A DNA stretch of 64,000 nucleotides from an uncultured Fibrobacter sp. Its GTDB lineage: Bacteria > Fibrobacterota > Fibrobacteria > Fibrobacterales > Fibrobacteraceae. The stretch spans positions 26,615 through 90,614 of the forward strand of contig CAMKNA010000006.1 in the NCBI GenBank assembly GCA_946414075.1, read 5' to 3'. The notes beneath the pieces are model-generated. The model saw nothing but the letters and a program-made list of their open reading frames with translations. It ran no database searches and had not been told where the DNA came from. Both the position numbers and the translations under genes were made by a program. Below, piece by piece: positions 1 to 64,000 of this stretch (positions within the stretch are counted from its first letter, which is position 1; each line of letters begins with the position of its first letter).

Positions 1-858
<858 letters not shown>

Positions 859-1066
859 CTAGTCGCCCGCCCGACATCGACAATGACACCAACAGCATAT
901 GTTTGCAAAGTTTGTAGTCATAATTGTATTTGTTTTTATTGTTTCCTATTATTTCGGTAGGAAATAAGATAGATAATTCTTTTTCCTTTGTCATCCGGTT
1001 TTGCCGTTATTCGGTTATACTATTTTCTTGTAACGGGCTATAGGTTTAAACTATGGCGCACATTTT

Positions 1067-1606
1067 CTACAGCGTGCGCTCGAATTCCGCCAGGAACTTG
1101 CGGCCCTGTTCCCATTCACCCAGGTTGCAATCCGAATTGATGTGGCCAAGGGCCCCTGCGTTGAACAGCTTGGCTCCCCACGACTTGGCAAAGAATTCTG
1201 CACGAGCGTAGGTCATATACGGGTCGTTTTCACTACCCACGATGCATGTGGGTACCGGAAGCTTGCCTAAGGGCATGGGGGCAAAGTTGCTGATGGATTC
1301 CACCTCGTCGGTATCGGCGGGGGCTACCAAAAACGCTCCCTTGATGTTTGCGGGAAGTTCGTGCTTTTCCTGTGCCCGCAAGAGCCAGAATACGGTGGTC
1401 ACGCTGCCCAGGCTGTGGGAGACCAGAATGGTGTCGCCTTTCAGCTGCTTGATGGTTTCGCCAAGGGTTTCTACCCATTCTTCTTTTTGCGGTTTGTCCC
1501 AGCAACGCTGGTAAACACGGGATGCGTTGGGCAGGCTTTTTGCCCAGAAGGTCTGCCAGTGGCTCGGACCGGAATTATTCAATCCAGGGACTATCAAATA
1601 GTTCAT
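1067..1606 (-). CDS. RBBP9/YdeN-family alpha/beta hydrolase
   Basis: MNYLIVPGLNNSGPSHWQTFWAKSLP...ILVSHSLGSVTTV...GSENDPYMTYARAEFFAKSWGAKLFNAGALGHINSDCNLGEW. Confidence 0.88.
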   Translation of the reverse strand: MNYLIVPGLNNSGPSHWQTFWAKSLPNASRVYQRCWDKPQKEEWVETLGETIKQLKGDTILVSHSLGSVTTVFWLLRAQEKHELPANIKGAFLVAPADTDEVESISNFAPMPLGKLPVPTCIVGSENDPYMTYARAEFFAKSWGAKLFNAGALGHINSDCNLGEWEQGRKFLAEFERTL

Positions 1607-1631
1607 GTTGGACCCCTTTTCACAAGTGAAA

Positions 1632-1682
1632 AATAAAAAAAGGCGCTCCCGAAAAAGGACTTCAAATCTCTCGGGAACGCCA
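1632..1682 (-). terminator. Rho-independent terminator downstream of the CMD-family gene
   Basis: Minus strand GGCGTTCCCGA...TCGGGAGCGCC followed by a T-rich tract. Confidence 0.75.
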
Positions 1683-1703
1683 GCTTGTACGGAGAGTACA
1701 AAC

Positions 1704-2261
1704 TTACTTGATGTCTTTTCTCCAGGTGGCGGGCTTGAACTCGCCAACAATGGGGAGCAGACGCTGGTCCACGTCGATTTTCAGTACTGAGTTGAAGTTG
1801 TTGGTGGCGATCATCTGGGCCGCAAAGCCTACGATGGCCACAATCTCGGAATCGCTGTAGAACTTGCGCAGTTCATCGAAGTAGGAATCCGGCACGGCGG
1901 TGGGGTCCTTCACGATTTGCCTTGCAAGCTTCACGAGAATCTCTTCGTTCTTCTCGTATTCAAAGCCGTTCGGGTCGATACCAAGAGCCTTCAGGTCGCT
2001 GATGAAGAACAGCGAGCAGAGCTGGCAGCTGTTGGTGGTAGAAACGGCGTGGGCGTACACAGTGGCGGCACGCTGGCCGATGATTTCCACAAGGCGCCCC
2101 CAGCTGGTGTACCAGCCCATGAAAGCGTCAAATGTTGCGTAGTCCTGCAGCAGCGCACGCTTCATGTTGGTAATCTTGCCGGTAGAGACGAGCTTTTCAT
2201 AGGCTTCCTTGGCCTTGCCCTGAGCTTCGTCAACAGATTCGATAAATTTTACTCTTGCCAT
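1704..2261 (-). CDS. Carboxymuconolactone decarboxylase (AhpD-like) family protein
   Basis: MARVKFIESVDEAQGKAKEAYEKL...AHAVSTTNSCQLCSLFFISDLKALG; CxxC-type motif in an AhpD-like helical fold; internal start chosen over 2291. Confidence 0.75.
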   Translation of the reverse strand: MARVKFIESVDEAQGKAKEAYEKLVSTGKITNMKRALLQDYATFDAFMGWYTSWGRLVEIIGQRAATVYAHAVSTTNSCQLCSLFFISDLKALGIDPNGFEYEKNEEILVKLARQIVKDPTAVPDSYFDELRKFYSDSEIVAIVGFAAQMIATNNFNSVLKIDVDQRLLPIVGEFKPATWRKDIK

Positions 2262-2410
2262 ATTTTGCACTCTCCGTTGGTGCGATTGCACCGTTTTTTG
2301 TTGCGCAAAATATAGAAGCGGTTTTTCGCTCTGTCCAATATTTAATTCTTATGCGGAGTTATCAGTTTTTTTTATAGTGTCCGTGGCTGGCGGGCCCGAT
2401 TTGGCGCCTT

Positions 2411-2656
2411 TTACGGTTCGCGGCCGAGTACTGCTCGGGCCAGCTGGTCGGCACAGGAGGTAGGCTTGCTGCCGCAGGTGTTGCCCAGGAGTTTTGCCGC
2501 GATATCTTCGGCGCTCATGCCTTCGCAGAGTTTTGCGATGGCCTTCAGGTTGCCGTTGCAACCGCCTGTGAAGCGGATATTGCGGATCTTGTCGCCATCA
2601 CGGGTGAACTGGATGGTGGTGGCGCAAGTGCCTTTTGTCTTGAATGTCTCTTCCAT
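2411..2656 (-). CDS. TSCPD domain-containing protein (TIGR03905-like)
   Basis: TKGTCATTIQFTRDGDKIRNIRFTGGCNGNLKAIAKLCEGMSAEDIAAKLLGNTCGSKPTSCADQLA. Confidence 0.88.
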   Translation of the reverse strand: MEETFKTKGTCATTIQFTRDGDKIRNIRFTGGCNGNLKAIAKLCEGMSAEDIAAKLLGNTCGSKPTSCADQLARAVLGREP

Positions 2657-2697
2657 AAGGTACCTCTGGCCAAAATATAATTTGTAAATTATGACTC

Positions 2698-5600
2698 ATG
2701 AAGTTAAATGCGGTTTTCTTTGCATTTGTTTTGGGGCTTTTGTCTTTGGCCCAGGCAGCGGACACCTTGGAGGTGTTCGTATTGCTGGTGGATTTTAAGC
2801 AGGAAAAGCCCGACAATTCGCTGACGACGGGCGATGGCAGGTTTAATTCCGATACCAAGGTGAACTACAAGCTGGACCCTTCGGGGGTTCGCGCCAACCC
2901 CAACTATTGGCTTAGGCATTTCGAGTTTGTGAACGCTTTTTACCAGGCGGCTAGCGGAGGCAAGCTGGCGGTTCGGGCTCGTGTTTTCCCGGAAAACTCT
3001 CTTTACACCTTGGATAAGCCCATCATGGGTTACAATAGGACGGCCAAGAGCAAGGGTGAAAAGACAGCGGAATATGACGAGGACCGCAGCAGGCTTTACC
3101 TGAACTTCATTTACGATGCGGTGGCCAAGGCCCATTCTTCTAGCGAGTCGCCTTTCAAGGTTCCCCTTTCAAAGAACCCGAATGTGAAACGCTCCTACAT
3201 GATTGCCCACGCAGGGGCGAGCCGCCTGCTGGATGGCGGGAGCATGGGCACCCGTAATGCGGATACGCCGGGTGACTTTTTGGACATTTATGTGGATAAG
3301 GACGCTTGGATGTACCTGATGCCCGATTCGGCGAAGGTGAAGAGCGTGCAACCCGTGATGGGCGTGGGCGAGAACGGCGATACGGTGACGACGGCCCTTG
3401 CTCTGGAAGGTGCAACGGATACCCTGCGCTCTATCATGGTGGTGTCGGAGACGGCATCCCAGGATGGGCTGAATTGGGGTATCAACGGAATCATCACGAA
3501 CCAGGTGGGGCGCGAGCTTGGGCTCCCCAACACCTACGATGTGGTGAAGGGCATTAGCCGCCTGGGTTATTTTGACCTGATGGATTTTGCGGGTTACAAT
3601 GCAGGTAATGGATTTTTCCCTGCGTTGCCCGCAGCTTGGGACAGGCTCTATATGGGTTGGGGCACGGTAAAGGAAGTTCGTCCTACGGCGGGTCACCCGG
3701 TGACGGTGGAGATCGCTGCTGCGGGTAGCGGTCTCGGTACTGAAATCGTGAAAGTCCCCCTGAACGGTAGCGAATACCTGTTGATCGAGAACCGTCAGCG
3801 CAGCTGGAACAAGGATGGTACGGTAGAAGTGGCCCATGTTCGTGATGCCGGTGCCCAGACAGAAACGCAAAAGATTACAGTGCCGGCGGATAGCATTTCC
3901 AAGCTTTTTGAGGATAGCGTTTGTGTGAAGGACAAGTGCAAAGCCAATGCGAAGCAGCTGAGCGGATTTATCTTGGCCCCCAGTTCCTTTGATGCGGGCC
4001 TGCCAGCCAGTGGCATTGCGGTTTGGAAGGTGAACGACTGGTATCTTCGTGAAACGCTGAAGTACGGTATCGCCAACTTCTGGGGCGGCGATACGCTGCG
4101 TGACCACCAGTTCGGAATTTCGCTTGTAGAGTCCGACGGAATCCTCAGCATAGGCAAGTCCTTCAAGAATGCCTTGGGCGAAGATACCTATGATTACGGC
4201 TCCGGAACAGATTTGTTGCCACACTTGCGCATTCCCGCAAAGGATTCCAAGCAGAAGTTCGATACGGTAAAGACCATTGCCCCTACGGGATATGCCAACA
4301 CCATGACCACCCAGGGTGGCTACACGGGAATCAAGATTACGGTGAATGTTCCCAAGGGTGCTCGCAAGGAAAAAACATCCAACGCCTTCATGGGCGACAG
4401 TGTGCTGAACTTTGCAGCCCCCATTATCAGCGTGACCATCAGCATTGATGACGGCAGTATCGAAGGGAGCAAGTTCCCCCGCGAGATTGGCCTAAATTCG
4501 GCGGTGCGCGGCGCGGTGTTCGTAGATGACCCGGAACACGATGGGCAAAAGATTATCGTGGTGGGCGCTGAAGATGGAACCCTGCAGGCCTTCAATGCCC
4601 TGGGCGACACGCTGTTCGTGGCGGATACGGTGATAACCAAGAAGTCCCTGACCCGCGACAGTGCGAAGGTCGAAGTGCCGTTGTACCGCGTGGGGCCGAG
4701 CAATGGAGCGCTGGTGGGCATGGCCAGCGATGGCAAGGATGTTTACAGCCTGCACAGGAACAAGCTGGTAAAGACCCGCTTTGTAGGCGGCATCCCAATA
4801 CAAGATGAAATTGCGGTAGATTCCGCTACGGCAGGGCCTGTCGTTCACGATGGAAAAATCTGGATTGCCAGCCGCGAAGGCGTGGTGACCTACGATGCAG
4901 TCAAGTTTGAAAAGAAGTCGACAATAAACGTTCATGAGTCCAATTCGACAGCGTCAAAAATCTATACCGATATGGCTTATTGCAAGCAAGATGCCGGCAA
5001 GGGTATCGAGAGTGTACAGGTGTCTAGCGATGGCGAGCTCTTTACGACACAGGGGTGGATTAAGCTGAACGGAAAATCTGGTGAGACATTCCGCATTGCC
5101 TGTACCGATATGGATCGGGATGACAAGGTGGATATTATCGCTGTGGGCAGTCGCGGGACCGTTGTGGCTGTGAATTATGATGATGCCAAAAAGGGCCTGG
5201 TGACCCGCTGGACAAAAAGCTACAAGCGTGGCGCCGCAGGCACAAGCGGCCTGAAGGACGAGACTTCGGGTATTGCCATCGGCGATATCAACGGAGACAA
5301 GTATCCTGAAATCGTCTTCTTGGGCGACAATCTGGTTTATGCCCTGGACCGTTCGGGCTTGCCTATCGCTGGGTTCCCCGTAAAGATTAGCCGCGGGACC
5401 CCGATTTATGGATTCTTTAGCGACCCGGTTCTTGTGGATGTAAATGGCGATGCTGACCCTGAAATTCTAGTGCCCAGCAACGATGGCCTGGTTTATGCCT
5501 ACACCGGCAAGGGTAAGGCCCTGACTGAAAAAGACGGGTTCCCGCTGGCGGCCGGCAGCTTTGAGTACGTGGAGTCCACAAAGCAGCTGAAGCCCATGAG

Positions 5601-6102
5601 CATCTTCGTGACAGATGCCGTTCCCACGGCAAAGTCGGCCGGGCCCGAGATTTACGCTTTGCATCGTGACAAGCTCTCGGCGTTCCGCTTGCGGAAGGCC
5701 ACCACAGGGGCGGCTGAATCTCTGGCGGCCTGGACGCTCCCTGCTGGCGGAAACGAAAGGACGGGATACTTTGACGCTTCAAGGCTGGGTACACCCGAGG
5801 CCTCCAAGCAGAAAGACGAGATCCGAGAATTCTTCGTGTACCCGAACCCCGTGCGGGGTGGAAACGCCAAGGCCCGCTTTGAAATCGGGAACAGTGCCAA
5901 GACGGTCACTCTGGAAATTTACGACATTACGGGCTACTGCGTCTACCAGCAGAAAATGTCTGGGGTAGAGGCGGGTCGGAACCAGTTCGAGAACTTGGAC
6001 CTGAAGGCTTTGGGTAGCGATGTCTATACGGTCCGGCTACAGGTGAAGTTCAGTTCCGGCAAGACCAAGCAGAAGCTTTACCGCATTGGGGTAGTGAAAT
6101 GA
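2698..6102 (+). CDS. Secreted M6 metalloprotease-like protein with FG-GAP/VCBS-like region and T9SS-like C-terminal domain; zinc motif degenerate
   Basis: Signal peptide; M6-like core ITNQVGRELGLPNTYDVVKGISRLGYFDLMDFAGYNAGNGFFPALPAAWDRLYMGW; DxDxD-rich repeats (DMDRDDKVDIIAVG, GDINGDKYPEIVFLGD); C-term VYPNPVRGGNAKARFEI...YDITG. Confidence 0.82.
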   Translation: MKLNAVFFAFVLGLLSLAQAADTLEVFVLLVDFKQEKPDNSLTTGDGRFNSDTKVNYKLDPSGVRANPNYWLRHFEFVNAFYQAASGGKLAVRARVFPENSLYTLDKPIMGYNRTAKSKGEKTAEYDEDRSRLYLNFIYDAVAKAHSSSESPFKVPLSKNPNVKRSYMIAHAGASRLLDGGSMGTRNADTPGDFLDIYVDKDAWMYLMPDSAKVKSVQPVMGVGENGDTVTTALALEGATDTLRSIMVVSETASQDGLNWGINGIITNQVGRELGLPNTYDVVKGISRLGYFDLMDFAGYNAGNGFFPALPAAWDRLYMGWGTVKEVRPTAGHPVTVEIAAAGSGLGTEIVKVPLNGSEYLLIENRQRSWNKDGTVEVAHVRDAGAQTETQKITVPADSISKLFEDSVCVKDKCKANAKQLSGFILAPSSFDAGLPASGIAVWKVNDWYLRETLKYGIANFWGGDTLRDHQFGISLVESDGILSIGKSFKNALGEDTYDYGSGTDLLPHLRIPAKDSKQKFDTVKTIAPTGYANTMTTQGGYTGIKITVNVPKGARKEKTSNAFMGDSVLNFAAPIISVTISIDDGSIEGSKFPREIGLNSAVRGAVFVDDPEHDGQKIIVVGAEDGTLQAFNALGDTLFVADTVITKKSLTRDSAKVEVPLYRVGPSNGALVGMASDGKDVYSLHRNKLVKTRFVGGIPIQDEIAVDSATAGPVVHDGKIWIASREGVVTYDAVKFEKKSTINVHESNSTASKIYTDMAYCKQDAGKGIESVQVSSDGELFTTQGWIKLNGKSGETFRIACTDMDRDDKVDIIAVGSRGTVVAVNYDDAKKGLVTRWTKSYKRGAAGTSGLKDETSGIAIGDINGDKYPEIVFLGDNLVYALDRSGLPIAGFPVKISRGTPIYGFFSDPVLVDVNGDADPEILVPSNDGLVYAYTGKGKALTEKDGFPLAAGSFEYVESTKQLKPMSIFVTDAVPTAKSAGPEIYALHRDKLSAFRLRKATTGAAESLAAWTLPAGGNERTGYFDASRLGTPEASKQKDEIREFFVYPNPVRGGNAKARFEIGNSAKTVTLEIYDITGYCVYQQKMSGVEAGRNQFENLDLKALGSDVYTVRLQVKFSSGKTKQKLYRIGVVK

Positions 6103-7004
6103 ATAAAAGCATATGCAGAGTGATTCTGGCATTTTTAATTACCGCCACCCTTGTCGCCTGTTCAGCAGGTGGTGGTGAACAGACTTTTGAACCGCTGCGT
6201 CCTGATGAGAATGCCGACACTGTCAATTCTTCAGACGGCAAGGGCTCTTCTGATTCGGCTGCTCCTGAATCTTCTAGCGGAGCGGTCGAAGATTCTACCT
6301 GGGCGCCCCTTATGGAGTGGGCCGTAATTCCTGCGACTAGCATTATTCGTGGTACGGCCACCTATTCTATTTCCGGCTTTGAAATTACCACTACCGAAGT
6401 GACTCGGGATGTTTACAGCAAGGTTATGGGTGATATTCCCCAGCAGGTAAACGATGGCGCGGATTTCCCGGTGGAAAATGTGAACTGGTACCAGGCGGTT
6501 CTCTTCTGCAACGCCTACTCTAAGCTGCTTGGCCGCGATACGGCCTATGTCTATACTTCTGTTGGTGATGAATTCTATTTGAATGATCTTTCTATTGATT
6601 ATGCTGCCAAGGGCGCAATTCGCCTGCCCACAGAAAACGAGTGGGAAGTTGCCGCCCGCGGCGGAACCACCAGCACCTATTACTGGGGCACGGAGGAAGC
6701 CAAGAATTACGCCTATTACGCACAAAGTAAAGGCCCCGTGGCGGTAGGTCAGTACTTGCCCAATGAATATGGTCTCTACGACATGGGTGGGAATGTGGCC
6801 GAGTGGGTAAACGACTGGTATGGTACCTACGAGAATAAGGATATGGAGGACCCTACCGGTGCAGAAAAGGGGACAAACCGGGTTGTGCGCGGGGGCGGTT
6901 GGAGCGACAAGGTGTCGGCCCTTGCTTCTAGTGAACGCGCAAAGAAGGCTCCCCTGTATAAGGGCCACAGTTTGGGCTTCCGGATAGCTCGATCCGCAAT
7001 GTAA
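6099..7004 (+). CDS. SUMF1/formylglycine-generating-enzyme-like domain lipoprotein
   Basis: Lipobox LVACSAGGG; FEITTTEVTRDVYSKVMG...VENVNWYQAVLFCNAYSK...RLPTENEWEVAARGG...NEYGLYDMGGNVAEWVNDWYG...RVVRGGGWSD...LGFRIAR. Confidence 0.9.
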   Translation: MNKSICRVILAFLITATLVACSAGGGEQTFEPLRPDENADTVNSSDGKGSSDSAAPESSSGAVEDSTWAPLMEWAVIPATSIIRGTATYSISGFEITTTEVTRDVYSKVMGDIPQQVNDGADFPVENVNWYQAVLFCNAYSKLLGRDTAYVYTSVGDEFYLNDLSIDYAAKGAIRLPTENEWEVAARGGTTSTYYWGTEEAKNYAYYAQSKGPVAVGQYLPNEYGLYDMGGNVAEWVNDWYGTYENKDMEDPTGAEKGTNRVVRGGGWSDKVSALASSERAKKAPLYKGHSLGFRIARSAM

Positions 7005-7032
7005 AATAGGCAAAATTTTTAGATTTGGTGTT

Positions 7033-7539
7033 ATGAAGTATATTGGCTGGATTTTCCTGTTTGTGGTTCTCTTGTTCCTTGGGTGTTCCAAGGAAGAACC
7101 TGCGCCATTGCCGCCCTTGAAAAAGATTGATGTCCCCGAGGGAGTGGTCGGTCTTTATTCGGGTAGGCTTCCTTGCGAAAATTGTAGGGCGAACATTGTC
7201 AAGGTTCAGCTTAAAGAGGACAGTTCGGTGGTGTTTGTCCAGAATATCGTCAGGGGCTCCACTCCCGATTCCATCGATACGGATACCCTGTTGGGGCGGT
7301 TCTCCTTGACTGGCGACAAGATGCTCGTAGATCTTTCCGAGGGGAAGGTCCGCTATAATTTCCAACGAGAACCTTACGGTTCGTTCGCGTTGCTTACGGG
7401 AGCCGGCACGGTCTACAGGGATCAGGACGATATGAAGGCGGAGCTTGTCAGGATCTATGTCAATCCTTTGAGAACGCCTGCTGATACTGCGACTGGCGAC
7501 AGTGTAAAGAAAGATTCTGCGGTGGCAGGAGAAAAGTGA
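7033..7539 (+). CDS. NlpE N-terminal-like copper resistance family lipoprotein
   Basis: Lipobox FLGCSKEE; GLYSGRLPCENCRANIVKVQLKEDSS matches the NlpE-N CxxC pattern. Confidence 0.75.
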   Translation: MKYIGWIFLFVVLLFLGCSKEEPAPLPPLKKIDVPEGVVGLYSGRLPCENCRANIVKVQLKEDSSVVFVQNIVRGSTPDSIDTDTLLGRFSLTGDKMLVDLSEGKVRYNFQREPYGSFALLTGAGTVYRDQDDMKAELVRIYVNPLRTPADTATGDSVKKDSAVAGEK

Positions 7540-8306
7540 TGCGGTGTACGGCTCTGATTGTAGATGACGAACCGCTTGCACGCGTACGCATGCGTTCTCT
7601 GCTGGAGCCTTTTTCTTCCGAAATAGAGATTATAGGGGAGGCATCTTCCGGGGCGGATGCTATTGAAAAAATAACCCAGCTTTTGCCCGATGTGGTGTTT
7701 CTGGATATTCAGTTGAACGACATGGATGCTTTCGAAGCGCTTAGATCCTTGGAAGACGACATGCCCCTGATAGTCTTTACCACGGCCTACGATAATTTTG
7801 CCTTGCGTGCCTACGAAGAGAATACGGTTGATTACCTGCTGAAGCCCGTTGAACCCGCCCGCCTGGAAAAGACGGTGGAAAAGTTGCGGAAACGACTGGA
7901 ACAGTCGGCATCGGAAAACCAGTTGCCCGAAAATTTCTCCTGGGATTCATTCCGGCAGATGATGGGCTCTGCAAACAATTACCTGCAGCGCCTTCAGGTG
8001 AAAATAGGTGACCGGATTCTGCTTGTGAATGTGGACGAGATTGTCCGTTTCCAGAGCGAGGAGAAATATACGACGGTCTATGCCCTGAGTGGACAGTATG
8101 TAATTGATATGCCCCTTGTGGATTTGGAAAAGAAGCTGGACCCGCGGCAGTTTGTGCGGATTCACCGGGCACACCTGGTGGCTATCGACTACATCGCTGA
8201 AATCAGGAAAAGCGACATGAGCCGGCTGAATGTGGTGTTGCGGGACAAGGACCATACCCAGCTGCTGGTAAGTAGGAATTTTGTGAAAAGGGTGCGTAGC
8301 CTTTAA
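7539..8306 (+). CDS. LytTR family response regulator
   Basis: MRCTALIVDDEPLARVRMRSLL...PDVVFLDIQL...DYLLKPVEPARL plus LytTR DNA-binding C-term (RFQSEEKYTTVYALSGQYVIDMPLVDLEKKLDPRQFVRIHRAHLVAIDYI). Confidence 0.95.
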   Translation: MRCTALIVDDEPLARVRMRSLLEPFSSEIEIIGEASSGADAIEKITQLLPDVVFLDIQLNDMDAFEALRSLEDDMPLIVFTTAYDNFALRAYEENTVDYLLKPVEPARLEKTVEKLRKRLEQSASENQLPENFSWDSFRQMMGSANNYLQRLQVKIGDRILLVNVDEIVRFQSEEKYTTVYALSGQYVIDMPLVDLEKKLDPRQFVRIHRAHLVAIDYIAEIRKSDMSRLNVVLRDKDHTQLLVSRNFVKRVRSL

Positions 8307-8317
8307 TTGAGTCTTGT

Positions 8318-9706
8318 ATGGAAAATTCACCGAAACATTTTTCGACGAAGAAGTTTTTGAAGGGCCTGACCCGGGAAATTATCGTCCCGGTAGTGCTTGC
8401 GCTGATTGTCATCCAGTATGTGATTCAGGCGTTTCAGATTCCCAGCGGCTCCATGGAAGACTCCCTGCACACGGGAGATTTCTTGCTGGGGCTCAAGTTT
8501 ACCTACGGGTCGCCCATACCTTTCAGCAACCAGCATTTCCCTGGCTACACATTACCCGAGAAGGGCGATGTGGTAATCTTCCGTTATCCAGGTGAACCTG
8601 AATATCCGGACAACAATCCTGGGCGTTATACCCATCTTTTTAATGCCCTGATGCTTGGGAATTTCTACTGGGACCACGAACCTGAGGAAGGTCAGCCCCA
8701 CTTGATTCACTATGCCGATGGCCCGAAGGACTACATTAAGCGCTGTGTTGGCGTGAGCGGCGATACCCTGGCGGTTCACGAGGGAAAACTCTATCTGAAC
8801 GGCGTCCGCCAGGATACGCTTCCGGGGCATGGTAAGTACACGGCCACATTCCGGAGCAAGTCTCCCAAGGACGAGCGGGAGACCTTTGTGGTTCCGTCGG
8901 TGGGGGATGTGTTCTATGTGGATTCCCTACCGTTGGAAAAGTTGTGGTGGCTCCGCTCCCTGGTGCTGCAGGAAAATCCTGATAGCCATGTGGAATTGGA
9001 CCTTTCTCTTTGGCGTGATGGCGTAGAAGACAACAACTACGAATTCGAGAATTTCTTCATTCCGGTGGAAAACGACCGTAGCCTTTTAATAAACGACATG
9101 TTACGCTACAACCGTACCGTATTGCAGCAGCATCTGGTCCAGGGCGATACGATTTACGGTACCATGAGTTTTGCCTATTTCAAGGAGCTTTCGAGAATTG
9201 GGTTCTTGCCCATGCTGGATCCCCACCAGAAGGGTGGCATGACCCGCCAGGTGAGCTATATCGGGCTTGAAGCTTCGGTGTTGCGGGATTTGGAAGGGAA
9301 TGTGGCTTTGCTGAACAAGTCGGCTGATACTCTGGTCGTAGACAGTCTCGTTGGGGATTCTGCGACGGTGGATACGACTGCAATTGACACATCGGTAGCC
9401 TCTGCGGAAAAGGTTGCTTCGAAGTTTGAGATTCGGCGTCGCCTGTTGGTAGATGGCAAGCCCATCGAGAGCTACACCGTCAAGACTCCGCAGTTCTTTA
9501 TGATGGGGGACAACCGCGACAATTCCGCCGACAGCCGCTACTGGGGTTTTGTTTCGTTACGCAATGTTCGTGCGAAAGCGTTTGTGATTTATTTCTCCTT
9601 CGAAAACGAAAACCAGAAATTCGCCCTGGGCAACCCCTTCACCTGGTGGCGCATTCCCTTCAACATCCGTTGGAGCCGTATAGGCAAGATTATACCCCTG
9701 ATTTGA
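8318..9706 (+). CDS. lepB: Signal peptidase I
   Basis: FQIPSGSMEDSLHTGDFLLG, GDVVIFRYP, DYIKRCVGVSGDTL, FFMMGDNRDNSADSRYWGFV. Confidence 0.96.
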   Translation: MENSPKHFSTKKFLKGLTREIIVPVVLALIVIQYVIQAFQIPSGSMEDSLHTGDFLLGLKFTYGSPIPFSNQHFPGYTLPEKGDVVIFRYPGEPEYPDNNPGRYTHLFNALMLGNFYWDHEPEEGQPHLIHYADGPKDYIKRCVGVSGDTLAVHEGKLYLNGVRQDTLPGHGKYTATFRSKSPKDERETFVVPSVGDVFYVDSLPLEKLWWLRSLVLQENPDSHVELDLSLWRDGVEDNNYEFENFFIPVENDRSLLINDMLRYNRTVLQQHLVQGDTIYGTMSFAYFKELSRIGFLPMLDPHQKGGMTRQVSYIGLEASVLRDLEGNVALLNKSADTLVVDSLVGDSATVDTTAIDTSVASAEKVASKFEIRRRLLVDGKPIESYTVKTPQFFMMGDNRDNSADSRYWGFVSLRNVRAKAFVIYFSFENENQKFALGNPFTWWRIPFNIRWSRIGKIIPLI

Positions 9707-9707
9707 T

Positions 9708-11504
9708 ATGAAGTTTAGGACTGTTGCATATTGCCTCTGGATTATCCTTGCGCTTGTCTGTGCGGGATTTGTGGCCTGTGCAACCCAGGTGGCGCCGGGA
9801 GGCGGTCCTGAAGACAAGCTGCCGCCCCGGATTGCGGCGGTCTACCCGGCTCCGGGTACCACGAACCACCCCAACGAGCTTTACATCAAGCTGGAATTCG
9901 ACGAGTGGATCAACCCCAGCATCCCGCGAAACGCCGTTTCCATATCGCCGCCCATCGAAAAGAAGATGCGTTTCGAAGTCAGTGGCAAGACTCTGGAGCT
10001 CACATCCCGCGGGCTTTTGGATACGGGCACTACCTATACGGTGACTTTTGCTAGCGGCATCAAGGACCTGCATGGTAACGCTCTCGCAAAGCCTTTCCAG
10101 GTGGTGTTCTCCACAGGCGCGCATATTGACTCTTTGAGACTTCCGGGCCGTGTCATGGTGCATGATTCCATGACGAAGAAAAAGCTGTACCCCAGTGTCG
10201 GCTTATTCCTGATGGGTTCGGAACGCGAAGGCATCCGCTACCTGCAAAAGTACAGGGATACGACTACGAACCTGCTGGATTCGCTCCCTATGCTTACGAA
10301 AGAACCGCCCCTGTTCACCACCCTTGTGGATAGCGCCGGCAATTTCGAGCTGACGGGGCTTAAGCCAGGCCGTTACCGCATAGCGGCATTCTTGGATTTA
10401 AATGGAAACCAGAAAATCGAACCGTCTGCAGAACTGGTGGGTTTTTGGGGAAGGGATATCGTGCTGACAGAAGGAACATTGGATACATTGTGGATCCCCC
10501 TGGCAGATCAGGACACCAGCCGTTTGGAGTTGGAATCGGTGGCACAGCCTAACGCCAATATTCTGGAAGCGACTTTCACGAGACCTGTCTACTTTGATTC
10601 CCTTTTCAGGGACACGACCAACTGCTCTCTCACTTCTAGCACCGATGGAAAAACCATGTTCCCCTCTAAGGTGTACCTGGGCGCATCTTCCAAGAAGCCG
10701 CTGTTCTACTTTAACGAAAAACCCAAGAAGGAAACAGTTTACAAGTTTGCCTGCCGCGAGGCGAAGGATTCCCTGTTCCGTCCGTTGGACACGCTCCGCA
10801 ATTATGTGGAATGGGAATGGCAGGAAATGGCGAAGGATACCGCGGCGCCCAAGGTTGTGGCCGCAAAATTCACATCCAGGACCAAGGCGGTTTTCCCTCA
10901 CGATTCCTTGATTATATCCTATGACAAGCCCTTCGGAGATTCTTTGACCCAGGCTTTCTATATCGCCATCAACAAGGATACGGCCCTGATGCAGGTGGAG
11001 CCCATAGATCCTGTTCGCTTGCTGGTGAAACATGATGAGGAATGGCCTACCGATGTTGCCATCGAGGTTCTGGAAGGTTATAACGACACGACGCTAGCCA
11101 AGGCGGACAGCAACGGCGTGCGCGATACGGTGGTTACGCTCAAGTACAGGCGGTTGAGCCGTGTGGAATCCGTGTCCAAGTTGAAGCTGGCATCTCTTAG
11201 GGGCTCCATTCCCGGTGGAAACGACCAGGTGGCGGTACGCCTCACTTCCATCGAGACGAAGATGACGCAGGTGGCAAAGTGCGACGGCTCTGGAAACTTT
11301 ACTTTCCCCGACCTGGAAGAGGGCGGTTTCTTCATCGAGTATTACTATCCCGAAGAGGGTAGGGACACGCCCGATGCGGGCAAGCTTGCGCCATTCAGGT
11401 TTGGACAGCCCTGGCGTGCACCGAACGATACACTAAAGATTTCCAAGGGCGAGAATGACTTGAACAAGTTGATTCCCGATTTGCCGACATTGTCAAAAAA
11501 GTGA
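9708..11504 (+). CDS. Lipoprotein with Big_5-type Ig-like domain
   Basis: VACATQVAPGGGPEDKLPPRIAAVYPAPGTTNHPNELYIKLEFDEWINPSIPRNAVSISPP...TGTTYTVTFASGIKDLHGNAL. Confidence 0.85.
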   Translation: MKFRTVAYCLWIILALVCAGFVACATQVAPGGGPEDKLPPRIAAVYPAPGTTNHPNELYIKLEFDEWINPSIPRNAVSISPPIEKKMRFEVSGKTLELTSRGLLDTGTTYTVTFASGIKDLHGNALAKPFQVVFSTGAHIDSLRLPGRVMVHDSMTKKKLYPSVGLFLMGSEREGIRYLQKYRDTTTNLLDSLPMLTKEPPLFTTLVDSAGNFELTGLKPGRYRIAAFLDLNGNQKIEPSAELVGFWGRDIVLTEGTLDTLWIPLADQDTSRLELESVAQPNANILEATFTRPVYFDSLFRDTTNCSLTSSTDGKTMFPSKVYLGASSKKPLFYFNEKPKKETVYKFACREAKDSLFRPLDTLRNYVEWEWQEMAKDTAAPKVVAAKFTSRTKAVFPHDSLIISYDKPFGDSLTQAFYIAINKDTALMQVEPIDPVRLLVKHDEEWPTDVAIEVLEGYNDTTLAKADSNGVRDTVVTLKYRRLSRVESVSKLKLASLRGSIPGGNDQVAVRLTSIETKMTQVAKCDGSGNFTFPDLEEGGFFIEYYYPEEGRDTPDAGKLAPFRFGQPWRAPNDTLKISKGENDLNKLIPDLPTLSKK

Positions 11505-11511
11505 GATTCCC

Positions 11512-14229
11512 ATGAATATTCCTACTTTTATCGCCATCGATCTGGAAACCACGGGTCTTGAATTCGACAAGGACGAAATTATCGAAGTGGCCCTGATGCG
11601 TTTCCAGGACGGAAACCCTGCGGAATCTCTGGATTATCTCGTCCGTCCGGCATCGGTGAAATTGCGTCCCTTTATTGAGAGCCTTACGGGAATATCCCAG
11701 AAGGAACTGGACGAGTCCGAAGACTTTGCGGCTCTTGCCGGAAAGATCCGTAGTTTTATTGGTGACAGCCCCATCGTGGCCCACAATGCCAGTTTTGACG
11801 CCCGTTTTCTGAAAAGTGCATTTGCAAAAGTTGGGATAGATTTCGAGAATCACCCTGTATGGGATTCCCTGACCCTTTCGAGAATCGCCTTCCAGGATGT
11901 TCCCAACCACCGCCTGGATACGCTGGTGGCGTCTCTCGGGATTGAGCATAGCCGCGCCCACCGGGCGCTCCCCGACGCCGAAGCCTGCGGCAAGCTTTTC
12001 GTGAAGGCTTTCGAGAAGATTGCGTCTATGGATTCTTGGCTCATGAACGCTCTCACCAAGGTCAGTGCCGAGACTCATTGGGAGCGTCTTTTTGGACCTG
12101 CCGCCGGCGCCGTAGAATTTTGCCCTTCTTACAAGATTCCCGAGGTTTCTGGTGAACAGGGTGTGCCTTTACCAATGAGTGGTAAGCAGGTCTCCGAATT
12201 TTTTGACGAGGGTGGAATTCTTTCTAAGCAGATTCCGGAATTCACCTACCGCAAGAACCAGGCGGAATATGCCTCCATTGCCGAACGCAATATGTATAAG
12301 GGTGGCCTCTGTGTTATAGAGGCTCCTACGGGTTCTGGAAAGTCCATGGCCTACCTGGTTGCCGCCGCCAACAAGGCAGTGGCAGGGGAGCGCGTGGTCA
12401 TCAGTACCGCTACCCGTGCGCTCCAGGAACAGCTTTGGAATCACGATATCCCGCAGATAGAGCCTTTGTTTGACGGCAAGCTGAAGGTGGCTATTTTGAA
12501 GGGTCGGGACAATTACCTGTGCCTACGCAAGTTCGAACAGCTCCTGGAATGTTCCGCCGGCCTTTTGCAGAGCGAGGAGCGGGATTCCTTTATGGCGCTG
12601 CTCCCCTGGGCAGAACAGACTACCACCGGCGACATCAACGAATGCACCTCGTTTAACCACAACCGCAATCGCGTACTGTGGTCCAAGCTTTCCAGCAGTG
12701 CATCTACTTGCGAAGGCGAGAAGTGTACTCATTATGCCCACTGCCCTGCCATGGTGGCGAAGCGTCGCGCAGCCGCTTCCAACATGCTGCTGGTGAACCA
12801 TGCTCTGTTCATGGCGGACCTGAAGCTGGATTTCGCCCTGCTGCCCACTTACGAGCATATCGTTTTTGACGAAGCCCACAGGCTTCCGGAAGTCAGTAAC
12901 CAGGCTCAGGGCCGGCTGGTGTCCTTCTTCGGTTATAGGAACATCGCAAAGACTCTGGTGCCTTCTCGTATGCGTAAGGATGGCCTTATCGCCGAAATAG
13001 AAAGTCGGATTCCTGCCGAAGAGACGGCACTCATCGCTGCCTGCGAAGAACTGATTAACGCTTTGAACGAAACGGAAAAGTGTCTGCACCGTCTCTTCAT
13101 GAAGATAGGTAAGCGCATTGGTAAGCTCAAGACGGATAAGACGGGCCTTATTTACAGGAACGGGATTCTGGCAGAATACGATGCAGACCCCAAGCCCTTT
13201 GTAGACCAGTTCCTGGTATCGAAGGTCCAGGCCGACAAGCTGTTCGATTCCCTCGCAGCGGTACCTGCGACAAAGGGCCTTGTGAAGGATGCCCGTGGTG
13301 CCATGGAAGACCTGTCTCGCTTTATGACGGATTTTGAATTCCTGGTGAAGGCGGGTCGGGTGGATTGGGTGTTCTATCTGGAAGAGCCTTTCAATCCGCA
13401 TACCCTCAAGATGCACGCCTATCCGCTTCATTCCGGCGATACCTGGAAGGAGAAGTTCTATCCCTGGATCAAGTCGGCGTTGTTCACCTCTGCCACCTTG
13501 GCGGTCCAGGGCGACCTTTCCTACTTCGTCCAGAAGATGGGCATGTCCAGCGAAGGCCCGGGCAAGCGGCCCTTCCTCAAGGTGTTCCCCGACGAACAGG
13601 CCCGCAACTCCCGCACCTCCGTCATCGTGACGAAATACCTGCCTAAGCCCTCTACGGCGGAATTCGGCGAAGCCCTGAACGAAACCCTTTTGCAGGTCTT
13701 GCCCAAGACCGACGAAAACACCCTGGTGCTCTTTACCAGTGTTGCTACCATGATGAAGGCCCAGGCTGCACTTGCCCCCGCTTTCGCTGAAAAGAACAAG
13801 CTTCTCCTGTGTCAGCATGTGGACGGTTCCCTGGATGGTCTTGTCTCTATGTTCCGCAAGTCGCGCGGTGCATGTCTGCTGGGTTGTCAGACCCTGTGGG
13901 AAGGAGTGGATTTTCCGGGCGATGCGTTGAAGCTTCTGGTGATTACCAAGCTTCCGTTCCCCAATCCTTCTGATCCGCTGGTGGCGGGCATTTCCGCCGA
14001 CATGAAATCCCGGGGCGAAAACACCTTCAAGAGCTACTTTGTGCCCGAGGCCTACATGGAACTGCGCCAGGGCCTTGGCCGCCTTATCCGCACGGAATCG
14101 GACTCCGGAAAAATCCTGATTCTCGACAACCGCGTGGTGAATGAGGCTTACGGAAAAACCTTCATGCGTATCTGGAACAACAAACAGCAGGTGGCCACCA
14201 GCTCCGAAGAACTGGACGCCCTTCTGTAA
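11512..14229 (+). CDS. dinG: DinG-family helicase with N-terminal DnaQ-like 3'-5' exonuclease domain
   Basis: Exo motifs FIAIDLETTGLEF, HNASFDARFL, HRALPDAEA; Walker A APTGSGKSMAYL; DEAH (VFDEAHRLPE); CEGEKCTHYAHC Fe-S cysteines; C-term QGLGRLIRTESDSG. Confidence 0.95.
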   Translation: MNIPTFIAIDLETTGLEFDKDEIIEVALMRFQDGNPAESLDYLVRPASVKLRPFIESLTGISQKELDESEDFAALAGKIRSFIGDSPIVAHNASFDARFLKSAFAKVGIDFENHPVWDSLTLSRIAFQDVPNHRLDTLVASLGIEHSRAHRALPDAEACGKLFVKAFEKIASMDSWLMNALTKVSAETHWERLFGPAAGAVEFCPSYKIPEVSGEQGVPLPMSGKQVSEFFDEGGILSKQIPEFTYRKNQAEYASIAERNMYKGGLCVIEAPTGSGKSMAYLVAAANKAVAGERVVISTATRALQEQLWNHDIPQIEPLFDGKLKVAILKGRDNYLCLRKFEQLLECSAGLLQSEERDSFMALLPWAEQTTTGDINECTSFNHNRNRVLWSKLSSSASTCEGEKCTHYAHCPAMVAKRRAAASNMLLVNHALFMADLKLDFALLPTYEHIVFDEAHRLPEVSNQAQGRLVSFFGYRNIAKTLVPSRMRKDGLIAEIESRIPAEETALIAACEELINALNETEKCLHRLFMKIGKRIGKLKTDKTGLIYRNGILAEYDADPKPFVDQFLVSKVQADKLFDSLAAVPATKGLVKDARGAMEDLSRFMTDFEFLVKAGRVDWVFYLEEPFNPHTLKMHAYPLHSGDTWKEKFYPWIKSALFTSATLAVQGDLSYFVQKMGMSSEGPGKRPFLKVFPDEQARNSRTSVIVTKYLPKPSTAEFGEALNETLLQVLPKTDENTLVLFTSVATMMKAQAALAPAFAEKNKLLLCQHVDGSLDGLVSMFRKSRGACLLGCQTLWEGVDFPGDALKLLVITKLPFPNPSDPLVAGISADMKSRGENTFKSYFVPEAYMELRQGLGRLIRTESDSGKILILDNRVVNEAYGKTFMRIWNNKQQVATSSEELDALL

Positions 14230-14251
14230 AGTTTTCCCTCTTTACCTTGGC

Positions 14252-14432
14252 GGGGGGAAGCCTCCCCCTCGGCAAAGCCTTGCCCCACCATGTCATGCCC
14301 GCCTTGAGCGGGCACCTCCGACCTTGACCAGCGTCATCCTGGAGCGCAGCGACGGGATCCATACTTTTCATACCAGCAATTTTCAGGGGCAAGTCTTTGC
14401 CTACCCCCTCTCCTAAGGGGCTCCGCCCCTTA
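14252..14432. repeat. Composite of dispersed short palindromic repeats
   Basis: Contiguous elements ggggggaagcctccccc, TGTCATGCCCGCCTTGAGCGGGCACCTCC, CGTCATCCTGGAGCGCAGCGACGGGATCC, CTAAGGGGCTCCGCCCCTTAA. Confidence 0.65.
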
Positions 14433-14442
14433 AAAACCCTCT

Positions 14443-15417
14443 TCACCCCTTCGTGCTTTCCCTCACTTTCTCAATGACTTCTTCCGGTGTCACAAAATCC
14501 AGCACGCTGAAAGCCGTCATCTCGTTACCCATGTCCTTGAAACTTGCGCCAAAATGATATACAGTGTCATCGACCAGAAGAAAACGGTCGTGAATCGTGC
14601 GCATGGTCTTCAGTTCTAAATTTGGGTACTGCTTTTTGTGCAATTCTGCTGCAGCTTGGAATTCGGGTGTAATTCTCGGGGAGTAGATTGTTGCCGAGAC
14701 ACCTTTCGCCCGCATGGCCGCGAATTTTAGCACCTCGACGGTGGCATACGGGTCGATGAATACTACGGATTTTTTGGCGGTTTTCACAAGATCCGAAATC
14801 AGTATAAACCCGTCAAACCGCGTTCCAGTCGCAAGAATTCCACCCGTTGGAGTTTGTGCCGCATTCACGAAAAAGTCTATACGTTGTTCGACTGCGGAAA
14901 GCCGAGTATCAACATTTGCGAGTTTGACGCCTTGGCCTTCGATGAGTTGCCGCTGTTCGTGCAGACGGTCCGCAATCTGCAAATCGGTCGATAGCTTTCG
15001 CTGGTTTATGGCGTAACCCTTGAGCATGAATTCCTTGAGAACTCCCAATGCCCACTGCCGAAAACGCGTTCCCGCAATAGACTTGACTCGATATCCGACG
15101 GATATGATAATGTCCAGATTATACCATAGGACCTTACGAGAAACCTCTCTTTTCCCTTCTTTTTGAACTGTCAAGTATTCCTTGACAGTTCGATTTTGCA
15201 TGAGTTCCCCTTCTTTGAAAATGTTTGAGATGTGCAGACTCACGTTTTGCTTTGACGCATGAAACAGTTCCGCCATCTGTGCCTGTGTAAGCCATACGGT
15301 CTCGTTTTCTACACGAACTTCTAACCGCACTTCGCCTTCCGGCTGGTAAAGCACGATTTCGCCCCTGTTTTCGTTCCCGACCTGGTCGGGAATCTCAATT
15401 TTATCCTTTTTGCTCAT
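14443..15417 (-). CDS. RhuM-family protein with PLD-like C-terminal domain
   Basis: VRVENETVWLTQAQMAELFHASKQNVSLHISNIFKEGELMQNRTVKEYLTVQKEG...DIIISVGYRVKSIAGTRFRQWALGVLKEFMLKGYAIN (RhuM) then VVFIDPYATVEVL...IHDRFLLVDDTVYHFGASFKDMGNE; GGAGGT SD before ATG. Confidence 0.88.
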   Translation of the reverse strand: MSKKDKIEIPDQVGNENRGEIVLYQPEGEVRLEVRVENETVWLTQAQMAELFHASKQNVSLHISNIFKEGELMQNRTVKEYLTVQKEGKREVSRKVLWYNLDIIISVGYRVKSIAGTRFRQWALGVLKEFMLKGYAINQRKLSTDLQIADRLHEQRQLIEGQGVKLANVDTRLSAVEQRIDFFVNAAQTPTGGILATGTRFDGFILISDLVKTAKKSVVFIDPYATVEVLKFAAMRAKGVSATIYSPRITPEFQAAAELHKKQYPNLELKTMRTIHDRFLLVDDTVYHFGASFKDMGNEMTAFSVLDFVTPEEVIEKVRESTKG

Positions 15418-15431
15418 TTTACCTCCATAAA

Positions 15432-15495
15432 AAAAGTCGTATTTCCATAGCCCGCAGCCGATTTTAGCTGCTATGGGATATGGAAACACGACTTT
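15432..15495 (-). promoter_or_regulatory. Large imperfect inverted repeat with T-tract in the 5' region of the RhuM gene
   Basis: Arms AAAGTCGTaTTTCCATAgCCCGCAGC / GCTGCTATGGGATATGGAAACACGACTTT; minus-strand product ends in T7 directly before GGAGGT. Confidence 0.6.
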
Positions 15496-15663
15496 CGCGG
15501 GGTAATATACAAAACAGAACCAGGAAAGGGCAAATTTATTACAAATTGCGGGGAACCGCCCCCCCTTAGTTTGTTTATGAAATTTTACAATGGGGGGGGG
15601 TATGGACTTTGGCAGGGGCACTACCTATATTTCACAAGATAAACTATAGACGGGGATGTTTTT

Positions 15664-17568
15664 ATGAAGAAGTCTTTCCAGCGTGTCATTGCGACCCTGA
15701 ACTTGTTTCAGGGGAAGCAATCTCTAACCATCTGTTTATTTGCGGCAATCTTCGCCCTTTCCGCCTGCGGAAGCGATTCCTCTAGTTCTCCCTACGAAAC
15801 ATCTGCCAAGGATGCCAACGAACCCTTTTCTGGAGATGTTTCGGGAATTGCGCAGGTGGGGCCCTTTGTGGAAGGCAGCAACATTGTCATTCAAGGGCTA
15901 GATTCAACCTTCATTATGGTCTTTGAGGAATTCACCGGTGAGGTTGCCGACAATGATGGGGCATATTCCATAAAGGAAGTCTCCTCGGAAACCAACTATG
16001 GTTATGCAAAGGTAACTGGTAAATTTTACAATATCGTTACAGGCTCCATTTCTTCATCGGAATCATCGCTAAAGGGCGTCATAAACCTAAAGCAAAAAAA
16101 CAGTGCGAATATCAATGTTGCAACATCCTTGGTTTATAGCCGTATCGAAGAGTTGGTGGATTATGGAGCGTCTATCTATGATGCCAAAAAGCAGGCCGAA
16201 CAGGAACTTTTCAAGACCTTTGGCTTTGAAGGAAACTTTGACGAATTGAACAAACTGAACGTTTACTCCGATACCGATGGGGGAGCGGCACTGCTGGCTA
16301 TGACGATCCTTATGCTGAATGAATCGGAAACTGGTTTTGATTATCGCCTACAGATGTTCGCTCTTGACTTTAAAAAGGATGGAGAATGGAACGATTTGGA
16401 TAATCGTGCGGATGCAGCAGACTTTGCAGTGGACCAGGATTTCGTACAAGTGCGAAAGAATATCCAGGAAAGTGGTGGCGTTGAAAAAATCCCAGACTTT
16501 GAATCCTACATAAACTCCTTTGTTGCCGCAGAGTACAAACTGGGCGAGTGTTCTGACAACTTCGATAAGAAGATTGTTGCTGCCCGAAATACTTACAGTA
16601 AAAATGATGGGGTCTACTTTATTTGCGATAATGGAATGTGGCGAAAGGCGACAGCCTTGGAGCAGAACACCCATGGCCTCAAGTGCGACGCTGACGGAAG
16701 TGTTTTAGCGGGTGCTGTCGATACGAGTTCTTTTTATGTATGCGAATCCGGAGCATTTAGGGAAGCCTCCTCATCTGAAATAGAACTTAAAAAGGGGTGT
16801 GGCTCATATAATGAAGGGGCGTCCGTAACACAACCCGTCAGTAAGTTTTGGGTATTGTCTTATACGTGCAGGGACAAAGAATGGCTGGCTAACGGGGTGT
16901 TGCAAAATATGGACGCCTATGAAATCTTGACAGACTCAAGGGACGGGAAAAAATACCCGATTACAACCATTGGCGACCAGACCTGGATGGCAAAAAATTT
17001 GGAATATGACTGTCAACCGAATAGTGCGTATGATGATAGTACCTACGGTTGCTACTATTCCTGGGAAAAAGCCGTTGTTGACACAACGAATTTAACCGAA
17101 CCTGTCCGTGGGGTATGTCCTGTAGGATGGCATATTCCAAGTGTTGCAGAATTTAAAAAACTTTTTGAGACGGTCGGGGCGGATTCGCTACACTCAAGCA
17201 TGTTGTTCGCTCCACCGGCATGGGATACTGAAGGGACGATTAATGACGTTGGCTATTTCCGCAAGAGTGGCAAGACCGATGTCGAGGTAATGCAAGCCAA
17301 CGGATTTAAAGATGAGTATGGATTTTCCCTTTTACCGGGGGGTGGCGATGATTTCGTGGACAGAAATCGAAATAGATATAAGGCTGTGCTTTTGACTTCT
17401 TTAAAAGATGATATAACAGATTATATTTGTACTGGCGGGAATTGTAGACCTTTAAGACGCGGTATATTTGTGGAATTCCAGATGGGTCTGGCAAAAAAAA
17501 ATTCTCCAATGAAATTTAAATCAGGACTTGGTGGCCTCACATACAATCTCCGTTGCTTGAAAGATTGA
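15664..17568 (+). CDS. FISUMP domain lipoprotein
   Basis: Lipobox ALSACGSDSSSS; TDSRDGKKYPITTIGDQTWMAKNLEYDC...CPVGWHIPSVAEFKKLF...YGFSLLPGG. Confidence 0.92.
   Translation: MKKSFQRVIATLNLFQGKQSLTICLFAAIFALSACGSDSSSSPYETSAKDANEPFSGDVSGIAQVGPFVEGSNIVIQGLDSTFIMVFEEFTGEVADNDGAYSIKEVSSETNYGYAKVTGKFYNIVTGSISSSESSLKGVINLKQKNSANINVATSLVYSRIEELVDYGASIYDAKKQAEQELFKTFGFEGNFDELNKLNVYSDTDGGAALLAMTILMLNESETGFDYRLQMFALDFKKDGEWNDLDNRADAADFAVDQDFVQVRKNIQESGGVEKIPDFESYINSFVAAEYKLGECSDNFDKKIVAARNTYSKNDGVYFICDNGMWRKATALEQNTHGLKCDADGSVLAGAVDTSSFYVCESGAFREASSSEIELKKGCGSYNEGASVTQPVSKFWVLSYTCRDKEWLANGVLQNMDAYEILTDSRDGKKYPITTIGDQTWMAKNLEYDCQPNSAYDDSTYGCYYSWEKAVVDTTNLTEPVRGVCPVGWHIPSVAEFKKLFETVGADSLHSSMLFAPPAWDTEGTINDVGYFRKSGKTDVEVMQANGFKDEYGFSLLPGGGDDFVDRNRNRYKAVLLTSLKDDITDYICTGGNCRPLRRGIFVEFQMGLAKKNSPMKFKSGLGGLTYNLRCLKD
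15684..15728. repeat. Dispersed palindromic-type repeat inside the signal-peptide coding region
   Basis: GTGTCATTGCGACCCTGAACTTGTTTCAGGGGAAGCAATCTC encodes VIATLNLFQGKQS. Confidence 0.55.
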
Positions 17569-17600
17569 CTAAGGGGTAAAATTTTGTAATGGGTGTTTTT

Positions 17601-18761
17601 ATGAAAAAATTTATTTTACTGTTGGCAATCTTTGCCCTTTCCGCTTGTGACGATTCTTCGTCGGCGGGGGGTGATGGCGGTAGCGGCGGGAATCGTGGTG
17701 GAATTCCTGACACCGTCGAGACATTCATGGAACTGTCGGACTATGACTGCGGCAAGAGTCAGAAGTGCGTTGCCACCTACCTGACGGAATACCATGACAT
17801 GGCTGTGTGCGATGGTAACAACGGCTGGGTCATCGGGACTCTCATCGAGAAGATGGACTGCGATTTCTCTTCATCGAGTGACAAGTCGAGCGACAGCAAG
17901 GGCAATCCTTCTTCGGCAGGAACATCGACCAAGTCAAGCAATTCCAATTCGTCTGGAAATGGCACAAAGTCAAGCAACAGTTCTGCGAGCAAGGTTGAAT
18001 CTTCTTCAAGTTCAGACGAAGTTCCGAAAAGTTACGCCGAAGCAAAGGTCATGCCGTCGGGAACATACGATTGCACGAAGTATAAGTGTGTTACGACAGA
18101 ATACCTGAACCAGGAATTCCTTGAAACGGGTAAGTATGGCGAAATTCTCGATGAACGCGATGGTCAGGTTTATAAGACTGCTCAGATTGGCGAGCAGATA
18201 TGGATGGCACAGAATTTGAACTATGCCGACAGTATTAAAACGCCTAGTTTGTTGGAACGTAATTGGTGCTATGAATACAATGAAGAAAAATGTGCGTATG
18301 GCGGTCGGCTTTACACCTGGGCCGCGGCGATTGACTCAATCGCACTTTACGACAGCGGCAATGGAGTGGACTGTGGCAGAAAAAAGACCTGCTCTCTACC
18401 TTCAAAAGTTCAGGGCTTATGTCCGATGGGGTGGCATCTGCCTGATACAACCGAATGGAATGTTTTGATTGATGAAGTTGGCGGAACAGATGATGCGGGT
18501 AAGGCTCTCAAATCTCAGACGGGATGGACTAATAATCGTAACGGTACGGACGCATACGGTTTTGCGGCGTTGCCTGTGGGCTCGAGACCAACCGATGGTT
18601 TTGTCAATGCTGGCGATTATACAGACTTTTGGAGTTCTTCTGAAATTGATGGCTATTATGTATATGGCGTGAATATGTATTATGGACGTCCGAGTGCACT
18701 CATGGTTAATCGCAGTAAGGTCATTGCAGTGAGCGTCCGTTGCATCAAGGACTCTGAATAA
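17601..18761 (+). CDS. FISUMP domain lipoprotein (tandem paralog)
   Basis: MKKFILLLAIFALSACDDSSSAGG...LDERDGQVYKTAQIGEQIWMAQNLNY...GLCPMGWHLPDTTEWNVL...DFWSSSEIDGYYVYGVNMYY...VRCIKDSE; a start at 17589 is also possible. Confidence 0.92.
   Translation: MKKFILLLAIFALSACDDSSSAGGDGGSGGNRGGIPDTVETFMELSDYDCGKSQKCVATYLTEYHDMAVCDGNNGWVIGTLIEKMDCDFSSSSDKSSDSKGNPSSAGTSTKSSNSNSSGNGTKSSNSSASKVESSSSSDEVPKSYAEAKVMPSGTYDCTKYKCVTTEYLNQEFLETGKYGEILDERDGQVYKTAQIGEQIWMAQNLNYADSIKTPSLLERNWCYEYNEEKCAYGGRLYTWAAAIDSIALYDSGNGVDCGRKKTCSLPSKVQGLCPMGWHLPDTTEWNVLIDEVGGTDDAGKALKSQTGWTNNRNGTDAYGFAALPVGSRPTDGFVNAGDYTDFWSSSEIDGYYVYGVNMYYGRPSALMVNRSKVIAVSVRCIKDSE
17640..17940 (+). repeat. Near-identical direct repeat, copy 1 (5' module of FISUMP lipoprotein)
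   Basis: About 300 bp nearly identical to 18845-19145. Confidence 0.85.
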
Positions 18762-18779
18762 ATTCCAAAAGGTTTCGCT

Positions 18780-19880
18780 ATGAAAAATACATTCTCTAGA
18801 AAGTTTACGGTCTGTGCCCTTGCTGGGGTGCTCGGTTTCGCCCTTTCCGCCTGCGACGATTCTTCGTCAGCGGGGGGTAATAATGGTAGTGGCGGGAACC
18901 GTGGTGGAATTCCCGACACCGTCGAGACATTCATGGAACTGTCGGATTACGACTGCGGCAAGAGTCAGAAGTGCGTTGCCACCTACCTGACGGAATACCA
19001 TGACATGGCTGTGTGCGATGGTAACAACGGCTGGGTCATCGGGACTCTCATCGAGAAGATGGACTGCGACTTCTCTTCATCGAGTGTCAACTCCAGCGAC
19101 AGCAAGGGCAATCCTTCTTCGGCAGGAACATCGACCAAGTCCAGCAACTCTAGTTCTTCGAGAGTCACCTCGAGCGATGTTGAGGGGTCTAGCAAAACCG
19201 CCTGGGATTACTTGAATCCGGACATTAACTATGGCGAGTTTACCGATGAACGTGATGGACAGATTTACAAGACGGTGACCATCGCCCCCGCGGGCACTGG
19301 CTATTCCGAGGTGTGGATGGCCGAGAATCTGAACTTTGAGACGGAAAACAGCTGGTGTGGTGGTGGAATCGGAACTACAGAAGGCGATTGTTCTGTTTAC
19401 GGTCGTCTTTATACCTGGGCTGCTGCAGTGGGCAGGGCGGAGGACGAGTGTGGTATTGATCATGCATGCAACCTTGGTGAGGGAGATATTCGTGGTGCAT
19501 GCCCCAAGGGCTGGCATTTGCCCAGTCAAAGCGAATGGGATGCCCTGATTGTGGCCGTTGACGGTTCCATTACGGAATATACGTCTTCAAATACGGCGGG
19601 TTCCAAGCTCAAGTCCGCGGCTCGCTGCTGGTCGTCGTACAGCGGCATCACCATCGAGGATGCCTTCGGGTTCTCGGCGCTTCCTGCCGGCTTCAGGAAC
19701 GACGGCATTGGGAATTACAACTCCAAGGGCTATGGCACGGTCTTCTGGAGTTCTACTGAGGAAACCATCTACTACGCGTACGCCATGGAGTTGTATTACC
19801 GCAACGACGGTGCGGACCTGTTCAACGACGGCAGCAAGAACAGAGGGTTCTCCGTCCGTTGCGTCAAGGACTCAGAATAG
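18780..19880 (+). CDS. FISUMP domain lipoprotein (tandem paralog)
   Basis: ALSACDDSSSAGGNNGSGGNRGGIPDTVETFMELSDYDCGKSQKC...TDERDGQIYKTVTIAPAGTGYSEVWMAENLNF...GACPKGWHLPSQSEWDAL...VFWSSTEETIYYAYAMELYY. Confidence 0.92.
   Translation: MKNTFSRKFTVCALAGVLGFALSACDDSSSAGGNNGSGGNRGGIPDTVETFMELSDYDCGKSQKCVATYLTEYHDMAVCDGNNGWVIGTLIEKMDCDFSSSSVNSSDSKGNPSSAGTSTKSSNSSSSRVTSSDVEGSSKTAWDYLNPDINYGEFTDERDGQIYKTVTIAPAGTGYSEVWMAENLNFETENSWCGGGIGTTEGDCSVYGRLYTWAAAVGRAEDECGIDHACNLGEGDIRGACPKGWHLPSQSEWDALIVAVDGSITEYTSSNTAGSKLKSAARCWSSYSGITIEDAFGFSALPAGFRNDGIGNYNSKGYGTVFWSSTEETIYYAYAMELYYRNDGADLFNDGSKNRGFSVRCVKDSE
18845..19145 (+). repeat. Near-identical direct repeat, copy 2
   Basis: See copy 1 at 17640-17940. 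Confidence 0.85.
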
Positions 19881-19935
19881 CCCGCCGATAAACAATCATT
19901 CCACATTCCACACTACACACTTCACACTCGCGTCT

Positions 19936-20047
19936 GCGTTAGGGGACGTCGCACCGCCACGCGGTGGCGAGACGCGCAAGCGGCTCGATGAGCCGAGCGC
20001 GCTCGGCGAGCAGCACCCGACCCGTCCTGTGGACGGGGAACGCCCTT
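19936..20047 (+). repeat. Dispersed palindromic intergenic repeat (GCGTTAGGG...CCCGACCCG...CGGGGAACGCCC), copy 1
   Basis: Shares GCGTTAGGG and CCCGACCCGnnnnnnnnnCGGGGAACGCCC with the reverse complement of 62850-62945; multiple internal palindromes. Confidence 0.6.
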
Positions 20048-20101
20048 TGACGGCAGGCTCATTTTTTGCTAAATTTGCGTCCCTATTTGAGGGGATGCAC
20101 T

Positions 20102-21997
20102 ATGATGGATTTGACTGTATTTTTTGATGGAATGTCCAAGCCTATGTTGCGTGATGTTCATGCCTTGGCTTATGGCAAGAAGGGCTTGCTGAACAACGCC
20201 TTGATACAGTCTGAAGTTCTGTCTTTTTATTCTAGTTTGGAACGACTGCAGTCCATCCGCCAGAAATTGGAACCCTGGCAGCGCCATTGCCTGGACTTGA
20301 TCTACCTGAGCGGTTCCCGCGGACTTTCTTACAACGAGCTTAGACTTTCTGTTCCTGCGGCGAAGAGCGCCGAACTCCAGAAGTTTCTGATTTCCCTTTG
20401 CCGTCAGTTTTTGGTGTGGCGTTCATCTGTATCTAATACCGTCGTCTATTACGGTTTTCGCAATTTCGAGGAATGTATCAGGTTCGTTCCCGAACCGGTG
20501 GACCCTTCCAAGGGGACTCATGTGGGCTACAGTACATTGCTGGACTGGCATGTCTGTAAGGTACTTGGGCTTGCCCAGCGTGGTGAACTGAAGATTAACG
20601 GCAACGGGAGTCTTCATCGTCGGGGCAGGCAGCTTTGCCTGGATTCCTTTACATCGGCTTCCAAGCTGTGGATGAATGCTGCCGAGACGGAACTGGTTTT
20701 GATCTTTAGCTTCTTGACCCAGAACCGCTGGCTGGAACTGGTGGGTACGAACCTGTATCCGTCGGCCAAGGCGCTGGAGTTCCTGAAGAAAAACAGCTTC
20801 CGCCTGCATCAGGATATTCTGTCTTGGTGGCTTTGTGCCCGGTTCCAGAAAGACCGCAGGCTCTGCAAGAGCATCTTCAAGAACCTCTCGACGGTCACTT
20901 CCATCCAGGATGCCGCTCAGATTTTCTGGGTGCTGGACCCCACCTTCCGTATACTGGATAAGAGCAAGCATTTGGGCTGGGACAACTTGCCAAGACCCCT
21001 GAAGGAAGCCTGGCTTTTGGGCCTGGTGGACTTCACGCTTTCCGACCAGAAGGGTGCCCGCAAGGTGGAGCAGGTGGCCTTGAATGCAAACGGTCTGGAG
21101 TGGTTGGAGTCCTCTGTGATGCCAATACCCGAAGCATCCGTTTCTGTGCTTCCCAATTTCGACATTGTGGCTTCTGTGGGAACATCGCCGAGAATCCTGT
21201 TCGTGCTTTCGACCCTTGCCACATCCAAGAACGACGAGACCTTCCTTTGCTTCAACCTGGACAAGGAGACATATCTTTCCGGCTTGCGGAGCGGTTTTCC
21301 CGAATCGGAAATCGAACACTTCCGCAATTGCGTCAAGACGCCCAGTAACGTGTCTGCGACGCTTGACGAATGGAACGGCTCTTTTTATGGGGCTCGCATC
21401 CGTACGGTTCGCCTGTTGAAGATTGACGATGGGAAGGCGCTGCACGAGCTTTCCTCCTTCCCGCAGTTCATGGAAAATGTGGAAGAATTTATTCCCGGTT
21501 ACGGGTTCTTGATAAAGCCGGAACAGGAAGCGAATGTATTCAGCATTCTGGAAAGCTATGGGTTCTGCCCCAATGCCTCTCGCGCGTCGGAAAATGCAGA
21601 AAAGGCTCCTGTGGAGGAATGGCGCAAGGAGTTTTCCATTCCCCGCTACGAGATGGGCGCTCCAGACTACGAGCTTCGCAGCGGCCAGGACGAATCGTCC
21701 CTACAGTCTTCGTTGGATGCCACCAAGTATGGAAGCCTTTACCGCAAGCTTGACACCTTCGACCTGGTGAAGGTCCTGCGCTATGCGAAGATGACGGGAA
21801 CCATGCTAGGCGCCCAGGTAAAGGACCCTGCCAAGCGTACCGACAGGATGAGAGAAATCACTTTTTATGTCCATTCCCTGCACCTGTCCAAGCCGCCCTT
21901 CAATGCGGAAATCCAGGAAGTGGGCAGCGAGACGGATCATTCCTTGCTTCTCTCCTTTATCCAAGAAGTCAAGGTTATGCAGAAAAAGTCGGTTTAG
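20102..21997 (+). CDS. Helicase-associated (XPB N-term/Helicase_C_3-like) domain protein without helicase motor
   Basis: MPIPEASVSVLPNFDIVASVGTSPRILFVLSTLATSKNDETFLCFNLDKETYLSGLRSGFPESEIEHFRNCVKTPSNVSATLDEWNGSFYGARIRTVRLLKID; no Walker motifs; start after GAGGGG SD-like sequence. Confidence 0.65.
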   Translation: MMDLTVFFDGMSKPMLRDVHALAYGKKGLLNNALIQSEVLSFYSSLERLQSIRQKLEPWQRHCLDLIYLSGSRGLSYNELRLSVPAAKSAELQKFLISLCRQFLVWRSSVSNTVVYYGFRNFEECIRFVPEPVDPSKGTHVGYSTLLDWHVCKVLGLAQRGELKINGNGSLHRRGRQLCLDSFTSASKLWMNAAETELVLIFSFLTQNRWLELVGTNLYPSAKALEFLKKNSFRLHQDILSWWLCARFQKDRRLCKSIFKNLSTVTSIQDAAQIFWVLDPTFRILDKSKHLGWDNLPRPLKEAWLLGLVDFTLSDQKGARKVEQVALNANGLEWLESSVMPIPEASVSVLPNFDIVASVGTSPRILFVLSTLATSKNDETFLCFNLDKETYLSGLRSGFPESEIEHFRNCVKTPSNVSATLDEWNGSFYGARIRTVRLLKIDDGKALHELSSFPQFMENVEEFIPGYGFLIKPEQEANVFSILESYGFCPNASRASENAEKAPVEEWRKEFSIPRYEMGAPDYELRSGQDESSLQSSLDATKYGSLYRKLDTFDLVKVLRYAKMTGTMLGAQVKDPAKRTDRMREITFYVHSLHLSKPPFNAEIQEVGSETDHSLLLSFIQEVKVMQKKSV

Positions 21998-22003
21998 GGG
22001 CGA

Positions 22004-22444
22004 TTAGGGGAGCGTCTGGGCGTAGCCGGCGATGTCCACCATTTCGTCTAGCTCTATTTCATCATAATAGGCCTGCATGCCCTCGCGGCTCTCATCGCCA
22101 AAATTCATCTGGTACCAGAAAGTGGGCATGTCGTAACGAGCCCTTTGCCCCATGTAGGTGGCTTTTCCTTCCGTTGGGGTAAAATTGATATGCCTGCCGT
22201 CTACTCCGTGGCATCCCTTGCAATTCTGGTGGAACAGTTTTTTGCCCCGTTCCAGATTCGCCCCCTTGATTTTCCCATTCTCGTCTAGGAGGTTGTAGAC
22301 CAGGTAGGCCATGCGCTTGTCCTCTTTGGTAAGGGTGTCCCCTTCGGACCCTGGGTTGGGCGCGGTTCCAGCAGGTGCGGGATCGCCAAAGACCAGGCCG
22401 TAGCCTGCAAGAAAAAAGGCAATCAACGGAAACCGATGGAACAT
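22004..22444 (-). CDS. c-type cytochrome (class I-like), secreted
   Basis: Signal peptide; GKKLFHQNCKGCHGVDGRHINFTP with one CxxCH. Confidence 0.85.
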   Translation of the reverse strand: MFHRFPLIAFFLAGYGLVFGDPAPAGTAPNPGSEGDTLTKEDKRMAYLVYNLLDENGKIKGANLERGKKLFHQNCKGCHGVDGRHINFTPTEGKATYMGQRARYDMPTFWYQMNFGDESREGMQAYYDEIELDEMVDIAGYAQTLP

Positions 22445-22460
22445 ACGGGGAATATAGATA

Positions 22461-22562
22461 AATGTGGGGTGTGTGATGTGAGAAGAACGTCATCCTGGAG
22501 AGGTGAAACCCCGACGGAATCCAGGAAGTAAGATGTGGAATGTGGGGTGAGAGATGCGAGGA
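22461..22562. repeat. GTCATCCTGGA...TCCAGGA palindromic element flanked by imperfect AATGTGGGGTG-type direct repeats
   Basis: aatgtggggtgtgtgatgtgagaa (22461-22484) and aatgtggggtgagagatgcgagga (22539-22562) flank the 22488-22527 element. Confidence 0.55.
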
Positions 22563-22608
22563 CTGTTCTTCGTTTATCTGTAAATATGTTTATATTTCTA
22601 ATCAACAC

Positions 22609-23691
22609 ATGACTACAAAACACGCCCATATTCCTTTTGCCGTCGCCTTGCTTTTGGCTTTCGGCTTTTTTACCCTCTCCTTCGGAGCTACAATGAACCA
22701 TCCCCTTCTTGAAAATGTCCTCTTGACAGGTCGCTGGCAGGTGACCTCTCAAGCGCTTGTCGCCAGCGCTCCCGGTGTCATGGTCCAGTTTTCCGCCTCC
22801 ACTTCGGAGCTGTCTTTTGACCTGGAAGGGGAGGCCCGCTACCGCCTGGATGTCGACGGCAAGGAGACGGAGCACTTTACTATCGATGGCCGGGAGACCC
22901 ACAAGGTGAAGGTTGCAGGCGACGGGGTCCACCAGTTCCGCCTGATAAAGATTAGCGAGTCCAACCCCGGAAAGATTAGTCTCTACGGTATAGACCTGGG
23001 AAAGGGTGGCAAGTTCGGTCCCAAGCCCAAGGCGTCCAACCGCCGTATCGAGTTTATCGGCGATTCCTTCAGTGTGGGTTATGGTAATATGGCGGGTGGT
23101 CCCGAAGACGGGACGGTCTTTGAAAAGACGGACGCCTCCCGTGGCTATGCCTTCCTGCTGGCAGATGGCTACAAGGCCGATTTCCAGATTAACGCGGTGA
23201 GCGGGCGGGGCCTGATCCGCAATTACGATTGGATCGTTCCTGACTGGACCCTGAGCAAGCTCTACGACTATACAATCTTTGGCGTCATGGAGCTTGGCGA
23301 AAAGTCCGAGCTCTGGGATTTTGAGTCCTTCCACCCGCAGGTTATTGTGATTTTCGTGGGCATTAACGATTTTCAGGGGAATCCGCCCCATGCGGACCCC
23401 ACTGCATTTAAGACGGCATACGCCGCCCTGCTGGACAAGCTCCGCAAGTTGCACCCGGGCGTGAAGTTCTTGCTGGTTTCCACCAAGACCTGGCCTGACG
23501 ACTCTATGACTCCCGCGGTGCAACAAGTCTTTGAAGACCAGAAGGCCAAGGGATTTAAGGACCTGGAATACAAGCTTGTCTTTACGGAGAATACCGCTCT
23601 CCATGGTCACCCCTCAGCTCATTCCCAAGAAGACTTGGCTCAGACGCTCCGCTTTACGGTGGGACGATTAGGGGGATTTTTGAGCAGGTAA
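22609..23691 (+). CDS. SGNH/GDSL carbohydrate esterase, CE2 acetylxylan esterase-like
   Basis: Signal peptide, N-terminal beta domain (VMVQFSASTSELSFDLEGEARYRLDVDGKE), then IEFIGDSFSVGYGNM...SGRGLIRNYDW...VIFVGINDFQGNP...HPSAHSQEDLAQ. Confidence 0.85.
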   Translation: MTTKHAHIPFAVALLLAFGFFTLSFGATMNHPLLENVLLTGRWQVTSQALVASAPGVMVQFSASTSELSFDLEGEARYRLDVDGKETEHFTIDGRETHKVKVAGDGVHQFRLIKISESNPGKISLYGIDLGKGGKFGPKPKASNRRIEFIGDSFSVGYGNMAGGPEDGTVFEKTDASRGYAFLLADGYKADFQINAVSGRGLIRNYDWIVPDWTLSKLYDYTIFGVMELGEKSELWDFESFHPQVIVIFVGINDFQGNPPHADPTAFKTAYAALLDKLRKLHPGVKFLLVSTKTWPDDSMTPAVQQVFEDQKAKGFKDLEYKLVFTENTALHGHPSAHSQEDLAQTLRFTVGRLGGFLSR

Positions 23692-23751
23692 ATAATTGTT
23701 TTCGGAATAGTTTTGTATTATTTTTAGAGAAGGTTTAATGGAAATTTCTAG

Positions 23752-25089
23752 ATGTCTTGGTTGATGGAAAAGATATACGCCCTGTTCAGGATGAACATCC
23801 TGATCTTCTTGCTCCTGGCCGCTACGGTCATTGCTTTGACGGCTCACCAGAAAGGGCTGAATGACATACAATTCCTGAACTTGTCGGATTACCCCTATAT
23901 CATCGCTCAGACGGATTCGACGGATGGAGGCAATTCTGCCATCAAGCTGATGCGTACGGATTCCTCGGTGGTGGTGGATTATGAATTGCGGGAGGGGTAT
24001 CCTTACCCCTATGCTGGTATCAAGATTTTGTTGGGCGATGGCAAGACCAAGGGCTGGGATCTTTCCCATTACGATAGCGTTTTCGTGTGGGTAAAACCCC
24101 GTGGTGAAGGAACGGTCCGCCTGTACCTTCGCGCCTACGACGCCTCTTTCTACCGTGAAGGGGATGAAACATCCCTGAAGTTCAACGAGGTGGAATTCTT
24201 CCCTCTGGAGGAGACCTACCCGGCGGTGTTTGTACCCCAGGAATTCCGCGTGGCTAGCTGGTGGGTGGCCCAGAACGAAATCAATGTCCACAAGGCCCGT
24301 GTCGACCTGTCCAATGTGCCCCTGATCGAAATCCAGACGGGAACCAACGCTCCCCTGGGCTATGGCACCATGGAAATCCGGGGCCTGTGCTTCAAGGGGA
24401 AGAAGATTGCGAAGCTGGATTTGGTGACCATCATTGTCGCCATCTGGTTTGTGACCTTCTTGATCATCCTGATTATCCGCTTCTTTGATTACAGCCGTGA
24501 ACGCGCTGCCAACAAGAAGAAGCGCGAAGAGTTGGAAAAGAACCTGCGGGCTCTGGAAATTGAGAAGAGCGAATACGAGAAGTCCAGTAAGGAAGACCCG
24601 CTTACCGGTTGCCTGAATCGTGCGGGCTTTAGCAGCGTGCTCATGCGGGAGCAGGAAAACCTGGTGAAGAACGGAAGTCCTGTTTCCTTCGTGATTCTGG
24701 ATATCGACCACTTCAAGGATGTGAACGATACCTGGGGGCACAATGTTGGTGACGAAGTGCTGGTGAATCTTACCAAACTCATTCAGGGTAAGATCCGTAA
24801 TACCGATGCCCTGGTCCGCTGGGGTGGCGAAGAATTCGTAATTCTGTGCGGCGACACGCCTATCCAGAATGCCCAGTTCTTGGCTGAAAAACTCCGCCAT
24901 GCCATCGAGTCGACCCAGCTTATCAAACAGCAGGTGGTTACCTGCTCCTTCGGTATCGCCGAAATGGTTGCTGGCGAAGATCCAAAGCGCCTGTTCGACC
25001 GTGCGGACAAGGCCTTGTATGCCTCTAAGCAGGGTGGCCGTAACCGCGTTACCAGCGCCACGTTCAAGAAGTCCGAGTCCAAGAACTAG
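23752..25089 (+). CDS. Membrane-associated GGDEF domain diguanylate cyclase
   Basis: Two hydrophobic segments; DPLTGCLNRAGFSSVL...ILDIDHFKDVNDTWGHNVGDEVL...LVRWGGEEFVILC. Confidence 0.94.
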   Translation: MSWLMEKIYALFRMNILIFLLLAATVIALTAHQKGLNDIQFLNLSDYPYIIAQTDSTDGGNSAIKLMRTDSSVVVDYELREGYPYPYAGIKILLGDGKTKGWDLSHYDSVFVWVKPRGEGTVRLYLRAYDASFYREGDETSLKFNEVEFFPLEETYPAVFVPQEFRVASWWVAQNEINVHKARVDLSNVPLIEIQTGTNAPLGYGTMEIRGLCFKGKKIAKLDLVTIIVAIWFVTFLIILIIRFFDYSRERAANKKKREELEKNLRALEIEKSEYEKSSKEDPLTGCLNRAGFSSVLMREQENLVKNGSPVSFVILDIDHFKDVNDTWGHNVGDEVLVNLTKLIQGKIRNTDALVRWGGEEFVILCGDTPIQNAQFLAEKLRHAIESTQLIKQQVVTCSFGIAEMVAGEDPKRLFDRADKALYASKQGGRNRVTSATFKKSESKN

Positions 25090-25109
25090 GACTCAACAAC
25101 CTGCCATAG

Positions 25110-27476
25110 CTAGAACAGGAATCCGCCGAAGCGGACAATCACTCCCGCAAACACCACGCTCACCATGGTCATGAGCTTTATTAGGATATTCAGGGAAGGC
25201 CCTGCGGTGTCCTTGAACGGGTCGCCTACGGTATCGCCGACGACGGCGGCCTTGTGTGTATCGGAGCCCTTGCCACCGTAGTTCCCTTTTTCCACGAACT
25301 TCTTCGCGTTGTCCCAGGCACCGCCTGCGTTGTTCAGCATGGTGGCGAGGGCGAACCCGCACGCAAGGCCGCCTACTAGCAGGCCGAACACGCCAGCCAC
25401 TCCCATGAACAGTCCCACCAGCACGGGGACAACAACCGCCAGGAGCGATGGGATGACCATCTCGTGCTGGGCGCCTACGGTGGAAATTTCCACGCAGCGG
25501 GCGTAGTCGGGCTGGGCGGTTCCTTCCATGATTCCCGCGATCTCCCGGAACTGGCGACGGACCTCTTCTACCATGGCGCTGGCGGCACGGCCCACCGCCT
25601 TAATGGTTAAGGCGCAGAATACGAATGCCATCATGGCGCCGATGAAGATGCCCCCTAGCAGGAGCGGGTTCATCAGGTTCAGGTTGTAGATGTTCATAAA
25701 GTCCACATAGTCCGCCTTGCTGGCCACAAGCCCGATAAGCTCGCCGCTGGCAGAGACGGCACGGTTCCCGCCGTCGAGAATTTTTGCACCGTCGACACCC
25801 GCGACGGCGTTCACCAGGTCTTGGCTGTGGTTTGCGAAAGTGACGGAGCCTACATTCCAGAGTCCCTTGGCAGATGAGGCCAGGTGCCCAATCCATATCT
25901 TGATTTCTTCGACATAGGATGCCAGCAGTGCCATGGCGGTAAGGGCCGCCGAGCCGATGGCGAATCCCTTTCCTGTAGCCGCAGTGGTGTTTCCCAGCAT
26001 GTCCAGCTCGTCGGTACGGGCACGCACGCTGGCGTCCAGCCCCGCCATTTCGGCGTTGCCACCTGCGTTGTCGGCGATAGGCCCAAAGGCATCCGTTGCA
26101 AGGGTGATGCCCAAAGTGCTGAGCATGCCCACGGCCGCAAAGCCCACGCCGTAAAGGCCCATGGCCATGTTCTCGAAACCGCCGGCACACCCAAATGCCG
26201 CGATGATGCCTATCACGATGGTCACCACGGGGAGCCCGGTAGAGAACATGCCCACCGAAATGCCGTCGATGATGGTGGTGGCCGGTCCAAGCTTTGCCTG
26301 GCCCGCAATGCCCTTGGTAGGCTTGTAGGCGTCGGAGGTGTAGTATTCCGTGAACTGCCCGATAAGCACGCCTGCCGCAAGCCCAGAAAGTACGGCGCCA
26401 AAGATACCCAGCTCGATAAAGCCAAGCTTTACCATGACGAGCAGGGCAATGAGAATCATGATAGAAGAACCCAGGGTTCCCGTAAGCAGGGAATGCAGCA
26501 GGTTCTTGGTAGTGGCATCTTCTTTAGTGCGAACCATGAAGATGCCGATAACCGAAAGTACAATGCCGATGGCTGCCACCACCATGGGGGCGAGCACATA
26601 GTTGAGCCCTCCGGGGAGGGCCGCCCCCAAGGCCGCCGTCGCCAATATGGAACCGCAGTAAGATTCGTAGAGATCGGCTCCCATACCCGCCACGTCGCCC
26701 ACATTGTCGCCTACATTGTCGGCGATGGTGGCCGGGTTCCTGGGGTCGTCTTCGGGAATGCCCGCTTCCACTTTGCCCACGAGGTCGGCACCCACATCGG
26801 CCGCCTTAGTGTATATCCCGCCGCCCACACGGGCAAATAGGGCCTGCAGGGAGGCTCCCATCCCGAATGTCAGCATGGTTGTAGTGATTTCCACAGTCTT
26901 GCCGTGGAGCCACACGTCATTTTGCAAGAGCGATTCGCTCCATCCGCCTAATGCTAGTTTGTTTGCAATGCTAGCCCCAAACCCGAAGACATTGTGGTCG
27001 TAGATGTAGTTCAGAAGAATGAACCAGGCGGAAATATCTAGCAGGCCAAAGCCCACCACCACAAGGCCCATGACGGCCCCACTACGAAATGCGATGACAA
27101 GCCCCCGGTTCAGGCTGCTCATGGCGCCCTGCGCCGTTCTGGAGCTGGCGTAGGTCGCCGTCTTCATTCCCAGGAATCCGCACAGGCCGCTAAAGAAACC
27201 GCCGGTAAGGAATGCCACTGGTACAAAGGGGTTCTGGATGCCCATGAAGGCGAGCACCACAAACACGGCGAACAGCACTGCAAAAACGATGGAGACGGTT
27301 TTGTATTGGCGTCTCAGGTAGGCAAAGGCCCCCACTCGCACAAAGTGGGCGATGGCCTTCATTTTATGGTTGCCGTCAGGGGCCTTTTTCATGGCCCTGT
27401 AGAACAGGTAGGCCGTAACGAGAGCGAAAAGGGCGGCAACGGGAACAAGGAACCAAAAACTGGGAATCGTAGTCAT
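25110..27476 (-). CDS. hppA: Membrane-bound ion-pumping pyrophosphatase (K+-dependent type)
   Basis: [93 protein letters not shown]. Confidence 0.97.
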
Positions 27477-27609
27477 GGGAACCTCCTATCGGAAATCTAC
27501 CTTCAAAAAAAGAAAAAAGCACATGGCGCCCTATTTATTTGCGATGAAATGGGGAAAATAGGGATAAAATGCGGATTTTGCGTCTACTGATTTAAGTATC
27601 TTTGTGCGT

Positions 27610-28497
27610 ATGCAGTCTATTGAGAAAGAAGCAGCTGTTGCTCAGGACTATTTGTCCAAGATTTCTGTTCAGGCGGAAGCCTTATTTGACAAGTACCTCC
27701 CACCGGTGACGGATCAGCCCTGCCGGTTGCACGAGGCCATGCGTTACTCCATGCTTGCGGGTGGTAAACGCCTGCGGCCCGCCCTTGTTAGGGCTACTTT
27801 TGACATGTTTGGCGGCAAGGGCGATAATGTCGAGCTTGCCATGGTCGCCCTGGAGATGATACATACCTTCTCCCTGATTCACGATGACCTGCCCTGTATC
27901 GACAACGATGATTTCCGCAGGGGCAAGCCCACTAGCCACAAGCAGTTTGGCGAGGCTACGGCGGTGATGGCTGGCGATGCGCTTTGCGTCTTGGCTTTCG
28001 AACTTATGGGTAAGACGGGTAATGCCCGTGCCATCGAGGTCCTGGCCCACCTGCTTAGCACCTACGGCCTTATTGGTGGCGAGATGATCGACATCGAATG
28101 CGAAGGCAAGGAAGTGGACCTGGAGACGGTGGACTACATCCATTACCACAAGACGGCGGCCCTTATCGAGGCGGCTCTCCAGGTAGGCGCCATGCTTGCC
28201 GGTGCAAGTGACAAGGATATCCAGGTTATCCGCCAGTACGGTAGGGCTATCGGCCTTGCGTTCCAGATTGTTGACGACATTCTGGATATTGTGTCTACTA
28301 CCGAGGAACTGGGCAAGGATGCCGGTTCCGATATCGAGAAGGGTAAGGCTACCTATCCCTCTGTGATGGGGCTGGACAAGTCCAGGGAAAAAGCCAAGGA
28401 ACTTTACGAAGAATCCATCCGCGCATTGGATGGGCTCTCTTGCGATACGAATGTCCTTCGGGCCATGGCCGCATTCATCATTACTCGGGTTAAATAA
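27610..28497 (+). CDS. ispA: Polyprenyl (farnesyl/geranyl) diphosphate synthase
   Basis: AGGKRLRPALV; HTFSLIHDDLPCIDNDDFRRGKPTSHKQFGEATAVMAGDAL; AFQIVDDILDI. Confidence 0.95.
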   Translation: MQSIEKEAAVAQDYLSKISVQAEALFDKYLPPVTDQPCRLHEAMRYSMLAGGKRLRPALVRATFDMFGGKGDNVELAMVALEMIHTFSLIHDDLPCIDNDDFRRGKPTSHKQFGEATAVMAGDALCVLAFELMGKTGNARAIEVLAHLLSTYGLIGGEMIDIECEGKEVDLETVDYIHYHKTAALIEAALQVGAMLAGASDKDIQVIRQYGRAIGLAFQIVDDILDIVSTTEELGKDAGSDIEKGKATYPSVMGLDKSREKAKELYEESIRALDGLSCDTNVLRAMAAFIITRVK

Positions 28498-30365
28498 TGG
28501 AACTGAAGAACATAAAGTCTCCGGAGGACATAAAGCATTGTTCTGTGGAGGAACTTTATAACCTGGCGTCCCAGGTCCGTGAGGCCATCATTAGTCAGGT
28601 GGCTAAGCATGGTGGGCACTTGGCGTCCAGTCTCGGGGTGGTGGAACTGACCATCGCCCTCCATTACGTGTTTAACGCTCCCGAGGACAAGATCGTGTGG
28701 GATGTGGGCCACCAGGCCTATGTGCACAAGCTTTTGACGGGCCGCTACGACCGGTTCGACACGCTCCGCCAGCAGGGCGGCATTTCGGGATTCTTGAAGC
28801 GCTGCGAAAGCGAGTACGACTGCTTTGGGGCGGGGCACGCTACCACCTCTATTTCTGCGGCTCTCGGCTTTGCCGTGGCCCGTAATCATTTCAACCGCAA
28901 GAACAATGTGGTGGCAGTCATCGGTGACGGCTCCATGACCGGCGGTATGGCTTACGAAGCATTGAACAATGCTGGCATATCGAAGCAGAACATGACCATC
29001 ATCTTGAACGACAACAAGATGAGCATCGCCCCTAATGTAGGGGGGTTCAGCAAGTACCTGAACAGGGTCATTTCGGATCCGGTCTACAACAAGATGCGTT
29101 CTGACCTGGACCGCCTGATGACAAGGCTCCCGGGTGTGCTGGGAAGCCGGTTCCGCGACCTGTTCTTGCAGGTGGAGAATGCGGCGAAGAACGCCGTGAA
29201 GCCTGGCGCCTTCTTTGAAGACTTGGGTGTTCGCTATTTCGGGCCTATCGACGGCCACGACATCAACGAACTCATCATGATTTTGGAAAGGGTCAAGTCC
29301 CAGCCGGGCCCCTGCCTGGTGCATGTCTTGACCGAGAAGGGCCGTGGACTGAACGCTGCCGAGAAGAACCCGACCAAGTTTCACGGAACAGGACCTTTCG
29401 ATCCCGAAAGTGGCTTGCCCCTTTCGCCGGGCAGCCCGAACCCTTCCCTTACCAGCGTGTTCGGACACACCTTGCTGGAGCTTGCCAAGAAGGACGATCG
29501 CATTATCGGCATTACGGCCGCCATGCCTACGGGTTGTGGGCTGGATATTGTGGCCAAGGAACTGCCCGACCGGGTAATCGATGTGGGCATTGCCGAAGAG
29601 CACGCGGTGACCTTTGCCGCGGGCCTTGCCTGCGATGGGGTGGTGCCTGTGGTGGCCATCTACTCCAGCTTTATGCAGCGAGCCTACGACCAGATTATGC
29701 ACGATGTGGCCCTGCAGAAACTGCATGTGGTGTTCGTGCTTGACCGTGCTGGCCTTGTGGGTGCCGACGGCCCCACCCATCATGGGACTTTTGACCTGTC
29801 GTTCCTGCGGACTGTGCCCGGCATGACCATCCTTGCGCCTTCCAATGAGAACGAGCTTCGGGATATGCTGAAGGCCGCCATCGGCATGGAAGGCCCTGTG
29901 GCCATTCGCTACCCACGCGGCACGGCTCTTGCCGAAAAGCTTTTGGAACTGCCTGCGACTGTGGATGTGAAACTTCCGAAGGTTTTGGAACAAGGTAAGG
30001 GGATCCTGCTTTTGGGTGCTGGCTTCATGACCAACGAGCTCAAGAAGACTGCCGAAGTGCTGCGGGCAGCGGGACATACCCCCACTCTCGTGGACGCCCG
30101 CCTGGTGAAGCCCCTGGATCCCGAGTGCTATAGAGATTTGTTCGAGAAGCACGATATCATCGTCACTCTTGAAGACAACACTGTGGTGGGCGGTTACGGC
30201 TCTGCCGTGATGGAGCTTGCCGCAGATCTTGGATATTCAGGCAAGAAATTCTTCCGGTTCGGAATCCCGGATAATTTTGTGGAGCAAGGTGAAATCAAGA
30301 ACCTTTACAAACTCTTGAAGATCGATGGCGAGTCTGTCGCCAAACAACTGATGGAAAAACTATGA
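28497..30365 (+). CDS. dxs: 1-deoxy-D-xylulose-5-phosphate synthase
   Basis: HGGHLASSLGVVELTIALHYVFNAPEDKIVWDVGHQAYVHKLLTGR...GDGSMTGGMAYEALNNAG...IAEEHAVTFAAGLA; start overlaps upstream stop. Confidence 0.98.
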   Translation: MELKNIKSPEDIKHCSVEELYNLASQVREAIISQVAKHGGHLASSLGVVELTIALHYVFNAPEDKIVWDVGHQAYVHKLLTGRYDRFDTLRQQGGISGFLKRCESEYDCFGAGHATTSISAALGFAVARNHFNRKNNVVAVIGDGSMTGGMAYEALNNAGISKQNMTIILNDNKMSIAPNVGGFSKYLNRVISDPVYNKMRSDLDRLMTRLPGVLGSRFRDLFLQVENAAKNAVKPGAFFEDLGVRYFGPIDGHDINELIMILERVKSQPGPCLVHVLTEKGRGLNAAEKNPTKFHGTGPFDPESGLPLSPGSPNPSLTSVFGHTLLELAKKDDRIIGITAAMPTGCGLDIVAKELPDRVIDVGIAEEHAVTFAAGLACDGVVPVVAIYSSFMQRAYDQIMHDVALQKLHVVFVLDRAGLVGADGPTHHGTFDLSFLRTVPGMTILAPSNENELRDMLKAAIGMEGPVAIRYPRGTALAEKLLELPATVDVKLPKVLEQGKGILLLGAGFMTNELKKTAEVLRAAGHTPTLVDARLVKPLDPECYRDLFEKHDIIVTLEDNTVVGGYGSAVMELAADLGYSGKKFFRFGIPDNFVEQGEIKNLYKLLKIDGESVAKQLMEKL

Positions 30366-31609
30366 GCGAAGAAAACAAGACCCCGCGTACCATAAGGAAG
30401 ACTTTGGACCGCAAGTTTGGCGTCAGCGAAAGTCGTGAAGAACGCCGTCCCCGCCGCGATGACAAGACCGGCGATGATAGGGAATTTGGCCGTGGCCCTC
30501 GTGGGGATCGCCCCCGTGGACTTCGCGAAGACGGGAGCAGGCGCGAAGGCCGCCCTGGCGAGCGGGGTTTTGACCGTGAACGCCGCCCCTTTGATCGCGA
30601 ACGCCGTCCCCGTCGCTTTGACGACAAGCCTTTTGGACGTTCCGAACGCTTTGGTCGGTCCGACCGGCGTCATGATGGCGACCGTCCTTTCCGCGGGTTC
30701 GACAAGGTCAATAAGCCCATTTACCGTCAACGCCCGGAGCAGAAGTCCGAAATCAATGGCGACGAGACTTTGGATGAATCCGTATTGGAAGCCCGTGTGG
30801 CGGCTTCCGAAGCTCCCGAAGCTACGGCTTCCAATCCTCCCTGGTTCAAGAAGCTTTTGGCTCTCACCACGGAAAAGGGTCGTGAGCGCGAAGGTCGTTT
30901 CTTGGGCGAGGGCGTCCATGTAGTGAACGAACTGGTGACCAACCACCGCGAGCTGGTCATTGCTGTTTACGCCGTAGAAGGCTTTGAGGACAAGTCTTTG
31001 ATGGACACCATCAACGAGGCGGGAATCACAGTCCATGAGATGTCTGCAGAAATGATGAAGCAGATTAGCTCTACGGTGACGCCCCAGGGCATTATAGCCC
31101 ACTGCCGCATTGCCAATACCAAGCCTAATTACGAGTCCAGCCGCAGCGTGCTTACGCTGGTGGATGCCGTGCAGGATCCAGGTAACTTGGGCACGCTGTT
31201 CCGTACCAGCCTTGGCTTTGGCTCCAATGGCATGATTCTCGGTCGTGGTACCGTCAGCCCCTTCAATCCGAAGGTGGTACGAGGCTCTTCGGGAACATTC
31301 CTGCGTGTTCCCTTTGAGTTTGATGTGGATCTGGTCGACCAGATTAACTTCTTGCGTAGCAAGGGCTACACGATTATTGCGACGGACTTGCATGCCAAGC
31401 AGTCTCTGCGCCAGATTCCAGAACGCAAGCTCCGCAAGATGGCGTTCCTGGTGGGCAACGAGGGCGCTGGTACCAACCCCTACTTCATTGAACTTGCCGA
31501 CGAGACGGTGAAGATTCCCATGAGCAGCGAACTGGAGTCCCTGAATGTGGCGGTGGCACACGGCATTCTCAGCTACGAAGCGGCTCAGATTCAAGAGGAT
31601 TTGAAGTAA
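30362..31609 (+). CDS. SpoU/TrmH-family RNA 2'-O-methyltransferase with Arg-rich N-terminal extension
   Basis: VLTLVDAVQDPGNLGTLFRTSLGFGSNGMILGRGTVSPFNPKVVRGSSGTFLRVPFE; AFLVGNEGAGTNPYFIELADETVKIPM; N-term RREGRPGERGFDRERRPFDRERRPRRFDD. Confidence 0.93.
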   Translation: MSEENKTPRTIRKTLDRKFGVSESREERRPRRDDKTGDDREFGRGPRGDRPRGLREDGSRREGRPGERGFDRERRPFDRERRPRRFDDKPFGRSERFGRSDRRHDGDRPFRGFDKVNKPIYRQRPEQKSEINGDETLDESVLEARVAASEAPEATASNPPWFKKLLALTTEKGREREGRFLGEGVHVVNELVTNHRELVIAVYAVEGFEDKSLMDTINEAGITVHEMSAEMMKQISSTVTPQGIIAHCRIANTKPNYESSRSVLTLVDAVQDPGNLGTLFRTSLGFGSNGMILGRGTVSPFNPKVVRGSSGTFLRVPFEFDVDLVDQINFLRSKGYTIIATDLHAKQSLRQIPERKLRKMAFLVGNEGAGTNPYFIELADETVKIPMSSELESLNVAVAHGILSYEAAQIQEDLK

Positions 31610-32505
31610 TGAACTTTCATGAGCTTCTAGAACAGCGTATCGCCAAGTGTGGTAATCCGGTCTGTCTGGGCATGGATCCAGTTTTAAAGCTTATCGATCC
31701 CTGCTGCCCTGATGGCTCTGCCGAAGACAAGATCAAGCGTTTCTATTCTGAGATTCTGGAATGCGCCATTAAGCGTAATGTGACGCCTGCGGTGGTCAAG
31801 CCCAATAGTGCCTACTATGAATGCGTGAGCGTGCAGGCCATGCTTGTGTTGCAGCAGTTGATTGCCGATTACAGGAGCGCTGGCATCCCGGTGATTCTCG
31901 ATGCCAAGCGTGGCGACATCGGCAAGTCCAGCGCGGCTTACGCTACCGCCGCCTATGATGTGTACAAGGCTGATGCTGTGACGGTTTCTCCCTGGATGGG
32001 CTCTGATTCGGTTGGCCCCTTCATCCGTGAGAATTCCGAAGGAAACGGCGCCTATGTGTTGCTCCGTACAAGCAACAAGGGTGCCCACGATTTTCAGGAC
32101 ATGAGCGTTGTCCGCAGTGATGACCCTCGCGACAAGGCGGAGGCATTCTATTCCGTTGCCGATAAGATTATGGAATGGGATGGAAACCTCGGTTACCTGG
32201 GTGCTGTCGTTGGGGCTACCCACCCCGAGGAATTGGAAAAGATTACGGCCTACTGTGCCGCCAACAAGCACGAGATCCCCTTCTTGATTCCAGGAGTGTC
32301 CATTCCGGGCGTGCCGGGTGGTCAGGGTGGCGATGCCAAGACGGTTCTGACTGCCATTGCAAACGGCGGTGGCAAGCGCAAGTTCCATGTGCTCAACAGT
32401 TCCAGCGGGTTGAATTTTGCCTACCAGCGTAGCGGCAATCCGGCAAACTTTGCCAGCGACTGCATCGAGGCTCTGGAAAAGCTTGCGGAGTCCTGCGTCT
32501 TATAG
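31609..32505 (+). CDS. pyrF: Orotidine 5'-phosphate decarboxylase
   Basis: NPVCLGMDPVLKLID; VVKPNSAYYE; IPVILDAKRGDIGKSSAAYATAAYD; FLIPGVSIPGVPGGQGGDAKTVLTA. Confidence 0.95.
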   Translation: MNFHELLEQRIAKCGNPVCLGMDPVLKLIDPCCPDGSAEDKIKRFYSEILECAIKRNVTPAVVKPNSAYYECVSVQAMLVLQQLIADYRSAGIPVILDAKRGDIGKSSAAYATAAYDVYKADAVTVSPWMGSDSVGPFIRENSEGNGAYVLLRTSNKGAHDFQDMSVVRSDDPRDKAEAFYSVADKIMEWDGNLGYLGAVVGATHPEELEKITAYCAANKHEIPFLIPGVSIPGVPGGQGGDAKTVLTAIANGGGKRKFHVLNSSSGLNFAYQRSGNPANFASDCIEALEKLAESCVL

Positions 32506-32509
32506 AGTT

Positions 32510-33373
32510 ATGCGTTACCTGATTTGTCTCATCTTGGCTGTTGCGGTCATTGCATTTGCGTTCCATTACGCGAAACCCTTGCCCAGTACCAACTTTGATG
32601 AGTCGTTCTTGCCCAAGGCCGACTATGTGAAGTATATCGCTGCGGGTAATGACGCGTCGGTGGCGGGATTGTTTTGGATTAAGGGTCTTACGGAATTAGG
32701 TGATAGCTTTCTGTCGGGCAAGGAATATGCCTACCTGAGTCATGTGGCCAACCTCTGTACGGAACTAGATAGCCTATTCTATACGCCTTATTATTTTGTG
32801 AGTGCCGTGACCCCTATGGATACCAGGGACACGACGGATTATGCGGTAATGCGTCGTGCGCTCAGGATTTATCCGGAACAGTGGAGGCTTGCAGTGGCGC
32901 ACGCCTTGCGCTTGTCAAAAGGGCCGTTCCCCAACAAGACGGCCGCGGCCAATGTAATGCGGCCTTATTTTGATAGCCCCGACACGACGATTCCTTCTCA
33001 CATCCGCACCATATACAGGACTTTCGAGCTGGATACCATGCAGACGGAGATGGCCGTAGAGATGGTGCTGAACGATGTGATGCAACCTCGCTTCAAAAAA
33101 TTCCGTGCGAGCTTCTATAACAAGACATATCGCGTTCTCGGTTATCGGGGGAGAAAGACTGGTGCGGATTCAACGGTGTTTAATGAGATATCCAGAACCA
33201 TCGACTTGTTTGCCGATGGAAAGATTGCACCAGCCCAGGCATACAACCACCTGCTTCAGCTGAAAAAGCCCGAAGAAGTTAAGCCCGCCTCCGATTCTAC
33301 GGCGACGACCCTATCCGCCGCAGATTCATCTGCAGTTGCTGACACATCTGCGACGATTTCGGCGCCGAATTAA
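32510..33373 (+). CDS. Hypothetical membrane-anchored protein
   Basis: N-terminal hydrophobic segment MRYLICLILAVAVIAFAF; Ser/Thr/Ala/Asp-rich C-term; no family recognised. Confidence 0.65.
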   Translation: MRYLICLILAVAVIAFAFHYAKPLPSTNFDESFLPKADYVKYIAAGNDASVAGLFWIKGLTELGDSFLSGKEYAYLSHVANLCTELDSLFYTPYYFVSAVTPMDTRDTTDYAVMRRALRIYPEQWRLAVAHALRLSKGPFPNKTAAANVMRPYFDSPDTTIPSHIRTIYRTFELDTMQTEMAVEMVLNDVMQPRFKKFRASFYNKTYRVLGYRGRKTGADSTVFNEISRTIDLFADGKIAPAQAYNHLLQLKKPEEVKPASDSTATTLSAADSSAVADTSATISAPN

Positions 33374-33387
33374 ATCCTTGCTCTGAA

Positions 33388-34158
33388 TTATTTACCGCAA
33401 CGCTTCGCGTTATTCGGGAGACCCATCAATTCAAAGGCGTTCCTGCAACGGAGCCTTAGGTCATCTTTTTCTTTCTGCGGAGTGCTCTTGAGTAGGGAGC
33501 GTTCCCAGAGGATGGTGGCCGTCATGTAGGGGTAGTTGCCCTTGATGGATTTTTCTTCTGCTGCTTTATAGAAAGACTCTGCGTCGGAATTCCCTAGCAG
33601 CCTGGAAACATTTGCGGCCGTATAGGCGTAAAAGCCCGCATCGTCGTCACTGTTCTTTGCGGTCATCTTTAGTGCCTGCTTGGCGTCGTCTTCACGCTTG
33701 TTGGCGGCATAGGCGATGGCACAGCTTGAATAGAAAGAAGCCTTCAACGCTTCGTCGCATTTTTTTATGTCGGAATCACCAAGGGACCTGCAAATTTTTT
33801 CGCCGTCACTGAACTTTTCCCTTGCGTTGGCCAGGGAAATCTTATTGATGTTGAACATCAGCTTTGTATTCTCGTCCATCGCTTCCTGACGGATGACGCT
33901 GAGCAGGGAATCTGCGAAGTCTAGGTCCAGGCTCATGATTCGGATTTTCGCCATGGAGTTGAGAACACGCCCTTCGGCAGCCAAGTCTGCTTCCTTGCGG
34001 CTGGCCAGGAGAGCACGCTCCAGCTGGCCGTAGCCCTTGGCAAACTTTCCTTTGGTAAGGGACTTTTGGGCGCGGAAGGCCAACACCGAGGACTCGGAAG
34101 CAAGGCTCACTCCCGAGAAAACAAGGATAAGGATCAGGGCGAAGAGTCTATTTACCAT
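33388..34158 (-). CDS. Hypothetical secreted helical-repeat (TPR-like) protein
   Basis: Signal peptide MVNRLFALILILVFSGVSLAS; helical repeat-like region. Confidence 0.65.
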   Translation of the reverse strand: MVNRLFALILILVFSGVSLASESSVLAFRAQKSLTKGKFAKGYGQLERALLASRKEADLAAEGRVLNSMAKIRIMSLDLDFADSLLSVIRQEAMDENTKLMFNINKISLANAREKFSDGEKICRSLGDSDIKKCDEALKASFYSSCAIAYAANKREDDAKQALKMTAKNSDDDAGFYAYTAANVSRLLGNSDAESFYKAAEEKSIKGNYPYMTATILWERSLLKSTPQKEKDDLRLRCRNAFELMGLPNNAKRCGK

Positions 34159-35159
34159 AGGGTCTCCACCATGAAGGGTATGCTGTCGCGGTTGGGCATG
34201 TTCCGGTTGACAATCCACATGTTGGAAACACCTTCCATCAGCTCGTCCGCGTTCTGCAGGGTGTTCTCCGTACTTTCCATGAAGTCCGAAAGCCCAATGG
34301 TGATTTTCCCGAGTTCGGTAATCATGTCGTCTGCGCGTCCCACTGTACCATCAAGCTTGCCCATGAGAGCGTCCACCTTTCCGGGCAGGGGCTTCAGTTC
34401 CGTCATCATGCCGGAAACATCGTCCATCATGCCGGAGACATTGCTCATCACATTGTCCATCCGGTTTATGAGGGGCGGGACGGTCAACTGCAAGGTATCC
34501 ATCAGGTCCGAAACCTTGTGAATGGCTCTTGTTCCGCTAAGAGTGATGTCGTCCAGACGGACAAGCTGTCGGTTCAAGTTGTCGTAGAGGGTGCGGGAAC
34601 CGAACAGGGCGCCGATAGTGGTTCCCGTATCCATGGCCATGGATACCAGGGTATCGGCGGCATCGATAAGCTGGTTCACGCGGCCCAGCAGTTCGTTGGC
34701 CGTCTCCAGCACGGTCTCGATATCCTGGGCCTTGCCTGGCGGCAAGAAATCCCCGTTTTCCAGCACACGGCCTTTCCCGCGCTTGACATCGATGTTGACC
34801 ACACGGGCCGAAATCACGTTCTGGTCGCGGATGGCGTACACCTGGGCGCTGTCGGTAATCCAGTTCTGGAACTGCTTCCGGAGGGTGAATTCCATATAAA
34901 CGCCATCGCCCTCGATCTTCATGTCCGAAATCTGCCCCACGTCCACACCGCTAATCTGCACGCGGGTGCCGGGCCTAAGACCCAGGGCCTTGTCGAAGGT
35001 ACTGTGGAGCTTGTACTCCTCCACGCCGATCATTCCGCTGGTAAAAAGCTTCGTATAGAGCACAAGTCCGAACACCATCACGGCAACCGTAAAGAAGATA
35101 CCGACCAAAAGGCCGGACATCTCCATCCAGTTTATCTGCTTGATGGGCTTGAACTTCAT
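34152..35159 (-). CDS. MlaD/MCE family protein
   Basis: GLLVGIFFTVAVMVFGLVLYTKLF...YKLHSTFDKALGLRPGTRVQISGVDVGQISDMKIEGDGVYMEFTLRKQFQNWITDSAQVYAI. Confidence 0.9.
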   Translation of the reverse strand: MKFKPIKQINWMEMSGLLVGIFFTVAVMVFGLVLYTKLFTSGMIGVEEYKLHSTFDKALGLRPGTRVQISGVDVGQISDMKIEGDGVYMEFTLRKQFQNWITDSAQVYAIRDQNVISARVVNIDVKRGKGRVLENGDFLPPGKAQDIETVLETANELLGRVNQLIDAADTLVSMAMDTGTTIGALFGSRTLYDNLNRQLVRLDDITLSGTRAIHKVSDLMDTLQLTVPPLINRMDNVMSNVSGMMDDVSGMMTELKPLPGKVDALMGKLDGTVGRADDMITELGKITIGLSDFMESTENTLQNADELMEGVSNMWIVNRNMPNRDSIPFMVETLW

Positions 35160-35226
35160 GCGAAAAAATATAGAAACAGGTAGGCCGGCCCCCTTGTTCT
35201 TGGAATCCAAAACCTAATTTTGGAAT

Positions 35227-36414
35227 ATGGATTTTCTTGAATTTTTGAACAAATCGGTTACGCCGTACCATACGGTAGAGTGTCTCAGGCAGATTTTGGC
35301 TCCTGCTGGTGACAAAATAAGGCTTTTTGCCCGTGGTGGCGCCCTTATTGCGGTTAGGCCTCCTCAGGCTATAGACGGGGAATCCAGATTTAGGATTGCC
35401 CTTGCCCATACGGACTATCCGACCCTAAAGATTACCCCCAATCCGGACGGCTCGGCGGCTGGGGTGCGGACGCTCCATCCTGAAATCTACGGAAGCCCCC
35501 TATTTACCAGCTGGCTTGACCGGGATCTCGGATATGCAGGTCTCTTGGCCTTTGAACAGGATGGCAAGGTGCAGACCACGCTGGTCCGTGGTGACAAGCT
35601 ATTCCGCATTCCGCAGCTGGCGGTTCACTTGAACCGGAATGTGAACCAGGATGGTCTCAAGGTAAATCCCCAGACGGACCTGAATGTTCTATGGACCGCC
35701 GTAAGCGGGAAGGAGCTTTTTGTGGAGGCCTTGCAGGGGGCACTGCCAGATGGCGCCAGACTCCTGGATTTCGATATTCAACTGTTCGATGCCCAGCCGG
35801 CCCAATACGGCGGCTTTGAAGACGAGTGGATTTATTCGGGAAGGCTTGACAACCTGAGTAGTTGCCATGCCATCGTAGAGGCTTTCGCCGCCGCGGAACC
35901 TTCGAAAAGAGATTTCCAGGTGGCGGTCTTTTTCAATAACGAGGAAGTGGGTTCTACCACCCGCGAAGGGGCTGCCGGCAATTTCTTGAAAAGTGTATTG
36001 GATTCTTTAACTCCGGATTCCGAGTTCCGAACTCCAAATTCACTCGCCCTTTCCATTGACATGGCCCATGCCTGTCATCCAAGCTTTGGGAACAAGCATG
36101 AACCGAACCATGCCCCCGTTCTGGGCGGCGGTGTTGTGCTAAAGGCCAATTCTCAAAAAAGATACGCCAGCGATGTATATTCCTGCGCTCAATTCAAATT
36201 ACTTTGCGAACAAAGTAATATCCCATACCAAGTCTTTGTTTCCCGCAACGACATGCCCTGTGGCTCAACGGTAGGCCCTGCGGTTTCGGCTAGTCTCGGA
36301 ATCCCGACAGTAGATATCGGCGAACCTATGCTCAGTATGCACAGTATCCGCGAAATGACAGCGGTAAAGGATCACGGGGATATGATACGGCTCGTTTCGG
36401 CCTTGTTCCACTAA
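35227..36414 (+). CDS. M18 family aminopeptidase
   Basis: FRIALAHTDYPTLKI; LAVHLNRNVNQDGLKVNPQTDL; SGRLDNLSSCHAIVEAF; VAVFFNNEEVGSTTREGA; VSRNDMPCGSTVGPAVSASLGIPTVDIGEPMLSMHSIREMTAVKD. Confidence 0.94.
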   Translation: MDFLEFLNKSVTPYHTVECLRQILAPAGDKIRLFARGGALIAVRPPQAIDGESRFRIALAHTDYPTLKITPNPDGSAAGVRTLHPEIYGSPLFTSWLDRDLGYAGLLAFEQDGKVQTTLVRGDKLFRIPQLAVHLNRNVNQDGLKVNPQTDLNVLWTAVSGKELFVEALQGALPDGARLLDFDIQLFDAQPAQYGGFEDEWIYSGRLDNLSSCHAIVEAFAAAEPSKRDFQVAVFFNNEEVGSTTREGAAGNFLKSVLDSLTPDSEFRTPNSLALSIDMAHACHPSFGNKHEPNHAPVLGGGVVLKANSQKRYASDVYSCAQFKLLCEQSNIPYQVFVSRNDMPCGSTVGPAVSASLGIPTVDIGEPMLSMHSIREMTAVKDHGDMIRLVSALFH

Positions 36415-36448
36415 TAGGATTGTATGAAATAGTTACATTTGCTAGTGC

Positions 36449-36898
36449 ATGTCTGCTACTAGGTTAAGAAAGCTTCTCGATGCATCTTCCCGTAATCGCT
36501 TACTGGGACAATTTTTGCGGTACATGGTAACAGGCGGCCTTGCGTTTGCCGTTGACTTTGGATTGTTTGCTGTTTGTCTTTATACCATTGAATGGCACTA
36601 TCTGGTTGCAAATTTGATGGGCCTTGTGGCGGGGCTGATCGTCAATTATGTTCTGAGTGTTGTGTGGGTCTTTGTCGCCTGCAAAAGGACATTGGAGAAG
36701 AATAGAGGCCTTGAATTTTTCCTATTCACTCTTGTGGGTATTGCTGGAATAGGCATAAATCAGTTGCTGATGTATTTGATGGTTGGCCAATTTGGTTGGA
36801 ATGAGATGATGTCCAAGATAATAGCCGCGGGTTTGGTGTTAGTGTGGAATTTTGGTGCGCGAAAGTTCATGCTTTTTCGCGGAAAAAGAACGGCATGA
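36449..36898 (+). CDS. GtrA family membrane protein
   Basis: LLGQFLRYMVTGGLAFAVDFGLFAVCLYTIEWHYLVANLMGLVAGLIVNYVLSVVWVF. Confidence 0.9.
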   Translation: MSATRLRKLLDASSRNRLLGQFLRYMVTGGLAFAVDFGLFAVCLYTIEWHYLVANLMGLVAGLIVNYVLSVVWVFVACKRTLEKNRGLEFFLFTLVGIAGIGINQLLMYLMVGQFGWNEMMSKIIAAGLVLVWNFGARKFMLFRGKRTA

Positions 36899-36913
36899 TT
36901 GGAGTCAGGGTCT

Positions 36914-38536
36914 ATGGCTGAAATGAAAAAAATCGCGGTCATTGCTGGTGCGGGTCCTGCAGGCCTGACGGCGGCTCTGGAACTGTTGCGCACGACCGAT
37001 GTTAAGCCCGTAATTTTTGAGGCCGAGAATGTTATTGGTGGAATCTCCCGTACGGCACGCTATAATGGGAACCGCATGGATATCGGCGGCCACCGCTTCT
37101 TTAGCAAGAGCGATACGGTAATGGACTGGTGGCAGGGGATTTTGCCCCTGCAAGGTTCTGCAAGCAAGGACGACATCGCCATCGGGCGCAGCGTTCCGCT
37201 GGTACAGGGCGGACCGGATCCCGAGAAGACGGATTATGTGATGCTTTGCCGTAGTCGACTTTCCCGAATACTCTTCTTGCGAAAGCTTTTCGATTACCCG
37301 GTAAGCTTGAATGGCGACACCATCCGGAATCTGGGTCTGTGGCGCATGTTCAAGATTGGCATGAGCTATCTCAAGGTGCAGCTCTTGCCCGCCCGCAAGG
37401 AAAAGAACCTTGAAGACTTCATGATTAACCGTTTTGGCGTGGAACTCTACCGTACATTCTTCCGGGATTACACCGAGAAGGTGTGGGGGGTGCCCTGCAG
37501 CAAGATCAGCCCTGACTGGGGCGGTCAGCGCATCAAGGGTCTTTCCATCACGAAGACGGTAGTCCATGCCGTGAAGCAGTTTTTCGCCAGCAAAAAGAAA
37601 AGCGCGAACGGCGTCGAAGGTGCGGATATCCGCCAGAAGGATACCGAGACAAGCCTTATTGGGCAGTTCCTGTATCCGAAATTCGGTCCGGGGCAGCTTT
37701 GGGAAACGGTGGCCGAGAAGGTGCAGCAGCAAGGCGGCGAAATCCACATGAATGCGAAGGTTGTTGGCGCGAACCGCTCCGCCGACGGAAAGCGGGTGGA
37801 AAGCGTGGTGGTAGACTCTGGAAATTCCACCGAAACCATACCCTGCGACTATTTTCTCAGCACTATGCCGGTGAAGGAGCTTGTGGCTGCCATGGACAAC
37901 GGCAAGACTCCCGTGCCGGCAGAAGTCAAGCGTGTCGCCGATGGTCTTGTGTACCGCGACTTCATTACCGTGGGCCTGCTTCTGGACAAGCTCTTGATCA
38001 AGAATCCTGCAAAGCCCGGCACTCCCGAAAGCAAGCTCAAGTTTGTGGCAGACAACTGGATTTATGTGCAGGAGTCCGATGTGAAACTGGGTCGCATCCA
38101 GATCTTCAACAACTGGAGTCCCTACCTGGTGGCGGACCCGGAAAAGGTTTGGATCGGTCTCGAATACTTCGCCACCGAAGGCGACGAGATGTGGCGCATG
38201 CCCGCTGCGGACTTTATCAAATTCGCCATTGCCGAACTGGACAAGATTGATGTGGCAAGGCCCGATGCGGTGCGTGATTCCGTGGTGTTCCATATCAAGA
38301 AGGCGTATCCCGCCTATTTCGGTACCTACGGCGAGTTTAACAAGATTCGCGAATATGTGGACCCGGTGGAGAACCTGTTTCTGATGGGTCGTAACGGCAT
38401 GCACAAGTATAACAACATGGACCACAGTATGCTTACCGCCATGGAAGTCGTAAAATGTATCCGCGAAAGTTCCACGGATAAGACGGCTCTCTGGAATGTA
38501 AACAGCGAAGAAGATTATCACGAAGGGAAAAAGTGA
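36914..38536 (+). CDS. FAD/NAD(P)-dependent oxidoreductase (Glf/amine-oxidase-like), sugar-pathway associated
   Basis: [21 protein letters not shown]...[35 protein letters not shown]...[26 protein letters not shown]. Confidence 0.9.
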
Positions 38537-40278
38537 TGCTGAGAGTATTGGCAAGGTTTCGAGAATTGTTCATGGTGGCCCTAATAGGCATAGTGGGCCT
38601 TTTGTATTGGGTGAGCCACCCGGGAATCGACAATGTTGTCCTGCATAGGCAAGGCGAGGCGACGGAATTGTCTATACCGGTAAGTGTCACGATGAAAAAG
38701 GGGGAAGTTTTCAAAGTTGAAATGGATGTTTCCTCTGGTTGGGCCAGTGATTTTAGCATGGAAATTCATCCTGACAATTGCGTGCTCGGTTTCAAGGTGA
38801 ACGGAGTAGATTTGCCGTTCAGCGATTATCCTGGATATTGCAGCTGGTCTGAGGGTTTTATTATCGACAAGGCGGAATTTCTAAGACATCTCGAGAAGGA
38901 GCCGTCTAAATACCATCTAGAAATGGTTATGCGTAATGATGGCGGATTGGGGGGAGTCAATGCGAAGTTCATGGCGGACAGCGCCTTAAGCACATGTCTT
39001 CTAGTTGTTCTTGTTCTGTGTGTCGCTTGCCTTTTGGTCATGATTGGGTCTCGGCTCAAATTAAACCGTCGGCTAATACTCATTTTCTTTTTCGGCTTGA
39101 TTTTGCGTGCCGACTATACACAGGATACTTTTTTCAATGATCGGGGGCATGACACGGATGGTCATGTCCAGTACATCCAATTTATAGCGAAGGATTTCCA
39201 TATTCCAAAGAAAGACGAGTGTTGGACATGTTACCATCCACCAGTTTATTATGTGGCGAGTGCTGGAGCATGGAATCTTTCCGATTGGTTAAAGTGGAAC
39301 CCCCAGAATACGGTAAAATGGTTTGATTTTCTTATTTCGCTTGTCGCGCTTGCCTTTGGCCTTCTGTGCATAAGGGAGTCGCTTTCTGGATGGCCCCGAT
39401 ACATTGCGGCTATACTATGGAGTGTCTGGCCGAGTTTTATCCTGGCGTCTCCGAGAATAGGTAACGATATCATGTTCTATGCGTTGCATATTCTAACGCT
39501 GTGGGGTTGTATTCGTTATATCAAGTTGGATAACGGAAGATATTTCTTGCTAGCCGTAATGGCGGCCATATTGTCCTACTGGACAAAAACTACAGGGGTT
39601 GTTGCACTCGGCCTAGTTGGATGTGTTCTCCTTATGAAGACCATCCCGTCGTTGTTGCGGGGGCTGAACCGGTGGGAATGGATTGCAGTCGTTCTGTTTG
39701 TGGCGTCCGTTGTGATAGCCTTTATCCGCTTGCGCCATGGAGATATCGTTGGAAATGCGGACGGGATAGACAATACGGTGCTGGTGCGGAACAACCCTGG
39801 CCATTTCTTGTTTTTCGATGTTCGTTCCTTCTTGTTGAACCCGTATACCGATCCATGGCACGATAACTTGGGAAGACAGTATTTTTGGAGCTATTTGGCC
39901 AAAACATCTTTGTTTGGCGAGTTCAGGTTGCTTCAGACGAATATGGGCCATTGGCTAGCTTCGCTTATCAGTTTCAGTTTCCTTGTGCTATTGGGGTTGG
40001 GTTTGCGGGGCTTTTGGTTGTCCCGCTGGACAAAGGTGAAAGTTCTTCTGACGGCGCAGGCGTTTATGTTCTTTGCGGCAATGATCGTGATGCGTCTCAA
40101 ATATCCCTTTGCGTGTAGCAACGATTTTCGCTACATTGTCCCCGTGTTGTTGAGCTGCCTGCCTTGGGTGGGCGAAGGTATAGGGGGCGAGGGTGCGTCA
40201 ACCCGGTTGAAGGTGCTCGGCCTTATCTTTGTTGCTGTTTTTGTCGTTTGTTCGTCGATTTTAATGATGTGGGTATAG
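38536..40278 (+). CDS. Polytopic membrane glycosyltransferase-like protein (GT-C/GT39 type)
   Basis: About 10 hydrophobic helices; WTCYHPPVYYVASAGAWNLSD lumenal motif. Confidence 0.75.
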   Translation: MLRVLARFRELFMVALIGIVGLLYWVSHPGIDNVVLHRQGEATELSIPVSVTMKKGEVFKVEMDVSSGWASDFSMEIHPDNCVLGFKVNGVDLPFSDYPGYCSWSEGFIIDKAEFLRHLEKEPSKYHLEMVMRNDGGLGGVNAKFMADSALSTCLLVVLVLCVACLLVMIGSRLKLNRRLILIFFFGLILRADYTQDTFFNDRGHDTDGHVQYIQFIAKDFHIPKKDECWTCYHPPVYYVASAGAWNLSDWLKWNPQNTVKWFDFLISLVALAFGLLCIRESLSGWPRYIAAILWSVWPSFILASPRIGNDIMFYALHILTLWGCIRYIKLDNGRYFLLAVMAAILSYWTKTTGVVALGLVGCVLLMKTIPSLLRGLNRWEWIAVVLFVASVVIAFIRLRHGDIVGNADGIDNTVLVRNNPGHFLFFDVRSFLLNPYTDPWHDNLGRQYFWSYLAKTSLFGEFRLLQTNMGHWLASLISFSFLVLLGLGLRGFWLSRWTKVKVLLTAQAFMFFAAMIVMRLKYPFACSNDFRYIVPVLLSCLPWVGEGIGGEGASTRLKVLGLIFVAVFVVCSSILMMWV

Positions 40279-40279
40279 C

Positions 40280-42040
40280 GTGAAAGAAAAGCTTATAAAA
40301 CACTTTAAGAAGGCGTTCTCGTTAACGGATTTTTTTGTTAAGAGAGACACTTTTGCCTTTTGGGGCATTTTGATTATCGCCATTAATTTTGTGATGCTGC
40401 ACGGGAATGGCTATTCGTCAGATTTGTCTTATTGGCGCAATTGGATTCTCGACATGCAGCAGAGCGTAGGGGGCTTTTCTGGTGATTATCCTCCGCTATA
40501 TGCACTATGGTTACGAGCTGTTTCCGTCATCTACAACCTGACCGGTTTTAGTTTGAAAATGGAATATGAACTTAAGCAGTTCTGCCTATTCCCCGTCTTT
40601 GTGGCACACCTGTCGCTGGCCCTGTTTGTATGGCAACGCCTGCAGAATCGTTCCTGGGCCCCTGAAATCAAGACGATAGTAATGCTCCTGGTGGTGGCAA
40701 ACCCAATATTGTATCTGGATGGACCAGTCTGGGGGCAGGTGGACTTGCTGCCTGTAGCATTCTGCGTTTGGGCCTTATGGTACGCTGCCAAGCCGAGTAC
40801 CTATGGAAGGGGAATGGCCTTGTTCATGTTGGGGCTTTTGACCAAGTTCCAAATGATTATGTTTCTGCCGATTTTTGCCGCTTTGTCGCTTCGCTACCGG
40901 AAAGTTATGTGGCGTGGGCTGGCGTCCATGGCGGTCGTTTTCTTGCTGGTGTTTTTGCCCTTTATTCTTGCCGGCGCGTTTACAAAGGAATTTTCCCAAG
41001 GGTATTTGAGAGCGGTTAATTCCTACCCCTATGCGACCATGAATGCCGGTAATCTATGGATGGTTGTTTCGGGCAACATGACGCCACAGATGAGGCCGAT
41101 CTTTGAATGGGCTCCGGCCTTTATGAATCCGGCCCTGCTCGGCAAAATACTGTTTGTTATAATTTCTGCAACGATTATGGTGATAGCCTTTATTAGGCGG
41201 TTGTCTATCGGCCGGTTGATGATGCTGTCGTCGTTAAATGCGCTTGCCTTTTTCATGTTCTTGCCCTGTATGCACGAACGGTATGTGTTTCCCGCGGCAA
41301 TTATGGCGATTGCGGGGATTGCCTGCCAAAGGCGCCCGGCGATTATCTGGGCGGTTCTTTTGTCTATGGTCGCCTACATGAATATCGCCATGGTGACATC
41401 TCTTCGTGGTAATGCACTTTGGTTCTGGATTTCGGTTCTTGGAATCGCCGTTACATTGCCCTTTGCGTTGTACGCGTTGGCGCCAACCGTTCATGGGAAT
41501 CTTTCAAAATTGTATGATAAGGTTGCCGTACCCAAATTTGTACCATTTGCGATACTCGTATTGATTTATGTTGCAGATCTGGGCTCTAGTTATATTCAAC
41601 AGGCGAAAACGGCCTACCACCTAGGCGAGGGGGAATATTTTGTATATGATTTGAAGTTGATCCACCAGTGGCAGGGGTATGGCAACATGCATATTGGGAA
41701 AACGGTCGATGGAAATCCCTTGCATGTCGATGGACTTCTTTACCTGAGTGGAATCGGTACCCACGCTCCGTCAAAACAGATTTATGAACTGCCCGAGAAT
41801 GCCAACCGCTTTACTGTAACATGCGGTGTTGATGATGAATCTGGCAATGGAGTTCTGGAGTTCATTGTTAAGCTCGACGGCAAGGAACTGTGGCGGAGCG
41901 GACGGATGGAAGGCCGTCAATCCGCAAGTGCGGACCTGGATATTCGGGGTGGACACGAAATTATACTTGAAACGGATGAATTGGGAGACAAGGGGTACGA
42001 TCATGCTGATTGGGTGAATCCCGTTGTATATACCAAATAA
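40280..42040 (+). CDS. Polytopic membrane mannosyltransferase-like GT-C protein
   Basis: GYSSDLSYWRNWILDM...GDYPPLYALWLRAV...GPVWGQVDLLPVAF...LGLLTKFQMIMFLP; GTG start. Confidence 0.78.
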   Translation: MKEKLIKHFKKAFSLTDFFVKRDTFAFWGILIIAINFVMLHGNGYSSDLSYWRNWILDMQQSVGGFSGDYPPLYALWLRAVSVIYNLTGFSLKMEYELKQFCLFPVFVAHLSLALFVWQRLQNRSWAPEIKTIVMLLVVANPILYLDGPVWGQVDLLPVAFCVWALWYAAKPSTYGRGMALFMLGLLTKFQMIMFLPIFAALSLRYRKVMWRGLASMAVVFLLVFLPFILAGAFTKEFSQGYLRAVNSYPYATMNAGNLWMVVSGNMTPQMRPIFEWAPAFMNPALLGKILFVIISATIMVIAFIRRLSIGRLMMLSSLNALAFFMFLPCMHERYVFPAAIMAIAGIACQRRPAIIWAVLLSMVAYMNIAMVTSLRGNALWFWISVLGIAVTLPFALYALAPTVHGNLSKLYDKVAVPKFVPFAILVLIYVADLGSSYIQQAKTAYHLGEGEYFVYDLKLIHQWQGYGNMHIGKTVDGNPLHVDGLLYLSGIGTHAPSKQIYELPENANRFTVTCGVDDESGNGVLEFIVKLDGKELWRSGRMEGRQSASADLDIRGGHEIILETDELGDKGYDHADWVNPVVYTK

Positions 42041-42114
42041 TATTTGAAAGGGAATAATTGGTTTTGGCTCTGCGCCTTTTGTATATTCTTATCGTGTAGG
42101 GAAGGAGCTTCATT

Positions 42115-42852
42115 TTGCGATTGTTTTTGATATGTGTATGCTTATTGTCGGCGGCCCTTTGGGCAAGACCTATAAACGAAGGCAATAAGCTGTTTGCTAA
42201 GGGGGATTACGCCGGGGCTTTAGAGAAATATATGAAGGCCCGGGAGGCGGAGCCTGCCAACCCGTTGTTGTTCTATAACATTGGAACTTGCCAGTACAGG
42301 CTGGGCAACTACGACGAGGCCAAGAAGGAGCTGGAAAGTGCCGTGCGCATGCCTGACAAGAAAATGGCAGCAAAGGCGGCCTATAATCTGGCGAACACTC
42401 ATTTCCGTATAGGTGAAAAATCTTCTGAAGGCAGCGAGCGTATTGCCGCCTGGCGCGAATCGGTGGCTTACCTAAAAAAGGCTATTGACCTGGATAACGG
42501 TTTTGAGAATGCCAAGAAGAATGTGGAGATTGTCCAGCGCAAGCTGAAAGAGGAACTGGACAAGCAAAAACAGAATCAGGAGCAAAATCAGGACCAGGAC
42601 AACGACCAGAAACAGCCGCCCCTGAGCGAGAAAGCGAAGGAAGTTCTGGCCCGGGCATTGCAGCTTTGCAAGGACGGCAAGTACGCTGAAGCCAAGGAAA
42701 TGCTGGAGAACCTGATTGCCGAAGACGAGACGGCTGGTCAGCTCAGCGGTCATGTGCAGCGCATCGACGATGTCATCGAGATCAAGGCTGGTCGCAAGCC
42801 CAAGGCAAAGATTGATGCCAGCAACACCGACAACGACCTGGAGGTAATCTGA
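42115..42852 (+). CDS. TPR protein, BatC/BatE-like
   Basis: ARPINEGNKLFAKGDYAGALEKYMKAREAEPANPLLFYNIGTCQYRLGNYDEAKKELESAV; TTG start. Confidence 0.8.
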   Translation: MRLFLICVCLLSAALWARPINEGNKLFAKGDYAGALEKYMKAREAEPANPLLFYNIGTCQYRLGNYDEAKKELESAVRMPDKKMAAKAAYNLANTHFRIGEKSSEGSERIAAWRESVAYLKKAIDLDNGFENAKKNVEIVQRKLKEELDKQKQNQEQNQDQDNDQKQPPLSEKAKEVLARALQLCKDGKYAEAKEMLENLIAEDETAGQLSGHVQRIDDVIEIKAGRKPKAKIDASNTDNDLEVI

Positions 42853-43481
42853 TGAAAAGGATTATGTTCACAGTCGCGGTGATGTTCTTTGCAGTAGCAG
42901 CCTTTGCTGCTCCGAAGTCAGCCAGCGCTTATTACAGCGATGCCGCCTTCCAGTATATCGAAAACCGCTTGCCCTCTGCAGAAATCACCTGTAACGAAGG
43001 CCTGCAATATTACCCCAACGATCAAAAGTTGCAGATGCTCCTGGACCGTATCCACGAGGCCAAGGACGAGCAGAAAAACGAGAACAAGAAGAACGACAAG
43101 AATCAGGATAACAACCAGGACCAGAACCAAGATCAGAATCAGGACCAGAACAAGGACGATGGTCAGAGTTCTTCTAGCGGCGAAGACCAGAATCAAGACC
43201 AGCAGAATGGTCAGGACGGTCAGTCCAGCAGCAGCCAGGCCGGCGAAAGTTCTGACAGCGAAGGCGGTGCTGGTGAACAGCCCGAGCCACAGCCTGAACA
43301 ACCGGAGGAAAACTCCAGCGATAGCGAAGGTGGCGAGGAGCCCGAGGAACAGCCCGTGCCCATGGGAGAGATGAGCCCCGAAGAGGCTGCTCAGCTCCTG
43401 AAGGATTTCGACGAACAGAACGGCGAACGCAAGCCCTGGAAGCCTATCCGCGGCCAGGCCAGACCCGCTAAGGACTGGTAA
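42852..43481 (+). CDS. Secreted low-complexity (N/Q/D/S/E-rich) BatC-like protein
   Basis: Signal peptide; NDKNQDNNQDQNQDQNQDQNKDDGQSSSSGEDQNQDQQ... ; ATG overlaps upstream stop region. Confidence 0.75.
   Translation: MKRIMFTVAVMFFAVAAFAAPKSASAYYSDAAFQYIENRLPSAEITCNEGLQYYPNDQKLQMLLDRIHEAKDEQKNENKKNDKNQDNNQDQNQDQNQDQNKDDGQSSSSGEDQNQDQQNGQDGQSSSSQAGESSDSEGGAGEQPEPQPEQPEENSSDSEGGEEPEEQPVPMGEMSPEEAAQLLKDFDEQNGERKPWKPIRGQARPAKDW
43070..43215 (+). repeat. Coding tandem microrepeat (aaccaggaccag / aatcaggaccag units)
   Basis: aacaaccaggaccagaaccaagatcagaatcaggaccagaacaaggac. Confidence 0.8.
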
Positions 43482-43496
43482 GGTGAGGGTCACAGG

Positions 43497-44885
43497 ATGC
43501 CCTCCCGCACCTACGCTGCCATAGACCTTAAGTCTTTTTTTGCCTCGGTGGAATGTATCCTCCAGGGGCTTGACCCCCTGAAAGCAAAACTTGTGGTGGC
43601 TGACGAGAGCCGCACCGAAAAGACCATTTGTCTTGCGGTGACGCCTGCGCTGAAGGCCTACGGGATTCCTGGGCGGGCACGACTTTTCGAGGTGAACCAG
43701 AAGGTCCGCGAGGTGGAACGGCGCACCGGTGAGAAGGTGGAATTCCTGATTGCAAAACCTCAGATGGCCAAGTATGTGGAGTATTCCACGAAGGTCTACA
43801 ATGTTTACCTGAAGTACGTAAGCGCCGAAGATATCCACGCCTACTCCATCGATGAATGTTTCTTAGACTTGACGAAATATCTGAAGTTGTATAAGAAGAC
43901 GGCCCGTGAACTGGTAAAGACCATCATTCAGGACGTGTTTGCCACTACGGGAATTACGGCTACAGGCGGCATCGGCACAAACTTGTACCTCTGCAAGATT
44001 GCCATGGATGTGATGGCGAAGCATGTGGAGGCCGATGCCGACGGCGTCCGCATTGCAGAACTGGACGAGATGAGTTACCGCAGGCAACTTTGGTCTCACC
44101 GCCCTATAACCAGCTTCTGGCAGGTGGGTCGCGGGATTGCGGAGCGCCTGGAAAAGTGCTACCTGAACGGCGGTCGGGGAATTTTTACCATGGGAGACAT
44201 CGCTCGGGTAAGCGTCAAGAACCCTGAAGGCCTGTATAAGCTTTTCGGCGTGAATGCCGAAATCCTGATTGATCACGCCTGGGGTTACGAGCCTTGCACT
44301 ATCGCCGATATTAAGAAAGCAAAACCCCGCTCCCGCAGCACGGGGGAGGGCCAGGTTCTGCAGGACCCGTACCCCTTCGACAAGGCTCGCCTTGTGGTCC
44401 GGGAGATGGTGGATACGGTTTCCATGGCTTTGGTAGAGCACTCCCTGGTGTGTAATGGCATGGTGCTTACGGTACAGTACGACCGCGAGAATGTGGACAA
44501 GGGAATTTACATTGGTGAGACGGTGCAGGACTTTTACGGACGCACCGTGCCCAAGCCTGCCCACGGTACGGCCAACATCGGGTATTATACCAGCTCCCAG
44601 TCGGTCATGGCCGATGCCACCATGAGACTTTTCGACCGGATCGTGGACCCGAAACTGACGGTGCGCAAGCTGAACCTGGTGGCCATCAATTTGGCGGACG
44701 AAAGTCATACCCAGTACGACCTGTTCACCGATGTGCAAAAACAGGAGCGCGAAAAGAAACGCCTGAAGGCGGAACTGCTCATCAAAAAGCGCTTTGGCAA
44801 GAACGCCATCGTGAAGGGCATGGACCTGCAGGAGGGCGCCACCACCATCGAACGGAACGGCCAGATCGGAGGGCACAAGGCATGA
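43497..44885 (+). CDS. Y-family DNA polymerase (UmuC/UvrX-like)
   Basis: TYAAIDLKSFFASVECILQGLDPLKAKLVVADESRTEKTICLAVTPALKAYGIPGRARLFEV...DIHAYSIDECFLDLTKYL...TATGGIGTNLYLCKIAMDVMAKHV. Confidence 0.95.
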   Translation: MPSRTYAAIDLKSFFASVECILQGLDPLKAKLVVADESRTEKTICLAVTPALKAYGIPGRARLFEVNQKVREVERRTGEKVEFLIAKPQMAKYVEYSTKVYNVYLKYVSAEDIHAYSIDECFLDLTKYLKLYKKTARELVKTIIQDVFATTGITATGGIGTNLYLCKIAMDVMAKHVEADADGVRIAELDEMSYRRQLWSHRPITSFWQVGRGIAERLEKCYLNGGRGIFTMGDIARVSVKNPEGLYKLFGVNAEILIDHAWGYEPCTIADIKKAKPRSRSTGEGQVLQDPYPFDKARLVVREMVDTVSMALVEHSLVCNGMVLTVQYDRENVDKGIYIGETVQDFYGRTVPKPAHGTANIGYYTSSQSVMADATMRLFDRIVDPKLTVRKLNLVAINLADESHTQYDLFTDVQKQEREKKRLKAELLIKKRFGKNAIVKGMDLQEGATTIERNGQIGGHKA

Positions 44886-45094
44886 CCGACTACAAAGACA
44901 TTGTTGACCTGCCTTACCCGCGCAACGATTGGAATTTTCTCATGAAGCACCCCCGCATGAGCATGGATGACCGTGCCAAGATTTTCCACCCCTTCGCGGC
45001 GCTCCGGGGCCATGCCGAAGCTCTCGATGAAACTGCCGAAAGGAAAGAGAATTCCGTCGCCAACGAATTTATTCTAGATGACCAGGAATTTTAA
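44882..45094 (+). CDS. Small YolD-like partner of the Y-family polymerase
   Basis: MKHPRMSMDDRAKIFHPFAALRGHAEALDETA; overlaps polymerase stop. Confidence 0.75.
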   Translation: MTDYKDIVDLPYPRNDWNFLMKHPRMSMDDRAKIFHPFAALRGHAEALDETAERKENSVANEFILDDQEF

Positions 45095-45120
45095 AAAGCC
45101 CCCGATGTATCGGGGGCTTC
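45094..45120. terminator. Bidirectional intrinsic terminator
   Basis: AAAAAGCCCCCGATGTATCGGGGGCTT between convergent genes. Confidence 0.8.
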
Positions 45121-45144
45121 GCTTATACTTGCAGAATCCTAAGC

Positions 45145-47229
45145 TTATTTCAAGCGGATAGCCTTGACCATCTTCTGGCTGCCCTGGTAGATAACCAGGA
45201 ATGCTGTGCCGTGGTAACGGGTTTCCAGAGAAACGCTGTTGGCGCCACTGGTGGCATTCACATTCTTGCTTGCAATTACCTGGCCCAAGCTGTTCATAAG
45301 CGTGACGCTTGCATGACCTGCTGCGGTGGTATTAAAGTTGGCTGTGATGATGCCGTGCTGCACGGCGAAGTTAACACCTTGCAAAATCGAGTGCTTCTTT
45401 GCAATTGAAATGACTGCATCGCTGGGATAGGTATAATTGTCGGTGTAGCTGTTGGCCTCGAACACATAGTTTACCGTCTTGCCGCTGGTGTTCCCTGCAG
45501 TGGTGGCCGTGGCCACATTGTCGGTCTCGATACTTCCGATTTCATCGGGAACCAAATTGCCGTCATCCGATGAGCCTTCGAAAACGGCAGTCTTGAAGGA
45601 TTCCAGGGTGTCCGGCGCGCCACCGCCCTTCTTGTTGAGGAGGATATAGTCAATGGCAAGCTTACCGGTCAGACCTTTGGCGTTGACAACAACGAGCGTG
45701 GCATTCACTTCGGTAGGCGTTTTGATGGTCGAAAGGTTCGCATTTACGGAAGTCCAAGTTCCGTTGGAAACGGTCATGGTCTCTTGTTTCCAGTCCCAAT
45801 CGTTACCGCTCATGGTGACGAAGTTTATAGTTACTTGGCCATTCGCCGTTAGATCGGAATAGATTCTCACCGTTGCGCTTTCGTATTGGCTCCAGTCCTT
45901 GATGTTGTTGTTGATGCGGAGCGGGTAATTTGCCGCTGCTGTACTCGGGGTCTTGAAGAAGGCAATGCTGGACTTGTTGGCCGTAGAGGAACTTGCCTCC
46001 ACCAATGCGCTGATGGAGTTGCCGCTCAGGGCGCTCAGTCCGTATTCTGCACGCATGGCATTCAGGACTTCATAGTCAAAAATAGTGTAGTCTACGTTCT
46101 TCTGGCGACGGATAACGGTCATGTTCAGGTTGTCCTCGGCGCCGGTATCCCAGATGATGGGAACGATTCCATCTGCCTTGGCAATCTTGGCGACATAGCC
46201 GTACCAGGCGGCGCGGGCAAGCAGGTGCTTTTCTAGATCCTGACCTTCGAGGGTCAGGCGCTTCTGGGCACCCATTTCGCCGATAATTACAGGAATGCCC
46301 TTGTCCACGAAAGCTGTTTTCAACTTTCCGAGCTGGGTTTCGATAGATGTTTTGGAACCGAGAGCGCCGTTTGCGCAGGTACGCTCGGCATCTCCTGTTG
46401 TGACACCTTCCCAAAAGTAGAACATCTTGCCCCAACCTTCATCGGCCTTCATCAGTGAGAACTGGTAGGGGTAAAAGTGGGCTTCGGCCATGGTGTAGCC
46501 GTCACCTGCGGGGTCCTTCGGGTAGTACTCGCTCAAAAGCTGGTACTTGTCAATTTCGGTGCGGGGCATCTGGAAAACGACGGTACGGGTGGCGTTGTTT
46601 CCGCCGGATTTGCGGACCTCGTCAATCATGACCTGATGGTAACGCTGCAGAATCTTCATACGTTTGGCATCGAATGCCTCTTGTCCGTTGTCGGCACCGC
46701 CGTTCCACGGGTCGTTCACGCCGGGTTCGTTGGCACTTGCAAAAATAAGGTGCTCGTCATAGTCCTTGAAACGGTTTGCCAAGTGACCCCAGATGGCCTT
46801 CTGGTTCTTGATGACGTTGGCGGAATCTGTCGCGAAGACCTTGTCTTCGAGCCAGCCGGTATCCCAGTGGCTGTTGAGCACTACGTAGAGGCCGTCCTTG
46901 ATGCACATGTCCACCACGGTCTGTACCGTATCAATCCAGCCTTTGTTGATTTTGCCGTCCTTGACATGGGAAAACCAGGCCGTGGGCAGTCGGACGGTGC
47001 TAAAACCCGCTGCCTTGATGGAATCAACATAGGCCTGGCTCGGCAAGGGGTTTCCCCAGCCGGTGGGGCCTCCCTGGTTGGCAGGAACTTCCAGCGTGTT
47101 TCCGATGTTGAAACCCATTCCCATCTTGCTCACCAATGTGGAAGCCTTGGGAAGGTTTGCTGCAAGGGCAAGAGAGCCGCTGGCCACAATGGCCAATCCA
47201 AACACGGCGGTCTTTTTCAAGATATTCAT
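45145..47229 (-). CDS. GH5 family endoglucanase with CBM11-like domain and T9SS-like C-terminal region
   Basis: GMGFNIGNTLEVP...FSTVRLPTAWF...HLIFASANEPG...PVIIGEMGAQ; CBM-like KDWSQYESATVRIYSDLTANGQVTINFVT; C-term SVTLMNSLGQVIASKNVNATSG. Confidence 0.92.
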   Translation of the reverse strand: MNILKKTAVFGLAIVASGSLALAANLPKASTLVSKMGMGFNIGNTLEVPANQGGPTGWGNPLPSQAYVDSIKAAGFSTVRLPTAWFSHVKDGKINKGWIDTVQTVVDMCIKDGLYVVLNSHWDTGWLEDKVFATDSANVIKNQKAIWGHLANRFKDYDEHLIFASANEPGVNDPWNGGADNGQEAFDAKRMKILQRYHQVMIDEVRKSGGNNATRTVVFQMPRTEIDKYQLLSEYYPKDPAGDGYTMAEAHFYPYQFSLMKADEGWGKMFYFWEGVTTGDAERTCANGALGSKTSIETQLGKLKTAFVDKGIPVIIGEMGAQKRLTLEGQDLEKHLLARAAWYGYVAKIAKADGIVPIIWDTGAEDNLNMTVIRRQKNVDYTIFDYEVLNAMRAEYGLSALSGNSISALVEASSSTANKSSIAFFKTPSTAAANYPLRINNNIKDWSQYESATVRIYSDLTANGQVTINFVTMSGNDWDWKQETMTVSNGTWTSVNANLSTIKTPTEVNATLVVVNAKGLTGKLAIDYILLNKKGGGAPDTLESFKTAVFEGSSDDGNLVPDEIGSIETDNVATATTAGNTSGKTVNYVFEANSYTDNYTYPSDAVISIAKKHSILQGVNFAVQHGIITANFNTTAAGHASVTLMNSLGQVIASKNVNATSGANSVSLETRYHGTAFLVIYQGSQKMVKAIRLK

Positions 47230-47354
47230 ACTCAATCCTTTTTTGTTGTTATCCCGTGGTAAATATAACTTGAACCGCTGAAAAATCATAGGTCGGTTTT
47301 GTTTACACAGTGGACATATTGTCCAAAAAGGCCGATTCGTAAGAATAAGGTAAG

Positions 47355-48248
47355 TTATCGTCTGCCCTTATATTCTGCGATAACCATTCCCGAGACGATG
47401 GCGGCGGCTCCTGCCCAGGCCATGGGAGTGATGCGTTCCCCGATGGTCACCAGTGCCGTAATGATGGTGACTAGCGGGATGGCGTAGATGTAGTTGCTGG
47501 CAAGGACTGTCCCGATTTTTTCAAGGACCTTGTTCCACACCAGGTAGCCGAACAGGGACGAGAATACGGAAAGGCACAGGAAGTTCAGCGTCACCACGGG
47601 TTCGGCGAAGTTTGCCCACGGGATGGAATGCCCGTTCAGGTATTCGAACGCCACCAGCGGGATAGAACTTACGAGACTGTAGAAGAATATTTTCCGCGTA
47701 ATGAACAGGTTGCTGTATCGCCCGTTCAGCAGTCGAAGGCTCAGGGAATAGACCGCCCAGAAAACGCCTGCGACTAGGGCGAGAAAGTCCCCCAGGGGTG
47801 AAAGCTTCAGGATGAACTTTCCGTTCAGTACCACCAGCACCATGCCTACGAAGGTAAGGAGCGTTCCAAGTACCTGGCGTCTGCACAGCCGTTCGCTCTT
47901 GTAGAGGACGCTCCCGAAAATCAGGATCAACAGCGGGTTGGTGCACACGATGAGGGACACATTGGACGATGGCGACAGGGACAGAGCCACATTTTGCGTC
48001 CAGAAATAGAGCGTACCGCCGGCAATGCCGCTTACAAAAAGAATGAGCTCATCCTTTGCGCTTTGCGCCCAAAGCTTGCGGTGGCATGCCAGCAAAAGAA
48101 GCAGGTAGGTGAAGATGAATCGAATGAAAAACACCTGTACGGAGGTGAATCCGTGTTCTAGCAGGACCTTGGTGCTTACATAGCTCGTTCCCCAGAAGGT
48201 CACGGTGATTACGGCCAGTATGTGCCAGATTGTAGCACTGTTTTTCAT
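47355..48248 (-). CDS. EamA/DMT family transporter
   Basis: WGTSYVSTKVLLEHGFTSVQVFFIRFIFTYLLLLL; ten-TM pattern, ...ALVTIGERITPMAWAGAAAIVSGMVIAEY. Confidence 0.92.
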   Translation of the reverse strand: MKNSATIWHILAVITVTFWGTSYVSTKVLLEHGFTSVQVFFIRFIFTYLLLLLACHRKLWAQSAKDELILFVSGIAGGTLYFWTQNVALSLSPSSNVSLIVCTNPLLILIFGSVLYKSERLCRRQVLGTLLTFVGMVLVVLNGKFILKLSPLGDFLALVAGVFWAVYSLSLRLLNGRYSNLFITRKIFFYSLVSSIPLVAFEYLNGHSIPWANFAEPVVTLNFLCLSVFSSLFGYLVWNKVLEKIGTVLASNYIYAIPLVTIITALVTIGERITPMAWAGAAAIVSGMVIAEYKGRR

Positions 48249-48315
48249 CGCGAGAAATGTAGATTCTTTCTTTTATTTAACTATATTCTTTTCGTTCAAA
48301 ATACCGGAGTTTTTT

Positions 48316-49383
48316 ATGGAAATCAAATGGCTTAATCCCGATGCAAAGTTTGACCGCCTTGTCTTGGCGGGCGATATTGGCGGCACCAACACCAATCTCG
48401 GTCTGGTGGGCTACAAGGATGGCAAGTTCACGCTGATCCTCGAGACGGTGTGCCCCTCCAAGGATATCGATGGCCTGGAAGCCCCCATCCGCGAAACGCT
48501 TCGGATTGCGGCTGAGAACAACGCCGACCTCAAGCCTAGCCATGTGTGCATCAGCGCCGCGGGCCCGGTGGCGAACAACAAGTGCGTCATGACGAACCTC
48601 CCGTGGAGCGTGGACGGCGACGCCCTTTCTGCGGCCACCGGCATCCCGACCCTTGTTATCAACGACTTCATGGCCATCAGCTACGGTATCCCGACCCTTG
48701 ATGTGGATGACCCCAAGCAGATTTTCAAGCTGACCCATACCGACGGCAGCCAGCCCGCTCCGCAGAAGGCCACCAAGGCGGTCATCGGCCCGGGTACTGG
48801 CATGGGTGTTGGCTTCCTTGCCTTCGACGGCGAAAAGTATATTCCCGCTTCTTCAGAAGGCGGACACTCCACCTTCGCTCCCTTCGACAAGGATTCCCAG
48901 GAATTCCACGACTACATGGAAAAGAAGATTGGCATGGTCCCCGGCGTGGAACCGCTGGTTTCTGGCATGGGGCTCCGCAACATGTATGAATGGTGGAAGG
49001 AGACTCGTGGCGTTCCCGATAACGAAGCCTTCAAGAAGATAGAAGAAACCGAACCCAACGATCGCCCCAAGTACATCAGCCGCGCTAGCGACACCGATCC
49101 GGTGGCGGCCGAGATGATGCGCCTGTTCGTGAAGATGCTGGCCCGCTTCGCAAGCGATGCCGCCACGCTGTTCCTGCCTCTCGGTGGTTTCTACCTGGCC
49201 GGCGGCACGGTGCAGAAAGACCTTCGCTGGCTCGAGCGCGACAACTTGTTCATGAAGTACTTCGAGAAGAACTACAACCCGAACATCCGTCCGCTCCTGA
49301 ACAAGATTCCGGTGTACATCATCAAGGATTACAGCATCAGCTTGTACGGCGCCGCCAACGCCAGCCTGAATCTGCAGAAGTAA
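48316..49383 (+). CDS. glk: Glucokinase
   Basis: LVLAGDIGGTNTNLGLV...VCISAAGPVANNKCVMTNLPWSVDG...VINDFMAISYGIP...AVIGPGTGMGVGFL...EGGHSTFAPFD...GGFYLAGG. Confidence 0.95.
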   Translation: MEIKWLNPDAKFDRLVLAGDIGGTNTNLGLVGYKDGKFTLILETVCPSKDIDGLEAPIRETLRIAAENNADLKPSHVCISAAGPVANNKCVMTNLPWSVDGDALSAATGIPTLVINDFMAISYGIPTLDVDDPKQIFKLTHTDGSQPAPQKATKAVIGPGTGMGVGFLAFDGEKYIPASSEGGHSTFAPFDKDSQEFHDYMEKKIGMVPGVEPLVSGMGLRNMYEWWKETRGVPDNEAFKKIEETEPNDRPKYISRASDTDPVAAEMMRLFVKMLARFASDAATLFLPLGGFYLAGGTVQKDLRWLERDNLFMKYFEKNYNPNIRPLLNKIPVYIIKDYSISLYGAANASLNLQK

Positions 49384-49395
49384 AAGCAGCCCAAT

Positions 49396-50787
49396 ATGCT
49401 TTTCTCCGAACTCCCCCTGGCAAATCCCTTGCAGCGTGCGGTCCGTGCCGTAGGCTACGAACAGCCCACTCCCATCCAGGAACAGTCCATCCCCAGCTTG
49501 CTCGAAGGCAAGGACCTGCTTGGAATCGCCCAGACGGGAACGGGAAAGACGGCGGCGTTCGCTCTCCCTATTTTGCAGTTGCTCTTGGATTCTGGGAAGT
49601 TTCGTGCGCCCAAGACATGCCGGGCCCTGATCCTGCTCCCCACTCGTGAGCTTGCCATTCAGGTGGCGGATTGCTTTAAACAGTACGCCCAGTTTACGGC
49701 TATTTCTACCACCTGCATCTTTGGAGGCGTAGGAGATGCCTCCCAGAAGAACAGCTTGATCCGTGGCGTGGATGTGCTTGTGGCCACGCCGGGCCGCTTG
49801 CTGGACCTTATCGGACAAAAAGCCGTTTCCCTGAAGGCCTTGGAATTTTTTGTGCTGGACGAGGCCGACCGTATGCTGGACATGGGATTTATCCATGATA
49901 TCCGCAAGGTGGTGGCGCTGCTCCCGCAAAAGCGCCAGAACTTGTTCTTTAGCGCCACTATGCCCGATGACATTACCAAGCTTGCCGCCACCATTCTGCG
50001 CCCGAACCCAGTTAGGGTAGAAGTGGCTCCGCAAAGCACGCCTATCGAGCGTATCCGTCAGGAACTGTACCGCATCGATAAGCGCCGGAAGGGGGCGCTT
50101 CTGAAGGAGCTCTTGCTTGAACACCCCGAGATGAAAAAGGTGCTGGTGTTCAGCCGCACCAAGCACGGTGCCGACAAGATTACCCGCGTACTGGAAAAGG
50201 CGGGCATCAAGTGTGCCGCCATTCACGGCAACAAGAGCCAGACCCGCAGGCAGGAAGCTCTGAAGAACTTTAAGGACGAGAAAATTCGCGTGCTGGTGGC
50301 TACCGACATTGCCGCTCGCGGAATCGATGTGGACGATGTGAGTCATGTGTTCAACTACGACTTGCCCGATGTTCCTGAGACCTTCGTGCACCGTATTGGT
50401 CGTACGGCCCGCGCTGGCAAGGACGGTATAGCCATTTCGTTCTGCGCCCCAGACGAAGAGCAGGACTTGCGTGCTATCGAGAAGCTGACCAAGATAAAGA
50501 TTCCCGAAGGGGACAAGGCCATCTTCGAGAAATTGCCACCCCCGCAGAAAGAAACTCCTGAAAGCGAGATGCGCAATGCCCGCGGTCGCTTCCACCAGCA
50601 GTCGCGTCAGCCGAAAAAAGAAGCTCGCTTATCGAAAAATGAAGCCAGACCCGAAAATCGCGGCGGCTCTAACCCGCTGGCCCCGCAACAGACTGCCGGT
50701 AATCCCCACAAGGGCAAGCGCCGTCGCAACAGACCCGGCTCCCGGGCCCGCCGCCGCATGCGTGAATCGGGCAATACTCCAAGTTAG
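49396..50787 (+). CDS. rhlE: DEAD-box RNA helicase (RhlE-like)
   Basis: PTPIQEQSIPSLLEGKDLLGIAQTGTGKTAAFALPIL...VATPGRLLDL...VLDEADRMLDMGF...LFFSATMP...VLVATDIAARGIDVDDVSHVFNYDLPDVPETFVHRIGRTARAG; basic C-term tail. Confidence 0.95.
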   Translation: MLFSELPLANPLQRAVRAVGYEQPTPIQEQSIPSLLEGKDLLGIAQTGTGKTAAFALPILQLLLDSGKFRAPKTCRALILLPTRELAIQVADCFKQYAQFTAISTTCIFGGVGDASQKNSLIRGVDVLVATPGRLLDLIGQKAVSLKALEFFVLDEADRMLDMGFIHDIRKVVALLPQKRQNLFFSATMPDDITKLAATILRPNPVRVEVAPQSTPIERIRQELYRIDKRRKGALLKELLLEHPEMKKVLVFSRTKHGADKITRVLEKAGIKCAAIHGNKSQTRRQEALKNFKDEKIRVLVATDIAARGIDVDDVSHVFNYDLPDVPETFVHRIGRTARAGKDGIAISFCAPDEEQDLRAIEKLTKIKIPEGDKAIFEKLPPPQKETPESEMRNARGRFHQQSRQPKKEARLSKNEARPENRGGSNPLAPQQTAGNPHKGKRRRNRPGSRARRRMRESGNTPS

Positions 50788-50888
50788 AATAATGTAGTTT
50801 GGTGCCTTCAAAATGTGACAATGTGCGTATTTTTTACCCGTTGGCGCATTTTTTTTCACTTTTTTGATTATTTTCAGTTTAGGAATCG

Positions 50889-50911
50889 CTGCAATGTGTC
50901 GCACATTGCAG
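50889..50911. promoter_or_regulatory. Perfect 10-bp dyad CTGCAATGTG-TCG-CACATTGCAG upstream of the repeat-protein gene
   Basis: Read directly; about 30 bp upstream of the ATG at 50943. Confidence 0.6.
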
Positions 50912-50942
50912 GTTTGTTTCGATACGAAAAAAGGAGCGGTTT

Positions 50943-53441
50943 ATGGAAAAAACCTCTTATTCGGTGACAAAATCCTTTGCCCTATTGTTTTTTTTAGTGG
51001 GCATGAGCCAGTCCTTTGCTGCATGGGATGGAACTGCCAAGGCAAAACCGTCGAAAGAGACCATAGGCAACGCGGAATACTTCCTTATCGAAACGGAGGC
51101 GAACCTGGCTTGGTTCCGGGATTCCGTGAATACGAATTATGGTACGATTAAAATAAACGCCATGCTCATGTCGAACCTTGATATGGGACACAAGCTATTT
51201 GTCCCCATCGCTGCGGGTTCCGACAGCACGCGATTTGGTGGCATTTTTGATGGAAACGGATTTACCATCTCGAACCTTTATTTCAATTCGGAAGAACTGG
51301 GAGAGATTCCCAATGAATTTTGCCCTTCGAAAAAACCGAAATGCAATGCGCAGAATGTAGGCTTTATTGGCGCCCTTGGAGGCGGCGGTGTCGTTAAGAA
51401 CTTGAACCTGGAGAATGTGGATATTTTGGCTTCCACCAACAGGGGAGAATCTGGTGCAGAGAGCAACCCGGTCTCTGTAGGACCTGTCGTAGCCTTCCAG
51501 AAGGAGAACGCCACCGTTGAAGGGTGCTTTGTCACCGGGAATATCCTTACGAGTGGTATGGGAAATGGTATCGGCGGTCTCGTGGGCAATGCCTGGTCTG
51601 GAAAAATTACAAACAGCTTGAGCACGGTCAGTGTTCGTGTGAGCGGTGACGACTCCTATGTGGGCGGAATTGTCGGGCTTGTGCGTAAATCGGGCACGGT
51701 CACTGTCGAGGCTTGTGCATACGATGGGAATATCATCATCAATAGTGGAAACGGGACAGCGGGCGGAATTGTCGGGTCTCTTGAACAGGGCAACCTGTCG
51801 GTTTCTAGAACCTATTACGGAACACGCATTAATGTCGAAGATGGTGTGGGAAAGCAGGCGGATGACGCGGATTATGACGGAACGATTACGGGTAAAAGAA
51901 ATCTCAATACGGATGCTGTTGTCTGTGATCTGAATGGCGGCCAGTGGGTGGAAGCTGATGCGTCCTGTTCTAAGGATGGACTGTGGAGTGTCGGTGTTTC
52001 TCACATAGCCCTCCATGGGGTGTCTGTAGATGCCAACGGAGATGTTGTCTACGAGATACTTTTCGATGCCAACGAAGGGGCGTTTGCAAGCGGAGCCAAG
52101 AACACCAAGTTCCTCAAGGCGGGAGACTTGATTACTGCCGACGAGATATCCACCCCTGTCCATGGCGACACCGTCTTTGGCGGCTGGGCGTTGACTGCCG
52201 ATGCGGCGGAGCCTACCGAAAACTTTGGAACTGTAAGCGGGCCGAAGACGATTTTTGCCTACTGGAAAACCATGTATGAAATTACCTTCGATGCCACGGA
52301 CAATGGAGCCTTTGTCTATGATGAACAAACAAAGTCGACCATAAAGAAAAAACTGGTAGCTGCCGGCGAGACAATCGATGTGGATGGAATTGGGATACCG
52401 GAGTATGATGACGATGGAGGACCTGCTTATTTCTTTGCTGGTTGGCGTGAGTCAGTAGGAGATGAACAGCCCTTGAGCAATCTGGGAACGGCTTCGGGCC
52501 CCGCTACATTCTATGCGCTTTGGGTCGAGGCTCCCACATATGTGGTGACCTTCAATACCCGCGGGTTCGGTACCACCGTAGCCTATGTCCAGGAAAACGC
52601 GCAGAATGATCAGACTGTGGCCTCTCCGGAAAATCCCGTTGCCGAAGGCCGTGAATTTGTAGGCTGGTTCGAAAGCGAAGACGCCGACGAGTCATTTGAC
52701 TTCACCACGCCCATAAGGGGTAATCTGGAGCTTTATGCCAAGTGGACTCCCGTGGATTATGATATTACATACGAATTGGACGGCGGAAACAATAATTCGG
52801 GCAATCCGGACTCCTACAACATCGAGAGTGCAGATATCAAGCTGAAAATTCCCACAAAGAAGGGATTCTCATTCGATGGCTGGTACTATGATGCCGGCTT
52901 CACCAATACGGCGACCCAGATTTCAAAGGGTTCTAGCGGTGCCAAGAAGTTCTATGCAAAATGGACTCCGCGGCTGTTCACCATCACCTATATGGCGGGA
53001 AGCTATGGCGCGGAAGTTGTACCGGCGGAATACAAGGCATACGGCGATACGATAACGCTGAGGGGGGCGGTATATACCCGTGCAGGTTATATCCAGAAAG
53101 GCTGGGCCAAAACAAATGGTGGCAAGAAGTACTTTGAACTGGACGCCAAGTATGGTGCCAACGCGTCTTTGGAACTCTATCCCTATTGGGAAGCTGATCC
53201 AACATCTATTCGCTACGGGGAGACGAAGCGTCTGAGCTCCTTCTCTGTGGCTGTTCAGGGCCGAGCTCTGGATATCTGCGGTGCAGTGAAGGAAGACTCC
53301 AAGTGGGCTGTTTACGACATGCAGGGTGGCCTGATTGCCCAGGGCGTCGTACGCAATGCGCCAAGTCGGGTTCAAATCCAGAAATCCGGAAACTATGTTG
53401 TCCGCATGGGCGGCCAGTTCCGGATGGTGCGTGTCCGTTAG
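50943..53441 (+). CDS. Secreted repeat protein with InlB B-repeat-like (Flg_new) modules and GLUG-like region
   Basis: VVTFNTRGFGTTVAYVQENAQNDQTVASPENPVAEGREFVGWFESEDADESFDFTTPIRGNLELYAKWTPVDYDITYELDGGNN...GYIQKGWAKTNGG; VGGIVGLVRKSGTVTVEACAYDG. Confidence 0.88.
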   Translation: MEKTSYSVTKSFALLFFLVGMSQSFAAWDGTAKAKPSKETIGNAEYFLIETEANLAWFRDSVNTNYGTIKINAMLMSNLDMGHKLFVPIAAGSDSTRFGGIFDGNGFTISNLYFNSEELGEIPNEFCPSKKPKCNAQNVGFIGALGGGGVVKNLNLENVDILASTNRGESGAESNPVSVGPVVAFQKENATVEGCFVTGNILTSGMGNGIGGLVGNAWSGKITNSLSTVSVRVSGDDSYVGGIVGLVRKSGTVTVEACAYDGNIIINSGNGTAGGIVGSLEQGNLSVSRTYYGTRINVEDGVGKQADDADYDGTITGKRNLNTDAVVCDLNGGQWVEADASCSKDGLWSVGVSHIALHGVSVDANGDVVYEILFDANEGAFASGAKNTKFLKAGDLITADEISTPVHGDTVFGGWALTADAAEPTENFGTVSGPKTIFAYWKTMYEITFDATDNGAFVYDEQTKSTIKKKLVAAGETIDVDGIGIPEYDDDGGPAYFFAGWRESVGDEQPLSNLGTASGPATFYALWVEAPTYVVTFNTRGFGTTVAYVQENAQNDQTVASPENPVAEGREFVGWFESEDADESFDFTTPIRGNLELYAKWTPVDYDITYELDGGNNNSGNPDSYNIESADIKLKIPTKKGFSFDGWYYDAGFTNTATQISKGSSGAKKFYAKWTPRLFTITYMAGSYGAEVVPAEYKAYGDTITLRGAVYTRAGYIQKGWAKTNGGKKYFELDAKYGANASLELYPYWEADPTSIRYGETKRLSSFSVAVQGRALDICGAVKEDSKWAVYDMQGGLIAQGVVRNAPSRVQIQKSGNYVVRMGGQFRMVRVR

Positions 53442-54328
53442 GATTTTTTACGGCTCATCCAACTGAGCACCAGGTTCTGCCAGACTACATAGCAGGTGGG
53501 GGCAAGCGCCACCACCGGGCCTGCGTATAGCGTGGAAATCCATATGACCAGCGTGGTGTTCTTCTGTCCCATGCTCTGGGAGCCTTCGATTGGCCTGCGG
53601 TTCCTTTCGCAGAACCAGCCAAGCCAGAACAGTAAAATGCAAAGCGCCAAGGAGATTCCCCCCATCCAGGGGAGTTTTCCGCTATTCCATAAATCCCAGA
53701 ATCCCATTGCGCGAATGTCGAAGCTTGCCTTGGACAGGATGACGAACACGGAGAAGGTCCACACCACCATGGTGTACTTCTGGAACTTTGCCGCCTTGTC
53801 GGCAAGTTCTGGGTAAAAGGCCCTAAGCCCGAGCGCAAAGGCCAGCGGGATGCTGATGATGGGCTGGATGGAATTGAAAATCTTCAGGGCGATTTCGGAA
53901 AGGCTCGCGTCGGCTCCGGTCAGGTAGCCAAAAATCAGCGGGATGGAGAAGCAGGCAATCAGGTTCCCGCTCAGGAAAATTTTCAGGGCAAGGCTTGCCG
54001 AACCGCCCAGCATCTTGGCCATGGCCGGAGCCGCATTTGCAGGCGGGCACAGCGCAATGATGGCGCCTCCCAAAAGAACTTCCCGCGGCAGCCCGAAGGC
54101 AGTGACCGCCGCCCATAAGAGTCCGATAAGAATCAGGCTCACGACAAAGGCGCGAATCTCGATCTTGAAGGTGTAGCCGTGGGTTTGCGGCGGGATTTTT
54201 GTCACGAAGGTGAGGAACATCATGATTCCGATAAGAAACGGCATCAGGGGTGACAAAAAATGCGCCTGCGGAAACAGAATTCCGAGTAATATGGCGATCG
54301 GCATCAAGATGGCGCGCAAGTTCTTCAT
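53438..54328 (-). CDS. Bile acid:sodium symporter (SBF)-like family protein
   Basis: MPFLIGIMMFLTFV...LLGGAIIALCPPANAAPAMAKMLGGSASLALKIFLSGNLIACFSIPLIF; ~9-10 TM pattern. Confidence 0.8.
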   Translation of the reverse strand: MKNLRAILMPIAILLGILFPQAHFLSPLMPFLIGIMMFLTFVTKIPPQTHGYTFKIEIRAFVVSLILIGLLWAAVTAFGLPREVLLGGAIIALCPPANAAPAMAKMLGGSASLALKIFLSGNLIACFSIPLIFGYLTGADASLSEIALKIFNSIQPIISIPLAFALGLRAFYPELADKAAKFQKYTMVVWTFSVFVILSKASFDIRAMGFWDLWNSGKLPWMGGISLALCILLFWLGWFCERNRRPIEGSQSMGQKNTTLVIWISTLYAGPVVALAPTCYVVWQNLVLSWMSRKKS

Positions 54329-54383
54329 AACGGTCCCAAATGTAGAAACTTAGGGGTCAGGTAGTATTGCTATATTTGCGGTC

Positions 54384-55778
54384 ATGTTGCGCTCCAAGTA
54401 CCAGGGCTCCCGTTTTACCGAGAGTCCCGTATTCAAGAAGAAGCAGAATAACCCCATTACCCTGGTGGTACTGGGTTACCTTTTGCTTATTGTAGCGGGT
54501 GCGGTTCTTTTGTTCTTGCCTGTTTCCCTAAACCGACCGATTACCTTTTTAGAGGCCCTTTTTACTGCGACTTCGGCGGTATGCGTGACTGGGCTTTCCG
54601 TGCTAGATATTAGCAGTACCTTCTCCCACTTTGGGGACTGGGTGTTGCTGGTGTTGATGCAGCTGGGCGGGCTTGGAATTATGACGGTGTCAACCACCTT
54701 GATTTTGCTTGCGGGAATGCACCCGGGCTTTAACCATCAGTCCGTTCTGCTTTCGGCGTTTTCCCAGGAGGGAAACATCGACCCGTCGAAAATCCTGAAG
54801 GCGGTGCTGCCCTTTACCTTCATTCTGGAGCTGGTGGGAGCCGTTGTCTATTTTACCCAGTTCTCGGGTGCGACTCTTTACGACCGTGTTTTTGTTTCGG
54901 TATTCCAGGCGGTCAGTTCCTTCTGCAATGTGGGCTTTACGCTTTTCCCGGATTCCCTGGTGCAGTTCCAGCTGAACCCCTTGGTAAACCTGTCCACCTG
55001 TGTGCTTGCCCTGGCGGGGGGCTTTGGCTTTTTGGCGGTGACGGAACTGCAGTACCTGTTCGACTTCAAACAACACAAGGTACGCAAGATTTCGCTCCAT
55101 ACCCACATCGCTACCATCGGTACCCTGTTTGTGGTGGTGGCCAGTGTGCTGGTATTCTGCCTTACGGAATGGAGCAATGCCCTTGGTGACTTGAGCGTTG
55201 GCCAGAAGTTGGAAACCACCCTGTTCATGGCCTTTACCAGCCGTACGGCGGGGCTCAACACGGTAGATGTGTCGGGTCTTTGCGCCAGTTCCCTGTTCTT
55301 CTTTATCGTCATCATGTTTATCGGTGCGAACCCCGGAAGCTGCGGCGGTGGCGTCAAGGTGACCACGGCGGCGGTAATCGGACTTTTGGGTTTCAACCGC
55401 TTGCTTGGGCGCGAAAAGACCCAGGTTCTTGGACGAACCATTCCCGAAACTACCGTTGATAAGGCCGTGCGGATTTTCATTGTGGCTATCGTGGTCATAG
55501 TGCTTGCGACCCTGCTGCTCCTGTGTACCGAAATTCCCGGCGGGGTTTCTGGCGCCGGACAGTCGTCCTTCCTGAAGGTCCTGTTCGAGGTGGTGAGCGC
55601 CTACAGTACCTGTGGACTTTCCATGGGGCTTACCGGTGAACTTTCCACTGTGGGCCGTGTGGTGATTTGCTGTGTGATGTTCATTGGCCGTATGGGACCT
55701 CTCTTCTTAATCTCTGCTGTGGCAGGACGGGTCCAGAATACTACCTGGTTTGCCGAAGAAGACATCATGGTGGGCTAA
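54384..55778 (+). CDS. trkH: Trk/Ktr-type K+ uptake channel subunit TrkH
   Basis: FLEALFTATSAVCVTGLSVLDISSTFSHFGDWVLLVLMQLGGLGIMTVSTT...FTSRTAGLNTVDVSGL...FIGANPGSCGGGVKVTTAAVI. Confidence 0.95.
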   Translation: MLRSKYQGSRFTESPVFKKKQNNPITLVVLGYLLLIVAGAVLLFLPVSLNRPITFLEALFTATSAVCVTGLSVLDISSTFSHFGDWVLLVLMQLGGLGIMTVSTTLILLAGMHPGFNHQSVLLSAFSQEGNIDPSKILKAVLPFTFILELVGAVVYFTQFSGATLYDRVFVSVFQAVSSFCNVGFTLFPDSLVQFQLNPLVNLSTCVLALAGGFGFLAVTELQYLFDFKQHKVRKISLHTHIATIGTLFVVVASVLVFCLTEWSNALGDLSVGQKLETTLFMAFTSRTAGLNTVDVSGLCASSLFFFIVIMFIGANPGSCGGGVKVTTAAVIGLLGFNRLLGREKTQVLGRTIPETTVDKAVRIFIVAIVVIVLATLLLLCTEIPGGVSGAGQSSFLKVLFEVVSAYSTCGLSMGLTGELSTVGRVVICCVMFIGRMGPLFLISAVAGRVQNTTWFAEEDIMVG

Positions 55779-55796
55779 TTTACTACATTACTCCAT

Positions 55797-56453
55797 ATGG
55801 CTTCTAAACAGTTTGTTATTATCGGACTCGGGAACTCGGCCATTTTCTTGGCCAAGCACCTGACATCTTTGGGTCACGATGTGATGGTCATTGACTGCCA
55901 CCCCGACAAGGTGCAGGACATTTCCAGCTCCGTATCCCAGGCTATTGTGGCTGACAGTACCCGAATCAAACAGCTTTCGTCTATCCCCCTGAACAAGGCG
56001 GATTCCGTGATCGTGTGTATCGGCGAAAACCTGCAGGCTTCGCTCCTTACGGTGCTGAACCTGAAGGAGCTTGGAGTTAAGCATATCATTGCCAAGTCTA
56101 GTAGTGCCGCCCATACGAGCATTCTCGAAAAGCTTGGCGTCTCGGACATTTTCCACCCCGAAAGGGACTCCGCCATCAGCCTTGCCGAGCGGCTCAACCG
56201 CCCCAACATGCTGGACTTTCTGCCTTTTATGGAAGGGTTCTCCATTATCGAGATTGTTTGCCCCGAGAAGTTCCAGGGCAAGACACTTAAGGATTTGTCC
56301 TTGACCCACAAGTACGGCATCCAGGTTATCGCCATCCGCGACCCGCTGGAATCCGTACCCAAGATCGGTAACATCGCCGACTATGTGCTCAAGGAAAACG
56401 ATGTGCTGTTCCTGATAGGCCCCAACGAGGCTCTGGACAGTTTCAAGGCTTAA
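55797..56453 (+). CDS. TrkA/KtrA family K+ uptake regulatory subunit
   Basis: KQFVIIGLGNSAIFLAKHLTSLGHDVMVIDCHPDKVQDISSSVSQAIVADSTR (RCK-N) plus TrkA-C. Confidence 0.94.
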   Translation: MASKQFVIIGLGNSAIFLAKHLTSLGHDVMVIDCHPDKVQDISSSVSQAIVADSTRIKQLSSIPLNKADSVIVCIGENLQASLLTVLNLKELGVKHIIAKSSSAAHTSILEKLGVSDIFHPERDSAISLAERLNRPNMLDFLPFMEGFSIIEIVCPEKFQGKTLKDLSLTHKYGIQVIAIRDPLESVPKIGNIADYVLKENDVLFLIGPNEALDSFKA

Positions 56454-56516
56454 ACGCGGGCATAGCGCCGAAGTTTCACACATCAGCCCCGCCTAGGAGC
56501 GGAGAGGAGACACAGT

Positions 56517-57074
56517 ATGAAAGTATGGGTTTGTAAGGTTTGCGGCTACGTGCACATGGGACCGGAAGCCCCGGATGAATGCCCCCAGTGCAAGGCTCCC
56601 AAGAGCAAGTTCTTCGAGAAGGTGGAACAGAGCGCTGGCGGCAAGATTGTCTGGGCCGACGAACACAAGATTGGCGTTGCCCAGGGCTTGGACGCCGAGG
56701 TGGTCCAGCAGCTGCGGCAGGACTTTACGGGAGAATGTACCGAGGTAGGCATGTACCTGGCCATGAGCCGCCAGGCAGACCGCGAAGGTTACCCCGAAGT
56801 GGCCGAGGCCTACAAGCGTATCGCCTTTGAAGAGGCCGAACACGCCGCCAAGTTCGCCGAACTGCTGGGCGAGGTGGTCTACCCCGATACCAAGAAGAAC
56901 CTGGAACTCCGCGTGGCTGCTGAAGCCGGTGCCACCGAAGGCAAGCTCGCCCTGGCCAAGCGCGCCAAGGAACTGGGCTACGACGCCATTCATGACACTG
57001 TCCACGAGATGTGCAAGGACGAGGCCCGTCACGGCTCCGCCTTCCAGGGCTTGCTGGGCCGTTACTTCAAGTAG
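56517..57074 (+). CDS. Reverse rubrerythrin (N-terminal rubredoxin-like domain)
   Basis: [32 protein letters not shown] then diiron ferritin-like domain [49 protein letters not shown]. Confidence 0.93.
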
Positions 57075-57096
57075 TGGAAATTCCCGAAAAAAAATT

Positions 57097-57128
57097 AGAA
57101 CGCAGGACCGAAATCCTGCGTTCTTTAT
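57097..57128. terminator. Intrinsic terminator between convergent genes
   Basis: AGAACGCAGGA-CCGAAA-TCCTGCGTTCT followed by TTATTT; A-rich on the other side. Confidence 0.8.
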
Positions 57129-57151
57129 TTGAGATAGAATACTCTAGAAGC

Positions 57152-57544
57152 CTAGTCCTTAAGAGTGGCCCAGTCCAGGACGCCCTTGCGGAACACATAG
57201 AGGTAGCCTGCTTCCAGGATAACCAAGAAGCCCAGAAGCACCAGCAGGAGTTCCCAACCGCCGGCCAGGAACTGCACGGCCCAGGGGTACAGGAACGCCA
57301 CTTCCAGGTCGAACACCAGGAACAACATGGCCACCAGGTAGTACTTGACGGGGTAGCGCTCGCCGGCGGTACCCGAGACATGGGCCAAACCGCATTCGTA
57401 GGATGTTCCCTTGATAGCGGTATCCTTGATTTTGCCCGGGTGCAAGAACCAGTTGGCCAGTAAAAGGGCCGTGGGGATGCAAACCGCCATGATGACCAGG
57501 ATGGTCACGGCGAAAGTGGTGTCAAAAACCTCTACATTGCTCAT
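57152..57544 (-). CDS. nuoA: NADH-quinone oxidoreductase subunit A
   Basis: KGTSYECGLAHVSGTAGERYPVKYYLVAMLFLVFDLEVAFLYPWAVQF. Confidence 0.93.
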   Translation of the reverse strand: MSNVEVFDTTFAVTILVIMAVCIPTALLLANWFLHPGKIKDTAIKGTSYECGLAHVSGTAGERYPVKYYLVAMLFLVFDLEVAFLYPWAVQFLAGGWELLLVLLGFLVILEAGYLYVFRKGVLDWATLKD

Positions 57545-57606
57545 AATGACGAAAAGATAGTATAATTTTACATGCTTTTTGGCTTTCAGGAGATTATATT
57601 TAGGTT

Positions 57607-58542
57607 ATGAGTGCATTGAAAACATGGATTCTGTTTGTTGGTGTATCGTTTCTGCTCGCCGCCTGTTCTGACGACAGTAGCCCCACGGCGAAAGTCAATG
57701 ATGATATCGGTGAAGATATTGTTGAGGATAGCGGAAGTTCGGGGGCTTCTGGCAAGAAGGGGTCTTCTGGGTCGCAAAAGCCGACTTCTGCAGAAACAAT
57801 TGTCATTAACAACGGCAAGGATACTATCTATGTGGCTGATGCGGAAGGCAGCCTTTATTACAGTGATGGTGTTTTTTGCTGGACGGAAGGATGCGAGGCT
57901 AACTTCGTAAGCAGTTCTTCCAAGGGTGCCTCTGGCAAATCTTCCAGTTCCAAGGGCAAGTCCAGTTCTTCGACAAAGGTCTCCAGCTCGTCTGTCAAGT
58001 CTTCGTCTTCGGCGGTTCCTCCTACCGTGACGGACAAGGAAATGACTGATAACCGCGACAAGAACAAGTACAAGATTGAGAAGATTGGCGATGTCACTTG
58101 GATGACCGAGAATCTCCGTTTCAAGCCGTCGTCGGGAACATACTGCGATGCGACGGTGGAGGTGACCAAGCCTGGTCCTGGCGAAGAGACGCAGACGGTG
58201 AATGTTTGCGAACAGTTTGGAATGTTCTACATATCGCAATCAGCTGGTAGTTCCGCTTGCCCCCCTGGATGGCGTCTCCCCACGCAAGGCGAGGCTGATG
58301 CGGCTTGGGATGCTAAAATGAGTGGCGAACACCCAGATGACAAATGGTGGACCTTAGGTGGACGATTTGATCTGGAAGAGAAGAAGTATGGCAAGAATGG
58401 ATCTGAAGGCCGTCTTTGGGTTCAGACTTCCGGTGGGAAAAACAGTATGCAGATCATGTACTTTGGAAGTTGGTCCAAGGAATATTTGAGCGCAGATGCG
58501 GGCAAGAGGGCGTTTAACGTACGCTGCGTGACTACGAACTAG
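57607..58542 (+). CDS. FISUMP domain lipoprotein
   Basis: LLAACSDDSSPTAK; TDNRDKNKYKIEKIGDVTWMTENLRF...GSSACPPGWRLPTQGEADAAW...AFNVRCV. Confidence 0.9.
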   Translation: MSALKTWILFVGVSFLLAACSDDSSPTAKVNDDIGEDIVEDSGSSGASGKKGSSGSQKPTSAETIVINNGKDTIYVADAEGSLYYSDGVFCWTEGCEANFVSSSSKGASGKSSSSKGKSSSSTKVSSSSVKSSSSAVPPTVTDKEMTDNRDKNKYKIEKIGDVTWMTENLRFKPSSGTYCDATVEVTKPGPGEETQTVNVCEQFGMFYISQSAGSSACPPGWRLPTQGEADAAWDAKMSGEHPDDKWWTLGGRFDLEEKKYGKNGSEGRLWVQTSGGKNSMQIMYFGSWSKEYLSADAGKRAFNVRCVTTN

Positions 58543-58580
58543 CCCGTTCCTGTTTCTCAATTTATCACGCTCCCCTTGAA

Positions 58581-58617
58581 GAGCCTGCCCCGGACTAGTT
58601 CCGAGGCTTTTCTTTTA
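58581..58617 (+). terminator. Intrinsic terminator
   Basis: GAGCCTGCCCCGGACTAGTTCCGAGGCTTTTCTTTT. Confidence 0.65.
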
Positions 58618-58662
58618 TGCGGCGACACTAAGGTGTTTTATGCAAATATATGCATAAACGCA

Positions 58663-58692
58663 TTGACAAGGTGCGGGGCCTTTTGCTATATT
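58663..58692 (+). promoter_or_regulatory. Sigma70-like promoter for the metY-like gene
   Basis: TTGACA-18 nt-TATATT, about 28 nt before the ATG at 58721. Confidence 0.6.
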
Positions 58693-58720
58693 TGAAACCG
58701 ATAACAAATAAGAGGCAAAA

Positions 58721-59998
58721 ATGTCCAAGATCGAAACTTTGTGCGTACAGGGCGGGTGGCAGCCGAAAAACGGTGAACCCCGCGTCCTTCCCATCTACCA
58801 GAGCACCACTTTCAAGTACGAGTCCAGCAACGCCATGGCCGACCTGTTCGACCTAAAGGCCAGCGGCTACTTCTACACGCGCCTGCAGAACCCCACCAAC
58901 GACGCCGTGGCATCCAAGATTGCGGCCATGGAAGGCGGTGTTGCCGCCATGCTCACCAGTTCCGGTCAGGCGGCAAACTTCTTCGCCGTGTTCAACATCT
59001 GCGAGGCGGGCGACCACTTCATCAGCACCAGCGCCATCTACGGCGGTACCAGCAACCTCTTCAGCGTTACCATGAAGAAGCTCGGCATCGAATGCACGTT
59101 CGTGGACCAGGACGCTAGCGACGAGGAAATCGAAAAGGCCTTCCGCCCGAATACCAAGTGCTTCTTCGGCGAGACGGTTGCAAACCCCGCCGGCAAGATT
59201 CTGGACCTGGGGCGCTTCGCCGACATCGCCCACAAGCACGGCGTGCCGATGATTGTGGACAACACGTTCCCGACCCCCATACTCTGCCGCCCGATCGAAT
59301 TCGGCGTTGACATAGTGACGCATTCCACCACCAAGTACATGGACGGTCACGCCATGGCCGTGGGTGGCTGCATCGTGGATAGCGGAAACTTCGACTGGGA
59401 AGCCCATCACGACAAGTTCAAGGGCTTAACCGAACCGGACCCGAGCTACCACGGTCTTGCCTACACGAAGGCTTTCGGCAAGGGCGCCTTCATCACGAAG
59501 GCGACTGCCCAGCTCATGCGCGACCTCGGCAGCATCCAGGCGCCGCAGAATGCGTTCCTCCTGAATGTTGGCCTTGAAACGCTTCACCTGCGCATGCCGC
59601 GCCACTGCGAGAACGCTCTCGCCTGCGCGAAGTTCCTGCAGAACCACCCGAAGGTGGCCTGGGTGGACTACGCGGGCCTCGAGGGCAACAAGTACCACGA
59701 ACTTGCCAAGAAGCAGTTCAAGGGCGGGCTCCCGTGCGGCGTGCTCACCTTCGGTATCAAGGGTGGCCGCGAAAAGAGCATCCAGTTCATGGATAGTCTC
59801 AAGCTGGTCTGCATCGTGACCCACGTGGCCGACGCCCGCAGCTGCGTGCTGCATCCGGCAAGCCACACGCACCGCCAGCTCAGCGACGAACAGTTGATTG
59901 AAGCAGGCGTTGCTCCGGACCTGATCCGCTTCAGCGTGGGTATCGAGAACGTCGAAGACATCATCGCGGACCTCACGCAGGCTCTCGACAAGGTGTAA
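58721..59998 (+). CDS. metY: O-acetylhomoserine aminocarboxypropyltransferase/sulfhydrylase
   Basis: MSKIETLCVQGGWQPKNGEPRVLPIYQSTTFKYESSNAMADLFDLKASGYFYTRLQNPTNDAVASKIAAMEGGVAAMLTSSGQAA...HSTTKYMDGHAMAVGGCIVDSG. Confidence 0.95.
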   Translation: MSKIETLCVQGGWQPKNGEPRVLPIYQSTTFKYESSNAMADLFDLKASGYFYTRLQNPTNDAVASKIAAMEGGVAAMLTSSGQAANFFAVFNICEAGDHFISTSAIYGGTSNLFSVTMKKLGIECTFVDQDASDEEIEKAFRPNTKCFFGETVANPAGKILDLGRFADIAHKHGVPMIVDNTFPTPILCRPIEFGVDIVTHSTTKYMDGHAMAVGGCIVDSGNFDWEAHHDKFKGLTEPDPSYHGLAYTKAFGKGAFITKATAQLMRDLGSIQAPQNAFLLNVGLETLHLRMPRHCENALACAKFLQNHPKVAWVDYAGLEGNKYHELAKKQFKGGLPCGVLTFGIKGGREKSIQFMDSLKLVCIVTHVADARSCVLHPASHTHRQLSDEQLIEAGVAPDLIRFSVGIENVEDIIADLTQALDKV

Positions 59999-60015
59999 TC
60001 GAAACTTCGTTTAAC

Positions 60016-60048
60016 AAAAAGTCCCGGCCTAGCGCCGGGACTTTTTAT
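60016..60048. terminator. Bidirectional intrinsic terminator
   Basis: AAAAAGTCCCGGC-CTAG-CGCCGGGACTTTTT between convergent genes. Confidence 0.85.
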
Positions 60049-60064
60049 ATAAGGTGTAATCGCT

Positions 60065-61354
60065 TTATCGCTTGTTGCGATCGATCCAGGGGCGTGCCGT
60101 TGCGCCGGTGTAAATCTGGCGCGGCCTATTGATCTTGCTCTGCGGGTCGTCGTGCATTTCTTTCCAGTGGGCAATCCATCCGGGCAAGCGTCCGATGGCG
60201 AACATCACGGTGAGCATGTTGGTGGGAATGCCCATGGCGCGGTACAGGATTCCGGAATAGAAGTCCACATTGGGGTAGAGCTTACGGGCTATAAAGTAGT
60301 CGTCCTTCAGGGCGGCTTCTTCTAGCTTCAGCGCGATTTCCAGCAACGGGTCGTTGATGTGTTCGTGTTCGAACACCTGGCCCATGAGCTTCTTCAAAAC
60401 TTTTGCACGAGGGTCGTAACTCTTGTACACCCGGTGACCGAATCCAGAAAGACGGAACGGGTCGTTCTTGTCCTTGGCCTTTTCCATCACCTGTTCGATA
60501 GTCATGCCGCTGTTCTGGATACGGAGCAATGTCTCGAGAACGGCCTGGTTGGCACCGCCGTGGAGCGGGCCCCACAGGGCACAAATGCCGGCGCAGATGC
60601 TGGCGTACAGGTTGGCCTGGGAGCTGCCCACCATGCGCACCGTAGAGGTAGAGCAGTTCTGCTCGTGGTCGGCGTGCACAATCAAAAGGGTGTTCAGCGC
60701 TTTTTCCATGATGGGGTCCAGGTGGTAGGGCCTGGCCTTACTGCTGAACATCATGTTCAGGAAGTTGCTGCAGTAGCTGCGTTCCGCCTCGGGGTAAACG
60801 AAGGGTTCACCGATGCTTGCCTTGTAAGAGAAGGCCGCGATGGTGCGGATCTTGGAGATAAGGCCCGCCGTGGTCAGCTCGAAGGCGCTGGCGATGTTTT
60901 CGTCGTCGTAGAAACGGGGGGTGAAAAGGCCCACGGCGTTCACGATGGAGCTGAGAATTCCCATGGGGTGCGCGCTAGGCGGCATCTCGCGGAAAAAGTG
61001 CAGCAGGTTCTCGTGGAGCAGGGCGTTTTCGGTAAGCAGGGTACGGAAATGGGAGAGCTGTTCCGGATTGGGGAGGTCTCCGTAAATCAGGAGCCACGCG
61101 GTCTCCGGGAAGGTGGCTTTTTCAGCCAGGTCCTCGATGGAGTAGCCCCGGTAACGCAGAATACCGTTCTCGCCATCTACGTAGGTGATGGCACTCTTGG
61201 TGCTGCCCGTGTTCAGGTAGCCATAATCGAGAGTAACCAGTCCGGAATCTTTGCGCAGAGAACTGATATCGAGACCGGTTTCGTTCTCGGTGCCTTTGAT
61301 AACAGGGAGCTCGTAGCTCTTTCCATTATAGTTCAGTGTTGCCTTTTCGGACAT
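60065..61354 (-). CDS. gltA: Citrate synthase
   Basis: GILRYRGYSIEDLAEKATFPETAWLLIYGDLP...LNTLLIVHADHEQNCSTSTVRMVGSSQANLYASICAGICALWGPLHGGANQAVLETL...GFGHRVYKSYDPRAKVLKKL. Confidence 0.97.
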   Translation of the reverse strand: MSEKATLNYNGKSYELPVIKGTENETGLDISSLRKDSGLVTLDYGYLNTGSTKSAITYVDGENGILRYRGYSIEDLAEKATFPETAWLLIYGDLPNPEQLSHFRTLLTENALLHENLLHFFREMPPSAHPMGILSSIVNAVGLFTPRFYDDENIASAFELTTAGLISKIRTIAAFSYKASIGEPFVYPEAERSYCSNFLNMMFSSKARPYHLDPIMEKALNTLLIVHADHEQNCSTSTVRMVGSSQANLYASICAGICALWGPLHGGANQAVLETLLRIQNSGMTIEQVMEKAKDKNDPFRLSGFGHRVYKSYDPRAKVLKKLMGQVFEHEHINDPLLEIALKLEEAALKDDYFIARKLYPNVDFYSGILYRAMGIPTNMLTVMFAIGRLPGWIAHWKEMHDDPQSKINRPRQIYTGATARPWIDRNKR

Positions 61355-61387
61355 TGATCCTCCGGAGAGCGGTTCAAGAACCGCCGA

Positions 61388-62680
61388 TTACTTCATCTTC
61401 AAAACACAATTATAAATATTTTCGAACAGCTTGCCCAGCTTGTCGGTAGGCACGGCGCTGAATGCTACGCGGATAAGGCCCGAAAGCATGATAGTACCCG
61501 TGCTGTAGTCGCTGATGAGCTTCTGGCGGAGCAGTTCGGCATCTACACCCTTGGGCTTGATGCACATGAAGTAGCCGCTGTTGCAGGGCATGGCCTCGAA
61601 GGCGTCCTTGTATTCGGGGTGGTCGGCCAGCACCTGCTTGATGATGTCGTAGCGCTTCTTGAGAATGGCGAACTTTTCGGCCTTCTGCTGCAGGTATTCC
61701 GGGCTCTGGAAGGCGGCCAGCAGAATCTTCTGGCTAATGCTGGGGGCGTTAGAGATGTTTCCGCGGACAACGCCGGCGGCCTTGTCTTCCAGGGCCTTCA
61801 GCTGGGCTTCCGAGGCGCCCTTGAAACCGAAACTCATGAACCCGACGCGGAAACCCCACACATAGTCTTCCTTGGTGGGGCCGTCCAGCTTGACGGCCAG
61901 CAGGTTCTCGTGGGCGTCCACGATCTTTGTGAAGATGGATTCCTTGGTCACGCCGTCCTCATAGACCAGTCCAAAGTAGGCGTCGTCTAGCAGAGCCACC
62001 ACCTTGTTGCCGGCAGCGGCACATTCGGTGAGGATCTTGGCGATTTCCACCGCTTCCTTTTCGGTGGCGGTGTAGCCCGTGGGGTTGTTGGGGAAGTTCA
62101 GGAGCACCACCTTCTTGTCGCTCTTGCTTTCGGCAAGGGCTTTCTTCAGGGCTTCGGTATCGAACCCGCCGTCTTTGAAGGTGTTGAAGGTCTTGATCTT
62201 TGCGCCGCAGCTGTTCTCGAACACCAGTTCGTAGTTGTCCCAGTACAGGTCGGGGATAATCATCTCGTCGCCCGGGTTCAAGAATAGGTAGCCCGCGCAG
62301 CTGATGGCGTGGGTCAGGGCGCAGGTTACCACCGGGTTACTGAAAGACTTGGTGGCAAGGCTCGGGTTCTTGCGGACAATCTGCTCTTTCCAGGCCTTGC
62401 GCAGGTCGGGGTTACCGAAGCTGGGGGCGTAGAGGAAGGCCTGCTTGGGCAGGTTCAGGCTCTTGAGCACGCAGTCGAGAACCAGGGGGCTACCGTCGTC
62501 TTCCAGGGCGGTGCCGATGGTGGCGTTGATTTCTTTGCCCTTGGCTTCGGCGCCCTGGCCCAGAATGCCCTTGCGCGGGAAGAAGATGGCCTTGCCCCTT
62601 TCGGAAAGCATGGAAAGTACGCTGCAGCCGTTTGCGGAAAGTTCCGCGTTGGCCTGTTCTGCGAGAGGATTGTAGCTCAT
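61388..62680 (-). CDS. PLP-dependent class I/II aminotransferase
   Basis: MSYNPLAEQANAELSANG...FLYAPSFGNPDLRKAWKEQIV...VVLLNFPNNPTGYTATEKEAVEIAKIL...LLDDAYFGLVYED; internal start chosen over 62932. Confidence 0.9.
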   Translation of the reverse strand: MSYNPLAEQANAELSANGCSVLSMLSERGKAIFFPRKGILGQGAEAKGKEINATIGTALEDDGSPLVLDCVLKSLNLPKQAFLYAPSFGNPDLRKAWKEQIVRKNPSLATKSFSNPVVTCALTHAISCAGYLFLNPGDEMIIPDLYWDNYELVFENSCGAKIKTFNTFKDGGFDTEALKKALAESKSDKKVVLLNFPNNPTGYTATEKEAVEIAKILTECAAAGNKVVALLDDAYFGLVYEDGVTKESIFTKIVDAHENLLAVKLDGPTKEDYVWGFRVGFMSFGFKGASEAQLKALEDKAAGVVRGNISNAPSISQKILLAAFQSPEYLQQKAEKFAILKKRYDIIKQVLADHPEYKDAFEAMPCNSGYFMCIKPKGVDAELLRQKLISDYSTGTIMLSGLIRVAFSAVPTDKLGKLFENIYNCVLKMK

Positions 62681-62849
62681 GACCTTAGTCCTGTTAAAAA
62701 TTCCGAGGCCAAAGATAGAAAAATAGGGGCTAGAGGCTAGGGGCAAGTGGCCTGCGGGTGCGGAAAAAAGCGGATAAAGACGACTCAAAGCCCGCTGTTT
62801 TTCATTTTTTGAAAAAGAGAGCATCGTACCTCTCAGTAACCGAGTCGAT

Positions 62850-62945
62850 TCGGGCGTTCCCCGCGCACGCGCGGGTCGGGCTTTACTCGCTACGCTCCCG
62901 GAGCCTGTGGTCTCCGCACTGCCGTGTAACAATCCCTAACGCAAA
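62850..62945 (-). repeat. Dispersed palindromic intergenic repeat, copy 2
   Basis: Reverse complement GCGTTAGGGATTGTTACACGGCAGTGCGGAGACCACAGGCTCCGGGAGCGTAGCGAGTAAAGCCCGACCCGCGCGTGCGCGGGGAACGCCC; compare 19936-20047. Confidence 0.6.
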
Positions 62946-63018
62946 AGTTCCGTATCGCAAAAAAAAGACTCGCGGTTTACCCCTTGACACGCAAAAACAG
63001 TGAGTATAGATTTAGACC

Positions 63019-63861
63019 ATGACCTACTACTTTGTCAGTGATTTGCATGTCGATTTCTATGCGCCGATGGCCCGCACTGTCGCCATATTGCGCAAACATT
63101 TTGAAGTCTTCTTCGAACGCAACTTTTTACCGGCGGATGTCTGCTGCATCGCGGGCGATATTGCGAACAATTACTTCACCTACGTAGAATTCCTGAAGTT
63201 CATTGCCGAAAAATACGGTGCGGTTTATGTGTGTCTCGGAAACCACGACATCATCACCGAATATCTGGGGCGCTTCGGAGCGGACAAGGAATTTGCTACA
63301 TCCGAAAGCAAAATAAAGTACTTCCTTGCCGAAGCAGAAAAAATCCAGAACGTTCAGTTACTTGAAAACCGCATCGCAGATGGTATCGCAGGTTGTATGG
63401 GCATGTGCGATTTCAAATACAAGCATACACCCGCTGCATCCGAAATTACGAACAAAATTCTGTGGGCGACGCGCTGGTTTGACGGAATCCATTGGAAATA
63501 CATGCAGAACAACACGGATAAACTCTGGCGGCATTATGACAGAGTTTTCCGCAACCTTACTGCAAAACGCCCGAAAATTACGATGTCGCACTTTCTGCCA
63601 CTGGAATTCGAGATGGCGGAACGGTACCGGCAAGACCCCTGCTCGAATTTCTTCTATTTCCACGGGGCGGAATATCTCGAGAACCTGGATGACGGGAGTA
63701 TTTGGCAGGCGGGCCACACGCATACCGCCATCAAGCGCGAATACACCGACCCGCTAGGCAAAAAACACTTGCTACTCTGCAATCCCGTGGGCTATCCCGA
63801 CGAGAACCCCTTTGCGGAACATGGGCTAAAACGGGAAGATTTCTTGGTGGAAGTGGGGTGA
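63019..63861 (+). CDS. Calcineurin-like metallophosphoesterase
   Basis: YYFVSDLHVDFY...CCIAGDIANNYF...YVCLGNHDI...WQAGHTHTAIKREY. Confidence 0.88.
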   Translation: MTYYFVSDLHVDFYAPMARTVAILRKHFEVFFERNFLPADVCCIAGDIANNYFTYVEFLKFIAEKYGAVYVCLGNHDIITEYLGRFGADKEFATSESKIKYFLAEAEKIQNVQLLENRIADGIAGCMGMCDFKYKHTPAASEITNKILWATRWFDGIHWKYMQNNTDKLWRHYDRVFRNLTAKRPKITMSHFLPLEFEMAERYRQDPCSNFFYFHGAEYLENLDDGSIWQAGHTHTAIKREYTDPLGKKHLLLCNPVGYPDENPFAEHGLKREDFLVEVG

Positions 63862-64000
63862 AAATTACAAATATTCAAAATTGTAGTCGTTTCCTTGACA
63901 TTTTGATAGTTGTTAAACTCTGAGTCCTAGAAAAAAATGTTAAAATTCTACGGCATATTTGCAAAAGTGCCGTGATTTTATTATATTAAGGACATGCCCA

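Follow-up and report, generated by a model that had tools for sequence, protein, structure and literature searches.

The question raised by this locus is how two adjacent lipoprotein genes (A and B) came to carry near-identical fronts and dissimilar C-terminal FISUMP domains. The window (the whole 64,000-nucleotide stretch of DNA analyzed) is part of a Fibrobacter genome (G000) of 2.31 Mb in 65 contigs, 82% complete and with 41 FISUMP matches; relatives of G000 identified by name are Fibrobacter MAGs. A and B were located behind a third FISUMP lipoprotein gene (F0), the three genes being consecutive and on the same strand, with a dinG-like gene and a RhuM-family gene upstream of the array and a conserved gene downstream. 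The following features were delimited (window coordinates):

15664-17568, + strand: F0, FISUMP lipoprotein gene (634 aa) upstream of the pair, lacking M1; identifies the corresponding slot in other species
17589-18761, + strand: gene A, lipoprotein of 390 aa in which an M1 module and a Ser-rich linker precede a type 0 FISUMP domain
17631-17940, + strand: repeat copy in A (signal peptide end, M1 module, linker start); 17745-17863 identical to B
17706-17867, + strand: M1 module core in A, 54 aa, 4 Cys; predicted compact domain (pLDDT 92)
18150-18752, + strand: FISUMP domain of A; near-identical cassette in G006, G007, G056 and G058
18762-18779, + strand: 18-nt spacer between A and B; same spacing and similar sequence between array genes of other species
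18780-19880, + strand: gene B, lipoprotein of 366 aa in which an M1 module and a Ser-rich linker precede a type 1 FISUMP domain
18837-19146, + strand: repeat copy in B; 18951-19069 identical to A
18912-19073, + strand: M1 module core in B
19245-19871, + strand: FISUMP domain of B; predicted fold (mean pLDDT 95)
19668-19871, + strand: hypervariable C-terminal segment of B, corresponding in position to the variable region of diversity-generating retroelements (DGRs) with FISUMP targets
20066-21997, + strand: downstream flanking gene, syntenic and vertically diverged in G006, G049 and G056 (pS 0.53-0.54)

Family membership (FISUMP/Fib_succ_major; PF09603, TIGR02145) was assigned by HMM. A and B scored 183.7 and 166.5 bits with TIGR02145 (cut-off 41.65) and 97.8 and 92.1 with PF09603 (cut-off 33.9), and the F0 domain likewise scored far above the curated cut-offs, placing all three domains in the same family. 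F0 nucleotide matches of 90-99% were present in L079, L084, L093, L094 and L096. Lipobox signal peptides (...FALSAC at residues 15-20 of A and 20-25 of B) were called by direct reading of the sequence. A repeat finder paired 17631-17930 with 18837-19136 at 94% identity and alignment extended the pair to ~17940/19146, to within about 10 bp of the copies described in an earlier note on this DNA (about 310 bp, E = 5e-136, not chance; 119 bp within it identical). In translation, the shared piece comprises the last part of the signal peptide, a 54-residue four-Cys domain (M1) and the first part of a Ser-rich linker. In 50-column windows, A/B identity was 0.30-0.56 across the signal peptide, 0.84-1.00 across the module and 0.00-0.74 (mostly <0.6) across the linker and FISUMP domain. 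Both repeat edges are sharp because windowed identity collapses on either side of the module, and the constant/variable architecture that the earlier note had described was borne out (identity 30-55% on both sides of the ~310-bp module), as was the strong difference between the downstream FISUMP domains (45% amino-acid identity), though short conserved blocks recur in them. No third copy of the repeat was found when the G000 genome was searched. A further FISUMP lipoprotein gene, lacking M1, lies outside the array at window positions 57607-58542.

The explanation that we favor, at a probability of roughly 0.8, is that A and B belong to a tandem array whose outer-surface FISUMP lipoproteins are assembled from exchangeable DNA segments, with recombination within the array and across Fibrobacter species. 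The exchangeable parts would be the signal peptide, the small four-Cys M1 module, the Ser-rich linker and the FISUMP cassettes, held in a genus-wide pool and assorted by homologous recombination and inter-species transfer, which would diversify surface binding domains. Array genes would recombine with one another and with DNA of other Fibrobacter species by ordinary homologous recombination, probably of the RecA type, with crossovers in the near-identical M1 module and linker, in the 5' spacer and signal peptide, and in the conserved FISUMP blocks. A constant membrane-proximal front would thereby be coupled to changing C-terminal FISUMP domains.

The exchange of cassettes was evident from comparison between species. 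FISUMP cassettes showed pS of 0.007-0.08 between species where dxs pS was 0.4-0.65, and the same cassettes were found behind different fronts. Type 1 follows M1 in G000, G026 and G049, M2 in G006 and a further front in G045; M1 and M2 both precede type 4, M2 and M3 both precede type 5, and M1 and M3 both precede type 8. The M1 modules in front of type 0 are joined to several different signal peptides. The last 790 bp of B were recovered at 95.8% identity in G045, a genome of about 20 contigs that is 100% complete (dxs pS 0.62 to G000), behind an unrelated 5' end without the module. Array genes were tiled by exact tracts of 50-400 bp from different species. Orphan FISUMP 3' cassettes, also proposed as a search target in the earlier note, did not turn up in the source genome: when A, B and F0 were compared by blastn with 20 regions of that genome, spanning most of the remaining FISUMP places, only weak paralogues were returned (longest 431 bp at 68%), and donors are therefore not visible in the G000 assembly, which is incomplete. 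FISUMP ORFs with neither signal peptide nor front module were seen at L092:612-1328, L092:5638-6225 and L083:11533-12312; these are possibly broken genes or silent cassettes.

A natural recombinant was found in G049, where a single gene, not two, stands between F0 and the downstream flank. Its upstream DNA and signal peptide match A; from the module end on, it matches B through the linker, FISUMP domain and stop codon and into the 3' flank. The A-to-B switch falls inside the near-identical module, and the chromosomal site is syntenic. Such a gene is the product expected of a crossover between the A and B modules, and the difference from the two genes of G000 would correspond to a gene lost in G049 or gained in G000. 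The slot after F0 was occupied elsewhere by type 4 (G015, G051), types 0 and 3 (G058) or types 0 and 1 (G006). Spacing between array genes was exactly 18 nt in 32/48 same-strand neighbor pairs, and this uniform spacer indicates that whole genes are interchangeable units as well. Segmental recombination was thus seen both in segments with different nearest relatives and in the recombinant itself. The array genes are mosaics with parts shared across species, and these gut bacteria seem to remix their surface binding proteins by recombination, not by mutation alone.

A second variable zone was located in the last ~70-75 FISUMP codons. Within one FISUMP type the first 120-145 codons were often near-identical even at synonymous sites and the last ~75 varied; B and its G049 counterpart, for example, differed by 1 synonymous and 2 nonsynonymous changes in 137 codons and then by 3.5 and 24.5 in 75. 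Between B and G045 or G049, this zone contained many NNC-codon swaps and almost no synonymous change, as would be left by a DGR. On that account, an error-prone reverse transcriptase working from an adenine-rich template rewrites the FISUMP C-termini, now or until recently, in addition to the exchange of cassettes. Fib_succ_major is already listed as a DGR target (PMC4159848, PMC8934634), and true DGRs with FISUMP targets were found in other Fibrobacter. A complete one (L154:61-3424, in G011) comprises a FISUMP gene with its variable region (VR, 946-1143), a reverse transcriptase (RT, 1213-2379), an accessory ORF and a template repeat (TR, 3227-3424), with 27/27 TR/VR mismatches at TR adenines. 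Further Fibrobacter DGR loci were L131, L133-L135, L137, L139, L141-L143, L146 and L147, where TR/VR mismatches are mostly adenine-only and not all targets are FISUMP; template repeats were present in eight other Fibrobacter genomes. B-type variable codons occupied 15/28 mutable and 5/37 non-mutable columns of the L154 TR (Fisher p = 6.5e-4), an enrichment that is not exclusive given the five at non-mutable sites, and island-wide entropy was higher at TR-mutable columns (3.09 vs 1.31 bits, p = 2e-9).

Rewriting by a DGR in this array was nevertheless judged unlikely. No RVT_1 was found in G000 (82% complete) or in the M1 carriers G015, G029, G039, G040 and G058 (96-100% complete), and no TR-like match or template repeat was found in G000; C-terminal differences between G040 and G058 include many synonymous changes and look like block recombination; and the shared 5' module and whole-domain swaps would be left unexplained. 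A DGR as sole driver was rejected, with neither RT nor TR found in G000. Because the variable codons match TR-mutable columns but no RT or TR was found, the C-terminal diversity was taken to stem either from DGR activity elsewhere, passed on by inheritance, or from selection acting on the same ligand-facing residues, and both origins are compatible with a binding domain. The match to DGR-variable positions supports the suggestion in the earlier note that surface binding domains may be diversified here. FISUMP domains probably bind ligands (plant polymers, glycans or neighboring cells), and their diversity may be under selection. Tentatively, diversification across the genus could have two layers, with retroelements in some lineages making hypervariable FISUMP C-termini, and lineages without a retroelement storing, trading and recombining the finished variants as cassettes behind constant fronts; this remains a speculative extension, somewhat doubtful as a whole.

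The confident model of the B FISUMP domain (pLDDT 95) was compared with known structures. The best neighbors were 4eps, formylglycine-generating enzymes (FGE) and snake C-type lectins, all weak (E >= 0.03, TM <= 0.37), which agrees with, and does not prove, a C-type lectin fold. A DUF1566-type variable protein has been compared with TvpA via structure 4eps (PMC4159848). DGR targets with a C-type lectin fold (Mtd, TvpA, Fib_succ_major targets) resemble the A/B family as lipoproteins with a C-terminal hypervariable domain on a conserved scaffold and in the coincidence of A/B-family variable columns with TR-mutable columns of Fibrobacter DGRs; they differ in that G000 yielded neither RT nor template repeat and in that diversity here includes whole-cassette exchange.

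The 5' module was examined for whether its history is confined to this genome. M1 is one clade within a larger Fibrobacter family of Cys-rich modules, which are found in proteins lacking FISUMP as well; M1 was predicted as a small confident domain, and a structure search with the model returned no meaningful structural match. In G000 it was found in A and B only. The search for the same 5' module elsewhere, which the earlier note had called for, recovered M1 at 93-100% amino-acid identity in 16/79 genomes of other Fibrobacter species; every copy lay in a FISUMP lipoprotein gene, and a genome often had several. Module pS was 0.22 between species and 0.21 within genomes (pN about 0.01); flanking genes of the three nearest syntenic relatives (G006, G049, G056) had pS of 0.49-0.63, and dxs pS between species reached 0.71. 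Module and species distances were uncorrelated (Mantel r = -0.13, p = 0.85), and module divergence was below that of dxs in 111/111 distant genome pairs. In the four-gamete test 130/210 site pairs of the module failed, a count that homoplasy at biased codons may inflate and that is supporting, not decisive.

The simplest rival account holds that a recent tandem duplication or intragenomic gene conversion copied the 5' end from A to B or from B to A, leaving the FISUMP domains as old paralogues. A and B are adjacent, their 94% identity is confined to about 310 bp with 119 bp identical, and intragenomic conversion does happen elsewhere, the two G026 modules being identical. However, the A module lies 1 nt from the G058 copy and the B module 3 nt from copies in G015, G029, G048 and G058, whereas A and B differ from each other at 4 synonymous positions in the 162-nt core; among modules of multi-copy genomes the nearest copy was in another species for 18/20 and in the same genome for 2/20; and the FISUMP cassettes are themselves common to several species. 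With the nearest copies of both modules in other species, A and B were each taken to derive from the shared pool. Intragenomic conversion as sole driver was rejected, and the duplication or conversion account as a whole is improbable. Of the overall reading in the earlier note, module shuffling therefore stands, on the evidence of the same cassettes behind different 5' modules, the B cassette without the module in G045 and the A/B recombinant in G049, whereas recent gene conversion between A and B explains the data less well. Gradual divergence along both genes with no sharing of modules, the opposite pattern, was not what was seen: the edges are sharp, and module and cassettes are common to several species.

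It was also considered that metagenome assemblers joined FISUMP genes of different strains at shared k-mers. The M1 carriers identified by name are all MAGs, and some joins could therefore be assembly chimeras at the 119-bp identical tract, a length close to common k-mer sizes. Against such an artefact, the same cassettes were recovered in genomes that come from separate studies and host sources (horse faeces, sheep rumen, sheep abomasum), including the highly complete G045; the A and B modules are distinguishable by their synonymous differences; and the ORFs are in frame with a fixed 18-nt spacer. An artefact was accordingly given as low a probability as duplication or conversion. If codon preference is strong, pS in the 162-nt module could be depressed and homoplasy could arise there, but such preference cannot account for cassettes of 600 bp whose pS is near 0.01. 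A history without exchange, in which extreme purifying selection acts on both the protein and the codons of the module, would account for the 93-100% protein identity and low pN; it is highly improbable, since synonymous sites are shared outside the module too (cassette pS about 0.01), module distances do not follow species distances, four-gamete violations are many, and cassette sharing and the G049 recombinant contradict it.

Mosaic surface families diversified by recombination include the Borrelia lipoprotein loci, the Treponema tpr genes and Neisseria pilE. The Fibrobacter arrays resemble these in their tandem paralogues, constant and variable segments and segmental exchange; unlike them, every array gene is whole and encodes a signal peptide of its own, as opposed to one expression site fed by silent cassettes, and exchange crosses species. 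In the bacteria that are the main fibre degraders of the rumen, FISUMP ranks with the largest gene families. It has been amplified to 54 copies in F. succinogenes S85, other Fibrobacteres have as many as 119, and the family is listed under cellulose-binding accessory proteins (PMC4704652). No description of a cross-species mosaic assortment of front modules and FISUMP domains was found in the literature searched, and a literature search on the words 'Fibrobacter' and 'FISUMP' found no paper mentioning both. If the shared pool is real, species would differ in binding repertoire beyond what species trees and average gene content reveal. The link to a DGR-target domain supplies a concrete hypothesis, variable ligand binding, and points to the protein region to examine.

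Possible vehicles of transfer were sought in viral contigs and in phage and plasmid records; no close match to the module or FISUMP domains was found in those searched. No integrase or recombinase was found among 20 island-flanking ORFs tested. An invertible shufflon or other site-specific recombination was rejected, as the array genes all point in one direction and these flanking ORFs included no recombinase; inverted repeats within 16000-22000 were weak only (72-81%). In signal peptides and linkers (window positions 15664-15780 and the linkers of array genes), the peptide strings VIATLNLFQGKQSLTI, VTPSDVEGSS and VILSGDSREESSDSRSND resemble translated dispersed nucleotide repeats, which may point to repeat insertion into reading frames. 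Genes beside FISUMP islands were of the RhuM-family, ATPase_2 and YhcG types. RhuM-family genes adjoin islands at window positions 14443-15621, L086:13781-14785, L087:3108-5024 and L096:3751-5136; these islands occupy different chromosomal sites in several species, and the RhuM-family gene is possibly a marker of an accessory hotspot.
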